Assembly: GCF_002723935.1 (NCBI RefSeq)
Contig: NZ_BEWM01000003.1
Span: 124,001 to 188,000, forward strand
Origin: Gluconobacter cerinus
GTDB taxonomy: Bacteria; Pseudomonadota; Alphaproteobacteria; Acetobacterales; Acetobacteraceae
Direction of reading: 5' to 3'
DNA length: 64,000 bases
The position numbers and the translations under genes are program-made. Below are positions 1-64,000 of this stretch, in pieces. The first letter of the stretch is position 1; every line of letters starts with the position of its first letter. Under the pieces are notes generated by a model. It saw only the letters and a list, made by a program, of their open reading frames with translations. It did not search any database and was not told where the DNA came from.

Positions 1-471
1 GATCGGTCGCAGGACGGCGAGCACGTCTTCTGTCTGCACGCTGCCAATCGGTCTCGAGCCGAGGACGGGATAAACATGACGGTCCAGAGAACTGCGCCAC
101 ATGGGCGCCGAGCGCGGATCTTTCCAGCCCGGCGCCTGTTCGGTGATGTACTGCTCGGCAACCTGTGCGAAGGTGCGCTCCTGAACGTCAGGTCCCTTCT
201 GCCGGGCTTTTTCTTCCAGCGGGTCGAGCCCTTCTAGAAGCAGGCGCCGGTTCTCGGCTGCCCGGAGCCGGGCATCGGCCAGAGAAACATCCCGGGCGGG
301 ACCGAGTCCCATCTCCCGTCTTTTGCCGGTCTTTGGGCTTTTGTAGCGGAAGGTTCAGGCCCGGGTGTCGCCCCGGACGGTAATCCATAGATTTCCGCCA
401 TCGCCGTGAACCCCGTCTTTGAGAGAGGCGACCTTGCGGGCATTCATCTGGTTCGGCGAACGCTTGCTCAT
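1..471 (-). pseudogene. Tyrosine integrase, N-terminal part, interrupted by an in-frame TGA
   Basis: Reading the minus strand from an ATG at 471 gives a DUF4102-type arm-binding domain (starts MSKRSPNQMNARKVASLKDG, then GDGGNLWITV), which continues into the core-binding domain of phage/island tyrosine recombinases (ERTFAQVAEQYI, then RHVYPVLGSRPIGSV). The frame is broken by one TGA at codon 39 (positions 357-355), between DTRA and TFRYK. Family members have tryptophan here (WTFRYR-like), so a single TGG to TGA change explains the stop. The frame then stays open for 118 codons to the window edge. The catalytic domain would lie to the left, outside the window. The integrase identity is recognised from family knowledge; inactivity is inferred. 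Restart at the internal ATG near 309 would lose most of the arm-binding domain. Confidence 0.8.
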
Positions 472-799
472 GGCTTTTCAGTCCCATCTTCCGTCCCACC
501 TTACGGGCTGGGTTTCAATGCGTCTATCTGCTTCTTCAGGATGGCATGAATTTCTGTAAAACCATGAAAAACAACGGTTATTGCGCTGATCTGCATTTCC
601 GTGACGCCCCAGGTCGGCGGACACCCTCTCCGCCATGATTTCTAAGATATGTATATCTGACCGTGACCCTTGCGAAGATTAGTCTCCGTCTTGAAGCGTG
701 GGTTATGTCGCGGTACTGGGAACGCATCAGAGTAGATTGTAATCGCTCTGCAATCTTCGAAATTCCCAAGCTATGCGAGAAGCGTACTTCTCCTGCCGC
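472..799. other. Gene-poor strip between the integrase remnant and the FUSC gene
   Basis: No convincing complete gene is seen. On the minus strand a short frame (596-501, 31 codons plus stop, beginning MQISAITVVFHGF) ends 30 bases before the integrase start. The same frame stays open upstream past this ATG, so it may be the tail of a decayed gene. A perfect palindrome AGATAT-GT-ATATCT lies at 645-658. A 63-codon minus-strand frame (769-578) has no family resemblance. This probably is debris at the edge of an integrated element. Confidence 0.4.
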
Positions 800-3046
800 T
801 TAACGTGACTCTTGTACTTTCAGATGGCTGCGCTCGCCTCTAAATGGGCGGCTCGCATCCAGGAAGTCTGCGTTCGTTTGCATCGTATAAGCAATAACGA
901 CGAGGTAAGTGATTGCCCGGGTCATTTCCAGTCGCGTGACCAGATCCGTCTCATGCTCATCCAGAGCGCGCAGTCGTCTTACGGCCGCATTGGCGACACG
1001 AGCGGCCTTATCATGGCGTCGGGTAGACTGCTCGACGTAATGGAGCACCAGTTGGATCGGGCGTCTTGCGCTGTCGGGAAGGTATTCGCGGTCCAAGAGG
1101 GTTCGTAGGCGAATAATGTTCAGGCCCAGCGTGAGTGTGGCGAGCGTCCCCAGAATACAGGCTTCGATGAGCGGAGCAGGGGTGGGGCCAGCATGGCGGA
1201 TCAGACGTGCGAAACGATCTGTGTTACGGCCGATCCAGATACTGATTTGTGGTGTCTGTGCGGGATCTGCGAGGCCGCGCAACTCAGCCAGCATAATTCT
1301 GCGGAGACGCAGCCGTTCATCAGAACTGTTGAAGGGCAATACTGTCCTGAAAACCAGAACGCTGATGCCCACTGCCATAACCACGGCCATATTGCCGTTA
1401 TAAAATGCCACTTCGTTCATGACGTGATGGTTCTCCAACCCAAGCATGGCAGGAAGAAGAAGGCCGTAAGCTGCCGCGCCGCCAGCAGTGGAGGGGTTGC
1501 CTTTCGCCAGACCGCCAAGGAACATGGCCGGCCCTAGGAAAAGCGTCAGGGTTTCAAACGTTGTGACTTTGGGCATGAGCACAAAGACAAGTATCCAGGC
1601 CACAATGTAAGCGACCAGTGCTCCTTTCAAGAACTCCGTAGTCCCAAGGACTGGGTTTTCTTTGGTCGCAAACAGGCCACAGACCAGCGTTGTAATGGCG
1701 ATAAAGCCAAGTCCGCTTGGCCACGCTGTGATTTCATAAATCAGGGCCGTAACCAGTACGGCGCATGCTCCGCGGAGGCCATTATGAATGGCTTCGCGTG
1801 TGTCGCGGTGGGTCTGACGTTGGAAATGAAAATGATCGCCTGGAATGGAGTGTGTACTGGCCTCGTATTCCTTGATGGCAAGTTCCAGGTCTCCGAGTAG
1901 CTCCCCAAGTGACATGAAGAGAACGCGTTCATCGAGGTGTGTCTCGGTATCCTGCTCATTCAGGCGTAGATCGAACGGGTCTGTTCCCGGAATGGGTTCA
2001 TTGCTGTTCTCCAGATCGGTAATCCGGTGAGGGGCAGCATACAGGCGGCAAACATCACGGAGATGCTGGAGTTCTGCCAAAAGATCCGGAACGGACTCAG
2101 TATTTGCAATACGCTTCGGGAAATCCTTAAGAAACGAGAGGATCTCATCAGCGGCCTGCGTGAAGGCAGGGTGGTCATGGTTCAGAAGTTGCAGGCGCAT
2201 TGCCATACCGAACCCGCGAGAGAGCAGGGCGGATACGGAGGCAAGAGCGGCACGGGCATGGTCACCTTCGTGTCCATGCGGGCCCATCTCGACTTCTGCA
2301 AATTCAATCTGGTCGTTAATGCTGAGGATGGTGCCAAACTGCCTGCGTGCTGCATTCAAGGCGCCGCGTTCCTCACCGAGAATACTCGTAAGCGTCTTCG
2401 TAACGAGAACCAGAGCAGATTCCAGCTTCTGGCGCAGTTGGATCCGGGCCTGCCGTTCCTGAGTGGTGGCAAAGATCAGACCCATGAAGGCTTCACACAG
2501 AACGCCAAGGGTAATGTAAGTGGTTCTGGAAACGGCAACGGTGAAGATATTGTCAGGATCGGAAGCCGCATCCATGCAGATGATCGAGCAGGTATATCCT
2601 GCAAGAACAAGAGCATAGGATCGGAAGTTACTTACGAATGTTGCGAGCCCACTGCACACGCCGATCCAGACGGCGATCATGGGGAAGAAGAGCCAAGGTG
2701 CCTGAGGCGCGGCAGCCATCAACGCAATGGATGCGACCGCTCCGGTAATTGTTCCAATGATACGCCATTTGGCTTTGGACTGGCTTTCACCACGGGTCGC
2801 CTGTGCAACAGCCCAGACAGTCATTGCGGCCCATGCAGGACTGTCCAGCTCCATCCAGAAGGCAATTCCGATGGCGAGACAGGCTGCAAATGTATTTCGC
2901 AGAGCAAAAGTCAGGGTCGCTGCTGATGGCGCATAGATCCATGACAGGGGCAGCTTGACCCTGGGCCGCAGAGCGGCTGACGCACCTGCACCTGATGGGG
3001 AACTGTTCGGAGTCGGACGTCCTGTTGACGTAGTACTGCCACTCAT
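800..3046 (-). CDS. FUSC-family inner-membrane protein (aromatic acid/fusaric acid exporter type)
   Basis: A 748-residue inner-membrane protein of the FUSC / AaeB-YccS type. It has two membrane bundles: roughly residues 45-195 (several helices, with FWMELDSPAWAAMTVWAVAQ typical of the family start) and roughly 425-580. A long soluble segment of charged helices lies between them, and a cytosolic tail follows. Related proteins export aromatic carboxylic acids or fusaric acid, usually with an AaeA-like membrane-fusion partner. No such partner is adjacent, so the substrate is unknown. The start is the ATG at 3046, preceded by AGGAG at a rather long distance. The gene follows the UdgX gene by 31 bases on the same strand, so the two are probably co-transcribed. 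Confidence 0.85.
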   Translation of the reverse strand: MSGSTTSTGRPTPNSSPSGAGASAALRPRVKLPLSWIYAPSAATLTFALRNTFAACLAIGIAFWMELDSPAWAAMTVWAVAQATRGESQSKAKWRIIGTITGAVASIALMAAAPQAPWLFFPMIAVWIGVCSGLATFVSNFRSYALVLAGYTCSIICMDAASDPDNIFTVAVSRTTYITLGVLCEAFMGLIFATTQERQARIQLRQKLESALVLVTKTLTSILGEERGALNAARRQFGTILSINDQIEFAEVEMGPHGHEGDHARAALASVSALLSRGFGMAMRLQLLNHDHPAFTQAADEILSFLKDFPKRIANTESVPDLLAELQHLRDVCRLYAAPHRITDLENSNEPIPGTDPFDLRLNEQDTETHLDERVLFMSLGELLGDLELAIKEYEASTHSIPGDHFHFQRQTHRDTREAIHNGLRGACAVLVTALIYEITAWPSGLGFIAITTLVCGLFATKENPVLGTTEFLKGALVAYIVAWILVFVLMPKVTTFETLTLFLGPAMFLGGLAKGNPSTAGGAAAYGLLLPAMLGLENHHVMNEVAFYNGNMAVVMAVGISVLVFRTVLPFNSSDERLRLRRIMLAELRGLADPAQTPQISIWIGRNTDRFARLIRHAGPTPAPLIEACILGTLATLTLGLNIIRLRTLLDREYLPDSARRPIQLVLHYVEQSTRRHDKAARVANAAVRRLRALDEHETDLVTRLEMTRAITYLVVIAYTMQTNADFLDASRPFRGERSHLKVQESR

Positions 3047-3077
3047 TGTGCGGCTTTCTTACTCCTGAAGCCGTCAA

Positions 3078-4340
3078 TTAGGCGAGAGCGGAAATGGCCA
3101 TTCTCAAATCTGCGACAAATTTTGTGTATTCGCGTGTCCTGCTGTCCTCATCCGGAATTCTGAGCAGGTAAGAGGGATGGACGGTCACAATGCCAGTACT
3201 GCCATCGTCCAAAGTCATGTAACGGGAACGCTCCCGTGAAATAGTGATGGGTCGTCCAAGAACGGAACTTGCTCCGGTCACGCCGAGCAGAACTGTAACC
3301 TTTGCCTGAAGGATACGCCGTTCAGCTGTGATCCACGGGGCGCAGGATTTTACGTCTGTCGCATCGGGTTTCTGATGAATGCGTCTTGCACCGCGGCGGA
3401 CAAATTTGAAATGTTTGACCGCGTTACTGATCCAGGCCTGTTCCCGATTGCCCCCGGCTTCCTGAAGTGCGCGCTCGAAGAGCTGTCCGGCTGGGCCAAC
3501 AAATGGTCTTCCCTGAAGATCTTCCTGATCTCCTGGTTGCTCGCCGACAAAAAGGATCTGGGCCTGCGTCGTGCCTTCTCCGGAAACGGTGCGTGACGCG
3601 TGGTGACAAAGATCACAGAGAGAACAATCGACGGCGAGGGACCGCAGGTTTGACAAAGAGGACGTCTTTTCAATCTCCTCCAGATCAGGTGTGACATGTA
3701 CTGTGGCCGGGTTGGCCCAAAAGGCATTGTCTTGCCCGGCGGTCGCAGTTTTCTGTGCAAGATCAATCAGATCTGCCTCTGGTTGTCCTGCGTCACTAAT
3801 GGGTGGTCCAACACGATACTTGTGGCCGTCCCAGCAAAGGGTCGTCTCGTCTGAAAGGAGAACCCAAGGGGAAACCCGCAGTCTGATGAGAGGGTATCTC
3901 TGACTGTCTATGAGCTGTAGTTTTTGGCGTGTTCGAATGATCTGCCAGTCTGTTATCCGGTTCTGTGGGAACGCGCCTCTCAATTCAAGAATCTGCTCTC
4001 GAACGGTGCTGGCAATCTGCTCAAACCGGGTGATGTCTGTCTCACGTGGGCTTCCGTGCTCTTGGATATGTTCCAGGGCGCGATAGAGAAGATCAAATCT
4101 CTCCGGGATATTGGATGCAAACACGGACGGGATCAGGGCCGCAAATTTTCGGGGCAGACGCAAAGGGGAGGGAGTGTCAGGTAAATCCCGATCTGTTTTC
4201 GCTGCGTAAAGAGCGGCAGGCGCTCTAATACTCCAAGTGATGGAAGACGCCGGGATTCGCTTGCTCAGGAAATTACGCGATTGTGTTCGCCATCCTGAAA
4301 AATCACTTGGTGAACAGAGTGTAGCGTCAACGGTTTGCAT
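3078..4340 (-). CDS. UdgX-family uracil-DNA-binding protein with degenerate DUF4130 N-terminus
   Basis: A 420-residue protein. The C-terminal half is a family-4-like uracil-DNA glycosylase fold. It has a Cys cluster (C239, C242, C245) expected to bind [4Fe-4S], motif A GEQPGDQED (266-274), the UdgX R-loop GARRIHQKP with His322, and motif B HPSYLLR (388-394). In characterised UdgX this His attaches covalently to the abasic site after uracil excision, giving a suicide complex. The first ~180 residues match the DUF4130 domain often fused to UdgX (starts MQTVDATLCSPSDFSGWR) but look shortened. The ATG at 4340 is chosen over an upstream one at 4379 because GGGAAG precedes it and family proteins begin here. 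The expected role is repair or marking of deaminated cytosine. Confidence 0.88.
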   Translation of the reverse strand: MQTVDATLCSPSDFSGWRTQSRNFLSKRIPASSITWSIRAPAALYAAKTDRDLPDTPSPLRLPRKFAALIPSVFASNIPERFDLLYRALEHIQEHGSPRETDITRFEQIASTVREQILELRGAFPQNRITDWQIIRTRQKLQLIDSQRYPLIRLRVSPWVLLSDETTLCWDGHKYRVGPPISDAGQPEADLIDLAQKTATAGQDNAFWANPATVHVTPDLEEIEKTSSLSNLRSLAVDCSLCDLCHHASRTVSGEGTTQAQILFVGEQPGDQEDLQGRPFVGPAGQLFERALQEAGGNREQAWISNAVKHFKFVRRGARRIHQKPDATDVKSCAPWITAERRILQAKVTVLLGVTGASSVLGRPITISRERSRYMTLDDGSTGIVTVHPSYLLRIPDEDSRTREYTKFVADLRMAISALA

Positions 4341-4379
4341 AAGGCTTCCCGGAAAGAAAATTAGCGAATTCCGAAACAC

Positions 4380-4547
4380 GCTCTGAAGTGATTACTTCTT
4401 TTTTAAGGAACGTGTGGTCAATTTGGTATTAAAGTTGAGTGGCTATCTCGGTGGTATTGGGTATATATTCTGCAAACAGGCTCGGCAGAATGATTTCACG
4501 CTGTTGAGCATAGTAAAAATGCTATTTTGAATGGAAGGTAAGATATT
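4380..4547. promoter_or_regulatory. Divergent promoter region udgX / mucR
   Basis: A 168-base AT-rich gap between divergent genes. It contains runs such as GGGTATATATTCTG (about 4459-4472) and a good ribosome site GGAAGG nine bases before the mucR ATG. MucR proteins bind AT-rich DNA and repress their own genes in other alphaproteobacteria, so autoregulation is plausible. I cannot place individual -35/-10 boxes with confidence. Confidence 0.4.
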
Positions 4548-5012
4548 ATGTCGGAGAATACATCCCACCCGGATCTGTTGGAGCTTACAGCGCAGATCGT
4601 TGCTGCACAGGTTTCCAAGGGTAATGTGGATGCGGCGTCTCTCCCGGCATTGATCCGCCAGGTTTATGAAGCTCTTGCAAATGCTGGTGCTCCACAGGAA
4701 GAGCCGCAGCCAGAGCGTCCGCAGCCTGCTGTGCCGATCAAGCGTTCAGTATTCCCGGATTACATCGTCTGCCTTGAAGACGGTAAAAAGCTGAAGATGC
4801 TCAAGCGTCACCTTCAGAGCGCTTATAATATGTCCCCAGAGCAGTATCGTGAGCGTTGGGGTCTTCCGTCCGATTATCCGCTGGTTGCTCCGAACTATGC
4901 GCAGCGTCGCTCTGCTCTGGCTCGCGAAATTGGTCTGGGCCGCAAGATCAGCGCAACAGGCGAAAGCAAGAAAGAAACTGGCCGGACGCGTCAGTCCAAA
5001 AAGCAGGACTAA
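4548..5012 (+). CDS. MucR/Ros-family transcriptional regulator
   Basis: A 154-residue cytosolic DNA-binding protein. The N-terminal 60 residues contain the helical oligomerisation region (LLELTAQIVAAQVSKGNV), followed by a Pro-rich linker. The C-terminal Ros domain (about 65-145) has FPDYIVCLEDGKKLKMLKRH and ends PLVAPNYAQRRSALAREIG. Of the four classic Ros zinc ligands only C75 and H88 remain; D78 and Y93 replace the others, as in zinc-independent Ros/MucR homologues. In other alphaproteobacteria this family silences exopolysaccharide, motility and virulence genes; targets here are unknown. The ribosome site GGAAGG is clear. The C-terminal tail is Lys-rich. Confidence 0.93.
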   Translation: MSENTSHPDLLELTAQIVAAQVSKGNVDAASLPALIRQVYEALANAGAPQEEPQPERPQPAVPIKRSVFPDYIVCLEDGKKLKMLKRHLQSAYNMSPEQYRERWGLPSDYPLVAPNYAQRRSALAREIGLGRKISATGESKKETGRTRQSKKQD

Positions 5013-5080
5013 TTCCCGGCTTTCTGGAATTGTCTTTCTAAAAAAGCACTATCTGTCATGTGGTCGGAGAATACTGTTTC

Positions 5081-6034
5081 ATGAGTTTAGAGGCAGAGAC
5101 GCTTCTCCGATCAATGGCTGACAGCAAGCGCCTCCTTCTCTGGAGAGGCGCTGCGGTTCTGTTTTTTCTTGCCGCGCTTATTATTGCTGTTGGTAAAAGC
5201 CACTCAACTGTTTCCAGTTTAGATGCGCGTCCGCACATTGCGCGTCTGGTTATTCACGGCGTGATCGGAAATGACGTTTCCCAGATCACGACGGCTCTTC
5301 GTAAAGCACAGAAGTCCTCTTCAGTAACCGGACTCCTGCTAGTTGTTGATAGCCCCGGCGGCGGTGTCACGGGCGGGGAGCGTCTGCACGATTCGATCGA
5401 GAAATTTGCACAGGTAAAGCCTGTTGTCGTCACGATGGGCGATATGGGCGCGTCTGCCGCCTACATGCTCTCAGTTCCAGCACAGCATATCGTGGCATTG
5501 CCTTCCACACTGACAGGCTCGATCGGTGTAATCCTGCAGCGGCCCGATCTTTCTCCGCTGCTAGGGCGTGTCGGCATTGATGTTGCTGCAATTACATCTG
5601 GCGCTATGAAGGATCAGACTGATCCTACAAGTCATCTGACGCCTGAAGGGCGCACGATGCTTCAGGGATTGGTCAATGATCTCTTCGATCAGTTCGTCGC
5701 CATGGTCGTTAAAGGGCGGCACATTCCTGAAGACAAGGTGCGAAGCCTTGCGGATGGTCGGGCCTATACGGGTCGTCAGGCTTTGAGCCTGGGCCTGATC
5801 GACGAGTTGGGAGACGAAGACACTGCTCGGCAATGGCTCAGGCAGCGCCTGAAAATTGGAGACGCACAGTACCCAGTGATGCCGTTGCTCTCTGTAAGCA
5901 AGCGACACTGGTATGATTTTCCTCGCAAACGGGCCATGCTCGAAGGTGTGTTTGGATCAGGCTTTACGGAGATGCTGGAAGGGCGATTAACCCTCAGCAG
6001 CCTTGACGGGGCCGTTGCGATTCTGCAACCCTGA
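5081..6034 (+). CDS. sppA: Signal peptide peptidase SppA (family S49)
   Basis: A 317-residue membrane-anchored serine protease that clears cleaved signal peptides. One transmembrane helix at about residues 20-38 anchors a periplasmic S49 domain. Visible elements are SPGGG (91-95), the nucleophile Ser125 in DMGASAAY, and the general base Lys177 in SGAMKDQTDP. The length fits the short, single-domain SppA type. The ATG at 5081 is preferred over a GTG at 5060 because GGAGAA sits nine bases upstream. It precedes ihfB by 39 bases; sppA-ihfB adjacency is common in alphaproteobacteria and suggests one transcript. Confidence 0.92.
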   Translation: MSLEAETLLRSMADSKRLLLWRGAAVLFFLAALIIAVGKSHSTVSSLDARPHIARLVIHGVIGNDVSQITTALRKAQKSSSVTGLLLVVDSPGGGVTGGERLHDSIEKFAQVKPVVVTMGDMGASAAYMLSVPAQHIVALPSTLTGSIGVILQRPDLSPLLGRVGIDVAAITSGAMKDQTDPTSHLTPEGRTMLQGLVNDLFDQFVAMVVKGRHIPEDKVRSLADGRAYTGRQALSLGLIDELGDEDTARQWLRQRLKIGDAQYPVMPLLSVSKRHWYDFPRKRAMLEGVFGSGFTEMLEGRLTLSSLDGAVAILQP

Positions 6035-6073
6035 CAAGCCAGTTTCATGGGCGGAGGCAGATAGGCTGCAGTC

Positions 6074-6379
6074 ATGACCAAATCGGAACTTATTGCAGAG
6101 CTTTCCACGATTTATCCTCACCTTCTGACGCGGGATATCGAACGGATCGTTCACACCATTTTTGACGAAATCAGTGCAGCTTTGACGCGAGGCGATCGTG
6201 TTGAACTTCGCGGGTTCGGCGCATTCATTCCCAGGCGCCGAGATGCGCGGACGGGTCGGAATCCACGCACTGGAGACACTGTTTCTGTCGAAGAAAAAAG
6301 CGTTCCCTTCTTTAAAGTGGGGAAAGAGTTGCGTGAGCGTGTGAATCAAAGCGCGACCAAGTCAGCCACGGCAGAATGA
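6074..6379 (+). CDS. ihfB: Integration host factor subunit beta
   Basis: A 101-residue HU/IHF-family DNA-bending protein. It shows the helical N-terminus ([17 protein letters not shown]), the ELRGFGAF turn, and the DNA-inserting arm with GRNPRTGD that intercalates at the kink site. It pairs with the alpha subunit encoded at 23380 to bend DNA in recombination, replication and sigma54 promoters. It lies just downstream of sppA. Confidence 0.92.
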
Positions 6380-6485
6380 CAGGAGTTTCTGTTCCCTGTG
6401 TTCTGGATGCCGCTTTTTGAAGCATAAAAGCGGAGCTAATGCTTTCAGGCACGCGTTGAGAAGCGTCGTGCGCTATTGTGGGGCA

Positions 6486-6806
6486 ATGTGGAAAGCCCCT
6501 TCATTATCTGTCTGGATAATTTCGATTTTTATAGGGGCTCTGTGCTGTGCCGGGGCGTCCTCGGCAAAAGCTGCCTCAGGATCTCCTCTGAAAAAAGCAG
6601 CTTCAGTAAAAATGCTACAGAATCAGAAGGGTCGGGCTACTGTCACGCCCTGCTATCATTCCCAGTTGGGGCTAATTGTTCTCAAGAGTAATGTAGAGAG
6701 CACTCATTCCAGGCATGGAAATGGTTTTGCGCCTGTCGGGGAAGCTGTCTTCCGGTCCAGTGCAGCCCAACATGTTTGCATCACGGGGCATGGCCGCCGC
6801 GGATGA
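6486..6806 (+). CDS. Small exported protein of unknown function
   Basis: About 106 residues from the ATG at 6486 (an in-frame ATG at 6417 is also possible). The start MWKAPSLSVWII is followed by a hydrophobic core and an AKA-A signal cleavage site near residue 29. The mature part is short, basic and rich in Ser/His/Gly, with CYHSQLGLIVLK recognisable to no family I know. The stop codon lies in the loop of a strong hairpin (6793-6816). It follows ihfB on the same strand. It may be real, or a fortuitous frame with a leader-like start; the signal peptide is the main argument for it. Confidence 0.4.
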   Translation: MWKAPSLSVWIISIFIGALCCAGASSAKAASGSPLKKAASVKMLQNQKGRATVTPCYHSQLGLIVLKSNVESTHSRHGNGFAPVGEAVFRSSAAQHVCITGHGRRG

Positions 6807-6816
6807 GCGCGGCGGC
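6793..6816 (+). terminator. Strong hairpin between convergent ihfB side and LysR gene
   Basis: Nine-base perfect GC stem GCCGCCGCG / CGCGGCGGC with loop GATGAG. There is no good U-run after it on either strand. It sits exactly between convergent transcription units, so a terminator or 3'-end stabiliser is likely. Confidence 0.5.
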
Positions 6817-6828
6817 ATTCTATGGGCT

Positions 6829-7725
6829 TTATTCCTGGCCTTTGAGGCTGCTGATTTCCGAAAGCAGAAAATCTCGGAATACGGCGATTCTTTTGGAAGT
6901 CCGCAGTTCTTCCGGATACACGAAGTAAGCCTCGACCAACGGAACGGCCTGATTGGGAAGAACTCTGACTAGGTTGGGGTAGGACGCAGCCGTGTAGAGC
7001 GGCAAAGAACCAATACCTGTGCCTGAAGCAATCGCAGTCGCAACGGCAGCAATATTGTTGATGGCCAGCCTGCTGCCCCGATGAGCCAGACCTTCATGAC
7101 GAAGGAGGTCCAGAAGCCAGTTTACATTCGGCAATGGCAGGTGGCGTCCTGCAAAGCCGATGATCTGATGTTCCGCTAATTCCTGCAGATTTGTCGGCGT
7201 GCCGTACCGATCCAGATAGTCTGGGCTGGCATAAATTGGCATCGGGAAATTGGCCAGATGGCGCTGTACAAGGTCTGGCTGTGTCGGCGGATGCAGGCGA
7301 ATAGCCACGTCTGCTTCACGCATTCCCAGATCGAGGTCTGCATCTTCAAGAAGAAGCGTGACCTCAATATCCGGGTGCAGTTCCAGAAAGCGATGCAGCC
7401 TTGGAGAAAGCCAACAAAGGCCAAAACCGGTGGTTGTCGTGATTTTTATTTTGCCCGCCGCTCGTTCCTTGCTTTCGCTCAGGAATGCCTGTGTCAGGGC
7501 CAGCTTGGAGAAGACTTCACGCACGGTGCGATTCAGAACCTCACCCTGTTCAGTCAGGATGAGGCCTCGTGCATGCCGATGAAACAGCGGAACACGCAGA
7601 ACCTCCTCCAGAGCTGAAATCTGCCGCGAAACGGCAGACTGGCTCAGGTTAAGTCTGTCACCTGCATGGGTGAAGGACCCGGCTTCGGCGACTGCGTGGA
7701 AAATACGCAGTTTGTCCCAATCCAT
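6829..7725 (-). CDS. LysR-family transcriptional regulator, LsrB/VtlR-like
   Basis: A 298-residue LysR regulator. The winged HTH at residues 1-60 reads MDWDKLRIFHAVAEAGSFTH and LNLSQSAVSRQISALEE, very close to the LsrB/VtlR group of alphaproteobacteria. A periplasmic-binding-protein-like effector domain follows (about 90-290). The ATG at 7725 is preferred over an upstream GTG/ATG because GGGGAG lies eight bases before it. It lies downstream of trxB on the same strand; LsrB homologues occupy this position elsewhere and regulate redox and envelope genes, so a redox-linked role is a reasonable inference. Confidence 0.85.
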   Translation of the reverse strand: MDWDKLRIFHAVAEAGSFTHAGDRLNLSQSAVSRQISALEEVLRVPLFHRHARGLILTEQGEVLNRTVREVFSKLALTQAFLSESKERAAGKIKITTTTGFGLCWLSPRLHRFLELHPDIEVTLLLEDADLDLGMREADVAIRLHPPTQPDLVQRHLANFPMPIYASPDYLDRYGTPTNLQELAEHQIIGFAGRHLPLPNVNWLLDLLRHEGLAHRGSRLAINNIAAVATAIASGTGIGSLPLYTAASYPNLVRVLPNQAVPLVEAYFVYPEELRTSKRIAVFRDFLLSEISSLKGQE

Positions 7726-7843
7726 GTGGTGGTCTCCCCGATCGCTGGCGCGTCGGTCCTCGTCCTTCTTGCCCATGTCACCTGGCGTTGTTTAAAGCGG
7801 TGTGTCGTTGAAGGGACGAAACTGTCTGAACCTGCGACGAGGG

Positions 7844-8818
7844 TCAAGTTTTTGTCATAGCAGGTATGCCAGAAATGTAGCGTTCGGCTTCCAGAGCGGC
7901 CATGCATCCTGTGCCCGCAGCCGTCACAGCCTGCCGATAAATGCGATCCTGAATGTCGCCTGCGGCAAAAACACCCTCTACCGAAGTGCGCGTTCCACCG
8001 GCTTCCGTGATGATATATCCATCTTCGTCACAAGCCACTTCATGGCGGAACGGCCCCGTATTCGGGCTATGGCCAATGGCGACGAACACGCCATCAACGG
8101 GCAGAGTTTCGCTTTCTCCCGTCTGAGTGTTCTTCAGACGAACGCCACACACAACTTCCGGCGTTCCCGCACCAAGAACTTCTTCGACAGCACGATTCCA
8201 GTGAACTTCGATTTTCGGATTCGCAAAAAGACGCTCCTGCAGAATGCGTTCAGCCCGGAAACCGTCCCGTCGATGAATCACGTGAACCTTGTCAGCGTGG
8301 TGAGTTAGATAGAGCGCCTCTTCCACGGCCGTGTTGCCGCCACCCACGACTGCAACCGTTTTACCGCGATAGAAAAAGCCATCGCAGGTTGCGCACGCCG
8401 AAACGCCGCCAGCCTGAAGGCGTTTTTCCGACTCGAGGCCAAGCCATTTGGCCTGGGCGCCCGTTGCGATCACGACTGTACGTGCAAGAAACTCGTCCCC
8501 TGAGTCGCCTTTCAGATGAAAGTATCCATCTGCAGCCGGACCGTTCTTCAGGTCTGCCTCGGTAATCAGGTCATAGATCAGGCGTGTGCCGACATGTTCA
8601 GCCTGTTCGCGCATCTGCTCCATCAGCCACGGGCCCTGAATGGGAGCCGCGAAGCCAGGGTAGTTTTCAACGTCAGTCGTGATGGTCAACTGGCCACCTG
8701 GCTGAAGACCAGTCACGAGAATCGGTTTCAGACTGGCGCGTGCGGCATAAATGGCGGCAGTGTAGCCAGCGGGGCCTGCGCCCACGACCAGAAGGTCCGT
8801 ATGATGGATTTCAGGCAT
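7844..8818 (-). CDS. trxB: Thioredoxin-disulfide reductase
   Basis: A 324-residue flavoprotein that passes electrons from NADPH through FAD to thioredoxin. The FAD-binding VVGAGPAGYTAA motif lies at 11-22, the redox pair C142/C145 is in CATCDGFFYRG, an NADPH site GGGNTAVEEAL follows, and a second FAD motif (GVFAAGDIQD) is near the C-terminus. The start at 8818 (MPEIHHTDLLVVGAG) is supported by GAGG seven bases upstream. Its length matches the family. It is transcribed divergently from the Lrp gene. Confidence 0.96.
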   Translation of the reverse strand: MPEIHHTDLLVVGAGPAGYTAAIYAARASLKPILVTGLQPGGQLTITTDVENYPGFAAPIQGPWLMEQMREQAEHVGTRLIYDLITEADLKNGPAADGYFHLKGDSGDEFLARTVVIATGAQAKWLGLESEKRLQAGGVSACATCDGFFYRGKTVAVVGGGNTAVEEALYLTHHADKVHVIHRRDGFRAERILQERLFANPKIEVHWNRAVEEVLGAGTPEVVCGVRLKNTQTGESETLPVDGVFVAIGHSPNTGPFRHEVACDEDGYIITEAGGTRTSVEGVFAAGDIQDRIYRQAVTAAGTGCMAALEAERYISGIPAMTKT

Positions 8819-8916
8819 GATCGATCCTCGTCCGTGTTTTGACCCCTCATATAGAGCTTTCAGACGCATGTGCCATCTTTGCGGACGCTGCCACCTGCCA
8901 TATACGTCAGATTCAA

Positions 8917-9399
8917 ATGAACGCTTCTTTCTCTTCCATCCCCGTTGAACTGGATGCCATTGACCGGCAGATCATCGCCGAGCTTCAGGCAGACGGTCGT
9001 ATGACCAATGTGGAGCTGGCCAAACGCGCCGGTATTTCCGCTCCCCCCTGTCTGAGGCGTGTCAGGCGTCTGGAAGAACTTGGCATCATCAAAGGGTATC
9101 ATGCAGAAGTTGACGCAGCCCTGCTTGGCTGGTCGCTCAATTTTTATGCCCTCATCGGTCTCGATAGCCAGAAGGGAAGTGTTCTGGAGGCCTTCGAGGC
9201 GCAGGTCGGCGCCTGGCCCGAAACCCGCGAATGTCACATGATCCGTGGCGGAGGAGACTTCCTCGTCCGTCTCGTCGCTCGTGATGCTGCCCACCAGAAC
9301 ATTCTGACCCGGCGTCTGACAGACAGTGTCCACGTCGTGCGGGTGCAGACACTCCAGACCATTCATACCAGTCGTGATCTGGCTGGAGTTCCTATCTGA
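8917..9399 (+). CDS. Lrp/AsnC-family transcriptional regulator
   Basis: A 160-residue regulator with an N-terminal HTH (ELDAIDRQIIAELQADGR, then VELAKRAGISAPPCLRRVRR) and a C-terminal RAM effector domain (about 75-155). Such proteins sense amino acids and form octamers. The ATG at 8917 fits the family start; no strong ribosome site is visible, so the message could be nearly leaderless. The stop codon overlaps the proposed start of the next gene by one base, and a perfect 14-base inverted repeat follows at once. Confidence 0.88.
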   Translation: MNASFSSIPVELDAIDRQIIAELQADGRMTNVELAKRAGISAPPCLRRVRRLEELGIIKGYHAEVDAALLGWSLNFYALIGLDSQKGSVLEAFEAQVGAWPETRECHMIRGGGDFLVRLVARDAAHQNILTRRLTDSVHVVRVQTLQTIHTSRDLAGVPI

Positions 9400-10520
9400 T
9401 GGCAAAAGCATCCCCAACGGTTAGCGCTGGGATGCTTTTGCCTGCCCGGATCAGCATTATTGTTCCCTGCTATAATGAGGCAGAGAATGTTGTTCCCCTT
9501 GTCGCGGCTCTGGATGCAGCTCTTGAAGGAGAACGTTGGGAAGTCATTTTTGTTGATGACAACTCCCCGGACGGAACTGCCGAGCGCGTTTCGAAAGTTG
9601 CGAACAATGATCCTCGTGTAAGGGTCATCAAAAGGGTAGGACGTCGGGGTCTCTCATCCGCTGTTATCGAGGGTTTTCTGTCGTCCAGCGCACCGTATGT
9701 TGCGGTCATGGATGGGGACCTGCAGCACGACGAGACTGTTCTGCCCAAAATGCTGGCAGATCTTGATGCCGGCTCCGATATTGTTGTCGCCAGCCGCCAC
9801 GTAGAAGGCGGAGACAATGCCGGGCTGGCAGGTTATTGGCGGCATCTCCTGTCAGACACCGGAATTCGCGCTGCTCAATCGGTTTTGCCGCACCGCCTGA
9901 CTGATCCGATGAGCGGGTTCTTTGCCATGCGGCGAGAGCTTTTTCAGGCTGTTCTTCCAAAACTTTCCGGAACCGGTTTCAAGATCCTGCTGGATTTGGC
10001 GATGTCCGCTCCGAAGTCCGTGAAGATCACGGAAGTACCCTTTGTTTTCCGTCCGCGCCTTGCGGGAGAAAGCAAGCTGGATGTCGTTGTTCTTCTCCAG
10101 TTCGCAATGATGATTCTGGATAAAGTCACGCATGGCTGGCTGCCATCCCGTTTTCTGGCGTTTGCGCTGGTTGGGCTTGTTGGCGTGGTCGTGAATGTTG
10201 CCGTGATGCAGATTGCCCGACTGGGAGGAATGGATTTTTCTCAGTCTCAACTGGTTGGAACGGCCGTTGCCATCCTGACAAATTTCCTGCTCAACAACCG
10301 TCTGACCTATCATGACCGCCGCTTGAAGGGTGCGAAGATGTGGGTGGGATTAATTATTTTCTTCGCCGTCTGTTCTCTCGGGGCGGCCGCTAATATCGGA
10401 GTGGCCCGTATGGTGCTGCACGATGTTGGCCATGGGCACTGGGACCGTGCGTCTGCCGCAGGGGCCGTGGTCGGTGTCGTCTGGAATTACGCTGTGTCTT
10501 CCACTCTCATCTGGCGCTGA
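9399..10520 (+). CDS. Polyprenol-phosphate glycosyltransferase (GT2) fused to a GtrA-like membrane domain
   Basis: A 373-residue inner-membrane enzyme. The N-terminal GT2 domain (about 17-235) has ISIIVPCYNEAENV, the nucleotide-sugar site FVDDNSPDG and DGDLQHD, as in dolichyl/undecaprenyl-phosphate sugar synthases. The C-terminal ~120 residues are a four-helix GtrA-like domain. It probably charges undecaprenyl phosphate with a sugar for the next gene's transferase. The start is uncertain: an ATG at 9399 overlaps the lrp stop (TGATG), while an ATG at 9432 would give a tighter N-terminus (MLLPARISIIVP). Both lie in or at a perfect 14-base hairpin. Confidence 0.87.
   Translation: MAKASPTVSAGMLLPARISIIVPCYNEAENVVPLVAALDAALEGERWEVIFVDDNSPDGTAERVSKVANNDPRVRVIKRVGRRGLSSAVIEGFLSSSAPYVAVMDGDLQHDETVLPKMLADLDAGSDIVVASRHVEGGDNAGLAGYWRHLLSDTGIRAAQSVLPHRLTDPMSGFFAMRRELFQAVLPKLSGTGFKILLDLAMSAPKSVKITEVPFVFRPRLAGESKLDVVVLLQFAMMILDKVTHGWLPSRFLAFALVGLVGVVVNVAVMQIARLGGMDFSQSQLVGTAVAILTNFLLNNRLTYHDRRLKGAKMWVGLIIFFAVCSLGAAANIGVARMVLHDVGHGHWDRASAAGAVVGVVWNYAVSSTLIWR
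9401..9442 (+). terminator. Perfect 14-bp inverted repeat at the lrp end / glycosyltransferase start
   Basis: GGCAAAAGCATCCC at 9401-9414 is exactly complementary to GGGATGCTTTTGCC at 9429-9442, with a 14-base loop. It begins two bases after the lrp stop codon. It can end the lrp message, or fold over the start region of the glycosyltransferase message and limit its translation. There is no U-run after it. Confidence 0.55.
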
Positions 10521-10521
10521 C

Positions 10522-11919
10522 GTGACTGATAATTTCAACAAGCAGGCCAGCCTGTTCTGGGCGCTTCTTGTTGCCCTGACTGTGACGCGCCTCGGATTGG
10601 CAGCATGTCTGCCGCTCACGCCTGATGAGGCTTACTATTGGGTGTGGTCCCGCCATCTTCAGGGTGGCTATTTCGACCATCCTTTCATGGTAGCCCTCTG
10701 GATCAGAATTGGGACATGGCTGGCTGGTGACACGTCTCTGGGGGTGCGTCTGCTCGGGCCGCTTTCCGTTCTTCCCGGAAGCTGGGCCCTGTACCATGCG
10801 GCCAGGCTGTTGCTCCCGTCGCGCCCTTGGCCGGTATCGGGCTTTCAGGCCGTTCTTCTCCTGAATGCAACGCTGATGCTCGGACTTGGATCGGCGACCA
10901 TGACGCCGGATACACCGCTGGTATTCTTCGTTTCGGTGTCTCTTTTTGCACTCGGGAAAGCCGTTTCGTCGTCGGGGGGCAGAACAACCGGCTGGTGGCT
11001 GTTAACGGGTGTTTTGCTCGGTCTCGCCTTTGATTCAAAATATACTGCTGTTCTAATCGGTTTAGCCCTTGGGGGGGCAGTTCTCACGACCCCGAGGCTC
11101 AGGAAACAAGCTGGTCCATGGCTGGCAATGCCGCTTCTGATCATCACGACGACCCCGGTCCTTCTCTGGAATGCATCCCATCATTGGGTCAGCCTGCTGA
11201 AACAGGGTGGACGAGCAGGCGACTGGCATCTGGCTCGTGCATCCCAGTTTCTGCTGGAGCTTCTCGGAGGTCAGATTGGTCTGGCTACACCCCTTATTTT
11301 CGGGCTCTTTGCTCTGGGGGGCTGGGCATGCATCAAACGGAACAGGCTTCTGGCATGGCTAAGCCTTCTGCCTCTCGCTGTTTTTGTGACGCATGCTCTG
11401 GGCGATCGGGTGCAGGCAAACTGGCCGGCTGTCGTTTATCCCGTCCTGGCTTTAGCTGCGATAGAAGCAGGTCGGAGTGTTCGGTGGCCGGTCATCAGTG
11501 GAATAGCCTTGACCGTACTGGTTTATGGACAAGCCGTTTTCTCTCCGTTGCCGTTTCCCGCCGCTAAAGATCCGATCCAGCGACAGACGGCTGGATGGCC
11601 CGATTTCAGTCAAAAACTTGTCGCTCGTGCTCAGGAGACGGGAGCATCTGCTTTCATAGCTGAAGAGTATGGTCTCGCATCTCAACTCGCTTTGACACAG
11701 AACAGTCTTCCAGTTCTGGGATCAGATCCAAGGTGGAGCCTGTTTTCTTTTCCGCCTGCTGAGGTGCCGCTCGGTTTAAAAATTGAAGAGCTTCATCGCA
11801 TTCCTGCCGCGCTGGATCAGGACACGCTGTGTCGCCAGAGCCATGGCCATAATGTGCGGTGTTACCGCGTTGACGTTGTGAAAATGCCGTCTGGTGTGCA
11901 GTTGCCAGGGCGGGCTTAA
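10522..11919 (+). CDS. ArnT-like glycosyltransferase family 39 (PMT-type) membrane protein
   Basis: A 465-residue polytopic inner-membrane protein. The start shows the PMT_2 hallmark LTPDEAYYWVWSRHL and FDHPFMVALWI in the first periplasmic loop, where acidic residues carry the active site. About ten hydrophobic segments follow, then a short soluble C-terminal domain. Such enzymes transfer sugars from polyprenyl phosphate to lipid A or proteins. The GTG at 10522 lies one base after the stop of the GT2-GtrA gene, and the pair likely acts together: the first makes the lipid-linked sugar, this one uses it. The acceptor is unknown; flagellar or envelope targets are possible given motBA downstream. 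Confidence 0.85.
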   Translation: MTDNFNKQASLFWALLVALTVTRLGLAACLPLTPDEAYYWVWSRHLQGGYFDHPFMVALWIRIGTWLAGDTSLGVRLLGPLSVLPGSWALYHAARLLLPSRPWPVSGFQAVLLLNATLMLGLGSATMTPDTPLVFFVSVSLFALGKAVSSSGGRTTGWWLLTGVLLGLAFDSKYTAVLIGLALGGAVLTTPRLRKQAGPWLAMPLLIITTTPVLLWNASHHWVSLLKQGGRAGDWHLARASQFLLELLGGQIGLATPLIFGLFALGGWACIKRNRLLAWLSLLPLAVFVTHALGDRVQANWPAVVYPVLALAAIEAGRSVRWPVISGIALTVLVYGQAVFSPLPFPAAKDPIQRQTAGWPDFSQKLVARAQETGASAFIAEEYGLASQLALTQNSLPVLGSDPRWSLFSFPPAEVPLGLKIEELHRIPAALDQDTLCRQSHGHNVRCYRVDVVKMPSGVQLPGRA

Positions 11920-11968
11920 AGCTCTCCTTAACCTTTGATTGCCATACTGACCTCTCTCAGGAGGCAGC

Positions 11969-12889
11969 ATGTCGAAAGCAAACGGCAAGGACGAGCGCAG
12001 GATCATCATCAAGCGTTTTGAAGTTGTAGAAGGTGGCCATCACGGCGGGAGCTGGAAGATTGCCTATGCGGACTTCGTGACGGCCATGATGGCGTTCTTT
12101 CTGGTCATGTGGCTCATCAATGCCACGACAGAAGAGCAACGTAAGGGCATCGCTAATTTCTTTAATCCGATAGCAGTTCAGCAGGACGCACCACCCAAAC
12201 TGAGCGTCATGCCCGATCTCTCTCCCATCGCGTCCTCTGATCGCCCTATGGCGGTCAAGCCCGGTCAGGCCGCGGGGCCAAATCCAGATGACGGTCCATC
12301 AGGACAGAATCATCTTCCCCAAAAAGATGCGGAAAAGCACAGCGCACAGATTGTAGTTCTGCGTGATGGACAGATCGAGCCAGGAGAGCCCGTATCCGGC
12401 CAAGGGGCATTCCCCCACAAGCAGGCCTTCCAGAATGCTGCCGATCAGATCAGTAGAGCCCTGAATGCTCCGTCACAACTGGCAGACGTCCGAGATCAGG
12501 TTTCCATCCAGGTCGGTGATGACGGGTTGCATGTGGAGATTGCGGATTCTGAACATCAGCCAATGTTCGCGCTGGGTTCTGCCACGCCAATGCCGCGCGC
12601 TCTTCAACTCCTGAGGCTGGTCGCTCCCTATCTTGAAAAGCTTCCGGGACACCTCTCCATCGCCGGATACACTGATGCAGCGCCTTACAAAGCTGGTTTG
12701 CCATCCAACTGGAGCCTGTCCAGCAGCCGCGCGGTTGCGGCGAGGGACGTTCTTGTTCAGGCGGGCTTTCCGGACCGACGCCTGCAAACTGTCAGCGGCT
12801 ATGCCGATAGAAACCTTTTTGATCATGCCAATCCGCTGAGTCCACGGAACAGACGCGTCGTTCTGGTTCTGTCTCCCGATCAACCATAA
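11969..12889 (+). CDS. motB: Flagellar motor stator protein MotB
   Basis: A 306-residue stator subunit. The single transmembrane helix YADFVTAMMAFFLVMWL (about 33-50) carries the proton-binding Asp35. A low-complexity linker (about 55-150) leads to an OmpA-like peptidoglycan-binding domain (about 190-303) with IAGYTDAAPYK and LSSSRAVAARDVLV. The ribosome site CAGGAGG is strong. It is followed 26 bases later by motA. Confidence 0.92.
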   Translation: MSKANGKDERRIIIKRFEVVEGGHHGGSWKIAYADFVTAMMAFFLVMWLINATTEEQRKGIANFFNPIAVQQDAPPKLSVMPDLSPIASSDRPMAVKPGQAAGPNPDDGPSGQNHLPQKDAEKHSAQIVVLRDGQIEPGEPVSGQGAFPHKQAFQNAADQISRALNAPSQLADVRDQVSIQVGDDGLHVEIADSEHQPMFALGSATPMPRALQLLRLVAPYLEKLPGHLSIAGYTDAAPYKAGLPSNWSLSSSRAVAARDVLVQAGFPDRRLQTVSGYADRNLFDHANPLSPRNRRVVLVLSPDQP

Positions 12890-12915
12890 TCAAGTCGCCA
12901 CTCAGGAAATATTGA

Positions 12916-13782
12916 ATGTTTATTCTTATCGGCCTTGGTGTCGTTCTGGCCTGCGTGTTTGGCTCCTTCGTGGCATCAGGGGGCGCCATAGGTCCATTGC
13001 TTGCGTCGATGCCCTTTGAACTCCTGACGATCCTGGGAGCAGCAATCGGCACATTTGTCATGGCCAACTCAATTTCCGCTGTGAAACACCTTCCGGCCGG
13101 TTTGAAGAAAGCCATGAAAGGCTCTCAGTACGGTCGACAGGATTATCTTGAACTTCTGGGGCTGCTGTTCCACGTCACCAAACTGGCGGCCAGTAAGGGG
13201 ATGATGGCTATTGAGAGCCATATTGAAGATCCCCAAGGCAGTACAATCTTTGGGGCGTTTCCGAAGATTCGGGATAACGGGCAGGTCTGTTCCTTCATCT
13301 GCGATTACCTGCGGATGGCAGGCATGAATGCGACCGATCCGTTCCAGATGGACGACGTGATGGGACGGGAGCTTAAAAAGAACCTGCGGGAGGAGATGCA
13401 TCTTCCTCACGCACTGCAATCCGTTTCCGATGCACTTCCAGCTCTTGGAATTGTTGCTGCCGTTCTCGGTGTGATCAAGACTATGGCATCCATCAGCAAG
13501 CCTCCTATCGTTTTGGGCGAGATGATTGCTGGTGCGCTTGTCGGAACGTTCCTCGGTATTCTGCTGGCATATGGCATTGTTGCCCCGATTGCTGGTCGTC
13601 TCGGGGGCGTTGTGGAAGAAGAGGCGTCTTACCTTGATTTGGTTCGTTCCGTCATTGTCGCGCATCTGCAAGGGAATGCGCCTCAGGTCAGTGTAGAAAT
13701 CGGCCGCAAAAGCATTCCCTGTGACCTCATGCCGACCTTTCAGGAGGTGGAAGAGGCTGTCAGTGCCGTTGCCGTGGGGTGA
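12916..13782 (+). CDS. motA: Flagellar motor stator protein MotA
   Basis: A 288-residue stator protein with two N-terminal helices (about 2-50), a cytosolic domain whose charged residues touch FliG (KKAMKGSQYGRQDYLELLGL region), and two C-terminal helices (about 175-240, with ALPALGIVAAVLGVIKTM). It forms the proton channel with MotB. The order motB-motA is the reverse of the enterobacterial motA-motB. No other flagellar genes are near. Confidence 0.92.
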   Translation: MFILIGLGVVLACVFGSFVASGGAIGPLLASMPFELLTILGAAIGTFVMANSISAVKHLPAGLKKAMKGSQYGRQDYLELLGLLFHVTKLAASKGMMAIESHIEDPQGSTIFGAFPKIRDNGQVCSFICDYLRMAGMNATDPFQMDDVMGRELKKNLREEMHLPHALQSVSDALPALGIVAAVLGVIKTMASISKPPIVLGEMIAGALVGTFLGILLAYGIVAPIAGRLGGVVEEEASYLDLVRSVIVAHLQGNAPQVSVEIGRKSIPCDLMPTFQEVEEAVSAVAVG

Positions 13783-13850
13783 GGTTGTTTTCCCGCGGGT
13801 GATCTTTACGATGCCGTCATCACTATGAATGACGGCCGAAAGGATCAGGC

Positions 13851-15968
13851 ATGCGTCCCTCCGCACTGCGGGCTCTCTGTCTCTTACTTCCTCTTTTTCC
13901 TTTTGCGTCTGTACAGGCTGCTACGGTCACTCCCTCAAGGGCTCAGCTTGAGCAGGTCGATGGCGGAGCAGCTCTTCACTGGGTGAAGGCTGAAAATAAA
14001 AAAACGCAGAATGTTCTGGCTTCTGACCCCAGATACAAGCCGCTTTATGATCGGATCCTCTCGGCTCAGCAGTCACCGGATCGTCTCGCTGTTCCCACAC
14101 AAATGGCAGGGGAGATCTGGAATTTCTGGCAGGACAAAGTTCATACCCGTGGGGTCTGGAGAAGCACGTCAGAGGCTGATTTCAAAAGCGGACATCCGCT
14201 ATGGAAGACGCGCTTTGACTTGGATGAGCTCTCTCGGTCTGAACATGCCAACTGGGTGATGGAAGGGCTGAATTGTCTGGAACCAGCAGACCGGATCTGC
14301 CTTCTGGGCCTGTCCAATGCGGGCGAAGACGCGCACGAGCTGCGAGAATACGACACGACCACCAATCAGTTTGTGCAGAACGGTTTCCGGTTACCAAACG
14401 GAAAGCAGGCGGTTGCATGGCTCGATAAGGATACAGTTCTGGTCTCTCGAGACTGGGGCACGACGGATGCCGGTCTGACAACGTCAGGGTATCCGTATGT
14501 TGTTCGTGCCCTGAAGCGCGGGCAGAGCCTGTCTCAGGCTCAGGAAGTGTTCCGTGGAACCGGTCAGGACATGGAAGTCGTTCCCACTGTCCTGCGGGAC
14601 GGGCAGGGGCATCAGGTCGTTCTGATCGATCGGCATAAGGATTTTTTCCATAGCGAAGTTGAGCGACTGGATCCGGGAACGCTTAAAACGAGCCAGCTTC
14701 CCATGCCGGAGAAATATGACGGTCTGAGCTATCAGGATGGCCAACTGGTTTTCCATCTGCTCCAGGACTGGCCCACGGCGAAGGGGACAATCCCTGCAGA
14801 CAGCGTTGTCGCGGTAGATCCAGATCATCCTCAGGCCCCCGAGATCATTGTCACCCCGACCAAGCGGCAGACCATCGGGGATGGAATGGATGGCGCTATT
14901 GCGGCGACCAAGGATGGTCTGATCGTTGTTATGTATGACAACGTTCAGCCGGTACTGATGCTCTATCGACGGGGTTCGAGCGGCCATTGGTCTGGCCGGA
15001 GCATTGAGCTGCCCAAGAATATGGCCGCCAGTATTGTCTCCTCTGATCCCCACAGCTCAGAAGCATACCTCCAACTCGAAGGCTTCATTCAGCCGCCGCA
15101 GATCTGGAGCGTCAATACAGCCAGGCAGAACACACAGCTTCTCTATAGCCAGCCCGAGCTGTTTGATTCGTCCAAGCTCACGGTTGAGCAGCTTTTTGCG
15201 CCCAGTAAAGACGGAACGCAGGTCCCGTACTTTGTCGTGCATGCGAAAGACTGGACGAAGAATGGCGCGAACCCCGCGCTCATGACCGCCTATGGTGGCT
15301 TTGGCCTCTCGTACCTGCCTGTCTATCATCCAGACCTTGGGATCACGTGGTTCGAGCGTGGTGGGGTTTACGTGATGGCTAACATCCGGGGTGGCGGAGA
15401 GTTCGGCCCAGCCTGGCATGAAGCTGCGCGTCACGCAGGACGCCAGTCTGCCTATGATGACTTTGCATCCGTGGCCCGGGACCTGTTTTCGAGAAACATT
15501 ACATCGGCCAAGCGTCTGGGTATTCGTGGACGATCCAATGGCGGCTTGCTGATGGGGGTAGAATTCACGCAGCATCCGGAACTGTGGAACGCGACCATCA
15601 TTGGTGTGCCGCTGCTCGATATGCTGAATTACGAGCACATGGCGGCAGGTGCGTCATGGGCGGCTGAATACGGAAGTGTGTCTACACCCGAAGGAAAAGC
15701 ATTCTGGGACAAGACGTCGCCGCTTCAGGCTTTGAAGCCTGATGTGCACTATCCAACACCATTCATTTTCACTTCGACCCGAGATGACCGTGTTGGTCCT
15801 GTGCATGCTCGCCTGTTCGCAGCGCGCCTTCAGGAACTCCATGTACCCTTCTTCTATTACGAAGATATGGAGGGAGGTCATGCCGGAACCGTCAATGCTG
15901 CCGAGGTAGCACATGAACGGGCCCTGGAAGCAGTCTATCTAAGCCGCAGGCTGATGGACCCACGCTGA
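13851..15968 (+). CDS. Secreted prolyl oligopeptidase-family serine peptidase (S9A)
   Basis: A 705-residue exported peptidase with a signal peptide (MRPSALRALCLLLPLFPFAS, cleavage near VQA-AT). A seven-bladed propeller domain (about 70-430) is followed by an alpha/beta hydrolase domain. The triad is Ser562 in RGRSNGGLLMG, Asp645/646 in TSTRDDRVGP and His677 in MEGGHAG. The nucleophile elbow has Arg in place of the common Gly (GRSNGG versus GGSNGG). Members cut short proline-containing peptides, so it may recycle peptides in the periplasm. An imperfect inverted repeat GCCGTCAT / ATGACGGC lies in the 68-base gap after motA. Confidence 0.9.
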   Translation: MRPSALRALCLLLPLFPFASVQAATVTPSRAQLEQVDGGAALHWVKAENKKTQNVLASDPRYKPLYDRILSAQQSPDRLAVPTQMAGEIWNFWQDKVHTRGVWRSTSEADFKSGHPLWKTRFDLDELSRSEHANWVMEGLNCLEPADRICLLGLSNAGEDAHELREYDTTTNQFVQNGFRLPNGKQAVAWLDKDTVLVSRDWGTTDAGLTTSGYPYVVRALKRGQSLSQAQEVFRGTGQDMEVVPTVLRDGQGHQVVLIDRHKDFFHSEVERLDPGTLKTSQLPMPEKYDGLSYQDGQLVFHLLQDWPTAKGTIPADSVVAVDPDHPQAPEIIVTPTKRQTIGDGMDGAIAATKDGLIVVMYDNVQPVLMLYRRGSSGHWSGRSIELPKNMAASIVSSDPHSSEAYLQLEGFIQPPQIWSVNTARQNTQLLYSQPELFDSSKLTVEQLFAPSKDGTQVPYFVVHAKDWTKNGANPALMTAYGGFGLSYLPVYHPDLGITWFERGGVYVMANIRGGGEFGPAWHEAARHAGRQSAYDDFASVARDLFSRNITSAKRLGIRGRSNGGLLMGVEFTQHPELWNATIIGVPLLDMLNYEHMAAGASWAAEYGSVSTPEGKAFWDKTSPLQALKPDVHYPTPFIFTSTRDDRVGPVHARLFAARLQELHVPFFYYEDMEGGHAGTVNAAEVAHERALEAVYLSRRLMDPR

Positions 15969-15976
15969 GGGGAGAC

Positions 15977-16008
15977 TTGCCTCCTTGCCGTAACAGGTAA
16001 GGGGGCAA
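15977..16008 (+). terminator. Hairpin after the prolyl oligopeptidase gene
   Basis: TTGCCTCCTT / AAGGGGGCAA, ten pairs with one G-T, loop of 12 bases, starting nine bases after the stop. It lacks a U-run, so termination is only probable. Confidence 0.4.
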
Positions 16009-16038
16009 ATTCTGAAATCTTTGTGTGACGGCAATAAA

Positions 16039-16069
16039 AAAAGCCGCGCCCCTAAGGGCTGCGGCTTTT
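16039..16069. terminator. Bidirectional terminator between S9 peptidase and rpsU
   Basis: Stem AAAAGCCGC / GCGGCTTTT extended by GCCC / GGGC with one bulged base. A-run on the left and T-run on the right make it work for rpsU (minus) and as a backup for the plus-strand gene. Confidence 0.8.
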
Positions 16070-16097
16070 CTCGTCCGTTCAGATAACGGGAAGGACT

Positions 16098-16301
16098 TTA
16101 GAAGCCTTCACGCTCCAGACGCTTGCGCTCCATCTTGCGGGCACGACGAACAGCTTCTGCTGCTTCGCGGGCGCGACGCTCAGAGGGCTTCTCGAAGTGG
16201 CGACGCAGCTTCATCTCACGAAACACGCCTTCGCGCTGCATCTTCTTCTTGAGCGCCTTTAGCGCCTGGTCAACATTGTTGTCACGAACGAGTACCTGCA
16301 C
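16098..16301 (-). CDS. rpsU: 30S ribosomal protein S21
   Basis: A 67-residue basic ribosomal protein that helps 30S subunits pair with message leaders. The sequence [19 protein letters not shown] and the Arg/Lys-rich C-terminus ([16 protein letters not shown]) are diagnostic. The start is a GTG at 16301: AAGGAG lies 11 bases upstream and the family begins at this point; a longer frame from 16340 adds 13 unrelated residues. A clear terminator follows. Confidence 0.93.
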
Positions 16302-16490
16302 GGTGCCGTCAACTCCTTCTGGGCCCGCCTTTAGCGTCACCCGTGATATGGCAATCCAATTGGGATGGAGCCCTTAACACACTCTTTTGGAGATGTGCAA
16401 TTCATTCGATGGTGCTTGTGCTGATTTTTATCCATGCGCAATCTGCGGGCGATTTGTGCGTTAACGTTCTGCAACTGATAGAGGAAGCTC

Positions 16491-17003
16491 ATGGCCCTGC
16501 TCAAGATTGCCCGTATGGGTCACCCTGTCCTGCACCAGATTGCAGAACCTGTTTCTGATCCAACATCCCGGGAAATCCGCCATTTGATTAGGGATATGCT
16601 CGACACGATGGTCGATGCAAATGGCGCCGGGCTGGCTGCGCCCCAGGTTCATCACCCATTGCGACTTTTCGTCTATCGCGTGCCCGCAAACCGGGTTTCC
16701 GATCCTGAACAGGCTCTGTTGCCACGTGTTCTGATCAATCCGGAAATTACACCTCTTGGTGAAGAGATGATGGTTTGTGGCGAAGGATGCCTCTCGATTC
16801 CAGATTTGCGAGGCGATGTCCTTCGCCATGCCAAAGTCCATTATCGGGGCGTCGATGAAAATGGAGAAGAGGTTGAAGGCGAGGCGGTCGGGTTCCACGC
16901 CAATGTTCTTCAGCATGAGAACGATCATCTGGATGGCATTCTCTACCCGCAACGCATCGAAGATTTCAGCCGCTTCGGGTACGTTGAGGAAATAGTTCGG
17001 TGA
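16491..17003 (+). CDS. def: Peptide deformylase
   Basis: A 170-residue metalloenzyme that removes the formyl group from new proteins. All three motifs are present: GLAAPQ (47-52), EGCLS with metal ligand Cys100, and QHENDHLDG with His142, Glu143 and His146. Ribosome site AGAGGAAG precedes the ATG. The stop overlaps the start of the MarR-type gene by four bases, and the usual fmt partner is absent. It therefore heads an operon with regulators. Confidence 0.9.
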   Translation: MALLKIARMGHPVLHQIAEPVSDPTSREIRHLIRDMLDTMVDANGAGLAAPQVHHPLRLFVYRVPANRVSDPEQALLPRVLINPEITPLGEEMMVCGEGCLSIPDLRGDVLRHAKVHYRGVDENGEEVEGEAVGFHANVLQHENDHLDGILYPQRIEDFSRFGYVEEIVR

Positions 17004-17488
17004 CAATGCGCCTTCCGGACGGACCACCTTCTGCGACCGCACATCTCTATCTTCGTGAAGAGCAGATTCGTCAGTCCTACGAAGCACTCATGCTCGCGTG
17101 GCGCAGTCTTAACTCAGAATGCGAGACGCTTCTGCGGGAAAACGGCTTGGGTTCTGCGCACCATAGAATTCTTTTTCTGGTCGCAGCCCATCCCGGGATC
17201 ACTCCCAGTGCGCTGCTTGCCAGCCTTGGGATCACAAAGCAGTCCCTGGGTCGAGCTTTGGGAGACCTGCGTGAGCGAAATTTTCTGGTGCAGGAAGAAG
17301 ACCGGCATGATCGGCGCAAGCGCCCGCTAAAGCTCACGCCTGAAGGGGAGGCGATCGAGCGACAGCTTTTTCAGCTGATCCGTGATGTCATGACGCGGGC
17401 CTACAGGGAGGCAGGAGGAACTGCGGTTGAGGGGTTCAAGCGCGTTCTTTCACCTCTCCAGATCGCTCCGGGAGGAGGTTTTCGATGA
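17000..17488 (+). CDS. petP: MarR-family regulator, PetP-like
   Basis: A 162-residue winged-helix regulator. The HTH region is TPSALLASLGITKQSLGRAL and the wing is LVQEEDRHDRRKRPLKLT, typical of MarR proteins. Gene order with the following OmpR-type regulator matches petP-petR, first described upstream of cytochrome bc1 genes in Rhodobacter; no petABC genes are here. The start GTG at 17000 overlaps the def stop, with GAGG upstream; an ATG six bases later is possible. Its own stop overlaps the next start (ATGA). Confidence 0.8.
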   Translation: MTMRLPDGPPSATAHLYLREEQIRQSYEALMLAWRSLNSECETLLRENGLGSAHHRILFLVAAHPGITPSALLASLGITKQSLGRALGDLRERNFLVQEEDRHDRRKRPLKLTPEGEAIERQLFQLIRDVMTRAYREAGGTAVEGFKRVLSPLQIAPGGGFR

Positions 17489-18183
17489 GTGACGAGCATA
17501 TTCTTGTTGTCGATGATGATTCTCGCCTGCTCAGGCTCCTGCAGCGGTACCTCGCTGAAAACGGCTATCGTGTCACTACGGCGCAAGATGCTCGTCAGGC
17601 TCGCGAAGTGCTGCAACTGATCCAGCCAGATGCCATCGTGCTGGATGTCACGATGCCAGGAGAAGACGGGGTTTCGTTAACACGGGCACTCAGAGCGGAG
17701 GGACTGTCGTTACCGATTCTTCTGCTTACGGCTCGTGGCGAACCTGCGGATCGGATCGACGGGCTGGAATCCGGTGCGGATGATTATCTGGGCAAGCCTT
17801 TCGAACCCAGAGAACTGCTGCTTCGCCTTCGTGCACATCTAAGAAGAATTGTGCCCGCCGTTTCCGCAGTTTCCGAAGTGCCCTCTCTTTTACGGCTAGG
17901 CGTGCTGGAGTTCGATGTGCCCCGTGGCCTTCTGACCGGCCCGGATGGACCGGTCCATCTGACAGGAGGCGAGGCTGCCCTGCTGGGGGTGCTGACCAGT
18001 CGCCCAGGGATTGTTATGTCGCGCGAAGACATTGCCAAAGCGCTCGACATGGATGAAATCGGAGAACGTGCTGTGGATGTGCAGGTGACGCGTCTCAGGC
18101 GGCGCATTGAGGTCGATCCCAAGGAGCCACGTTTCCTCCATACGGTTCGCGGGAAGGGTTATGTTCTCAAACCCGGGATCTGA
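17485..18183 (+). CDS. petR: OmpR-family response regulator, PetR-like
   Basis: A 232-residue two-component regulator. The receiver domain (about 5-120) has the acidic pocket VVDDDSRLLRLL, phospho-acceptor Asp54 in IVLDVTMPGEDG, and the Lys of LGKPFEPRELL. The C-terminal winged helix (about 140-230) ends VRGKGYVLKPG. It overlaps petP by four bases and the kinase gene by 23, so the three are certainly co-transcribed. Confidence 0.88.
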   Translation: MSDEHILVVDDDSRLLRLLQRYLAENGYRVTTAQDARQAREVLQLIQPDAIVLDVTMPGEDGVSLTRALRAEGLSLPILLLTARGEPADRIDGLESGADDYLGKPFEPRELLLRLRAHLRRIVPAVSAVSEVPSLLRLGVLEFDVPRGLLTGPDGPVHLTGGEAALLGVLTSRPGIVMSREDIAKALDMDEIGERAVDVQVTRLRRRIEVDPKEPRFLHTVRGKGYVLKPGI

Positions 18184-19528
18184 AGACCACTGGGGGCGGC
18201 TGGATCGTCCGCTAAGGCGGGTTCTTCCGCGCTCCCTCTTAGGGCGGTCCATGCTGATCGTCCTGACGCCGCTGCTTGTCACGCAGGCAATCGTCCTGAT
18301 TTTGTTTTACGGGACTTACCTGAATGTCGTCTCCCGGCGCCTGTCTGATGGCATCACGGGCGAGGTCTCGCTCGTCATATCGATGCTGGAGCGGACGCCT
18401 GAGCAGGATCGGCGCGAAGCTCTTCTGCGAGATGCGTCTGCACGAACCCAGCTTGAATTCGTTTTTCATCCGAATGCGACTTTAGGGCGCGAAGGGACGA
18501 ATCATGTTCTCGGTCCCATCGACGATGATTTTGAGCGTGCTCTGCATCAGGGACTGGGACGTCCCTTTTTTGTGGACTGGTCTGCCGTTCCGGAAACCGT
18601 CAGAGTCTCTATCGCTCTGCCTGATGGTGTGCTGGATGTTCTGACGCCTCATAAGAGGCTGAGCATTGGCCCGATCTGGATGTTCGTTGCCTGGGCGTTC
18701 AGCAGTTCTGCGCTTCTTTTTGTCATTGCCGCACTGTTCATGCGCAATCAGGTGCGCGCCATTCGCAGGCTCGCTCAGGCAGCTGAGCTTTTTGGATTAG
18801 GCCGCGACGAAGGGGCTATCCGCCCACAGGGTGCGCGTGAGGTGCGTCAGGCCGCTATCGCGTTCAACCGCATGCAGGATCGCGTCAATCGGTTTGTCGC
18901 GCAAAGGACAGCGGTTCTGGCGGGGGTTTCCCATGATCTACGCACCCCCTTAACGCGGCTGCGCCTCAGTATGGCCATGCTCCCGACAAAAGGACGCATT
19001 CAGGCTGAAGATCTTCAGCCCGATATTCAGGACATGGTGACGGATATCGAAGATATGGAGCGGCTGATTGGCAGCTATCTGTCTTTTGCGCGTGGAGAAG
19101 GATCGGAACGTCCCGTACTGACAGATCTCCGATCCCTAATTGATGAGGTTGCTGTGGCTGCCAGACGTGCTGGCGGTCAGGTCTTGGGGGTCGAGGGACG
19201 GGAAGGTGTTGAAATACCAGCCCGACCAGATGCGCTGAAGCGTGCGCTCACCAATTTGGCGGATAATGCCAGACGGCATGGGGGCGCCATGCGAATCTCT
19301 CTCTGGGAAGGAGAGAGAAGGATCGAGATTACAGTGGAAGATAATGGTCCCGGTATTCCCCCTGATCAGCGGGAGACAATTTTGCAGTCAACACGATCAG
19401 GGAGTAACGGCGGAAGCGGTCTGGGGCTGACGATTGTCCGCGATATCATTCATGCCCATGGGGGCACCATCAGGCTGCTCGAAAGCCCACTTGGCGGGCT
19501 GGGCGTTCTGCTCAGCCTGCCAAAATAA
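18161..19528 (+). CDS. Sensor histidine kinase, EnvZ-like
   Basis: A 455-residue inner-membrane kinase. Two helices (about 30-55 and 170-195) bracket a ~115-residue periplasmic sensor. HAMP follows, then HisKA with phospho-acceptor His258 in VSHDLRTPLTRL, and the HATPase with N box LADNARRHGG, G1 DNGPGIPP and G2 NGGSGLGLTIV. The ATG at 18161 with AAGGG just upstream is preferred; it overlaps petR. It is the obvious phospho-donor of the preceding regulator. The signal is unknown. Confidence 0.88.
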   Translation: MFSNPGSEDHWGRLDRPLRRVLPRSLLGRSMLIVLTPLLVTQAIVLILFYGTYLNVVSRRLSDGITGEVSLVISMLERTPEQDRREALLRDASARTQLEFVFHPNATLGREGTNHVLGPIDDDFERALHQGLGRPFFVDWSAVPETVRVSIALPDGVLDVLTPHKRLSIGPIWMFVAWAFSSSALLFVIAALFMRNQVRAIRRLAQAAELFGLGRDEGAIRPQGAREVRQAAIAFNRMQDRVNRFVAQRTAVLAGVSHDLRTPLTRLRLSMAMLPTKGRIQAEDLQPDIQDMVTDIEDMERLIGSYLSFARGEGSERPVLTDLRSLIDEVAVAARRAGGQVLGVEGREGVEIPARPDALKRALTNLADNARRHGGAMRISLWEGERRIEITVEDNGPGIPPDQRETILQSTRSGSNGGSGLGLTIVRDIIHAHGGTIRLLESPLGGLGVLLSLPK

Positions 19529-19536
19529 GCGGAAGA

Positions 19537-20109
19537 TCAGGGTAGGGTATTACCCGCACCACCATTGCCGGTGCCCTGATTGCCCAGCGGGCCCTGGCTG
19601 CCACCAAATGTGCTGCTCATGTTGCTCATTGGGTTGTAACGACCAACGTTACCCAGCAGCTCCTGAATGACCGACGTCTTGGTGCCCGGTGTTGGGGTTG
19701 TGGCACCCACCATGCCGACGCGGATGGAATCCTTGCGGTTCAGGGTATCCATCTTCCGCAGTACGCCGGAGTTGTCGAAGTTCAGAACCACAACCTGCTG
19801 CTTGTCCACCGTTGGGAAGCCCAGCGGCGTTGGAGACGTGATCATGGACACATAGATCCATGTGTTGTCGTCAAAGGTTGCGTGTGCGGTTGGCGAGCCG
19901 AGGCTGTCGAGCACGTCAGACCGTGTGCTGGTGCCTGGCACCAGCTGGGCATAGTCGGTCTTCTCGATGAGCGAACCGCGCGGCTCGGGAATCGGACTGA
20001 ATACCGAGCATCCTCCCAGAAGGAGCGGAGCACAGGCCAAACCGGTGAAACCGAGGCGTTGCACAAGACGTGTTCTGCTTTTGGTCGTCAGAAAAGATGC
20101 GTTATTCAT
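19537..20109 (-). CDS. bamE: Outer-membrane assembly lipoprotein BamE (SmpA/OmlA)
   Basis: A 190-residue lipoprotein with signal peptide and lipobox LLGGC (lipidated Cys34). The BamE domain (about 50-140) contains GTSTRSDVLDSLGSPT and DDNTWIYVS. It stabilises the BamA complex inserting beta-barrel proteins. The C-terminal tail (about 150-190) is Gly/Asn/Ser-rich and longer than in enterobacteria. The ATG at 20109 is preferred to an upstream TTG. It is divergent from yceD and convergent with the kinase gene. Confidence 0.85.
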   Translation of the reverse strand: MNNASFLTTKSRTRLVQRLGFTGLACAPLLLGGCSVFSPIPEPRGSLIEKTDYAQLVPGTSTRSDVLDSLGSPTAHATFDDNTWIYVSMITSPTPLGFPTVDKQQVVVLNFDNSGVLRKMDTLNRKDSIRVGMVGATTPTPGTKTSVIQELLGNVGRYNPMSNMSSTFGGSQGPLGNQGTGNGGAGNTLP

Positions 20110-20217
20110 GGAACCGGAAACTATCCTGTGCAAGAGAACCGCTCAACCCTGCGGGTGCCTTAAACGATACCTGCCTGTCAACGATTTCCCCTATGTAACC
20201 GGGGATGGAGTGCTCAA

Positions 20218-20799
20218 ATGTCTCATTCTCCCGAATTTTCACGTCGTATCCCCCTGAGTCGGGTAGGGGCAGGAACAGAAGAAACCGTGACGGCAACCCC
20301 GCAGGAGCGTGAAGCCCTGGCGCGGCGGTTTGGCATTCCGGCAGTGCATCACCTTGAGTGTCGCTTCGTTCTGACACCTGAAAGCAAGACCGAAATTCTT
20401 GCTCAGGGCCGTCTGAGCGCGAAGGTGACCCAGGAATGCGTTATCACGGCAGAAAAATTTGACGATGTGCTCGCCGAGACCTTTGTTCTGCGCTTCATTC
20501 CGGAATCCCAGATGCCGGAAGATGAATTCGACATCGATTCCATTAATCTGGATGCCCCTGACGACGTTCCGCATGATGGCAGGGCGCTGGACATTGGCGA
20601 AGCCGCTGCCGAACAACTGGCCCTGATGCTGGACCCATATCCTCGTCTTCCGGGTGCCGGTCTGGAAAATGCTGTTGACGTGGCCCCTGCGGAAGGGGAA
20701 GAAGGGGACGATCAGTCCGAGGACCTGCCTGAGTCAGAGCGTCGCCCAAACCCATTTGCAGCGCTCGTGGGTCTGAAGAACGGGGATAAAAAAGAATAA
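20218..20799 (+). CDS. yceD: YceD-family DUF177 protein (23S rRNA accumulation)
   Basis: A 193-residue acidic protein. The central segment VTQECVITAEKFDDVLAETF and the acidic C-terminal half ending RPNPFAALVGLK are hallmarks of DUF177. In other bacteria YceD sits before rpmF and plsX and is needed for normal 23S rRNA levels. The same order is seen here, with 154 bases to rpmF. Confidence 0.88.
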   Translation: MSHSPEFSRRIPLSRVGAGTEETVTATPQEREALARRFGIPAVHHLECRFVLTPESKTEILAQGRLSAKVTQECVITAEKFDDVLAETFVLRFIPESQMPEDEFDIDSINLDAPDDVPHDGRALDIGEAAAEQLALMLDPYPRLPGAGLENAVDVAPAEGEEGDDQSEDLPESERRPNPFAALVGLKNGDKKE

Positions 20800-20815
20800 A
20801 ATCCCTCGCTTTAGC

Positions 20816-20844
20816 TTGCGGGTTTGCGTTTGCTCTGCTAGAGC
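20816..20844 (+). promoter_or_regulatory. Candidate promoter of rpmF
   Basis: TTGCGG (20816-20821), 17-base spacer, TAGAGC (20839-20844) upstream of a ~110-base leader. The hexamers resemble alphaproteobacterial housekeeping promoters; proposed from pattern alone. Confidence 0.4.
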
Positions 20845-20887
20845 CGCCCGCCTGAACTCGGCGTAAATACGAGACGACGAACAACGG

Positions 20888-20923
20888 GGCACCGGATGCC
20901 GCTGGGAGCGGAGCAAGGGTGCC
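20888..20923 (+). promoter_or_regulatory. Two-tier hairpin in the rpmF leader
   Basis: Outer stem GGCACC (888-893) / GGTGCC (918-923) encloses an inner stem CCGCT / AGCGG with a GGG loop. It ends 30 bases before the rpmF start and could be a regulatory leader structure. Confidence 0.35.
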
Positions 20924-20953
20924 GACACAGAAGCAGAAAGAGGCATAAAAGCC

Positions 20954-21157
20954 ATGGCCGTCCCTAAAAGAAAGACCTCGCCGTCCCGTGCTGGCATGCG
21001 TCGCAGCCACCATGCCCTGCAGGCTGAAGCGCATGCGGAATGCGCGAACTGCGGCGAACTGAAGCGCCCGCACCACGTTTGCAGCCATTGCGGTCATTAC
21101 GATGGTCGTGAAGTTGTTGCAGCAGGCAAGAGCCTGAAGACGGCCGTCCGCGCCTGA
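20954..21157 (+). CDS. rpmF: 50S ribosomal protein L32
   Basis: A 67-residue basic ribosomal protein with the diagnostic start [20 protein letters not shown] and a zinc ribbon of four cysteines (CANC and CSHC). It lies between yceD and plsX, the arrangement conserved in many bacteria. Confidence 0.97.
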
Positions 21158-21220
21158 TCTCTTCTGCGGATGCTCTGATGGAGTATCCGCATCTGCGATG
21201 CTGTCCGGGAAACTGTCTTA

Positions 21221-22330
21221 ATGTCTAAAGCGCCTGTCACGCCTGTTCGTGACGCCGCGGCCCTAGGGCCTTATGCCCTTGCCGTCGACGCAATGGGGGG
21301 AGACAGGGCACCGGATATCGTCCTTGCCGGTCTCGAACTGGCGGCTGATCGTCATCCGACAGCCAGACTGCTCCTGATCGGAGATGAGGCGGTTCTTAAA
21401 CCGGCTCTGGCACGATATCCTAAAGCTGCCCGCATCTGTGACATTCGTCACACTCCAGCCAGCATTTCGATGGAAATGAAGCCGACCGCAGCGCTGCGTG
21501 TTCGTGGCTCTTCCATGCGTCTGGCTATGGAGGCCGTATCTTCTGGTGAGGCCTGTGGTGTTGTGTCTGCTGGAAACAGTGGAGCGATGCTAGCCCTGGC
21601 CAAGATTATCGTCAAAGCGCTTCCTGGAATTTCTCGTCCTGCGATGGTTGCTGTGCAGCCTTCTGCGCGCGGTGACACGGTTATGCTGGATCTGGGCGCT
21701 AACATCGCGTGTGACGCCCGAAATCTGGTAGAATTCGCCGTCATGGGCGAGGCTTTTGCTCAGGCCGCGCTGGGTTTGCCAAAGCCAACAATCGGGCTCC
21801 TGAACGTCGGCTCTGAAGACCTCAAGGGTGACGAAAGGCTGCGTCAGGCTGCCGAGCGCCTTCGGGACAGCGCGCTGGCGGAACAGTTCCACGGCTTTGT
21901 TGAAGGTCATGACATTACCGCCGGGACGACGGATGTTGTCGTGACAGATGGTTTTACGGGAAATGTTGCTCTGAAAACAGGCGAGGGGGCTCTTAAGCTT
22001 GCTTTCGGTCTGTTGAAGCGTGTTTTCGAGACCAATCTGCTGACTCGTATCGGTTATCTGCTGGTTCGCCCCGGGCTGGAGCGAATGCGGGAATGGATTG
22101 ATCCACGGCGTTATAATGGCGCCGTTTTTGTTGGGTTGAATGGCGTTGTTGTGAAGTCTCATGGTGGCGCAGATGGCGAAGCTTTTGCCTCAGCCGTCGA
22201 TATCGCAATGGATGCCGTAACCCATAACCTGAACGACAAGATCCGTGCCCGCCTGGATCAGCTCGGTATGCTTGGAGCTGATGTAGCTTCTGCTGCTGCC
22301 AGCACGGTCGCCCCAGAACCTGTGAGCTGA
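21221..22330 (+). CDS. plsX: Phosphate acyltransferase PlsX
   Basis: A 369-residue enzyme making acyl-phosphate from acyl-ACP, the first step of phospholipid synthesis by the PlsX-PlsY route. The start after a ~17-residue extension shows AVDAMGGDRAPDIVLAGLE. Further motifs are SGNSGAMLALAK, ANIACDARNLVEFAVMG and VTDGFTGNVALKTGEG. It is followed eight bases later by fabH, so the two are co-transcribed. Confidence 0.95.
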   Translation: MSKAPVTPVRDAAALGPYALAVDAMGGDRAPDIVLAGLELAADRHPTARLLLIGDEAVLKPALARYPKAARICDIRHTPASISMEMKPTAALRVRGSSMRLAMEAVSSGEACGVVSAGNSGAMLALAKIIVKALPGISRPAMVAVQPSARGDTVMLDLGANIACDARNLVEFAVMGEAFAQAALGLPKPTIGLLNVGSEDLKGDERLRQAAERLRDSALAEQFHGFVEGHDITAGTTDVVVTDGFTGNVALKTGEGALKLAFGLLKRVFETNLLTRIGYLLVRPGLERMREWIDPRRYNGAVFVGLNGVVVKSHGGADGEAFASAVDIAMDAVTHNLNDKIRARLDQLGMLGADVASAAASTVAPEPVS

Positions 22331-22338
22331 GAAACTTT

Positions 22339-23307
22339 ATGTCCGGTCCCCTTCGTGCCCGCCTGACAGGCGTGGGTGGCTATCTGCCACGCACGATTGT
22401 CACGAATGACGATCTCGCTCAGAAGATCGAAACATCCGACGAGTGGATCCGGGCACGCACGGGCATCACGCAGCGTCACATCGTTTCAGGGGATGAGACG
22501 ACGGCGTCCATGGCCGCCGCCGCGGCGCGTCAGGCTCTTGAGCAGGCCGGTGTAAACGCTGAAGACGTTGACGCCATCATTGTGGCAACCTCAACGCCAG
22601 ATCAGGTTTTTCCCGCTGTGGCGACGCAGGTGCAGGCCCTGCTCGGGATCACCAAAGGGTTCGGCTTCGATATCAGCGCTGCGTGTTCGGGGTTCGTCTA
22701 TGCGTTGGCCTCAGCAAATTCGTTCATTCAATCCGGGTTGGCCAAGAAGGTTCTCGTGATTGGGAGCGAGGTCTTTTCCCGGCTGCTGGATTGGAATGAC
22801 CGCACAACCTGCGTTCTGTTCGGAGACGGCGCTGGTGCTGTACTTCTGGAAGCCGGAACTGAGGAAGGTGAGGGCATTCTCTCGACCCATCTTCATTCTG
22901 ACGGTCGATCAGGGGATATTCTGTACGTTGACGGGGCAGTAGGCTGCGCAGGCACAACTCAACATCTCAAAATGCTTGGGCGAGAAGTGTTTCGTCATGC
23001 GGTTGTTAAGCTGTCTCAGGCTGTTGATGAAGCGCTGGAAGCCAACAACCTGACGGGTCAGGATATTCAGTGGCTTGTACCGCATCAGGCCAATCTCCGT
23101 ATTATTGACGGTATGGCCAAAAAGCTGGCTCTTCCTGCTGATCGTGTTGTGGTGACAGTAGACCGTCACGCTAACACGTCTGCCGCGTCCATCCCGTTGG
23201 CTCTGAATGAAGCCGTCAGAGACGGTCGTATCCAGAAGGGCGATCTTGTTCTGATGGAAGCGCTGGGTGGCGGTTTGACCTGGGGTTCTGCGCTCGTCCG
23301 CATGTGA
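22339..23307 (+). CDS. fabH: 3-oxoacyl-ACP synthase III
   Basis: A 322-residue condensing enzyme that starts fatty-acid synthesis from acetyl-CoA and malonyl-ACP. The triad is Cys116 in SAACSGF, His249 in VPHQANLRI and Asn279 in RHANTSAASIP. The C-terminus GGGLTWGSALVRM is typical. It is in an operon with plsX; ihfA follows after 72 bases. Confidence 0.96.
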   Translation: MSGPLRARLTGVGGYLPRTIVTNDDLAQKIETSDEWIRARTGITQRHIVSGDETTASMAAAAARQALEQAGVNAEDVDAIIVATSTPDQVFPAVATQVQALLGITKGFGFDISAACSGFVYALASANSFIQSGLAKKVLVIGSEVFSRLLDWNDRTTCVLFGDGAGAVLLEAGTEEGEGILSTHLHSDGRSGDILYVDGAVGCAGTTQHLKMLGREVFRHAVVKLSQAVDEALEANNLTGQDIQWLVPHQANLRIIDGMAKKLALPADRVVVTVDRHANTSAASIPLALNEAVRDGRIQKGDLVLMEALGGGLTWGSALVRM

Positions 23308-23379
23308 GGCGGCGCATCGTCTTTCAAGGTTAACGATTGATTCCTTTGACTGTTCTGAACGTCATGATACGCATGTGTC

Positions 23380-23703
23380 ATGAGTACAGTCACGCGCGCG
23401 AATCTTGTCGAGCACATCTATAGCCGTGTTGGGCTGTCCCGGCACGATTCCTCCATGATTCTGGAAAGTGTGTTGGAAAAAATTTCCTCCACACTTGAAG
23501 CAGGTGAGTCCGTGAAGCTGAGTGGCTTCGGGACCTTCTCTGTTCGCCAGAAGGGAGAACGCATCGGGCGAAATCCCAAGACCGGGGTTGAGGTTCCAAT
23601 CTTGCCTCGCGCTGTCTTGGTGTTTCGGTCTTCGCAGCTTCTGCGGGACCAGATGAATGGCGTGGAAAGCCATGCTGACGATGTGGACGACGCAGATGAT
23701 TGA
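23380..23703 (+). CDS. ihfA: Integration host factor subunit alpha
   Basis: A 107-residue HU/IHF-family protein: TRANLVEHIYSRVGLSRHDS at the N-terminus, SGFGTFSVRQKGERIGRNPK around the DNA-inserting arm, then an acidic C-terminal tail (DDVDDADD). Partner of the beta subunit encoded at 6074. The merR gene overlaps its end by eight bases. Confidence 0.92.
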   Translation: MSTVTRANLVEHIYSRVGLSRHDSSMILESVLEKISSTLEAGESVKLSGFGTFSVRQKGERIGRNPKTGVEVPILPRAVLVFRSSQLLRDQMNGVESHADDVDDADD

Positions 23704-24667
23704 TACCAGCTCGATTAATAGTGCTGATCTCTCCGACGATAATCTGGCTGATTCTGGCGCTGGGAAAATCAAAAAGGGCCCAGACGCTTACAGAACCATC
23801 AGCGAGGTCGCGGAAGAGCTCCATATTCCGCAGCATCGACTGCGTTCGTGGGAAACTCTCTATCCGGGTGTGAAGCCATTTCGTGGGGAGAGTGGGCGCC
23901 GTTATTACAGCCCTGAACACGTCGAGACGCTTCGTCTTATTTCCGATCTTCTCTACGTACAGGGCTATAAGGGCCAAGGCGTTCTGCGAGTTTTAAGAGA
24001 AGAAAAAGCTAGGAAATCTTTAGAAAATCGCACTGCTTCTCCTAAGGCTGAGGAGAATATTGCGAGTGTTCATGCGACGCCTGCTCCAGTTGCGGATCCA
24101 GTTTTAGGAGGCGCTGCGGATGATATTATCTTTCCTGAAGCTCCGGCGGTGCCAGAGATATCTGGTACTCCTGAACTGAGAGAAGAGAATGTCTCCGTTA
24201 GTGAGACGTCAGTGTTTCGCGATGAAGAAGACATATCGCTTTCAGAGTATCGCGAAGCTCTTGAAGTTGGAGAAAAAGCGGATCAAGTGCTTGACGAGTG
24301 TCTGACGGGAAGGACATTCGCCGAAGCCGAAGCCGAAGCCGAAGCCGAAGCCGAAGCCGAAGCCGAAGCCGAAGCCGAAGCCGAAGCCGAAGCCGAAGCC
24401 GAAGCCGAAGCCGAAGCCGAAGCCGAAGCCGAAGCCGAAGCCGAAGCCGAAGCCGAAGCCGAAGCCGAAGCCGAAGCCGAAGCCGAAGCCGAAGCCGAAG
24501 CCCCTTTCTCAATTTATGACACAGAAGAAGTTCTGGTTCTTCAGGATGCGAATCAGCACCTTGCTGCCTCCGTCAGGCATCTGGATGCAGAAAACGAATT
24601 TTTGCGTTCTGAAATGAAGGAAATTCTGGAAGAACTTCAAATTTTGAGAAGTCTTCTTCCGGTATAG
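23696..24667 (+). CDS. MerR-family regulator with a 61-residue Ala-Glu repeat
   Basis: A 323-residue protein. Residues ~25-100 form a MerR winged-helix domain ([20 protein letters not shown], then [20 protein letters not shown]). A MerR gene after ihfA is conserved in many alphaproteobacteria. A ~110-residue acidic linker leads to A(EA)30, encoded by 30 perfect GCCGAA hexamers plus a final GCC. The C-terminal ~50 residues ([20 protein letters not shown] onward) predict a coiled coil. The repeat likely forms one long rigid helix. No metal-binding cysteines of classic MerR are present. The ATG at 23696 overlaps the ihfA stop. The regulatory target is unknown. Confidence 0.85.
24320..24502 (+). 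repeat. Perfect hexanucleotide tandem repeat (GCCGAA)30 + GCC
   Basis: 183 bases without one mismatch, in frame within the merR gene, coding Ala-Glu. Because the unit is six bases, slippage changes the protein by two residues at a time and never shifts the frame. Confidence 0.97.
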
Positions 24668-24728
24668 GGCAGATGCCCCATTGCGGTGATCAGTTTGCAC
24701 TGCTAAACCACCGCCACCGCAGGACGAA

Positions 24729-24805
24729 CGGGCAGTAGCGCAGCCTGGTAGCGCACCAGTCTGGGGGACTGGGGGTCGTGGGTTCGAATCCCGCCTGCCC
24801 GACCA
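24729..24805 (+). tRNA. tRNA-Pro (anticodon GGG)
   Basis: Cloverleaf of 77 bases with acceptor CGGGCAG / CTGCCCG, anticodon stem CCAGT / ACTGG around loop CTGGGGG (anticodon GGG, reading CCC), T arm GTGGGTTCGAATCCCGC and encoded CCA. A bidirectional terminator follows. Confidence 0.93.
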
Positions 24806-24842
24806 GTCCTGCGGTAATTACCTTAAAAAATGATGGTATTAT

Positions 24843-24865
24843 AAAAGGCCTTTTCAGGCCTTTTT
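24843..24865. terminator. Bidirectional terminator of tRNA-Pro and the AI-2E permease gene
   Basis: AAAAGGCCT / AGGCCTTTT, nine perfect pairs, loop TTTC, flanked by A- and T-runs. The permease stop codon (24854-24856) lies inside the hairpin. Confidence 0.75.
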
Positions 24866-25960
24866 CTTGTCTGTGCGCTCTTCTGTCCAGAGCGTCCACA
24901 GCAGATGAAGTGCGGCCATAATTGCTGGTCCAAGGAACAGGCCAAGAAGGCCCCACGTTTCTGCTCCGCCCAGAATGCCTAGCAGGACCCAAAGAAATGG
25001 CATCTTGGTGCTGCCGCCAATTAGAACCGGGCGGACAAAATGGTCAGCTACAAAAATAACAACTGAGCCCAGAGCCATTACGACAATGGCGCCAATCATG
25101 CTGCTTTTAGCCAACAGCAAGAGAGCGACCAGTCCGACGGTTGGCCAGGCGAGGAATGGTATCATGGCAGCCACGGCCGTGAGCATGGCAAACAGTAAGG
25201 GTTGAGGAGCGCCTGTCAGCATATAGGCGGCTCCCATGATTGCTCCTTCTCCCAGGCCAACCAGCACAAGCCCCGCGAGTGTTCCGTGGACGGATGAGAT
25301 CATCTGTTTGGCAAGACTTTCGCCTTGTTCACCAAACAACCGATGGGAGCCCACCAGCCCCTTACGAATCACGTAATCTCCATCCTTCAGCAGGAAGAAG
25401 AGCGTCAGTAGGGAGAACGCAAAAAGTGTGCCGCGGCGTGCGACCTGCGACCCAACCTGCTTTGTCATCTGCATGCCATGAGCGACATCGACTGAGTGGA
25501 GCAGATGGGACAGCCGTTGGGGGCTGGTCATATGGTTTTGCCACCATGTGGTTGCCTGCGTAGACACGAATGGAAGGCGCGGGACCCATTCAGGCATTGG
25601 AATGCCGTTATTCCGCACGTCTTCAATCCATTCCAGCGCGCTTCTGATTTCGTCGGCAAGTTTGACGCCAACGAGAGAAACCGGGACCAGAAAAATCAGG
25701 GCAACAACCAGGGTGAAGCTCATCGGCAGCCAGTCATTGCGGCCAAACCGACGCTCAGCGCGCTGGTAAAGCGGCCAAAGGGAAATGGCGAACACGCATC
25801 CCCATAACAAAGCCGGAAGAAAATTTTTCAGTGTGTAAAGACCGATAGCCACGAAAAATAGGGCCAGAAACCCCCGTGCCCGACGCTGTATGGTTCCGGT
25901 GGAATCCGAGGCTTCCACCGGAATGACTTCAGGGGAACGAGGAGGAAATTGATCGGTCAT
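24854..25960 (-). CDS. AI-2E/PerM-family transporter
   Basis: A 368-residue inner-membrane protein with about eight helices and the family's central ~110-residue soluble region between the second and later helices. The motifs LLKDGDYVIRKGL and GLGEGAIMGAAYMLTGAP near the middle, then FLAWPTVGLVALLLLA, are characteristic. Members include autoinducer-2 exporters and Na+/H+ antiporters, so substrate cannot be told. It faces tRNA-Pro tail to tail. Confidence 0.87.
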   Translation of the reverse strand: MTDQFPPRSPEVIPVEASDSTGTIQRRARGFLALFFVAIGLYTLKNFLPALLWGCVFAISLWPLYQRAERRFGRNDWLPMSFTLVVALIFLVPVSLVGVKLADEIRSALEWIEDVRNNGIPMPEWVPRLPFVSTQATTWWQNHMTSPQRLSHLLHSVDVAHGMQMTKQVGSQVARRGTLFAFSLLTLFFLLKDGDYVIRKGLVGSHRLFGEQGESLAKQMISSVHGTLAGLVLVGLGEGAIMGAAYMLTGAPQPLLFAMLTAVAAMIPFLAWPTVGLVALLLLAKSSMIGAIVVMALGSVVIFVADHFVRPVLIGGSTKMPFLWVLLGILGGAETWGLLGLFLGPAIMAALHLLWTLWTEERTDKKKA

Positions 25961-26049
25961 GGGGGTCCTGAAAATAGTGGCCGGAAATTATGGCTGATGC
26001 GCTATCTGTTCGCGCACTGGCGAAGTGTTTGCACCATGCCCGTAGGTTC

Positions 26050-26481
26050 TCAGTTGAACAGCGAGCATCCGGACTGGATGGTGAGGCCCACAGCCTGTTG
26101 GGAGAACTGTTGCCGGTAAGCGGCCTGAATTGCACGTAGATTGTGCTGAAGGTTCTTGTCGGGAGGTGTCACAACCCAGAGAATTCTGGACGGTTCCCTG
26201 CCCACCACGTGGGTTACAGTATTCATCCATTGCCCATCAGCCTTGAAAACGGTCAGGCCGCTCGGGAAATAGGGGGTAATTTCGGATGTAACGAATGTCT
26301 GCCATTCATCATCCGTTATGGGTAGTCCGCCGGGACGCGTCTGCCCGAACATCATTCTGATCTGCAATGTATCCTGAGCACGCATTTCGCGGCAGAGGTC
26401 GGGCGTGACACTCACCGGGACGACGCAGCCTCCCAAAAGGGGAAGCGAGAGGAACAGGGCAGTGAGACCGAGGTTTTTCAT
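26050..26481 (-). CDS. DUF3574 lipoprotein
   Basis: A 143-residue lipoprotein (LPLLGGC lipobox, Cys19). The mature part has RMMFGQTRPGGLPITDDEW and GLTVFKADGQWM, matching DUF3574, a family of unknown function. Its start overlaps the Nudix stop by four bases, so they form one operon. Confidence 0.8.
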   Translation of the reverse strand: MKNLGLTALFLSLPLLGGCVVPVSVTPDLCREMRAQDTLQIRMMFGQTRPGGLPITDDEWQTFVTSEITPYFPSGLTVFKADGQWMNTVTHVVGREPSRILWVVTPPDKNLQHNLRAIQAAYRQQFSQQAVGLTIQSGCSLFN

Positions 26482-27386
26482 GAGTGTGTTTGTGCCAGTG
26501 CATTTTTAAGGATGGTACATTCGCTGGGAGTGAACAGACCCCGCCGGATAAACAGATCGATCAGAACAAGATTGACGTTGAACTTGAAGTCATCGGTGTC
26601 CCGAACGAGAGAGAATGCATCCGCTAGCGGTATCAGATGAAAGCTCTCAACTTCACCATCTTCTGCTACCGGGACAAAATCTGCTGGCAGGATCAGGTCG
26701 TAGCAGTGAAGAACATCCCTTCTAAGCCCTTCAGGGCGGTCCATGGCGTAGTGCAGTCGGCTGACGGGCACTGCGCGGCGGGATAGCTCTTCAGGGATGC
26801 CAGCCTCTTCCTGAGCTTCCTTGATAACGGTCATCTCTGGGTCAAGCCCGGCACTCATGCCGCCAGCGACCAGATGGTCCAGTTTTCCAGGATCAAGACG
26901 CTTGGACATACTCCGACGGGCGATCCATAGCATTGTGCCTGTGGAATGCTCCACGAGGCCATTCATATGGATACCTTCTGCCGCTACTCCCAGAACAGGA
27001 ATGGCACCCCGGTCAACACGCCCAATGACATGGCCTTGCGCGTTGCGAACGTCGAAGGGCTCATCATGCGAAGCATATACGCCCTGTCTGGCAAGAGTTT
27101 GGGAGAGGGGAAACAAGTCCTCTCCTGACGCAACGCCAAATTTTTCCTGTGTTTTTAATCCCAAAGATTCAAGCTGGAGGGACGTTTCCGGGGAAATCCA
27201 TCCAATCTGCTCGTGAGCACAAAAAAACGGGAGCCGTCCGCCGGGAAGGCGTGCGCTATTGCAGGCCTCTATATGTCGGAGGAACGGATCAAGATTCGGG
27301 AATGGAGACTTTTCTAGCACAATCGAAAGTTTCGCATGCGCGCGGGCGATTGCAAAGCGGAGCCTCTCTTTCTCATAGTCTGGCAT
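26478..27386 (-). CDS. Nudix hydrolase with DUF4743 N-terminal domain
   Basis: About 302 residues. The N-terminal half is DUF4743-like and the C-terminal half a Nudix fold with box GGMSAGLDPEMTVIKEAQEE; Lys replaces the usual Arg of REUxEE. Plant and bacterial relatives are annotated as TDP-like or thiamine-derivative pyrophosphatases, so hydrolysis of a damaged cofactor or nucleotide is likely. The ATG at 27386 is preferred over a TTG at 27428. It shares CATG with the divergent ABC gene's start, leaving no ordinary 5' leader. Confidence 0.85.
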   Translation of the reverse strand: MPDYEKERLRFAIARAHAKLSIVLEKSPFPNLDPFLRHIEACNSARLPGGRLPFFCAHEQIGWISPETSLQLESLGLKTQEKFGVASGEDLFPLSQTLARQGVYASHDEPFDVRNAQGHVIGRVDRGAIPVLGVAAEGIHMNGLVEHSTGTMLWIARRSMSKRLDPGKLDHLVAGGMSAGLDPEMTVIKEAQEEAGIPEELSRRAVPVSRLHYAMDRPEGLRRDVLHCYDLILPADFVPVAEDGEVESFHLIPLADAFSLVRDTDDFKFNVNLVLIDLFIRRGLFTPSECTILKNALAQTHS

Positions 27387-29187
27387 GTCAAAGAAACACG
27401 ATTCGAAATCGGAAAGCCTGTCTCTCAAAGAACTCTGGAAAAAAATCCGCCCTGAAAACCCAGGCCGTACGGCGTTCTGGGTCGGGGTGGCGATGGTTTT
27501 GCTTCTTGTAGAAAGTGGGACGACAGTTGCGACCCCCTGGCTATTCAGTCGGATGGTGTCGGCGTTGTCAGAGCATCAGGCGCTGCTGGCGGTCCCGTTC
27601 TGGTTAATTGGCCAGTACGCGATCATCCGTGTTGTTGCCGGGCTATCGACGCCTCTCCGTGAAATGCTGATTGCTCCTATTGAAGCTGACCTGCAGAGGC
27701 GTGTTGCGCTGGTGGGATTGGAGCATCTTCACGCCATGAGCGTGCGGTTTCACCTTGATCGGCAGACTGGAGCTCTCACGAGAACACTGGATCGTGGCTC
27801 GGATGCGATTGGCACACTGCTCAGTCTTGTCCTCTTCAACGTTCTGCCAAACACCATCGAACTGTTGATGACGCTTTTCGTCGTGTTTCGGATCTTTGAC
27901 TGGCGGTATGTCGTGGTGGCTGTCGGCGGGATCGGCGTTTATGCAGCTGTATCGTATGTTTTTACACGTATGCGAATGACAGCTCGGCGTGCGCGGAACA
28001 CAGCCAACAGTCAGGCACAATACCAACTCGTTGACAGTATGCTGAACTTCGAGACAGTCCGCAGTTTTGCCAACAGTCATCAGGAAATTCTCCGCTACGA
28101 CCGGTCGCGCGTCGCTCTGAAGAACGCTGAAATTCGTTTGAAACGATTGGTCGGCCTTTCCCAGATGGCGCGAAGCCTGCTGATTGCGGGGGCAACCGCG
28201 GTCATATTGTTGCTGGCTGCTCATGACATCGTGCAGCACAGAATTGGTGTCGCGCAGTTCGTTCTGATCGGTAGCTACCTTCGAGGGCTGTATAGTTCTG
28301 TAGGAGCGCTGAATTACGTCAGTGCGGGCTGGAGAAATGCCCGGGTAGATCTTGAAAACTACCTTGAACTCCTTGGTACGCACTCAGAAATTGTTGAGGC
28401 GAAAAATCCAGCACCCTTACCCGTCAAGCTCGCGACAGGTGGGCCTGCTGCGATCAAGTTCGAGCATGTTTCCTTCAGTTACGACCCGTCCCGCGAAATC
28501 CTGCATGATATCAATCTGGATATTCCGGCGGGAACATCTCTGGCAATCGTCGGGCATACGGGCTCCGGAAAATCAACTATCGGGCGTCTGTTGACCCGCG
28601 CTTATGATCCGACATCGGGCTCTATCTTTATTGACGGGAAAAACCTGCGGGATGTGGCGCTGGAAGATCTGCAACGAGTGATTGGAACCGTCCCCCAGGA
28701 CACGGTTCTGTTCAATGCAGGAATTGGCGAAAATATTGCCTATGGAGATCCTTCTGCTCCGGAAGCGGCTGTCGAACTTGCGGCCGCCCGTGCGCAAATT
28801 CATGACTTCATTAACGAGCTGCCAGAAAAATATGACACTGTCGTAGGAGAGCGCGGGTTGAAGCTCTCAGGGGGCGAAAAACAGCGGGTCGCAATCGCGC
28901 GCGTCCTGCTCAAAGATCCCAGAATTCTCCTTCTGGATGAAGCAACAAGTGCCCTCGATACGTGGACGGAAGCTGCGATACAGCAGGAATTGCGCGCGCT
29001 TTCTCTGTCCCGAACAACGGTGATCGTTGCGCACCGTCTATCTACCATTCAGGACGCTGATCAGATCGTTGTGCTGGATGCGGGAAGGGTGGTCGAACGT
29101 GGAACGCACACGGAATTGCTGCAAAAAGACGGCTATTATGCAAGAATGTGGTCGGTTCAGGCGGGAGAAGCGGTCATGAGGGCTTGA
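27385..29187 (+). CDS. Atm1/ABCB7-like ABC exporter (fused permease-ATPase)
   Basis: A 600-residue half-transporter that dimerises. Six membrane helices (about 30-315) include the family segment SMLNFETVRSFANSHQEILR. The ATPase has Walker A GHTGSGKST (390-398), signature LSGGEKQRVAIARVL and Walker B ILLLDEATSALD. Bacterial Atm1 homologues export glutathione-linked sulfur or heavy-metal compounds and link to Fe-S metabolism. Start at the ATG 27385 inside a shared CATG; no strong ribosome site is visible. The stop codon overlaps the -35 of a candidate rpmB promoter. Confidence 0.88.
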   Translation: MSKKHDSKSESLSLKELWKKIRPENPGRTAFWVGVAMVLLLVESGTTVATPWLFSRMVSALSEHQALLAVPFWLIGQYAIIRVVAGLSTPLREMLIAPIEADLQRRVALVGLEHLHAMSVRFHLDRQTGALTRTLDRGSDAIGTLLSLVLFNVLPNTIELLMTLFVVFRIFDWRYVVVAVGGIGVYAAVSYVFTRMRMTARRARNTANSQAQYQLVDSMLNFETVRSFANSHQEILRYDRSRVALKNAEIRLKRLVGLSQMARSLLIAGATAVILLLAAHDIVQHRIGVAQFVLIGSYLRGLYSSVGALNYVSAGWRNARVDLENYLELLGTHSEIVEAKNPAPLPVKLATGGPAAIKFEHVSFSYDPSREILHDINLDIPAGTSLAIVGHTGSGKSTIGRLLTRAYDPTSGSIFIDGKNLRDVALEDLQRVIGTVPQDTVLFNAGIGENIAYGDPSAPEAAVELAAARAQIHDFINELPEKYDTVVGERGLKLSGGEKQRVAIARVLLKDPRILLLDEATSALDTWTEAAIQQELRALSLSRTTVIVAHRLSTIQDADQIVVLDAGRVVERGTHTELLQKDGYYARMWSVQAGEAVMRA

Positions 29188-29212
29188 CGAAAGCCCTCTC
29201 GTTCGCGATAAG
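29184..29212 (+). promoter_or_regulatory. Candidate promoter of rpmB
   Basis: TTGACG (29184-29189), 17-base spacer, GATAAG (29207-29212), 71 bases before the rpmB start and overlapping the stop codon of the ABC exporter gene. Confidence 0.5.
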
Positions 29213-29283
29213 CCGCGCCTGATTTACGGAACGCGCCGGGCCTCCGCTGTCCTGCGTCATCCAGCATCGAGGAAAGTGCTACC

Positions 29284-29586
29284 ATGTCTCGCCGTTGCCA
29301 GGTCACGGGCAAGGGCGTGCTGACGGGCAATAACGTCAGCCACGCCAATAACAAGTCCCGCCGTCGTTTTCTCCCGAATCTGCAGGAGACCACGATGATC
29401 TCCGATATTCTTGGTTCTTCAGTGCGCATGCGCCTGTCCACCAACGGTATCCGTACGATCGAGCACAATGGTGGGCTGGATTCGTTCCTGCTGGGAACGC
29501 CAAACCGCAAGCTTCCTGAAGAAGCTCAGGTCATCAAGCGTCGTATCCTGCGTGTTCAGGAGCGTAAGGCTGCACAGACAGCCTGA
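29284..29586 (+). CDS. rpmB: 50S ribosomal protein L28
   Basis: A 100-residue ribosomal protein with diagnostic [20 protein letters not shown] and [13 protein letters not shown]. Slightly longer than the common 77-98 residues. A structured 166-base gap separates it from fusA. Confidence 0.96.
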
Positions 29587-29591
29587 GAAAT

Positions 29592-29742
29592 CTTTCCAGC
29601 TTCGGCTGGTTCATAAAGATTACTCTTGAAAACCATGGCGGTCTGGGTCATTCAGCCGCCACTGGGACAAATCAGGTTCGGCTTTAACGAGCCGCAGCGG
29701 AGGTGTTTCAGTCCAGACTGAAACACCTTTTATTGTTTTTTG
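29592..29742 (+). promoter_or_regulatory. Structured fusA leader ending in a terminator-like hairpin
   Basis: Successive hairpins are seen: CCAGC-TTCG-GCTGG (29597-29610), CGGCT / AGCCG (29679-29694), and the perfect 12-base stem AGGTGTTTCAGT / ACTGAAACACCT (29701-29728) with a T-rich tail (TTTTATTGTTTTTT). The tail runs straight into the fusA ribosome site GGAGG. ACTGGGACA (29661-29669) can pair with TGTTTCAGT (29704-29712), using two G-U pairs, and so could break the terminator. It may be the rpmB terminator, an attenuator for fusA, or both. Confidence 0.55.
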
Positions 29743-29752
29743 GAGGTTCTCC

Positions 29753-31855
<2,103 letters not shown>

Positions 31856-31881
31856 TTTTTTCACCTCGGTGAGACATCTGA

Positions 31882-31911
31882 CCCCGCCAGAGCAATCTGG
31901 TGGGGTTTTTT
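31882..31911 (+). terminator. Rho-independent terminator of fusA
   Basis: CCCCGCCAGA / TCTGGTGGGG (one G-T pair), loop GCAA, followed by TTTTTT. Confidence 0.9.
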
Positions 31912-32241
31912 GTTGCTATATTCTATAAAAACACCCGATACCGCTGCCTGAAACGCAAGCGTCTGTTATCGCAGCTCTTTCTATGAATAATTTTCCGCAA
32001 GCAAAGTGTTTCTCGTCTTGTCAGGTTTTCTTCTGAGAATGTTAGCACTCAGGAGCGCCAGCTTTTACTGAGTTCTGATGGTGTCGCTCTTAATCTGACG
32101 CAGGCTGTCTCAACGTTGGCGTCTAGACCAAATGTTCGCTTGAAAAGGGCACCCCAGCGATCGAGCCGTAGCGTGTATGCGAGTTTTCAATCAGACGCCT
32201 CGCCAGAGCTTTTGTTCAGATAGGCTAGCCTGCTGACTCAT
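31912..32241. other. Gene-free stretch between fusA and the S10 peptidase gene
   Basis: About 330 bases between two convergent units. One plus-strand frame stays open for about 75 codons (roughly 31987-32223, ending ASPELLFR) but has no usable start codon in its first half. It may be a decayed gene. I recognise no RNA gene or repeat. Confidence 0.4.
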
Positions 32242-32280
32242 AAAAAAAAGCGACGAAAGGTTGCCCCTCCGTCGCCTTTT
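32242..32280 (-). terminator. Terminator of the S10 carboxypeptidase gene
   Basis: On the minus strand GCGACG / CGTCGC stem (250-255 with 270-275) is followed by eight T; loop of 14 bases. Confidence 0.75.
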
Positions 32281-32296
32281 CTGAAAACGCTAGAGA

Positions 32297-33886
32297 TCAG
32301 TGCAGATTGTCTGTCCGGCGGATAAATGCTGCGACATTGTCATGAAGCTGCTGCAGGGCTGCCGGGTCTACGTAGACCATGTGTCCGGACGAATACTGAG
32401 CGTATTCGATGTTCTTCTGAAGGCTGGTAGCCATCGGAAGATGCTTCATCTCGTAAATACCTTCGTAGTAAGGCGTTGCGAGATCGTAGTAGCCACCGTT
32501 CAGCATCACATGCAGGTTCGGGTTCGTCTTGATGGCCATGGCAAGGTCGCTCATGACGTTGGGAACGCCTTTGGGCTGGTAGCCGTGTCCTGGCTGGGTG
32601 TGTTTGTTGTCCCAGTTCCCTTCTGGATTGAAGAGGCGGTAGGTTTCGTCTGTGCCATACTTCAGAGTGTTCCGCACATAGTCATTGAAGACCGAAACAT
32701 AGGCAGAGCTGATTGCACTGGACTGCGGATCGTAATCCGCTTCCTTTGTCATCGGATCAAGCGTCGGGCTGGAATACCGCGTATCGAGGCGACCTGTTGC
32801 CATTCCCGTTGCAGCCTGAAGCTGCTGTTCGAACTGGCCGCCGTTCACGCGGAGATCAGAACGCAGAATATAGTCCACCGGCAGGCCAGTGTAGGTGTGG
32901 AGCTTCTCTGCAATAGCCTGACGCTCGCTTTCCGGCAGGTCTGCTCCCTGACGGAGCGCAACGGTATAATCCGTCACAGCAAAATGCTCGACTTCCTTCA
33001 GGAAGGCCTTCAGGTCCGGGTGCTGCTGTGGCAGGCAATGATGATACCACGCCGTCGCAGCATAGGTGGGTAGAGCGAGAACATACGGGTCATCAACGCC
33101 AGGGTTGAACTGCGGTGCATCAGCGCTGTTGTCGTAATTCAGGATCTGGGAGAGCAGGATGACACCATTGAAATCGATGTTCTCTTCCTGCTCCAGATCA
33201 TTGATGACGACTGCGGAGCGCATGGTGCCGTAGCTTTCGCCAAACAGGTATTTGGGCGAATTGTAGCGGTGGTACTTTGCAAGAAACTTCGAGATGAAGT
33301 GGGTGAATGCTTCTCCGTCACCATCGACACCAAGGAACTCCTTGGCGGCATCCTTGCCCGCAATGCGTGAGAAGCCGGTTCCCGGAGCATCAACAAACAC
33401 AACGTCCGACACGTCCAGTAGAGACTGGGGATTGTTGATGAGAGCGTAAGGCGCGGCGGGAAGATGCTGGTCACCGGGTGTGTTGACGCGACGTGGCCCG
33501 AACGTGCCCATATGAACCCAGACAGACGCCGACCCAGGCCCGCCGTTATACAGGAAGGTAATGGGACGCTTCGCTGATGGAGCGCCATCCTTGAAGTAGG
33601 CGGTATAGAACATCGATGCGACAGGCGGGTTCTTGTCGCTGTCGTCTTTGCCGGCTTCAACCTTGATGCCGCGCTTGGTCAGAACCTCATTGGAATCATT
33701 GTATTCTGACCCGTGCACGAGAATGGTCCCGGCAACAGCCTGATAAGGAATGGTCGAGCCATCCACGACTACCGTGCCGCGTGTAACGCTGTCGGCATTG
33801 GGGGCAGGAGTGTCCTTGGCGGGTTCAGCGGCAAGAGCGGGTGTTACCATCATGGCAACACCCAGGAAGAGAGCCTTGCGAAGCAT
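32297..33886 (-). CDS. Secreted serine carboxypeptidase (family S10)
   Basis: A 529-residue exported acid-type peptidase. The signal peptide MLRKALFLGVAMMVTPALAA is cleaved near residue 20. Oxyanion motif NGGPGSAS lies at 114-121; the triad is Ser218 in FGESYG, Asp468 in NGGYYDLATP and His502 in YSSGHMVYV. S10 enzymes work at low pH, which suits an acid-producing host. It lies 86 bases downstream of the PEPC-like gene on the same strand. Confidence 0.9.
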   Translation of the reverse strand: MLRKALFLGVAMMVTPALAAEPAKDTPAPNADSVTRGTVVVDGSTIPYQAVAGTILVHGSEYNDSNEVLTKRGIKVEAGKDDSDKNPPVASMFYTAYFKDGAPSAKRPITFLYNGGPGSASVWVHMGTFGPRRVNTPGDQHLPAAPYALINNPQSLLDVSDVVFVDAPGTGFSRIAGKDAAKEFLGVDGDGEAFTHFISKFLAKYHRYNSPKYLFGESYGTMRSAVVINDLEQEENIDFNGVILLSQILNYDNSADAPQFNPGVDDPYVLALPTYAATAWYHHCLPQQHPDLKAFLKEVEHFAVTDYTVALRQGADLPESERQAIAEKLHTYTGLPVDYILRSDLRVNGGQFEQQLQAATGMATGRLDTRYSSPTLDPMTKEADYDPQSSAISSAYVSVFNDYVRNTLKYGTDETYRLFNPEGNWDNKHTQPGHGYQPKGVPNVMSDLAMAIKTNPNLHVMLNGGYYDLATPYYEGIYEMKHLPMATSLQKNIEYAQYSSGHMVYVDPAALQQLHDNVAAFIRRTDNLH

Positions 33887-33972
33887 TCAGAAGGGCCTTG
33901 TGTTAAGTGTTCTGCCCTTCTCTAAACGCATAGCTGACTTGCAGACAAGCCAGATGTTATAATGTTTCGTTC

Positions 33973-36795
33973 TTAACCGAATGCACGGTTCGTATGCATG
34001 ATTGCCACGCCGATTTCCCGTAGCAGGTTGAACGAGCGTTCCAATGGCTGGAAAATTTCCCGGTGTTCCCGGGCAAAGCCACTCTCTTCACCTGCGTCGC
34101 CCGGCTCGCCAAAGTCCAGATTGGCCACGCTGGGGCCAGAGACCGGGAAGAGGTCATCCAGCAGATGCAGAGAGCGCGGGATATCCAGACACAGGATCAG
34201 GTTGGTGATGGAATCACGTGTCAGGTTATTGCGCGGACCAAAATAGGGAATGCGCGTAGATAGAACCCACAGGCGATCAATCAGTGCAAAGCGGATGGCG
34301 TGCAGTAGCTTCTCGCGGGGCTCCATATGCGGTGCATCCGGCCATGCGGCGCGTAGGGCAATATGATCCGTCTGGATACGGCGGAACATTGCCGGTGCGC
34401 TCGTCCAGAAGCGTAGAACTTCCAATCCATGGGAAATGGTCAGGAAATTCTGACGCTCCTCTTCGTCCTGCGCCTTGGAGGCCCGATCCAGCCAGGTCCC
34501 CGGATCAAGCTGACGGATTGTTGCGCGCAGGACTTCCAGATCGGAGTGAGCCAATGCCTGCCGCGCAAAGTCCATGGCTTCGCGGAAACGTGGCGAACTG
34601 GTGACAAACTGCTCGAATGTTTCCGGATGACGCTGCGCCGCACTTCCAAGTCCGTGCAGCACATTGGCCCACCAGCCAAGCTGCTGAAGGATGGCATTGT
34701 TCGGGATGGCGCGCAGCTGACTTGGATGCGTGATGCGCGTCACTGTAGCGGCGTCAGACTGACGCGCAGAAGGACGGGAGCCTGTCTTGTCGATCAGGGA
34801 TGGTCCGAAAGCACTCAATAGTGCCGCATATCCAGGATCGTTGACTAGCGCGCCCATGTCCAGCGCGATGGTCGAAAAGAAGTCTGCTGCAAAATCCGGG
34901 CGTTCATAAACGGGATCATTCACGCTCGTCGGAACGTGCGCCACATGCTCGGCCAATGTCGCAATCGTGGAGGCTGCAATGCTTCCCGTTCCGAACAATG
35001 TATAGCCGTCGCCACCCTGGAATGCGGTTTCTACACGGCAGCCGACACCTGCATTCTGGAATGCAATCCGCGTTCTGGCCGGAGAAAAATAGTCCAGACG
35101 CTGGCGAAGGCTGAAAGGATGGGCGCCGCGGCCGATGCTTTCGCCATGGGTGTCGAACAGTGTGAGGGCAACGTCCTCGAGATCATGTTCTTTCAGCAGG
35201 TCCAGCGTCCGCATCCGCAGGCGCTCAACCAGATTCGTGGCTGCTAACTGCCCCACATAACGGCCCGAGTCCGAATAACCGAACTGGAGGGATAGTCTGC
35301 CATTCGCCCGCAGATAATCCCGCCAGTGTGGGGAGCGGAACGCTTCCTCAAGGATGGTCTCTCCGTTTTCGAGTGCGCTTTCTGTCTCGAAAAGAGGAGA
35401 AATTTCGATCTGACGATCCTGAATGCCAAACAGGCGGGCGAGCCACAGCGTGGCCAGCAGCGTGTATCCGCTTTCTGTTTCAGCAATAAGGAAACGGATG
35501 GGGGAGCCGGTATCGATGTGCTTGAGAATCTGCGCCATCGTCATCATCAGACGCGCGGCCGATGCCGGCTCGACGAGCAGAGAGCCAAAATCAACATGGC
35601 GTGCTGTCAGATCATCGAGGGCATCGTTAATCCGAGACAACAGCACGCGGCGGCGGGACGGAAGAGCCGGGTCATCCGTCAGGCCGAGGCGCGTTCTGGC
35701 AACGTTGTAAATCTGGGCGGCATTCAGACGCGTGTGAATGTGCGCAATACCCAGCCCGTGGCTCATGAACCCAGCCCGGAGTGTGCGCAGACGCAGGGCA
35801 TCTGAAGCTTCCAGTCCCGATGCGGCGTCCCGGAAGAAGGGCTGAAGCTCTTTCGCGTCCAGCAGGGCTTTTTCCCGGTGTGCGATCAGGGTCTGTGCAA
35901 AGTCGCGAATGTCTTCGGGGGTAGCACTTTTGCTTCTTGGACATGCAGCATGTTGTGTCCGGACCGCTTCCATGGCGCGGCGAACACGCATCGCCAGTGA
36001 CGTATCCTGAAGGCGGAGTTCAGTCAGGCCCGATTCAAGACGTTCAAGCTGGGCAAGTTTGAGTTCCAGACGGATGCGAATTGTGTCCCACCAGCCAATG
36101 TCATTGCGCCCGTCTGTATCAAAACCGACCCAGCTTGCGAGAATGACGGGTGAGGGATCCACATGATCCGCCTCGTTTGCCCACCGGGATGTCATTTTTT
36201 CAATGAGAGATGTCGTGAGCTCATCAAGTGCATCGCGGCCACGCAAAACGGCAGCCAGGGCGAGGGACTGCTCATCGGCAAGTGTCGGCGGTGCCGACCG
36301 GCGATGTGTTGTCAGGCATGGGAGAGGCGCTTCCGGATTGGAGGCACGTTCGGCCATGAGCGCATAGACATGGTCAGCCAGAGCAAACGTCGGGTGAGCT
36401 GTAAACACAGCGGCAATTGCTGGTTTAGTAAGGGCTTCCGGCGACGGTGCCTGCTCGACCAGTTTGGCCGCAACCTGCTTCAGACGCTCTGTCGGGTCCG
36501 CATCTTCAAGGCCGACATATTGGCGAAGATGAGCGGCACGCTGCGAAAAATATTCGTCCCGCAATGTTCGAACTGTGTGTTCCAGCTCCTCGATTTTCTC
36601 ACCTTTTCCGATGGACAGTTCATCACCAATGGAGGCAATCAGATCACTAAGACCGTTGCGTTCCTGTGTCAGGCGCGTGGTCATGGCGTCGATGCGGTCG
36701 GAAAGGGATGTGTCGTGCCGGGAGGCGCAGTCAGACATCGGGAGCAGTCTCGCTTCTGCGGGAGGTAAATTGAAAACGGGCAAGTTATGTTCCAT
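33973..36795 (-). CDS. Divergent phosphoenolpyruvate carboxylase homologue
   Basis: A 940-residue protein that aligns with PEPC over its whole length. It keeps VFTAHPT with His134, PLFET, GYSDS (506-510), SIGRG (553-557), GSRP (672-675) and the C-terminal Gly. Differences at catalytic positions are striking: HPTE is HPTF, the Lys in GYSDSxKD is Arg512, and FHGRGG reads FDTHGE, losing the His and Arg that bind bicarbonate/PEP. TEQGE reads AFQGGDG. PEPC activity is therefore doubtful. A shorter start at 36738 (MSDCASRHDTS) is possible; neither has a strong ribosome site. It is divergent from the DUF445 gene. Confidence 0.82.
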   Translation of the reverse strand: MEHNLPVFNLPPAEARLLPMSDCASRHDTSLSDRIDAMTTRLTQERNGLSDLIASIGDELSIGKGEKIEELEHTVRTLRDEYFSQRAAHLRQYVGLEDADPTERLKQVAAKLVEQAPSPEALTKPAIAAVFTAHPTFALADHVYALMAERASNPEAPLPCLTTHRRSAPPTLADEQSLALAAVLRGRDALDELTTSLIEKMTSRWANEADHVDPSPVILASWVGFDTDGRNDIGWWDTIRIRLELKLAQLERLESGLTELRLQDTSLAMRVRRAMEAVRTQHAACPRSKSATPEDIRDFAQTLIAHREKALLDAKELQPFFRDAASGLEASDALRLRTLRAGFMSHGLGIAHIHTRLNAAQIYNVARTRLGLTDDPALPSRRRVLLSRINDALDDLTARHVDFGSLLVEPASAARLMMTMAQILKHIDTGSPIRFLIAETESGYTLLATLWLARLFGIQDRQIEISPLFETESALENGETILEEAFRSPHWRDYLRANGRLSLQFGYSDSGRYVGQLAATNLVERLRMRTLDLLKEHDLEDVALTLFDTHGESIGRGAHPFSLRQRLDYFSPARTRIAFQNAGVGCRVETAFQGGDGYTLFGTGSIAASTIATLAEHVAHVPTSVNDPVYERPDFAADFFSTIALDMGALVNDPGYAALLSAFGPSLIDKTGSRPSARQSDAATVTRITHPSQLRAIPNNAILQQLGWWANVLHGLGSAAQRHPETFEQFVTSSPRFREAMDFARQALAHSDLEVLRATIRQLDPGTWLDRASKAQDEEERQNFLTISHGLEVLRFWTSAPAMFRRIQTDHIALRAAWPDAPHMEPREKLLHAIRFALIDRLWVLSTRIPYFGPRNNLTRDSITNLILCLDIPRSLHLLDDLFPVSGPSVANLDFGEPGDAGEESGFAREHREIFQPLERSFNLLREIGVAIMHTNRAFG

Positions 36796-36863
36796 GCCCG
36801 GCCTGTAAGCGCAACCTTGTTGCGGACGCGACAGTGCGTCCGGATGATGCTATCGGAGGCTTC

Positions 36864-38153
36864 ATGCATCCGGATATGAAGAAAGATGTCAGTCAGGCCA
36901 CTCCGCAGAAAGGATCTTCGCCAACAAGATTGGCCGGAGGCCTTCTAATCGGCATGGGCGCGGTTGCCACAGGCACGACCTATCTCGCGGCCAGACATTT
37001 CTACGATGATAGCCTGGCGTTAGGTGTACTCCGGGCAGGCTCACGAGCTGGCGTTGTTGGAGGCTTGGCGGACTGGTTTGCAGTGACGGCCCTGTTCCGA
37101 CATCCGATGGGGCTTCCTATTCCTCATACGGCTATCCTTCCCAGACAGAAGGTGCGGCTAGGGCAGGCGTTGGGCCGGTTTGTGTCCGGTCAGTTCTTTA
37201 CGGATGCAGACGTTCATCGGGCCCTCTCCAAGATTGATCTGCCAGGTCTGATTGCGGACGCTCTCAGCGAGCCATCTACCCGACAGACGCTTGTCGCCAC
37301 GCTGCGCGCCAGTATCCCCAGCCTGTTTGATCGCCTTGAGGACGGTCGGGCGAGTGCTGCTCTATCGCGCGCGCTGCCGGTCCTGCTCAATGGTGAGGAA
37401 ATCGCGCCACTCGTCTCTCGCGCCATGAGGGCGATGGTGGACAGTGAAATGCATCAGGAAGTGCTCTCTTTCCTTCTGGCAAAGCTCAAGGCCACCGTCG
37501 CTGCCAAGGAGGGTGATCTGAGGCAGTTCGTCGAGGAGCGGGTGCGTGAGCAGGGGGGACGCTTCCTCGGCTGGGCCATTGGGGGATCGGTTGCCAATCG
37601 GGTTCTGACGGCTCTTCAGGCGGAAATTGAACGGATCGATCCGATGGACTCGGATATTCGGCATGGTTTCACGGCGTGGGTGCGGGCTGAAATCGATCGG
37701 ATGGAAACGGATCCGGACCGCCGACAGGATCTGACGCGAGCGATTGGCTCGGTTCTGACGCATTCCAGCCTGAAGGCTTGGAGCGGCGAACTCTGGGAGC
37801 GCGTCCGCCGGATGGCAGAAGAGGATTGCGCAAAAGAGGACGGTTGGAGTGCCTCCGTTCTGGATACGGCAATTAGCGGCCTGGCAACGTCCATGCGTGA
37901 AAATGATCCGCTGAGAGAGCGCATCAATACGACCGTGGAGCGCATGGTCTCGAAGCTGCTTCCTGGCGTCAGAGACAAGCTCTCCGGGTTCATCGCCAAC
38001 GTCATGGCAGGATGGGATGGTGATGACCTTGCGCGCCGTCTGGAGGCACGTGTAGGGCGGGATCTGGCCTATATTCGCGTCAACGGGACTGTCGTCGGTT
38101 TTTTGGCCGGAGCTGGCCTTGATCTGATCTCCCGCCTGTTTTTCGGTGTCTGA
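36864..38153 (+). CDS. DUF445 (YjiN-like) inner-membrane protein
   Basis: A 429-residue protein of unknown function. The N-terminal part has a hydrophobic helix and the DUF445 hallmark VVGGLADWFAVTALFRHPMG, followed by LPRQKVRLGQALGRFV. Long amphipathic helices fill the middle, and a C-terminal hydrophobic helix (VVGFLAGAGLDLISRLFF) returns to the membrane. The ATG at 36864 is chosen for GGAGG just upstream. Confidence 0.85.
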   Translation: MHPDMKKDVSQATPQKGSSPTRLAGGLLIGMGAVATGTTYLAARHFYDDSLALGVLRAGSRAGVVGGLADWFAVTALFRHPMGLPIPHTAILPRQKVRLGQALGRFVSGQFFTDADVHRALSKIDLPGLIADALSEPSTRQTLVATLRASIPSLFDRLEDGRASAALSRALPVLLNGEEIAPLVSRAMRAMVDSEMHQEVLSFLLAKLKATVAAKEGDLRQFVEERVREQGGRFLGWAIGGSVANRVLTALQAEIERIDPMDSDIRHGFTAWVRAEIDRMETDPDRRQDLTRAIGSVLTHSSLKAWSGELWERVRRMAEEDCAKEDGWSASVLDTAISGLATSMRENDPLRERINTTVERMVSKLLPGVRDKLSGFIANVMAGWDGDDLARRLEARVGRDLAYIRVNGTVVGFLAGAGLDLISRLFFGV

Positions 38154-38189
38154 AGAGGTTATAACTCCGTTTAAGACATCACAAACTTC

Positions 38190-38243
38190 TTGACCTTTGT
38201 GACAGCATGGGTCATCTGGAACCTAATCAGGACTTCATAAGTC
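38190..38243 (+). promoter_or_regulatory. suf operon control region with an IscR-like palindrome
   Basis: The palindrome GACTTCATAAGTC (38231-38243) has the GACT-N5-AGTC spacing of IscR type-1 sites. A possible -35 TTGACC (38190-38195) lies upstream; the -10 is poor (CATCTG at 38213-38218). The site lies 31 bases before the Rrf2 gene, where binding would block transcription. Confidence 0.5.
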
Positions 38244-38273
38244 TTGAATGAATGTAATGTGAGTGTGCAAGCT

Positions 38274-38756
38274 ATGCTGAGGCTCTCCAAACTAGCCGAT
38301 TATGCCACCGTCCTCCTTGTCCACCTCGGACAGCACGAGGGTCTGGCAACAGCCGCCGCGCTGGCAGGAGAGACCGGAGTACCCGAGCCAACCGTTGCAA
38401 AGCTGCTTAAGGGTTTGGCTTCGAGCGGACTCGTCATCTCTCATCGAGGGGCACGTGGCGGTTATCGGCTGGCAGGTGCGCTGGAAGAAATTACGATCGC
38501 CACGGTTATCGCCGTTGTTGATGGTCCGATTTCAATTACAGCCTGCTGCGACGGTCGGGAGTGCGAACATAGCTCCCTGTGTGGCCTTTCGGGGCAATGG
38601 GACATGGTGAATGACGCCATTCTCCGAACGCTCAACAGTATTACGCTTGCGGATATGGACCGACATTCCGTTCTACATAGCGGGAAGGAGCCCAAGGAGC
38701 CTTCTCTCGACACTACCGGCGCCGGGCCAGTCCCCGTGGCTGATCCGGTCAACTGA
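38274..38756 (+). CDS. Rrf2-family SUF operon regulator (IscR-like)
   Basis: A 160-residue winged-helix regulator. MLRLSKLADYATVLLVHLG and the recognition region VPEPTVAKLLKGLASSGLV are typical of Rrf2 proteins. Cysteines at 91/92, 97 and 103 match the spacing of the IscR cluster ligands, so it probably senses Fe-S status and represses the operon. The ATG at 38274 gives the family start. Twelve bases separate it from sufB. Confidence 0.9.
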   Translation: MLRLSKLADYATVLLVHLGQHEGLATAAALAGETGVPEPTVAKLLKGLASSGLVISHRGARGGYRLAGALEEITIATVIAVVDGPISITACCDGRECEHSSLCGLSGQWDMVNDAILRTLNSITLADMDRHSVLHSGKEPKEPSLDTTGAGPVPVADPVN

Positions 38757-38768
38757 GGACACCAAATC

Positions 38769-40256
38769 ATGCCAGCTGTGACGGAGACCCGCGAGACAGT
38801 CGAAAAGCTCGCGAAGTCCAGTTACGAGTGGGGCTTCGAGACTGATATCGAAATGGATATCGCTCCCAAGGGCCTGAATGAAGATACGGTTCGCCTGATC
38901 TCGGAGCATAAGAGAGAGCCTGAGTGGATGCTGGAATGGCGTCTCAAGGCTTTCCGCATGTGGCTGGAAATGAAAGAGCCTGAATGGGCCAAAGTCAGCC
39001 ACCCTCCGATTGATTATCAGGATGCGCATTACTTCGCTCAGCCCAAGAAGAAGCCTGGCCCGAAAAGTCTGGATGAAGTCGATCCCGAACTTCTCAAGAC
39101 CTATGCCAAGCTAGGTATTCCGCTGCATGAGCAGGCGTTGCTGGCTGGTGTCGAAGGTGCTGAAGATCAGAAGCGTCTGCCTGTTGCCGTTGACGCTGTT
39201 TTTGACAGCGTGTCGGTTGCTACCACCTTCCGCAAGACGCTTGAAGAAGCCGGTGTCATCTTCTGCCCGATTTCGGATGCCATTCGCGAACATCCGGATC
39301 TCGTAAAGCAGTATCTTGGTTCGGTTGTACCAGCCGCTGACAATTTCTTTGCGGCACTGAATTCCGCCGTCTTTACGGATGGGTCGTTTGTGTTCGTTCC
39401 AAAGGGTGTGCGTTGCCCGATGGAGCTCTCCACGTACTTCCGGATCAACGCCCGCAATACCGGCCAGTTCGAGCGGACCCTGATTATCGTCGAAGATGGC
39501 GCGAGCGTCTCTTATCTGGAGGGGTGTACGGCTCCCCAGAGAGATGAAAACCAGCTTCATGCGGCGGTTGTCGAGCTGATTGCGATGGATGATGCGTCCA
39601 TCAAGTACTCTACGGTGCAGAACTGGTATCCGGGAGACGACGAAGGTCGCGGTGGCATTTATAACTTCGTGACGAAGCGCGGAGCCTGCCGCGGCGCACG
39701 GTCCAAGATTTCCTGGACGCAGGTTGAAACCGGGTCTGCGATTACGTGGAAGTATCCATCCTGCGTTTTGGCAGGCGAGGGCTCGGTTGGCGAATTCTAC
39801 TCTGTTGCTGTGACCAACAATCATCAGCAGGCCGATACAGGTACGAAAATGATTCATCTGGCGCCGAATACGCGCTCGACGATCATTGCCAAGACCATCT
39901 CGGCCGGTCGCTCTGACAGCACATATCGTGGTCTTGTTCGTATGCAGCCGAAGGCACGCAATGCGCGCAATTTCACGCAGTGCGACAGTCTGCTGATTGG
40001 TGATCAGTGTGGTGCACATACGGTTCCGTATATCGAGAGCCGCAACATGACCGCGCGTATCGAGCACGAAGCAACGACGTCTAAAATCTCCGAAGACCAG
40101 CTCTTCTACTGTCGCTCTCGCGGGCTTTCTGAAGAAGACGCAGTTGGTTTGATTGTTAACGGATTTTGCCGCGAGGTGCTCAAGGAGCTGCCAATGGAAT
40201 TCGCGGTCGAGGCTCAGAAGCTACTCCAGGTCAGCCTCGAAGGAAGTGTGGGTTAA
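38769..40256 (+). CDS. sufB: Fe-S cluster scaffold subunit SufB
   Basis: A 495-residue scaffold subunit on which clusters are built. [26 protein letters not shown] and [18 protein letters not shown] are family motifs, and the C-terminal [17 protein letters not shown] segment carries a conserved Cys. It forms SufBC2D with its neighbours. sufC starts four bases after its stop. Confidence 0.96.
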
Positions 40257-40259
40257 GAC

Positions 40260-41030
40260 ATGAATGATTTTCTCAAGATCCAGGGCCTCGAAGCACGCAT
40301 TGATGCCGATGGGACGCCAAAGGAAATCCTGAAAGGGATCGACCTCGAAATTCCAAAGGGCGAAATTCATGCCATCATGGGCCCAAATGGCTCGGGCAAA
40401 TCTACGCTCTCCTATGTCCTTTCCGGCCGCGATGACTATGAAGTAACGGGCGGAAGCGCGACCTTTAAAGGCCAGGATCTTCTAGCTCTGGACCCGGAAG
40501 AGCGTGCGGCTTTGGGCGTGTTTCTCGCATTCCAGTCTCCCGTCGAGCTACCGGGCGTCAATAACGCCAATTTTCTGCGGACAGCCGTCAATGCTGTGCG
40601 CCGTGCGCGTGGTGAAGACGAACTGGACGCTGTTGCTTTCCTGAAGGCTGTCCGGGCTGAGACCAAGCGTCTGTCCATGTCTGACGAAATGCTCAAGCGT
40701 GCTGTTAATGTAGGCTTCTCCGGCGGTGAGAAGAAGCGTAATGAAGTGCTCCAGATGCGCTTGCTGCAGCCCTCTTTCGCTATTCTCGACGAGACAGACA
40801 GTGGTCTGGATATTGATGCCCTGCGTATCGTTGCAGATGGCGTGAATTCTCTTCGCGGGCCTGACTTCTCGGCGCTTGTCATCACGCATCATCAGCGTCT
40901 GCTCGATTACATCGTTCCTGACCGTGTGCATGTCATGGCCAAGGGCAAGATCATCTTTAGTGGTGGTCCGGAAGTGGCGAAAACGCTTGAGAAGCAGGGC
41001 TACACCCAGTTCCTTGAGGCTGCAGCGTGA
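40260..41030 (+). CDS. sufC: Fe-S assembly ATPase SufC
   Basis: A 256-residue ABC-type ATPase. Walker A GPNGSGKST, signature FSGGEKKRNEVLQ and Walker B AILDETDSGLD are intact. It powers conformational change of SufB-SufD. The stop overlaps the sufD GTG start. Confidence 0.97.
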   Translation: MNDFLKIQGLEARIDADGTPKEILKGIDLEIPKGEIHAIMGPNGSGKSTLSYVLSGRDDYEVTGGSATFKGQDLLALDPEERAALGVFLAFQSPVELPGVNNANFLRTAVNAVRRARGEDELDAVAFLKAVRAETKRLSMSDEMLKRAVNVGFSGGEKKRNEVLQMRLLQPSFAILDETDSGLDIDALRIVADGVNSLRGPDFSALVITHHQRLLDYIVPDRVHVMAKGKIIFSGGPEVAKTLEKQGYTQFLEAAA

Positions 41031-42220
41031 GTACAGGGACCGCAGTTCAGTCGTCCCCCGCCCTGAGCGCTTTCGTCGGGCGTGCAGCGGGACATGGCTC
41101 TGTTCTGGCTGAGCGCGGGATTCCCACGCGGCGTGTTGAGGCATGGCGATATACGCCCCTGCGGGCCTTTACGGAAACGGTGTGGAACGAAGCGCCTGCA
41201 CTGTCGGATCACGACGTACAGTCGCTGTTGGATGCGCTGGCGTTGCCAAAGGCGGAAAGCCGTGCGGTTTTCGCGAATGGGCAGGAAGCTGCATCTCAAA
41301 CACGCCTTTCGGAAAATCTCGTTCGTTCGCAGGGTGAAGCCGTTGACCCGTTAGAGGATCGCTTTTCAGCTATTCTCAATGCAGCCCTGCGTCAGAATGG
41401 TTTGTCCATTCGCGTGCCTGCAGGCGTTGCTGCTGGAACGCTGGTCCTCGTTTCCCTCACCTCAGGGAACGCCATTTCTACACATCTGCGCCATCAGATT
41501 GTTCTGGAAGACGGTGCATCTCTGACGGTGTTCGATTTTAACGCAGGGGACGGTCAGTATGTGACCAACCCGCGGTTTGACATTGTGGTTGGGAAGGGTG
41601 CCCAGCTGAATCACGTCAAACTGCAGCGTGAGGGCGCGGACGCGGGGCATCTTGCTCTTGTTTATGCATCCGTGGACGCGAACGGAAACTACGACAGCTT
41701 TACCCTGAATCAGGGTAGTGAGCTGGCGCGGCACGAAGTTGTTGCGACGCTAACCCAAGCCCATGCACAGGTCCATGTGAACGGAATTCAGATCGTGGAT
41801 GGCACGCGCCTGAACGACCTGACGTCCATGATTCATCATGCAGCGCCTGATTGTGGATCGCGCCAAACGGTTAAGACTGTGCTCTCCGAGAGCGGACAGG
41901 GCGTGTTCCAAGGCAAGATTCTCGTCGATCGTGTTGCCCAGAAGACTGACGGCTATCAGATGAATCAGGCGCTTCTTCTGTCAGATAAGGCGCAGATTAA
42001 CAGTAAGCCTGAGCTGGAAATTTACGCGGATGACGTGAAGTGCAGCCATGGCGCGACTGTGGGCGCACTGGATGACGAGCAGCTTTTCTATCTGCGCTCT
42101 CGTGGTGTGCCAGAAGCAGAAGCGCGCGCTATTCTCGTTCAGGCCTTCCTTCTGGATGCACTTGATCTCGTAACAGACGAGACCCTGCGCGACGTACTGA
42201 TCCGGAGCATCACAGCATGA
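41027..42220 (+). CDS. sufD: Fe-S assembly protein SufD
   Basis: A 397-residue partner of SufB with the shared beta-helix core (QINSKPELEIYADDVKCSHG, then DEQLFYLRSRGVPEAEAR). The N-terminal ~120 residues are poorly conserved. Starts with GTG overlapping the sufC stop; its stop overlaps sufS. Confidence 0.94.
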   Translation: MSTGTAVQSSPALSAFVGRAAGHGSVLAERGIPTRRVEAWRYTPLRAFTETVWNEAPALSDHDVQSLLDALALPKAESRAVFANGQEAASQTRLSENLVRSQGEAVDPLEDRFSAILNAALRQNGLSIRVPAGVAAGTLVLVSLTSGNAISTHLRHQIVLEDGASLTVFDFNAGDGQYVTNPRFDIVVGKGAQLNHVKLQREGADAGHLALVYASVDANGNYDSFTLNQGSELARHEVVATLTQAHAQVHVNGIQIVDGTRLNDLTSMIHHAAPDCGSRQTVKTVLSESGQGVFQGKILVDRVAQKTDGYQMNQALLLSDKAQINSKPELEIYADDVKCSHGATVGALDDEQLFYLRSRGVPEAEARAILVQAFLLDALDLVTDETLRDVLIRSITA

Positions 42221-43428
42221 CGCCGGCCGTACGCGCGCAGTTTCCGATCCTGTCTGAGCAGGTGCATGGTCGCCCGCTCGTCTTTCTCGACAGCGCCGCT
42301 TCAGCCCAGAAGCCGGAATGCGTGATCGAAGCTATGCGCGATGCGGCGTATCATCAGTACGCCAACATTCATCGCGGCTTGCACTGGATGAGTGAGCGGA
42401 CAACAGAAGCTTACGAACGTACGCGTGATGCTGTCGCAGGGCTCGTCAATGCACCCGATCGCCATGAAGTTGTCTTCACGCGAAACAGTACAGAGGCCAT
42501 CAATCTGGTAGCGCACAGTCTTGGCTCTTTGATGAAGCCAGGGCAGGCGGTTCTGATTTCGGAACTGGAGCATCATGCCAATATTGTCCCATGGCTTATG
42601 CTGCGGGACAGGGTTGGTATCGAACTCCGTGTGGCACCAATGGATGAGAGTGGTGACATCGATCTTGAGGCGTATGAAGCGCTTCTGGACGATGGCAATG
42701 TCGCTCTCGTATCCATTACGCATATGTCGAACGTGCTGGGGACCGTTACGCCTGCCAAAAAACTGGCAGAAATTGCTCATGCTCATGGCGCGCGCATCCT
42801 GTTTGATGGGTCGCAGTCTGTCGTACATCGGAAAATCGATGTGCAGGATATCGGAGCAGACTTTTTTACCTTCACTGGCCATAAGCTTTATGGGCCAACA
42901 GGTATCGGCGTGCTCTGGGGTAAGCGGGAGCTTCTAGATGCCATGCCGCCGTTCCTGGGTGGTGGCGAGATGATCCAGAATGTCTCTTTCGAGCGTGCGA
43001 CCTGGGCGACTGTCCCTCATAAATTCGAAGCGGGAACCCCTGCCATTCTGGAAACGATTGGTCTGGGCGCGGCCGTTAAGTTCGTGGAGGGGATTGGCTA
43101 CGACGCCATCTCTCGTCACGAAACAGCCTTGACCACATATGCCGAGCAGCGTCTGGGCGAGGTTGAGGGGCTTAAAGTTCTTGGGTCTCCGCAGGTTCGT
43201 GGTGGCGTTCTGTCCTTCGTGATGGACGGCGCTCATCCCCATGATCTGGCTACCTTGCTGGATCAGTTGGGAATTGCGATCCGTGCTGGTCAGCATTGTG
43301 CGGAGCCGCTTGTCCGTCGTCTCGGTGTGCATGCTACGGCACGCGCCAGCTTCGGTATTTACACGACACAGGATGAGATTGACGTCCTGATCACAGGCCT
43401 TGAACGGGCACGGAAGATGCTCACATGA
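42217..43428 (+). CDS. sufS: Cysteine desulfurase SufS
   Basis: A 403-residue PLP enzyme releasing sulfur from cysteine. PLP Lys in FTGHKLYGPTGIG and the persulfide Cys in IRAGQHCAEPL, a type II (SufS/CsdA) loop. It overlaps sufD and sufT by four bases on each side. Confidence 0.95.
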   Translation: MTPAVRAQFPILSEQVHGRPLVFLDSAASAQKPECVIEAMRDAAYHQYANIHRGLHWMSERTTEAYERTRDAVAGLVNAPDRHEVVFTRNSTEAINLVAHSLGSLMKPGQAVLISELEHHANIVPWLMLRDRVGIELRVAPMDESGDIDLEAYEALLDDGNVALVSITHMSNVLGTVTPAKKLAEIAHAHGARILFDGSQSVVHRKIDVQDIGADFFTFTGHKLYGPTGIGVLWGKRELLDAMPPFLGGGEMIQNVSFERATWATVPHKFEAGTPAILETIGLGAAVKFVEGIGYDAISRHETALTTYAEQRLGEVEGLKVLGSPQVRGGVLSFVMDGAHPHDLATLLDQLGIAIRAGQHCAEPLVRRLGVHATARASFGIYTTQDEIDVLITGLERARKMLT

Positions 43429-43793
43429 GTGATGCCATGACCGAACAACACCCCATTGATGAGAGCACTCCCGTAACAGGTGAGGGCACCGGCCCGGACC
43501 AGGACGCTGTTATAGCGGCCATTGCGACCGTTTATGACCCGGAAATTCCGGTAAATATTTATGAGCTGGGCCTGATCTACGCGATTGACCTGCATGATGA
43601 CGGCCGGGTCAATGTAGAAATGACCCTGACAGCTCCAAATTGTCCGAGTGCTCAGGAACTGCCGGAAATGGTGCGTGACGCCATTCTGAAAGTGCCAAAT
43701 GTGACGAATGCCACTGTGGAAATCGTATGGGATCCGCCGTGGGACATGAGCCGCATGAGTGATGATGCGCGTCTTGCGCTTAATATGTTCTGA
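43425..43793 (+). CDS. sufT: SUF-linked DUF59/MIP18 protein SufT
   Basis: A 122-residue MIP18-family protein (YDPEIPVNIYELGLIYAI, LTAPNCPSAQELPEMV with one conserved Cys). SufT helps mature Fe-S proteins. The first ~30 residues are a variable extension. Confidence 0.9.
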   Translation: MSDAMTEQHPIDESTPVTGEGTGPDQDAVIAAIATVYDPEIPVNIYELGLIYAIDLHDDGRVNVEMTLTAPNCPSAQELPEMVRDAILKVPNVTNATVEIVWDPPWDMSRMSDDARLALNMF

Positions 43794-43810
43794 TCTGAGG
43801 GGCAAAAGTC

Positions 43811-44167
43811 ATGTCTGAAACCCTGACACGTCGACCACTTCCCGCTCTGATGTCTGTGTCTGATCGTGCTGCTGAGAGGTTGCGCGTTCTCTATGCCGGC
43901 GCTCATCAGGGACAACTTTTACGCATTGGTGTGGGCACGCGAGGCTGTTCAGGCCTGTCTTACGAAATGACTTTTGTGGATGAGCCAGCCGTAACGGACG
44001 AGCGCGTAGAAGACCAAGGTGTGACCCTGCTTGTTGATCGCAAGGCCACACTTTTTCTAACGGGAACAGTCATGGACTACGAGATCAAGGATCTCGAAGC
44101 CGGATTTACCTTCAGGAATCCAAATGAGAAGGGACGTTGTGGTTGCGGCGAGAGTTTTCACGTTTGA
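43811..44167 (+). CDS. sufA: A-type Fe-S carrier SufA
   Basis: A 118-residue HesB-type carrier with the three cluster cysteines: one in GTRGCSGLSYEM and two in RCGCGESF. GAGGGG precedes the start. Its last 56 bases overlap the 3' end of the convergent methyltransferase gene. Confidence 0.92.
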   Translation: MSETLTRRPLPALMSVSDRAAERLRVLYAGAHQGQLLRIGVGTRGCSGLSYEMTFVDEPAVTDERVEDQGVTLLVDRKATLFLTGTVMDYEIKDLEAGFTFRNPNEKGRCGCGESFHV

Positions 44168-45437
44168 TCCGTTTAGGATCACGTGAAAATACCAGAACCG
44201 TTTCCACTTCTGTGGACCAGAGGAACTGGTCCACAATTGTCCAGTTCAGGACTGAATAGCCTGCCTCTTTTAATGCACGGCCATCTTTTTCCAACGCAGC
44301 AGGATTACAGCTCACATAGACGATGTCTTTAACGCCAGACTTGGCGAGTGGCATTGTCTGTGCACCAGCACCAGCATAAGGCGGATCAAGAACGACAGCT
44401 CGCGTTGACTTCAGATCCTGAGGCAGAAGAGGCTGACGCATAAGATCACGATGGAATCCGTCCACCCGTCGACCGCCTGCTGCGGCCTTTAAGCAAGTTG
44501 CAGCAGCAAGATCGCCTTCATACGCTATTACGCGGCCTTTTTCCGACATGGGGAATGTCAGAGTACCGCAGCCTGCGAAAAGCTCGACTGTGATATCTTT
44601 TTTGTTGAGTGGCGGAAGCCCATCAACAACAGCCTGTACAATGGCGTTTTCCGCATCTTCAGTCGCCTGAAGAAAGGCAGCAGGAGGCGGAGTGATTTCC
44701 ACGCCTCCAAATGCTTCCTTGACTGCCCGCGTCTGTGAGACCGTTTCAATAGAACGATCTTTCGGGTTTTGCCATGAAATCCGCGGCAGTCCGTGTTGCC
44801 TCCCGAAGGCGGCAAGTTTCGTGCGGTCAGCGGTAGTCAACTCAGCTGGCGTCGAAAGCGTCAGGTCTGGCCCACTATCCAAAAGATTGAGGACTAAGCC
44901 TCCACGGCCGGTCAACGCACCCAGAGAAGACAGGACCTCACGGAGTGGCTTCAGCAAAGCAAAAAGGGTCGGGTGCAGGACATGACACTCCGTCATATCC
45001 ACCGGATCGCCATTGCGTCGATGAAGCCCGAGGATAACGCCACCTGGAACACGCTGGATCGCGAGGTCCATGCGTCGGCGCGTGTATGACGGCGTTTGAT
45101 AACGCTGTGGAACAGGAAGATCTTCAAAGCCCGCTGCTGTTAGAGCTTCAGCGACTCGCGTTGTCTTCCAGTCCAGCAGCGCAGGCAATGACATCTGTTG
45201 AATCGCACAGCCACCGCATTCGCCAAAGAGAGTGCACGGAGGTGCAACTCTATCTGACGACGGAGCCGTAATTTCAATCAGTTCAGGGCGCGTACCAGAA
45301 AAACGGGCTAGCACTTCCTCTCCTGGCAACGTGCCAGGAATGAAAAGAACATGCCCGTCGTGATGAGCCACGCCGTCAGCCGCAGCGCCTAAACCTTCAA
45401 TCCGGAGGGGAAAAGCTCCGGTCCCGGGGTTATTCAT
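44112..45437 (-). CDS. RNA m5U methyltransferase, TrmA/RlmD family
   Basis: A 441-residue SAM-dependent enzyme. A TRAM-like N-terminus is followed by a Fe-S cysteine set (C68, C74, C77 in CTLFGECGGC, plus a later Cys), the SAM motif LFAGCGTLTFP, VLDPPYAGAG and the catalytic Cys in VYVSCNPAAL. It modifies a uridine in 23S rRNA or tRNA; which one is not clear. The ATG at 45437 overlaps the helicase stop, so the genes are coupled. It depends on Fe-S clusters made by the neighbouring suf operon. Confidence 0.88.
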   Translation of the reverse strand: MNNPGTGAFPLRIEGLGAAADGVAHHDGHVLFIPGTLPGEEVLARFSGTRPELIEITAPSSDRVAPPCTLFGECGGCAIQQMSLPALLDWKTTRVAEALTAAGFEDLPVPQRYQTPSYTRRRMDLAIQRVPGGVILGLHRRNGDPVDMTECHVLHPTLFALLKPLREVLSSLGALTGRGGLVLNLLDSGPDLTLSTPAELTTADRTKLAAFGRQHGLPRISWQNPKDRSIETVSQTRAVKEAFGGVEITPPPAAFLQATEDAENAIVQAVVDGLPPLNKKDITVELFAGCGTLTFPMSEKGRVIAYEGDLAAATCLKAAAGGRRVDGFHRDLMRQPLLPQDLKSTRAVVLDPPYAGAGAQTMPLAKSGVKDIVYVSCNPAALEKDGRALKEAGYSVLNWTIVDQFLWSTEVETVLVFSRDPKRIKRENSRRNHNVPSHLDS

Positions 45438-47889
45438 CACCGTAATGACGAGCATCGTGCTGAACGGGAAGGGTCAGGTCTGTTTCGGCTGCCACCGACA
45501 GCCTGTGTCGCCGAGGCACCAGCATGAATGCAGGTGTATCGCCGCCAAAGCCTGTCTTCGGCGCATCGTTTTCAAAGGCAGGGGCAAGTTCAACGGACTG
45601 GCGATCATGAGGAGCAGGCTGCGCAACGGGGGTTGCAACAGGCTGTGGCGCGTTTGCCACCTGTGTCTCGTCACGATCCGTGCGATTGCGCTTGCGCCCT
45701 CCACGTCGGCGCTTGTTACGGCGCTGTCCTTCCGATTCGTCCTCGATGCTGGATTCTTCGGAAGTCTGCGATGGGAGTGCCTGCGTGGGTGTCTGAATCA
45801 GGCGACCGTTCTCGTCTTCCTGAGCCCAATCAACGGACTGTATTCCGGCGAATTCCAGACGGGGAATAACCTTCCCTGTCAGGGTTTCAATTGCGTCCAG
45901 GAGGCGGCGGTCACGCGGTCCAGCAATGCTGAAGGCATGACCATGCTTACCGGCACGACCGGTGCGTCCGATGCGATGCACATAGTCTTCCGCATTGAAC
46001 GGCAGATCAAAATTGAAAACATGCGACAGACCGCCGATGTCAATTCCACGCCCGGCAACGTCAGAGCAGACCAGAATCTTCAGCTCGCCAGACTTGAAGC
46101 TATCAAGCGTCGAAAAGCGTAAGGACTGTGCCAGATCGCCATGCAGATGACCTGCGGCGAATCCATGCTTTGTCAGATAACGCTGGAGCATGTCCACGTC
46201 GCGCTTGCGGTTACAGAACACAATGGCGTTCTGAACATTTTGCGCCTGAAGCAGCTTACGCAGTGCCCGGCGCTTCTCGTCTTCTTCAACGACGATCAGG
46301 CCTTCTTCAATCGTGGTCGCAACAGAAGATGGGCGGGAGACCGTGATCTGTACCGGATTTCTCAGGAACGCATCTGCAAGGCGACGAATTTCCGGTGCCA
46401 TAGTGGCGGAGAAGAAAAGCGTCTGGCGATTTGCGGGCAGCAGGCTGACGATTTTTTCAATATCGGGAATAAATCCCATATCGAGCATACGGTCAGCTTC
46501 GTCGATAACCAGCGTGCTTGTCTGCGTCAGTAGCAGGCCGCCACGTCCGAACAGATCGAGGAGACGCCCCGGAGTCGCAATCAGAACATCCACGCCACGG
46601 TTCAGAACTTCGCGCTGTTCGGCCATGCTTTCACCGCCGATAAGCAGTGCATGAGTCAGGCGTAAGTGCTTGCCGTAAAGCTTGAAATTATCTGCAACCT
46701 GGAGGGCCAGCTCACGTGTCGGCTCAAGAATGAGCGAACGCGGCATTCTGGCCCGAGCGCGAGAACCAGACAGCTTCTCGATCATCGGAAGCGTGAAGGA
46801 TGCTGTCTTGCCCGTTCCGGTTTGAGCAACACCCAGAACGTCGTGCCCCTTCAAAACTTCAGGGATAGCCTGAGCCTGAATAGGAGTCGGGTGCTCGTAA
46901 CCGAGTTCCTGAATGGCGCGCATGATAGCGTCGGAAAGGCCAAGATCAGCAAAGCGCGGACGGTCTTCTGAGGTCTCAACAGCAACTACAACTTCAGCTT
47001 GGGCCGGCTCAGCTTTAATCTCAGCGACCACTTCCTGAATAGCTGGCGCAGTGACCGGAGCTTCAGCCTCGGGCCGAACCTTCCGAGGGCGTCCACGACG
47101 AGCTGGTGCTTTCGCTGGAGCCTCTGCTGCCTCTACCGGAGGAGCAACTTCAGAACGTGCTTCGGCTTCTGCTGGTTCAGGTGCGGACACCTCGGCTGCG
47201 ACAGCAGCTTTGGGTTTACGCCCGCGACGTGGCTTCGGTGTCTCGGCTGGCTCCACGGCTTCAGGTGTAGCCTCAACAGCAACGACTTTCGGTTTACGAC
47301 CGCGCTTTTTGGGAGCAGGCGCTGCGACTTCTTCAACGACAGCGTCACTCACAACCTTCGGCTTACGACCGCGGCGCTTGGGCGCAGGAGTTTCGGTTGC
47401 TTCCGGAGCAACAGCTTCGACGGACTCGGTTGTTTCCGGAGCTGGCTTGCGTGCCTTGCGGCGAGGAGTGCTCACAGTGTCAGTATCAACCGTCTCGCTC
47501 TTGGGGCGACGGCCACGACGTACTGGGGCAACTTCAGCAGTTTCTGGTGCGCTTTCCTCTTCGGAGATTGCAACTGCCTTCGTGCGCCGACGAGAAGGTG
47601 TTGCGGTCTTGGCAACGGCTTCTGTCTCTGTCTTTTGAGCGGCGGGACGACGACCGCGAGGCTTCTTTTCAGCTACGACCGGCTCAGGAGTAGCCGAATC
47701 GGCATCTTCCGTTTCGATCGGGGAATTCTTGATTGCCTTCGCACGGCTGCCTACGGGGCGTCCGCGTTTTGCAGGGGCAGAGGTACGGGGCTTGGAAGGA
47801 CCGGAGGTCGTTTTCGCGCTCAAATGACTCTCGAGACTCTCGTTGACGGTACAGACCTGACGGAATGGACCGGAGTTGAGGGCGGGCAC
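45430..47889 (-). CDS. DEAD-box RNA helicase (RhlE type) with AT-hook-rich N-terminal tail
   Basis: An 819-residue protein. The helicase core (about 310-680) has AQTGTGKTAS, VLVIDEADRMLDMGF, FFSATM, and HRIGRTGRAG. A basic C-terminal tail (NKRRRGGRKRNR) follows. The first ~275 residues are low-complexity Ala/Pro/Glu/Lys with seven AT-hook-like cores, among them KRGRPVGSR, RRGRKPKVV, KRGRKPKVV and RRGRPRKVR. Such a tail is unusual for RhlE and suggests DNA or RNA tethering. The start is a GTG at 47889 with a poor ribosome site; a TTG at 47826 is another option. Confidence 0.87.
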   Translation of the reverse strand: MPALNSGPFRQVCTVNESLESHLSAKTTSGPSKPRTSAPAKRGRPVGSRAKAIKNSPIETEDADSATPEPVVAEKKPRGRRPAAQKTETEAVAKTATPSRRRTKAVAISEEESAPETAEVAPVRRGRRPKSETVDTDTVSTPRRKARKPAPETTESVEAVAPEATETPAPKRRGRKPKVVSDAVVEEVAAPAPKKRGRKPKVVAVEATPEAVEPAETPKPRRGRKPKAAVAAEVSAPEPAEAEARSEVAPPVEAAEAPAKAPARRGRPRKVRPEAEAPVTAPAIQEVVAEIKAEPAQAEVVVAVETSEDRPRFADLGLSDAIMRAIQELGYEHPTPIQAQAIPEVLKGHDVLGVAQTGTGKTASFTLPMIEKLSGSRARARMPRSLILEPTRELALQVADNFKLYGKHLRLTHALLIGGESMAEQREVLNRGVDVLIATPGRLLDLFGRGGLLLTQTSTLVIDEADRMLDMGFIPDIEKIVSLLPANRQTLFFSATMAPEIRRLADAFLRNPVQITVSRPSSVATTIEEGLIVVEEDEKRRALRKLLQAQNVQNAIVFCNRKRDVDMLQRYLTKHGFAAGHLHGDLAQSLRFSTLDSFKSGELKILVCSDVAGRGIDIGGLSHVFNFDLPFNAEDYVHRIGRTGRAGKHGHAFSIAGPRDRRLLDAIETLTGKVIPRLEFAGIQSVDWAQEDENGRLIQTPTQALPSQTSEESSIEDESEGQRRNKRRRGGRKRNRTDRDETQVANAPQPVATPVAQPAPHDRQSVELAPAFENDAPKTGFGGDTPAFMLVPRRHRLSVAAETDLTLPVQHDARHYGDE

Positions 47890-47978
47890 ATGTCCCGCAA
47901 CTTTAAAGTGGTGCGTTATCGGCTAAACGCTGGAATGGCAAGCGATACAGCCCATGAAGCGCCATATCGCTACCACAA

Positions 47979-48431
47979 TCACATGCCGTGCGCCATGGCT
48001 GCAATCAGAATGTTCACAAGACCAAGGCCAGCCATAAGAATCATACGGTTTCTGAGAGTGTCAAAAATAGCAGGCTGAGGGCGCATGGCCCGACGGGCTC
48101 GCAGGAATGGTCCGCGAACTGTCGTTATGAAAACCACCGCCATGGCAATCCCGATCAACTGCATCGCATTGATCGTCCAGTTTACGGCAGCAAAGCCGCC
48201 TTCATGGAAAACAAGCGCCCAGCCGCTCACCAGGGAAAAAGGCACAACCTGCCAGAGGCCTTTGAAAAAGCGTGTGTAGTTCTGCAAAAGAACCGAAGAG
48301 CGTGGTCCGGGGTCGAGGAGGCCGACTGTGGAGCGGACAACCAGCGCGGAGTAGATTGATCCGCCGATCCAGTATGTCATGCACAGAAGATGGATTGCGA
48401 GCACTAGGCTCCAGAGAAGTGAACCCGTCAT
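47979..48431 (-). CDS. CopD-like four-helix membrane protein
   Basis: A 150-residue membrane protein with four helices (about 5-25, 60-78, 85-105, 125-148). LVLAIHLLCMTYWIGGSIY resembles the CopD/DUF2269 group, where conserved His and Trp may bind copper or heme. Substrate not known. It precedes the helicase gene by about 90 bases. Confidence 0.65.
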   Translation of the reverse strand: MTGSLLWSLVLAIHLLCMTYWIGGSIYSALVVRSTVGLLDPGPRSSVLLQNYTRFFKGLWQVVPFSLVSGWALVFHEGGFAAVNWTINAMQLIGIAMAVVFITTVRGPFLRARRAMRPQPAIFDTLRNRMILMAGLGLVNILIAAMAHGM

Positions 48432-48589
48432 TGATCCTCGTCATGGTCAGGTGGGTGAAGGAAGAGCAGGGATATCCCTGATGTATCGGCTGGAGGTTAC
48501 CCGAGGGGAATGTCCAAAGGCCATAGGGAACGCGGATGTCGCCTGTGCTTTGTGTAAGCATGCCCGCTCATCAGGAGAAAAAAAGAGTT

Positions 48590-50059
48590 ATGCCTCCATA
48601 CCCTCTTGCGCTGCTAACACCCGAGGAAAGCGACATGATGGATCATGCTGCTTCGGCTGTCGTTCCTGTTGCGCAACTCATGGAAAATGCGGGATGGGCC
48701 GTTGCTCGAGCCATTCGCAAGCGGTTTCAGAAATGTCGCGTGGCCGTTGTTTGCGGCCCGGGTAACAACGGAGGAGACGGTTACGTCGTGGCCCGTCTTC
48801 TGGCGCGATGGGGATGGTCGGTCCGAGTGGTGGCGATGGGTGCTCCCAAAGAGGGTAGGCCGGCATTTGTCGCTGCGTCAGGATGGGGTGGTCCTGTGCT
48901 GCCATTCGAGAAAGCATCTCTGGAAGGAATTGACCTGCTGGTTGATGCTGTTTTTGGGTCCGGATTGAAGCGTCCAGTCAGTGACGACGTAGCTGAAATG
49001 CTCGCAGCTGTTCCTCGGCGTGTGGCGATCGATATGCCGAGTGGCGTATCCGGAGAGACTGGAGAAGTGCTCGGTCAGGCACAGGGTTGCGCGTTGACGG
49101 TCACGTTTGTGAGGCCACGGCCAGGTCATTTTCTGGAGCCTGGGCGAGGATTGTGCGGGGAGTTGGTCTGCGCCGATATCGCTATGCCTGAGCAGGCATG
49201 GAGTGGCCTGACGCCAAAAATAAGTTTCAATTGGCCGGGGCTTTGGGAGCTGCCGGTCTCCGGAGAGGGAGACTATAAATATCGACGCGGTGTTGTGAGT
49301 GTCTGTGGTGGTGCTGTTATGCCGGGCGCTACAAGGCTGGCAGCACGAGCCGCACGGCGGACAGGTGCCGGGCTTGTCCGCATCGCAGCCCGAAAAGCTG
49401 CCGAAGCCTATCGACTCGGCGACCCGGGACTAATCATTGATGACCAGCCTCTTGGCTCCCTGCTGGAAGATTTGCGACGGAAGGTTTGGATCTGCGGGCC
49501 CGGCCTGACCCCTGAAGAGGTTTCCGAAGTTCTCCCTGCGCTATTGGCCGCAAAAAAAACGGTTCTTGCGGATGCTGGTGCTTTGGCATGGGGAGCGGAA
49601 GACCTTTCTCGTCTGAAAGGCGTGGCGGCTGTCACGCCGCATATCGGCGAATTCAAAAAGCTGTTTGGCCCTGTGACGGGGAGTCGAACTGAAGCTGCCT
49701 TGAATGCTGCGCGTGAGTTGAATGCCGTGATGGTCATGAAGGGGGCAGATACGATCATAGCTGCGCCAGACGGACGCATTGCGATCAATGCGCACGCCAC
49801 ATCGGCGCTTGCTACGGCAGGATCGGGCGACACACTGACGGGGGTGATTGGGACTTTGATGGCTGCGGGAATGGAGACCTGGGAGGCGTGTTGCGCGGGT
49901 GTCTGGCTGCACGGTGAGGCGGGAATACAGGCAGCCCGTGATCACGGTGGGTGGCCCGTCGCAGAGGATCTGGATCTTCCCCTGGGAGAGGCGCGGAGCG
50001 TCGCGACAGAGCTTTCAAAGGCGGATTTAAGCAAAAACCCGGTGGCCGCCCTGTTGTGA
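48590..50059 (+). CDS. nnr: Bifunctional NAD(P)H-hydrate epimerase / dehydratase
   Basis: A 489-residue repair enzyme for hydrated NAD(P)H. The N-terminal epimerase has VVCGPGNNGGDGYVVARLL; the C-terminal ADP-dependent dehydratase has GAGLVRIA and ATAGSGDTLTGVIG. The ATG at 48590 is preferred over 48536, as the protein then begins MPPYPLALLTPEE as expected; AGGAG lies upstream. Confidence 0.92.
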   Translation: MPPYPLALLTPEESDMMDHAASAVVPVAQLMENAGWAVARAIRKRFQKCRVAVVCGPGNNGGDGYVVARLLARWGWSVRVVAMGAPKEGRPAFVAASGWGGPVLPFEKASLEGIDLLVDAVFGSGLKRPVSDDVAEMLAAVPRRVAIDMPSGVSGETGEVLGQAQGCALTVTFVRPRPGHFLEPGRGLCGELVCADIAMPEQAWSGLTPKISFNWPGLWELPVSGEGDYKYRRGVVSVCGGAVMPGATRLAARAARRTGAGLVRIAARKAAEAYRLGDPGLIIDDQPLGSLLEDLRRKVWICGPGLTPEEVSEVLPALLAAKKTVLADAGALAWGAEDLSRLKGVAAVTPHIGEFKKLFGPVTGSRTEAALNAARELNAVMVMKGADTIIAAPDGRIAINAHATSALATAGSGDTLTGVIGTLMAAGMETWEACCAGVWLHGEAGIQAARDHGGWPVAEDLDLPLGEARSVATELSKADLSKNPVAALL

Positions 50060-50082
50060 AGTAGCGTTTCATGCGCTAAAGG
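50054..50082 (+). promoter_or_regulatory. Candidate promoter of tRNA-Leu
   Basis: TTGTGA (50054-50059, overlapping the nnr stop), 17-base spacer, TAAAGG (50077-50082), about 46 bases before the tRNA. A small hairpin GGTTCG / CGAACC lies between. Confidence 0.5.
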
Positions 50083-50128
50083 CCGCGCTTCCAAGGTTCG
50101 GTAACACGAACCCCGGAGACGGGGCTGA

Positions 50129-50213
<85 letters not shown>

Positions 50214-50269
50214 ACCCGGTTTCCTGAGAAGAGATTTTAACATACCCGACCGAGAGGATCGCCTGGCTC

Positions 50270-51601
50270 ATGCAGGTTACGCCCACGCTCAACGAAGGAC
50301 TTAAGCGCGCCTTCACTGTCGTTGTCCCGTCTGCCGACCTGCAGGCTCGTCGCGCAGCCCGACTCGCAGAAGTTGCGCGCACGATCAAGCTTCCGGGTTT
50401 CCGTCCGGGCAAGGTGCCGGCATCTCTCGTCAAGCAGCGTCATGGCGCAGCCGTGAATGCGGAACTGATGGAAGAAGTTGTTAACGACACGGTTGGCAAG
50501 CTTCTTCAGGAACAGGACGTCCGTCCGGCTATGCAGCCGAAGGTAGAGCTGGTTTCTGCTCCGGACTCTGATGGCGATCTGGAATTCAAGATCGAAGTCG
50601 AAGTTCTGCCGGAAATTGCAGTTCCTGACCTGTCTGGTCTGAAGCTGACACGTCTGACCTCCAAGGTTGACGAAGAAGTCGTGAACAAGGCTCTGGCTGA
50701 CCTCGCCCGTCGCAGCCGCAAGTTTGACGCCATCGAAGAAGATCGCGCTGCCGTAAAGGGTGACGTGGTCTGCGTTGACTTCGTTGGCAAGCATGATGGC
50801 ACGCCGTTTGACGGTGGCACGGCTGAAGACGTGAACGTCGAAATCGGTGGTGAAGGCTTCATCCCGGGTTTTGCCGAGCAGATGGAAGGCATGAAGGCCG
50901 GGGAAGAGCGCGTTATCAACGTGACGTTCCCGGAAGACTATCAGGCTGAAGAACTGGCCGGTAAGGCTGTGACCTTCGACATTAAGGCGAAGTCCCTGAA
51001 GAAGCCTGTTGATCCGGAAATCAACGATGATCTGGCCAAGGATATTGGTCTTGAGAGCATCGAGCAGATCCGCTCCCTGATCACGGAACAGGCTGAAGGC
51101 GAGTACAAGCAGCTTTCCCGTCTGCGCATCAAGCGCGAGCTTCTGGACGCCCTGTCCGAGAAGACCGACTTTGAAGCCCCGCAGAGCATGGTTGACGCCG
51201 AGTTCGGCCAGATCTGGACCCGCGTCGAGCAGGATCGCGAAGCTGGTCGCATGGACGAGGAAGATGCAGGCAAGGACGAAGAGACCCTGCGTGCAGATTA
51301 CCGTCGTATTGCAGAGCGTCGCGTAAAGCTGGGTCTGCTTCTGGCTGAAATCGGTCGCAAGCAGGAAATCCAGGTTTCCCGCGAGGAACTGCTGGGTGCG
51401 ATGCAGCAGGAAGCTCAGCGTTACCCGGGTCAGGAAAAGATGGTTTTCGAGTTCTTCTCCAAGAACCCGCAGGCTGTTGAAGGGCTCCGTGGCCCGATCC
51501 TGGAAAACAAGGTTGTCGACTATCTGATCGAGCTGGCTGATGTCACCGAAAAGGAAGTCACACCTGAAGAACTCGCAGAAATCCCGCCTGCCGAGCTCTG
51601 A
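50270..51601 (+). CDS. tig: Trigger factor
   Basis: A 443-residue ribosome-bound chaperone. The ribosome-binding loop GFRPGKVP is in the N-terminal domain, the FKBP-type isomerase domain spans about 160-245 (VDFVGKHDGTPFDGG), and the C-terminal helical cradle follows. Only 56 bases after tRNA-Leu; a strong terminator separates it from clpP. Confidence 0.95.
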   Translation: MQVTPTLNEGLKRAFTVVVPSADLQARRAARLAEVARTIKLPGFRPGKVPASLVKQRHGAAVNAELMEEVVNDTVGKLLQEQDVRPAMQPKVELVSAPDSDGDLEFKIEVEVLPEIAVPDLSGLKLTRLTSKVDEEVVNKALADLARRSRKFDAIEEDRAAVKGDVVCVDFVGKHDGTPFDGGTAEDVNVEIGGEGFIPGFAEQMEGMKAGEERVINVTFPEDYQAEELAGKAVTFDIKAKSLKKPVDPEINDDLAKDIGLESIEQIRSLITEQAEGEYKQLSRLRIKRELLDALSEKTDFEAPQSMVDAEFGQIWTRVEQDREAGRMDEEDAGKDEETLRADYRRIAERRVKLGLLLAEIGRKQEIQVSREELLGAMQQEAQRYPGQEKMVFEFFSKNPQAVEGLRGPILENKVVDYLIELADVTEKEVTPEELAEIPPAEL

Positions 51602-51620
51602 GAGTACTGACGTAAGAAGG

Positions 51621-51647
51621 ACGGGCACTCTCAGGAGTGCCCGTTTT
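51621..51647 (+). terminator. Rho-independent terminator of tig
   Basis: ACGGGCACTC / GAGTGCCCGT, ten perfect pairs, loop TCAG, then TTT. Confidence 0.85.
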
Positions 51648-51659
51648 GCTGTCTGCTCC

Positions 51660-51690
51660 CTTTGACGGAACGCTCTCTCGGGTCCATGTT
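51660..51690 (+). promoter_or_regulatory. Candidate clpP promoter, possibly heat-shock type
   Basis: TTGACG (51662-51667), 17 bases, CATGTT (51685-51690). The downstream element in its CCATGTT context resembles RpoH (sigma32) sites of alphaproteobacteria, which often drive clpP. Confidence 0.35.
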
Positions 51691-51732
51691 AGAGAGAACA
51701 GACAGCCCATCGGGCATTGAGGAACAGACAGT

Positions 51733-52377
51733 ATGACCATTGGGGACCGCGATCCCGTCGAGGTGTTCAACAACTCTCTGGTGCCGATGGTGGTCGAACA
51801 GACTGCCCGCGGAGAGCGAGCTTTCGACATTTTTTCACGCCTCCTTCAGGAGCGTATCATCTTCCTGACCGGCCCGGTTTACGATCAGGTTTCATCCTTG
51901 ATCAGCGCTCAGCTTCTGTATCTTGAGAGCGTTAATCCGACCAAGGAAATTTCGTTCTACATCAACAGCCCTGGCGGTGTCGTTTCCGCTGGTCTCGCGA
52001 TTTATGACACGATGCAGTACATTCGTTGCCCGGTTAGCACTGTCTGCATTGGTCAGGCTGCGTCCATGGGGTCGCTGCTACTGGCGGGTGGTGAGAAGGG
52101 GCATCGTTACTGCCTGCCGAATGCGCGCGTAATGGTGCATCAGCCATCTGGTGGAGCGCAGGGTCAGGCGTCCGATATTGAGATTCAGGCTCGTGAGATC
52201 CTGTTGATCCGTCAGCGCCTGAACGAAATCTATCGTGAGCATACTGGGCAGACGCTTGAAGAGATCGAGCGCAAGCTCGAGCGTGACAGCTATCTGTCTG
52301 CTGAAGAAGCGAAAGAATTCGGTCTGATTGACGCTGTTGTGCGACGTCACCCCAACGTGGCAGCCAGTCAGGATTGA
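51733..52377 (+). CDS. clpP: ATP-dependent Clp protease proteolytic subunit
   Basis: A 214-residue serine protease forming the ClpP barrel. The triad Ser111 (AASMGSL), His136 (VHQPSGG) and Asp185 ([11 protein letters not shown]) is intact. Works with ClpX, encoded next. Confidence 0.97.
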
Positions 52378-52422
52378 GTTTGTTTGAAGTGACAGGGGAG
52401 CAGGTTGCTCCCCTTGGAAAGA

Positions 52423-52452
52423 AAAAGCGGCATACCGATATGCCGCTTTTCA
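52423..52452 (+). terminator. Terminator hairpin between clpP and clpX
   Basis: AAAAGCGGCATA / TATGCCGCTTTT, twelve pairs, loop CCGA. A second hairpin (AGGGGAGC / GCTCCCCT) precedes it. Confidence 0.75.
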
Positions 52453-52576
52453 TGTCTTGGAGCCCAGGGCTTCGGGGTTGCCGAAGGCTGAGACCTCGGC
52501 CTAGAGTTTTAAGTGCTTCCGCATGTCTGCTGCCGAAAAGTGGTCGGTGCGTGCGTGAGGGGAAAGAGGAACAGCG

Positions 52577-53842
52577 ATGAGCAACAAATCCGGCGATTCC
52601 AAAAACACCCTGTATTGCTCGTTCTGTGGGAAATCCCAGCACGAAGTGCGCAAGCTGATCGCTGGCCCGACAGTTTTCATCTGTGATGAATGCGTTGAGT
52701 TGTGCATGGACATCATTCGCGAGGAGCATAAGACGCATCTCGTGAAGTCCCGAGACGGTGTTCCGACGCCAAAAGAAATCTGCAAGGTTCTGGACGATTA
52801 CGTCATTGGTCAGTTCGAGGCCAAGCGCGCGCTTTCTGTGGCCGTTCATAACCACTATAAGCGTCTGGCCCATGCTCAGAAGAGCAATGACATCGAGATC
52901 GCGAAGTCCAACATCCTTCTGATTGGCCCGACCGGAACAGGCAAGACGCTGCTGGCTCAGACGCTGGCTCGTATTCTTGATGTACCGTTTACTATGGCTG
53001 ATGCCACGACGCTGACCGAAGCCGGTTATGTGGGCGAGGACGTTGAAAACATCATCCTGAAGCTTCTTCAGGCATCAGACTATAACGTTGAGCGTGCGCA
53101 GCGTGGCATCGTCTACATCGATGAAATCGATAAGATTTCTCGCAAGTCCGATAACCCCTCCATCACGCGTGACGTGTCGGGCGAAGGTGTACAGCAGGCG
53201 CTGCTCAAGCTGATGGAAGGGACAGTTGCGTCCGTTCCACCGCAGGGTGGCCGAAAGCATCCCCAGCAGGAGTTCCTGCAGGTGGATACGACGAACATGC
53301 TGTTCATCTGCGGTGGTGCATTCGCGGGCCTGGACAAAATCATTGCCGCTCGCGGCAAGGGCTCGGGCATTGGCTTCGGAGCGGATGTGCGTTCTGATGA
53401 CGAGCGGCGTCTTGGAGCAATTCTTCAGACCGTCGAACCTGAGGATCTTCTCAAGTTTGGTTTGATTCCAGAGTTCATCGGTCGTCTGCCTGTTATCGCG
53501 GCTCTGAACGATCTGGATGAAGCCGCTCTGATCCAGATTTTGAGCAAGCCCAAAAATGCGCTGACCAAGCAGTATGCGCGTCTTTTTGAGATGGAAGGCG
53601 TCAAGCTGACATTTACGGAAGATGCACTTTCCGCCATTGCCAAGCGTGCTATCGAACGTAAGACAGGCGCACGTGGTCTTAGATCGATCATGGAGAATAT
53701 TCTCCTTGGAACGATGTTCGATCTTCCCGGGCTGGACAGCGTTGAGGAAGTCGTCATCAATCGTGAAGTGGCGGAAAGCAAAGCCAACCCTGTTTATGTG
53801 TACGGGAAAGGCAAAAGCGAGCCGGCTGAGCAATCTGCCTGA
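52577..53842 (+). CDS. clpX: Clp protease ATP-binding subunit ClpX
   Basis: A 421-residue AAA+ unfoldase. N-terminal zinc domain with four Cys (CSFC, CDEC), Walker A GPTGTGKT, pore loop GYVGEDV, Walker [10 protein letters not shown], and sensor region. It feeds tagged proteins to ClpP. Confidence 0.97.
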
Positions 53843-53852
53843 GGATGTTGAA

Positions 53853-53878
53853 GGGGCCGTCTTGTCAGGCGGCCTTTT
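53853..53878 (+). terminator. Terminator of clpX
   Basis: GGCCG (53855-53859) / CGGCC (53870-53874) stem followed by TTTT, eleven bases after the stop. Confidence 0.7.
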
Positions 53879-54000
53879 CGTTCCGACATTCTGGATAGAT
53901 GCTGTCTGAATTCGTGCCTTTTCTGCATGAAGAGACATCACGGTGTTCGCGCTGCCAGGCAGGCGGAGGCCGTGGGATCGTCCCTATGGAGATCAAGTGA

Positions 54001-56547
54001 ATGACTGACGATACCAAGCCTAAGACGCGCCGTCGCACAAAGAAGGTGGATGACGCCGCAGTTGTGGAAAAGAAGCCTGCCCGCAAGCCGCGTGCCAAAG
54101 CCGCGGCTGCCTCTCCTGTGGAGGCTGTGACTGAGGTAGCCCCGGCTCCTCGCCAGGATGTCATGGCTGTTCTGCCGCTGCGAAACATTGTTGTGTTTCC
54201 GCACATGATTGTTCCGCTTTTTGTCGGGCGGGAAAAGTCAGTTAAGGCGCTGGAAACTGTCACACGCGATAGCAAGCAAATCCTGCTTGTTGCGCAGAAA
54301 GATGTTTCGCAGGATGATCCTTCTGCTGACGACATTTACCGTTACGGCACGGTTTCCACCATCCTTCAGCTGCTGAAACTGCCAGACGGTACCGTTAAGG
54401 TTCTGGTCGAAGGAACCCGTCGTGTTCAGATCACGCGTCTGTTCGATGTGGATGGTCACTTCGAAGCTGAAGTGAAAGAAATTGCGGAGGAGCCTTTGTC
54501 GGCTACTCCGGGCAGTGATCTGGAAGCTCTGGGTCGCTCAACGGTTTCCCAGTTCGAGCAGTATATCAAGCTCAACAAGAAGATCCCGCCTGAAGTCATG
54601 GTCTCGATCAACCAGATCGAGGATCTGTCAAAGCTGGCAGACACAATTGCCAGCCATCTGAATCTCAAGATTTCCGAAAAGCAGGAAATTCTCGAGATGG
54701 CCTCTGCTGAGCAGCGTTTAGAGCAGGTCTTTGCTCATATTGAGACAGAGATTGGCGTTCTGCAGGTTGAGAAGCGTATCCGGAACCGCGTGAAGCGGCA
54801 GATGGAGAAGACACAGCGCGAATATTATCTCAACGAGCAGCTCAAGGCGATTCAGAAGGAGCTTGGGGAAGGCGAGGATGGCAAGGACGAACTTGCTGAG
54901 CTTGAAGAGAAGATCAACAAGACGCGCCTGAGCCGTGAAGCCAAGGAAAAGGCCCATGCCGAGCTGAAAAAGCTGCGTGGCATGAGCCCGATGTCTGCGG
55001 AAAGCACAGTCGTCCGGAATTATCTGGACTGGCTGCTGGGTATTCCGTGGAAAAAGCGTTCCAAGATCACCAAGGAGTTCACGCACGCTGAAGGTGTGCT
55101 TGAAGCCGAACATTACGGTCTGGAGAAGGTCAAGGAGCGTATCCTTGAGTACCTTGCAGTGCAGACGCGTTCCCAGAAGATCAAGGGACCGATCCTCTGT
55201 CTCGTAGGGCCGCCGGGTGTTGGTAAAACGTCTCTGGCACGGTCAATCGCCAAGGCAACAGGACGTCAGTACGTTCGGATGTCCCTAGGTGGTGTGCGCG
55301 ACGAATCGGAAATCCGCGGTCATCGCCGGACGTATATCGGGTCCATGCCTGGAAAAATTATCCAAGGCATGAAGAAAGCGAAAACGTCTAATCCGCTATT
55401 CCTGCTGGATGAGATTGACAAACTGGGCGCGGATTGGAGAGGCGATCCTTCGTCTGCACTTCTGGAGGTTCTGGATCCGGAGCAGAACTCAACGTTTGCC
55501 GATCACTATCTGGAAGTCGATTATGATCTTTCGGATGTCATGTTCGTGACGACGGCTAACAGCCTGAACATGCCGCAGCCACTGCTGGATCGTATGGAGA
55601 TCATCAATCTCTCCGGCTACACGGAAGATGAGAAGGTCCAGATTGCGCGTCGTCATCTGCTGTCAAAGCAGGCTGAAGCCCACAATCTCAAGCCGGATGA
55701 ATGGTCTGTCTCCGATGAGACGCTGATGGAGTTGATTCGCTCCTACACGCGTGAGGCTGGCGTCAGAAATCTCGAGCGTGAGATTGCCCGATTGGCTCGT
55801 AAGGCCGTGAAGGAAATCATCACGACGGGTGTGACGCATGTTGAGATCACGCCGGACAACCTGGAAAAATACGCAGGTGTCCGCCGCTTCCGTCATGGTG
55901 AGACCGAGACGGAAGATATGGTCGGTGTCGTGACCGGACTTGCCTGGACTCAGGTCGGCGGTGAGATCTTGACGATTGAGAGCGTCATGGTGCCTGGGAA
56001 GGGGCAGGTGAAGCAGACTGGCAAGCTGGGGGAAGTGATGCAGGAGAGCATCTCGGCCGCCCTGTCTTATGTCCGATCACGAGCTCAGGACTTCGGCATC
56101 CGGCCACCTCTCTTCGAGAAGCGCGACATCCATGTGCATCTTCCAGAAGGGGCTACGCCAAAGGACGGTCCGTCCGCAGGTATCGCGCTTGCTACGTCTC
56201 TTGTCAGTATTCTGACGCAGATTCCCATCCGTAGAGATGTGGCGATGACGGGCGAAATTACGCTGCGTGGTCGTGTGCTGGAAATTGGTGGTTTGAAAGA
56301 GAAGCTGCTTGCAGCGCTTCGGGCAGGGATCAAAACTGTTCTTATCCCGAAGGATAATGAAAAGGATCTTGTCGAGGTTCCTGAGAATGTCCGGCATGCT
56401 CTCAAGATTATTCCAGTCAGTCACGTCGACGACGTTCTGAAAATTGCTCTCACGCGTATGCCTGAGGCGATCGAATGGGATGAAAACGTCGATCCTGTAG
56501 GCGGAATTTCGGCTGAGAAAGTGGCTCCAAGGGCACTTCCGCACTAA
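54001..56547 (+). CDS. lon: Lon protease (LonA) with basic N-terminal extension
   Basis: An 848-residue AAA+ protease removing damaged proteins. The LON N-domain begins at about residue 53 ([16 protein letters not shown]). Walker A is GPPGVGKTS and the dyad is Ser725 (KDGPSAGIA) and Lys768 (GGLKEKLL). The first ~52 residues are an added Lys/Arg/Ala/Pro-rich tail ([16 protein letters not shown]) absent from typical Lon. The ATG at 54001 follows TATGGAG. Confidence 0.95.
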
Positions 56548-56575
56548 CGGTTGGGTTCTTATACGATTCTAACAG

Positions 56576-56604
56576 TTGACGCGGCCAAAAAGCGCTTCAT
56601 AGTG
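56576..56604 (+). promoter_or_regulatory. Candidate promoter of hup
   Basis: TTGACG (56576-56581), 17-base spacer, ATAGTG (56599-56604), 83 bases before the hup start. A good match to alphaproteobacterial housekeeping promoters. Confidence 0.55.
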
Positions 56605-56686
56605 CGGCCGCAGATCGAACAAGCGCCTGAGCCGCAAGACTCTTCGGAGGTTGGCTCAGGTGCTCTTAACACCAGAAAGGCACATC

Positions 56687-56974
56687 ATGGAGAAGCCCCT
56701 CAACAAGCAGGAACTGATCGCCGCCGTTGCTGACGCCGCCGATCTTCCGAAGGCCAAGGCCAGCGAAGTTGTCGATGCGGTGTTCAGCACGATCGAGAAG
56801 ACGCTTGCCAAGAAGCAGGAAGTTCGTCTGGTTGGTTTCGGTAGCTTCGTGACCGCTACGCGTAAGGCCGCCAAGGGCCGTAACCCGCGTACGGGCGAAG
56901 AGATCGACATTCCGGCATCCACCTCTGTCCGTTTCAAGCCGGGCAAAGGTCTTAAGGACGCCGTAAGCGAATAA
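56687..56974 (+). CDS. hup: DNA-binding protein HU
   Basis: A 95-residue nucleoid protein. NKQELIAAVADAADLPKAKA, VGFGSFVTATRKAAKGRNPR and SVRFKPGKGLKDAV are classic HU. The ATG at 56687 follows AGAAAGG. Located after lon, as in many proteobacteria. Confidence 0.95.
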   Translation: MEKPLNKQELIAAVADAADLPKAKASEVVDAVFSTIEKTLAKKQEVRLVGFGSFVTATRKAAKGRNPRTGEEIDIPASTSVRFKPGKGLKDAVSE

Positions 56975-56986
56975 TTTCGCTTTTTT

Positions 56987-57018
56987 GGTTCTGAGTGCCT
57001 TTACGGGTGCTCAGAACC
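56987..57018. terminator. Hairpin between hup and tRNA-Val
   Basis: GGTTCTGAG / CTCAGAACC, nine perfect pairs. The T-run precedes rather than follows, so it is a weak terminator candidate for hup. Confidence 0.4.
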
Positions 57019-57044
57019 GTGTATATAGGCCACGTGTTTTCAGA

Positions 57045-57119
57045 GGGCGATTAGCTCAGCGGTAGAGCGTCTCGTTTACACCGAGAGGGTCGGCAGTTCA
57101 ATCCTGTCATCGCCCACCA
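57045..57119 (+). tRNA. tRNA-Val (anticodon TAC)
   Basis: 75 bases; acceptor GGGCGAT / ATCGCCC, anticodon loop TTTACAC (anticodon TAC, reading GUA), T loop TTCAATC, encoded CCA. birA starts 21 bases later. Confidence 0.94.
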
Positions 57120-57140
57120 CATGAAGACTGTTTTTTGACT

Positions 57141-57863
57141 ATGGCCTGGCGTTTCGAAGTTTATGAGACGTTGGGATCGACTTCCGATCTCTGTAAAGAG
57201 AAAGCCGAGGCTGGAGCCCCCGAGAGGCTCGCCGTTCAGGCACTTTTCCAAACATCAGGGCGTGGAACCCGGGGTCGCAGTTGGGTAGATCCCGGCGGTA
57301 ATCTGGCAATTTCTCTGTTGTTCAAACCGCAAAATCCTGAAATTTTTTTGACTGCGTGCCCGTTTCTGACCGCTTTGGCGCTTTACGAAACAGCGCAGAG
57401 TTTCTGCCCCTCAAAAGCAGAATTTTTGCTGAAATGGCCGAATGATTTACTCCTGAATGAACGCAAAATGGCGGGAGTTCTGATTGAGGCGGGTGGTATT
57501 GCGTCTAACAGGTGGGTTGTTGTCGGTATTGGTGCAAACCTGGCGCAGGCGCCTGACGTCCCTGGCCGTCAGTTGGCAGCCCTTTCCGAGGTCGCTCCTG
57601 CAGTCGATCCCATCAAGTTTGGCGAGGCACTGACGGCGGAAATGGACCGTTGGATTGCTTCGTGGAATGATCATGGTTTCGAAGTCATTCGTCGAGCATG
57701 GCTCGAAAGAGCGCATCCGGTTGGACGTCATCTTGCGGTTCAGCGTGGTGAAACTTATATAACAGGTTCATTTTCAGGGTTGGATGAACAGGGGCGACTG
57801 CTTCTCGCTCTCCCGGGTGGTGAAACCATACCGGTCGTAACAGGTGATATCCTGCTGGGTTAA
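57141..57863 (+). CDS. birA: Biotin-[acetyl-CoA-carboxylase] ligase
   Basis: A 240-residue enzyme attaching biotin to carboxylases. [20 protein letters not shown] binds biotinyl-AMP and [19 protein letters not shown] is the active-site strand. There is no N-terminal HTH, so it is not a repressor. Heads a birA-coaX-rnj cluster. Confidence 0.93.
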
Positions 57864-57880
57864 AGGGACCGGATCGGAAC

Positions 57881-58678
57881 GTGCTTCTCGTCATTGATGC
57901 TGGCAACACCAACGTTGTGTTTGCCGTCCACGACGGTCAGTCGTGGATCGGTCAGTGGCGCATGTCCACCAGCGACTCCCGTACAGCAGATGAATATGCC
58001 GTTTGGTTACTGGGCCTTTTCGATCGTATCGGGCTGACGCCTGCGTCTGTCACGCGCGCGATTATCGGAACTGTTGTTCCCGCAGCATTATATGATTTGC
58101 GGCGTTTCTGTCGCCAGTGGCTGGATGTGGAGCCACTTGTGGCCAATGCGGGCCTAGATTGGGGCATTGAAGCGCTAGTCGATAATCCGGCAGAACTTGG
58201 TGCGGATCGTCGATTGAACGGTCTGGCAGCCCAGCACTTTTATGGTGGCCCGCTCATTGTTGTTGATTTTGGCACGGCAACAACGTTTGATGTCGTGAAT
58301 GAATACGGTCAATACTGTGGTGGAGCGATTGCTCCGGGCGTCAATCTGTCCATTGATGCCTTGCACAGAGCGGCCGCTCGATTGCCACGGATGAGCATCG
58401 GGCGCCCTCTGAACGCAATTGGCCGAAGCACAAGCGTTGCCATGCGTTCCGGACTCTTCTGGGGCTATGTTGGCCTGGTTGAAGGGATCGTAGGAAGAAT
58501 TTCCGAAGAAATGGGCGGACGCCCCAAGATTGTTGCAACAGGCGGTCTTGCGCCTCTGTTTTCAGAGGGCACCAATTTGTTTGACGTGATGGCCCCGGAT
58601 CTGACTCTGGATGGCCTCCGTCTTCTGGCGGACCGCAATGCGCTCCTGCCGATCTTAAATTCCCCCGAAGGCATGTAG
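57881..58678 (+). CDS. coaX: Type III pantothenate kinase
   Basis: A 265-residue ASKHA-fold kinase, first step of CoA synthesis. Phosphate loop [16 protein letters not shown], catalytic GADRRLNG and [11 protein letters not shown] are intact. Start is a GTG 17 bases after birA. Confidence 0.94.
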
Positions 58679-58729
58679 GCTTTCGGCAATGAATATCGCT
58701 CATGATGGTAACACACGTAAGGAATAACT

Positions 58730-60388
58730 ATGACGGATACACCTGACGGTTTGTCCTTCCTGCCTTTGGGCGGGACAGGCGAGATCGGCATGAATTTCAA
58801 TCTCTACCGCCTCACTAAAAACAGTAAGGAAACCTGGCTCGCCATCGATTGCGGCATTGGCTTCTCAGGTAACGACACGCCTGAAGCTGAAGTGCTGATG
58901 CCGGACCCGACGTTTATCGCGGATCGTGCAAAGGATCTGTGTGGGTTGGTCATTACACATGCCCATGAAGATCATCTGGGTGCAGTAGCTCATCTCTGGC
59001 CTTATCTGCGCTGCCCGGTTTATGCCACGCCGTTCGCTGCCGCAGTACTGCGTCGCAAGCTGCATGAAGCGCATCTGGTTAATCAGGTAAAAATTCATGT
59101 GGTGATGCCGGGCTCGCGCTTCCATGTCGGCCCGTTTGATCTTCAGTTTGTGTCGGTGACGCACTCTGTCGCGGAAGCGCAGGCAGTTGCTCTGCGGACG
59201 CCCCATGGCCTGATCGTTCATACCGGTGACTGGAAGCTGGACGAAAATCCGCTTGTTGGCCCGGTCACTGATCTGGAAGAGTTCCGTCGTCTAGGTGACG
59301 AGGGCGTTCTGGCGATGGTGGGTGATAGCACCAACGTCATGAAGGAAGGCCGTTCAGAGTCCGAAGCGGACGTCCGCAAAGGCCTGACGGATCTGATCAC
59401 AAGCCTTCAGGGGCGTGTGGCCGTAACGTGCTTTGCCAGCAACGTGGCGCGCGTTGAGAGCATTGCGAAGGCTGCCATGGCGGCTGGTCGTGCTGTCATG
59501 ATCGTGGGCCGTTCCCTGCGTAATCTTGAAACTGCTGCCCGTGAGTGCGGTTACTTCAGCGATCTGCCGCCGTTCCTGACGGAGCAGGACGCACGCGACG
59601 TCCATGATGACAACCTTCTGATGATCATCACGGGAAGCCAGGGCGAGCCTCGTTCTGCCCTGTCCCGTATCGCGTCCGATACTCATCCGAACATTTCGCT
59701 GGGTGAGGGTGACACGGTCATCTACAGCTCCCGCGTTATTCCGGGGAATGAGCAGGCTGTCATGGCTGTGCAGGACAACCTGTCCCGTCGTGGTGTGACT
59801 GTTCTGACGGACAAAGACGCGAAGGTTCATACGTCCGGTCATGCAACGGGCGATGATATTCGCGTTCTGTATGGCATTGTCCGTCCGAAATACAGCATCC
59901 CAACACATGGCGAATGGCGTCATCTGACGGCTCATGCGGCCTTGGCCCATGAAATGGGTTCTGATCCGATCCTGCTGGAAGATGGTGACATCCTGAACCT
60001 GTCGCCGGGTGACGTGAAGGTTGTCGATACGGCACCGACTGGTCGCCTGGCGCTGGATGGCGGTCGTCTTCTGCCCATGACGGGTGGTGTTCTGGCGGCA
60101 CGTCGCAAGATGCTCTTCAACGGCATGGTTCTTGCGAGCTTCGCTGTTGATGACGAAGGCTATGTGATCGGTGAGCCAAAGATCAGTGCGCCAGGCCTTC
60201 TGGAATCGGAAGATCCGGAAAGCATTCGCATTCAGGAAGAATTCGCTGATTCTATTGACGAAATTCCTGATGAACTGCGAAAGGACGACACGGCATTCCG
60301 TGATGCGGCCAAGACGGCCCTGCGCCGTGCCCTGGGGCGCAAGCTCCAGAAGCGTCCGCTTGTCGATGTTCATCTGCTGCGCGTCTGA
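58730..60388 (+). CDS. rnj: Ribonuclease J
   Basis: A 552-residue metallo-beta-lactamase-type endo/5'-exoribonuclease. Metal motif HAHEDHLGA, beta-CASP region (GRSLRNLETAARECGYF, SGHATGDD, PTHGEWRHL). It matures rRNA and turns over mRNA in alphaproteobacteria. Confidence 0.95.
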   Translation: MTDTPDGLSFLPLGGTGEIGMNFNLYRLTKNSKETWLAIDCGIGFSGNDTPEAEVLMPDPTFIADRAKDLCGLVITHAHEDHLGAVAHLWPYLRCPVYATPFAAAVLRRKLHEAHLVNQVKIHVVMPGSRFHVGPFDLQFVSVTHSVAEAQAVALRTPHGLIVHTGDWKLDENPLVGPVTDLEEFRRLGDEGVLAMVGDSTNVMKEGRSESEADVRKGLTDLITSLQGRVAVTCFASNVARVESIAKAAMAAGRAVMIVGRSLRNLETAARECGYFSDLPPFLTEQDARDVHDDNLLMIITGSQGEPRSALSRIASDTHPNISLGEGDTVIYSSRVIPGNEQAVMAVQDNLSRRGVTVLTDKDAKVHTSGHATGDDIRVLYGIVRPKYSIPTHGEWRHLTAHAALAHEMGSDPILLEDGDILNLSPGDVKVVDTAPTGRLALDGGRLLPMTGGVLAARRKMLFNGMVLASFAVDDEGYVIGEPKISAPGLLESEDPESIRIQEEFADSIDEIPDELRKDDTAFRDAAKTALRRALGRKLQKRPLVDVHLLRV

Positions 60389-60399
60389 GAGAATAGAGT

Positions 60400-61716
60400 A
60401 TGCGTCTGAGTAAAGCCTTTCAGCCGACGCTGAAGGAAGTTCCGGCGGAGGCGCAAATTGCGTCTCATCGCCTGATGCTACGTGCAGGTCTGGTTCGCCA
60501 GACCTCCTCGGGTATTTATGCCTGGCTGCCAGCGGGCCTGCGTGTTCTTCGGAACATCGAGCAGATCATCCGCGAAGAGCAGGATACGATTGGCGCACAG
60601 GAAGTCCTGATGCCGACACTGCAGTCTGCTGATCTGTGGCGTCGTTCAGGGCGTTATGACGCTTATGGTCCGGAGATGCTGCGCATTCAGGACCGTCATG
60701 GTCGTGAGTTGCTTTACGGACCGACGAACGAGGAAATGATCACGGATATCTTCGGATCTTCTGTGAGCTCCTACAAACAGCTTCCAAAGGCGCTGTATCA
60801 TATTCAGTGGAAGTTCCGTGATGAGGTGCGTCCCCGTTTCGGTGTGATGCGCGGTCGCGAGTTCCTCATGAAGGACGCTTATTCCTTCGATGCAGACTAT
60901 CAGGGCGCGGTTAACAGCTATCGCCGCATGATGCTGTCTTATCTGAGGATCTTCCAGCGTCTCGGTGTTCGCGCTGTTCCTATGGTTGCTGATACGGGGC
61001 CGATCGGTGGTGATCTCAGCCATGAGTTCCTGGTTCTCGCGCCAACAGGTGAAAGCGGCGTATTCTTTGACGCTGCCCTTGAAGAGCAGGATTGGCTGGG
61101 CCGCCCGGTTGATTGTGATAACGAGGAAGATCTCGCCGCATTCTTCTCTTCCGTGACGGATCACTATGCCGCAACGGATGAGAAGCACGACGAGGCTGCC
61201 TGGGCGGAAGTGCCGGATGACCGGAAGCGGGAAGGGCGTGGCATCGAAGTTGGCCACATCTTCTACTTCGGCACCAAGTACACGGAATCCATGGGGATCG
61301 AAGTCAGCGGTGCCGACGGGACGAAATTCTCGCCTCACATGGGGTCTTATGGGGTCGGTGTCTCCCGGCTGGTCGGTGCTATCATTGAGGCATCGCATGA
61401 CGACGCTGGCATCATCTGGCCGGATTCCGTTGCGCCGTACAAAGCTGCGATCCTCAACCTGCGTCCGGGTGATGAAGCCTGTGATGCGATCTGTGAAGAG
61501 ATCTACGGGGCTGATCCAGAGAACTTCATGTACGATGATCGCTCCGAGCGCGCGGGCGTGAAGTTTAACGATGCTGATCTGATGGGTCATCCCTGGCAGA
61601 TCATTGTCGGTCCTCGTGGTGCCAAAGAAGGCAAGGTTGAACTGAAGCGCCGTGCAGATGGTGAGCGGTTCGAGCTGCCGGTGGCTGAAGCGCTGGCCAA
61701 GATCGGAGCCGCCTGA
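60400..61716 (+). CDS. proS: Prolyl-tRNA synthetase, short type
   Basis: A 438-residue class II synthetase. Motif 2 [20 protein letters not shown], motif 3 [13 protein letters not shown], and the anticodon domain at the C-terminus. The editing insertion of the bacterial long form is absent, as usual in alphaproteobacteria. It overlaps lolC by one base. Confidence 0.95.
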
Positions 61717-62963
61717 TGTTTGGCCGCTTCGAGCGTATGGTGGCAGGGCGCTATCTGCGTGCCCGCCGTGGCGAACGCTTCGCCTCGATCATTGCAGTTT
61801 TCTCATTGGTCGGAATTGCGCTCGGAGTGGCCACACTCATCATCGTGATGTCGGTGATGAACGGGTTCAAGGCTGATCTGATGGGGCGTATCCTGGGTCT
61901 TCACGGAGATCTCTCTGTGTATGGCTATGGCCGCCCCATTGAGGCCTATCAGAACGACGTTGAGGCTATCCGCTCTATTCCCGGGGTCAAATCCGTCACA
62001 CCCATGGCGCAGGGAACTGTGCTGGTCGAAGCCGGACGGTATTCGACGGGTGCGGAAGTCCAGGGTATTGCACAACAGGATTTTCGTGACTGGCGCGCCT
62101 TAAGCAGTGGTATTATCGCCGGGTCGATTGATCGTTTCACGGGAGACGACGCCGTTGCCATTGGGACGACCATGGCGGATCGTGCGGGTCTGACGATCGG
62201 TTCTCCAATTACACTCCTTTCCCCGGACGGTCAGGCGACACCATTCGGCACGATGCCGCGCGTAAAAACGTATCATGTGGCTGCCATCTTCGATGCCAAT
62301 TGGAACGATTATAATTCCAACATCGTTCTGGTGCCGCTTCCGGCTGCGCAAAAGTTTCTGATGCTTGAAAATGCAGTGTCGCTCATTCAGGTTTCGGTAG
62401 ACGATCCTATGAACGTCCAGCTTACGCGTCAGGCCGTTGTCCAGCGTCTGGATGATCCACGCCTACGCGTTATTGACTGGAAGAACAGCGCAAATGGCTT
62501 CCTGGATGCTGTGACGGTTGAGCAGAACGTCATGTTCCTCATTTTGACGCTCATTATTCTGGTGGCTGCTTTCAACGTCATCTCGTCCTTGATCATGATG
62601 GTGAAGGACAAGACGCGGGATATCGCGGTTTTGCGGACGCTTGGTGCGAGCCGCGGCGCAGTCATGCGGATATTCCTCATGAATGGCGCTTTTGTCGGGA
62701 TTGTCGGGACGGCTGCCGGTTCTGCCCTTGGCATTGCGTTTGCCCTGAATATCGAACGCATCCGGCAGTGGCTCCAGTCTCTTACCGGCACCAACCTGTT
62801 CAACCCGGAAGTTTACTTTCTCGAGCGTCTTCCGGCGAAGCTGGTCTGGTCGCAGGTTGGAGAAGTGATTGCCATGTCTCTGGTGCTTTCTCTTCTCGCA
62901 ACGCTGTATCCATCATGGAGAGCAGCGCGAACTGATCCAATTGAGGCGTTGCGTCATGAGTGA
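61716..62963 (+). CDS. lolC: Lipoprotein-releasing ABC transporter permease (LolC/LolE)
   Basis: A 415-residue inner-membrane subunit. One N-terminal helix (about 25-48), a ~220-residue periplasmic domain, and three C-terminal helices of the FtsX type ([20 protein letters not shown], then [20 protein letters not shown]). A single LolC/E-type gene suggests the homodimeric LolF-like system of alphaproteobacteria. Confidence 0.92.
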
Positions 62964-63645
62964 GACACAGATGCCAGCATTAAAGCTGGAGAATCTGACG
63001 CGTCGTTTTCGGTCAGGTGAAGAAACGCTCGAAATTCTATCGAATGCCGAGTTTACGCTTTATCCCGGTGAAATTGTTGCCCTTGTTGCGCCGAGCGGGA
63101 CCGGAAAATCTACGCTCTTGCATCTTGCCGGGCTGTTGGAAGCTCCCACCGACGGTACAGTTTATATCGGTGGCAAGGCGGTAAGTGGACTGAGCGATAG
63201 CGTTCGCACTGCTGTGCGGCGTGATCAAATCGGGTTTGTGTATCAGTTTCATCATTTGTTGGGTGAGTTCACAGCGCGCGAAAATGTCATGTTGCCCCAG
63301 TTGGTTGCGGGTGTGTCCGCAAAGGTGGCGCGGGCGCGTGCCGAAGATCTATTGGGACGTTTTGGATTGTCTAATCGCCTGAATTCTCTGCCCGGCCGCC
63401 TGTCTGGTGGTGAGCAGCAGCGGACTGCTATCGCGCGGGCCTTAGCCAACCGGCCAAAACTTCTCCTTGCGGATGAGCCAACCGGCAATCTGGATATTGG
63501 GACGTCTGATCACGTTTTTGATGAGCTATTGCGTGCCGTTCGTGAGGAAGGCGTTGCAGCACTGATTGCAACGCATAATCAGGAACTTGCGGCCCGTATG
63601 GACCGGACGGTAACGTTACGGGATGGGAAGCTCGTACCGTTTTGA
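62956..63645 (+). CDS. lolD: Lipoprotein-releasing ABC transporter ATPase LolD
   Basis: A 229-residue ATPase. Walker [10 protein letters not shown], signature [15 protein letters not shown], Walker [13 protein letters not shown]. The ATG at 62956 overlaps the permease stop by eight bases. Confidence 0.94.
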
Positions 63646-63705
63646 GTTGAGGTGACCGGCAAGAAGAGCGCTGTATCTGCTCGCCGGTCCTGATAGAATA
63701 GAGGC

Positions 63706-64000
63706 ATGTCTCATGCCGATTTTGTCCATCTCCGTAATCACTCAGCCTACTCCCTGAGCCAGGGCGCCATTCGCATTCCAGATCTGGTTAGTCTGGCTGT
63801 GAAGAACGGTATGCCTGCCGTTGCATTGACGGACAGTGGCAACCTATTTGGTGCTCTGGAATTTTCTCTTTACTGCCGAAGCAGCGGTGTACAGCCGATT
63901 GTCGGCTGTCAGCTTTCCCTTCCATCCCGCAGCACCAAGCCCGGAGCTCCTTCTGAGCCGCTGGTAGTGCTGGCCCGGAACGAGACGGGGCTGGCCAATC
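63706..64000 (+). CDS. dnaE: DNA polymerase III alpha subunit, N-terminal fragment
   Basis: The first 98 codons, cut by the window edge. FVHLRNHSAYSLSQGAIRIP and AVALTDSGNLFGALEFSLYC are the PHP domain of DnaE. The first His of the PHP HxH motif is Arg, as in many DnaE proteins. The ATG at 63706 follows GAGG closely. A hairpin (GACCGGC / GCCGGTC) separates it from lolD. Confidence 0.9.
   Translation, partial: MSHADFVHLRNHSAYSLSQGAIRIPDLVSLAVKNGMPAVALTDSGNLFGALEFSLYCRSSGVQPIVGCQLSLPSRSTKPGAPSEPLVVLARNETGLAN

Follow-up and report, generated by a model that had tools for sequence, protein, structure and literature searches.

The window analysed here is a stretch of 64,000 nucleotides, and within it a MerR-family gene that overlaps ihfA carries an uninterrupted array of the hexamer GCCGAA. 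We favour the reading, to which a probability of roughly 0.62 can be given, that this tract is a hypermutable, in-frame microsatellite that is mostly tolerated in the acidic, flexible linker of a MerR-family protein coupled to ihfA. The array is present in nearly the whole sampled genus, its units are homogenised, and close species differ in copy number, while the frame stays intact and so do the domains on either side. The hypermutability itself is suggested by comparisons of sequences between species.

The tract and its place in the gene

The tract lies at 24320..24502 on the + strand and consists of (GCCGAA)30 plus GCC, with 0 mismatches and with A(EA)30 as its in-frame peptide, the copy number of 30 being the figure of an assembly that is a 49-contig draft. 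TRF describes it with a period of 6, 30.5 copies, 100% matches and no indels, and reports it as the sole row with a score of at least 50 in the whole window. All 27 overlapping matches of four consecutive GCCGAA units in the genome fall inside the tract, which is also the sole perfect repeat (unit of 2–12, length of at least 24) within the 464,000 of 3,584,657 bases covered by that search (13%, window included). A chance origin is excluded, and a tract of this kind is the expected product of slippage. Elsewhere in the source genome, at G000:C3 (L269:10860-11662), a 396-bp unit is present in two tandem copies with a 99% match.

The open frame that bears the tract spans 23657-24667 (+) and encodes 336 amino acids. 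Its start codon is probably the ATG at 23696, which gives a gene of 23696..24667 that begins within the end of ihfA, with 8 bases in common (ATGATTGA). A 104-aa frame on the opposite strand (24198-24512) was discarded as the mirror of the repeat. Upstream and in the same direction lie a putative plsX-like open reading frame (21221..22330, +), the fabH gene for 3-oxoacyl-ACP synthase III (22339..23307, +; Pfam PF08541/PF08545) and ihfA itself, for integration host factor alpha (23380..23703, +; PF00216; NCBIfam NF001401 with 127.6 bits and a cut-off of 111). Downstream, and outside the feature, there is a tRNA-Pro (GGG) gene at 24729..24805 (+), and the neighbours also include a convergent gene of the AI-2E transporter family, as identified by Pfam. 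Of the 25 genus loci in which ihfA was seen, 21 show an overlap of 1, 8 or 11 bases between ihfA and the MerR gene when the nearest ATG is taken as the start, and this recurrent overlap suggests that the MerR-type protein is translationally coupled to IHF alpha.

Organisation of the protein

Near its N-terminus the protein has a MerR-type winged-helix DNA-binding domain (23795..24001, +), recognised by PF13411 with an E value of 1.1e-16 and a score of 61.1 bits (cut-off 21.6), as well as by AlphaFold and Foldseek; PF00376 scores 27.9 bits, just below its cut-off of 28.2. The Foldseek matches of the domain are CarH, GlnR, RacA and NmlR, with a best E value of 5e-4 to MerR-type domains. When the part that precedes the tract was compared with named MerR subfamilies, the scores stayed below the NCBIfam cut-offs for HspR (29.6 of 105 bits), CarH (28.1 of 400) and CueR (19.3 of 147.4). 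The domain is followed by a variable acidic linker (24002..24319, +), largely predicted to be disordered and with a predicted helix just before the tract, then by the tract itself, and finally by a conserved helix at the C-terminal end (24515..24655, +), which is delimited by AlphaFold and by conserved residues and is presumed to form a coiled coil. Residues L301, L305, L312 and R316 of this last helix are nearly invariant. Proteins of the MerR family dimerise through a helix placed after the winged helix, and in the C-terminal part of this protein a helix is predicted in a monomer model.

The AlphaFold model of the window protein, a monomer computed from a 37-sequence alignment with a pTM of 0.37, shows a confident winged helix (pLDDT of about 95), a disordered stretch and the helix before the tract. 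A helix is also drawn over the (EA)30 tract (residues 206-265), with pLDDT values of 83-92 in blocks of ten and of 66 at the end, and the C-terminal helix (272-318) mostly reaches 94-97. Several statements of the earlier note on this DNA are borne out by these data: a pure (GCCGAA)30 tract in a MerR-family gene, on which the sequence, TRF and PF13411 agree; its location, flanked by the DNA-binding domain on one side and a C-terminal helix on the other, as given by PF13411 and AlphaFold; and the proximity of ihfA, which not only adjoins the gene but overlaps it.

The proposal that the tract works as a stiff helical spacer has fared less well as a general design. Structure predictors tend to draw runs of alanine and glutamate as helices, and the stable single α-helix of the ER/K type is defined by i,i+4 pairs of opposite charge, while the tract is made of A and E alone and offers no K or R as a partner for its glutamates. 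Moreover, the (HEA) array of an orthologue in the same genus (G012) is predicted to be disordered, with pLDDT values of 45-53, in a model that keeps the C-terminal helix (23-sequence alignment). For this reason helicity may not be a property common to all the arrays; what they do have in common is their acidic and Ala-rich character. A search of PDB sequences with the tract returned low-complexity matches (transcription elongation regulator 1, Mediator subunit 15 and eL29), which are taken as matches of composition only.

Distribution across the genus and the family

The N-terminal part of the protein was found in 173 of the 195 genomes searched, a count that takes in the source genome and every one of the 26 genus members; a protein scan of genome contigs returned no relative. 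A perfect in-frame array is present in the linker in 25 of the 26 genus genomes, with GCCGAA as the unit in 20 of them, GCAGAA in one (G006, 22 copies) and CATGA(A/T)GCC in four, that is, CATGAAGCC in nine copies in G012 and CATGATGCC in G001, G009 and G022. The corresponding peptides are of three types, (EA), (HEA) and (HDA), all of them acidic and containing Ala. The array is absent from the linker of G005 and has 4 copies in G017. Orthologues throughout most of the genus thus have an acidic repeat linker, and this same distribution contradicts the idea of a recent expansion private to one strain.

Runs of (GCNGAA)4 are present in 21 of the 26 genus genomes, at the tract locus in 20 of these 21 and exclusively there in 19. 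Half of the matches of G019 belong to a second array, (GCCGAA)8, located outside the tract gene (L282, G019:C11:258794 onward), and both matches of G005 lie in another gene. Three consecutive CAYGANGCN units occur only in 4 of the 26 genomes, each time in the tract gene or at a contig end that would fit it. The subclade with 9-bp units (L036, L039, L040 and L041, in G012, G001, G009 and G022, respectively) has smaller genomes, of 2.4-2.6 Mb, and its repeats, (HEA) or (HDA), occupy the same linker; such combinations of histidine with acidic residues might serve in metal binding or in a response to acid.

Outside the genus, a perfect linker array was found in none of the 79 orthologues that were scored, each from a different genus of the family, and their longest perfect repeats are 3 x 9 bp, 3 x 6 bp, 3 x 5 bp and 5 x 3 bp; the short peptide (AE)3, unaccompanied by a long array, appears in three of the 79. 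One further candidate, L052 (G054), has no HTH that a motif search could recognise and was left unscored, and the orthologue set excludes the family genomes G057, G066, G075, G084, G085, G094 and G117 as well as the other families of the class.

Copy-number change and slippage

The complete arrays of the genus range from 4 to 30 copies, and groups of close species have 16 and 21; 19 and 6; 15, 19 and 10; and 9, 18 and 22 copies, in a comparison that is between species, with one genome per species. The tree behind it is based on 699 alignment columns, taken from the HTH codons and from the 480 bases that precede them, which belong mainly to ihfA, and was built by a quick method, with ten of its 27 inner branches starred and several branches long. 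Within the tracts of the 20 genomes with GCCGAA, GCC encodes 302 of 311 alanines and GAA 307 of 308 glutamates; outside the arrays, in the 26 orthologues, GCC accounts for 124 of 571 alanines and GAA for 483 of 806 glutamates. In nine of the ten deviant cases the codon is the one that closes the tract, at its 3' edge. Taken together, a homogeneous core, a decaying edge and the existence of another, equally pure unit (GCAGAA as opposed to GCCGAA) point to slippage. The earlier note had already attributed the tract to expansion by slippage, given that it shows no synonymous variation, and had stated that the unit keeps the frame; both statements are supported, since close species differ in copy number, deviant codons sit at the edge and the units, of 6 or 9 bp, fall within the frame. 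DNA hairpins were rejected as the motor of this slippage, because 12 units of either strand, when single-stranded, fold worse than all 200 shuffles.

The assemblies themselves are informative. Six of the genus stop within the array and a seventh (G023) has a gap of N there, so that 7 of 26 are affected; in 18 of 26, the source genome among them, the array is assembled through. The absent C-terminal halves of the gene in G010, G011, G020 and G024 are found at other contig ends, where repeats are present too. Since the contig breaks and the gap fall inside the array, the real tracts are probably often too long for the reads, and assemblies may give a wrong copy number, yet the existence of the array is no product of assembly.

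Length and charge of the linker

In the 19 complete proteins of the genus the linker has a median net charge of -34, which reaches -47 in the window protein; without the tract the median is -19. The 18 complete proteins that bear an array range from -20 to -47, and the winged helix has a net charge of +4 in most array-bearing proteins of the genus and of +2 in the window protein. In other genera the linker has a median length of 36 aa and a charge of -5, and it is net negative in 62 of 77 orthologues, two of the 79 (L063 and L092) being cut by contig ends and omitted from the charge count.

Compensation for tract length by the rest of the linker was rejected, as there is no correlation between the two (Spearman rho of 0.05 in 16 complete (EA) orthologues); in the main clade, which comprises 11 of these 16, the rest of the linker measures 105-107 aa and the tract 8 to 51 aa. 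This result counts against the earlier suggestion of a graded, heritable control device.

Possible roles of the array

Under the interpretation that we favour, slipped-strand replication would add or remove 6 bp per event (9 bp in one subclade), and each event would lengthen or shorten by Glu-Ala units (or His-Asp/Glu-Ala units) the tether that runs from the winged helix to the C-terminal helix. As the linker is acidic even without the tract and under little constraint, most of these changes would be tolerated. The array would owe its maintenance to its own mutability and to a preference for acidic, Ala-rich residues in that place, while its exact length would not be selected. Regulatory effects, if they exist, would be small and quantitative, and would stem from the added negative charge and the greater length of the tether next to a DNA-binding domain of positive charge. 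What argues against mere tolerance is the persistence of the array at one locus throughout the genus, beyond what is expected of a random tolerated repeat.

The same persistence, together with the strong effect of the array on the charge beside the DNA-binding domain, is the reason why a control device may still be at work. According to this alternative, which we regard as possible but improbable, copy number would determine how long and how charged the linker is and, in this way, the strength of DNA binding or activation, thereby creating graded, heritable diversity under selection; in one version, of electrostatic autoinhibition, the polyanion and DNA would compete for the winged helix, which is positively charged. 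The presence of the array in 25 of 26 genomes, the wide spread of linker charge next to a winged helix that is +4 in most cases, the overlap with ihfA in 21 of 25 loci and the helix predicted for the (EA) tract are all consistent with it. However, neither compensation nor an optimum of length was seen, the (HEA) array is predicted to be disordered, one genome dispenses with the array and another has 4 copies, and similar tracts are found in unrelated proteins of other bacteria. The most far-reaching form of the idea is a genus-wide electrostatic rheostat, in which anywhere between a few and thirty or more extra negative charges would set a graded occupancy of DNA and populations would hold a standing heritable range; we consider it a long shot. 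Such a rheostat would possibly depend on acid, through the protonation of Glu or His, in bacteria that acidify their surroundings.

A different proposal, which seems doubtful to us, is that selection acts on composition, so that an acidic, Ala-rich linker is what is needed (for solubility, to prevent the winged helix from binding DNA non-specifically or to respond to acid), the repeat is an easy mutational route to it and the exact length is unimportant. The linkers of the genus are acidic even without the tract, those of other genera are mostly net negative, and all three peptide types are acidic and contain Ala; the use of acidic and Ala units even in the subclade whose repeat unit differs also hints at selection of this kind. 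Against it, the shorter and less charged linkers of other genera suffice, and Ala/Glu-rich coding sequence makes repeats likely by mutation alone, as with the (AE)3 peptides of three of the 79 orthologues.

A role at the level of DNA, in which the array would be a binding site or a structured DNA or RNA element and the peptide incidental, is very improbable: the tract is indeed pure as DNA, but its units fold worse than their shuffles, and the unit changes between species while the acidic, Ala-containing peptide stays. Finally, it is hardly credible that the tract is an assembly artefact or a one-off expansion in the source strain, as a draft assembly and the breaks or gap in 7 of 26 genomes might suggest, given that the arrays of its relatives contradict this and 18 of 26 are assembled through.

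Comparison with known systems

The hexamer is not exclusive to this gene. At least 117 stretches of (GCCGAA)6 or longer exist in other bacteria, of which 80 loci were analysed and 10, chosen for their long AE-reading tracts, were scanned with Pfam, the frames being the longest open ones, a choice that is unreliable in GC-rich genomes. These ten frames correspond to FtsK (2), an FtsY-type SRP GTPase (1), proteins with an Hpt domain (3, two of them with CheW, kinase and receiver parts) and proteins with no Pfam match (4), which indicates that GCCGAA expands in unrelated proteins. The FtsY-type frame (L144) also matches COX15-CtaA and may result from a fusion or from faulty assembly. In this frame and in one of the FtsK proteins (L210), the hexamer and the peptide are the same as here and the tract is also placed between annotated domains; the proteins differ. 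Among the matches listed, that FtsK gene, of Cupriavidus necator A5-1, has 37 copies of GCCGAA, and Streptomyces sp. NBC_01016 (L150) has 40, in a frame that is not settled.

With regard to the protein, RacA, GlnR and TnrA combine a MerR winged helix with other C-terminal parts and have no sensor domain of the usual kind. Neither these three nor NmlR are known to have a repeat linker such as this one. NmlR also lacks a sensor domain, according to its PDB title, and the DNA-binding domains of RacA, GlnR and NmlR match that of the tract protein by fold.

That the length of an in-frame repeat may serve as a tuning knob has long been proposed, and few clean test cases are known among bacterial transcription regulators. 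At the locus described here, in a genus of harmless bacteria used by industry, proteins that are otherwise alike differ naturally in the number of copies (4 to 30) and in the repeat unit, and the sister genera, which lack the repeat, can serve as controls. Either outcome would be informative: such knobs work, or conspicuous repeats persist throughout a genus without doing much. The tract is also a possible marker for strain typing and a trap for assembly.

A literature search, with most subscription journals outside its coverage, found no publication titles on the tract, and none on a MerR gene with ihfA, plsX and fabH or on hexanucleotide slippage. The accessible portion of an RNAseq paper on G. 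oxydans 621H mentions a MerR gene of unspecified identity. Among acetic acid bacteria, hyper-mutable tandem repeats have been described in five genes of the substrains of Acetobacter pasteurianus IFO 3283 (Azuma et al., 2009, as cited in the available part of PMC4686929), and one of these genes could be the orthologue of the tract gene; a paper on the genome of A. pasteurianus Ab3 counts 45 tandem repeats and, in the portion available, does not name the tract gene. As far as these excerpts go, the likeness lies in tandem repeats within genes of an acetic acid bacterium, which vary between substrains there; the genus is a different one.

A close parallel is AlgP (AlgR3) of Pseudomonas aeruginosa, in which 12-bp units encode KPAA repeats whose number varies between isolates, according to the available excerpts of two sources (PMC9239181, PMC4243448). 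A review seen there in part states that the number of 12-bp repeats has no apparent influence on the mucoidy of the strains examined, and that in two ST395 strains no frame matched wild-type algP (PMC9239181/PMC4243448). The present tract is a pure in-frame array in a coding linker and differs in copy number between close relatives (here between species), and it departs from a phase-variable on/off locus in that its units of 6 or 9 bp stay within the frame. To the extent that the excerpts describe AlgP, both cases involve a tandem repeat that is in frame and lies in a region, predicted to be disordered, of a putative regulator that binds DNA. The repeat of AlgP is basic, C-terminal and made of imperfect units, and its peptides bind DNA, whereas the present tract is acidic, internal and perfect, and belongs to a MerR-type protein.
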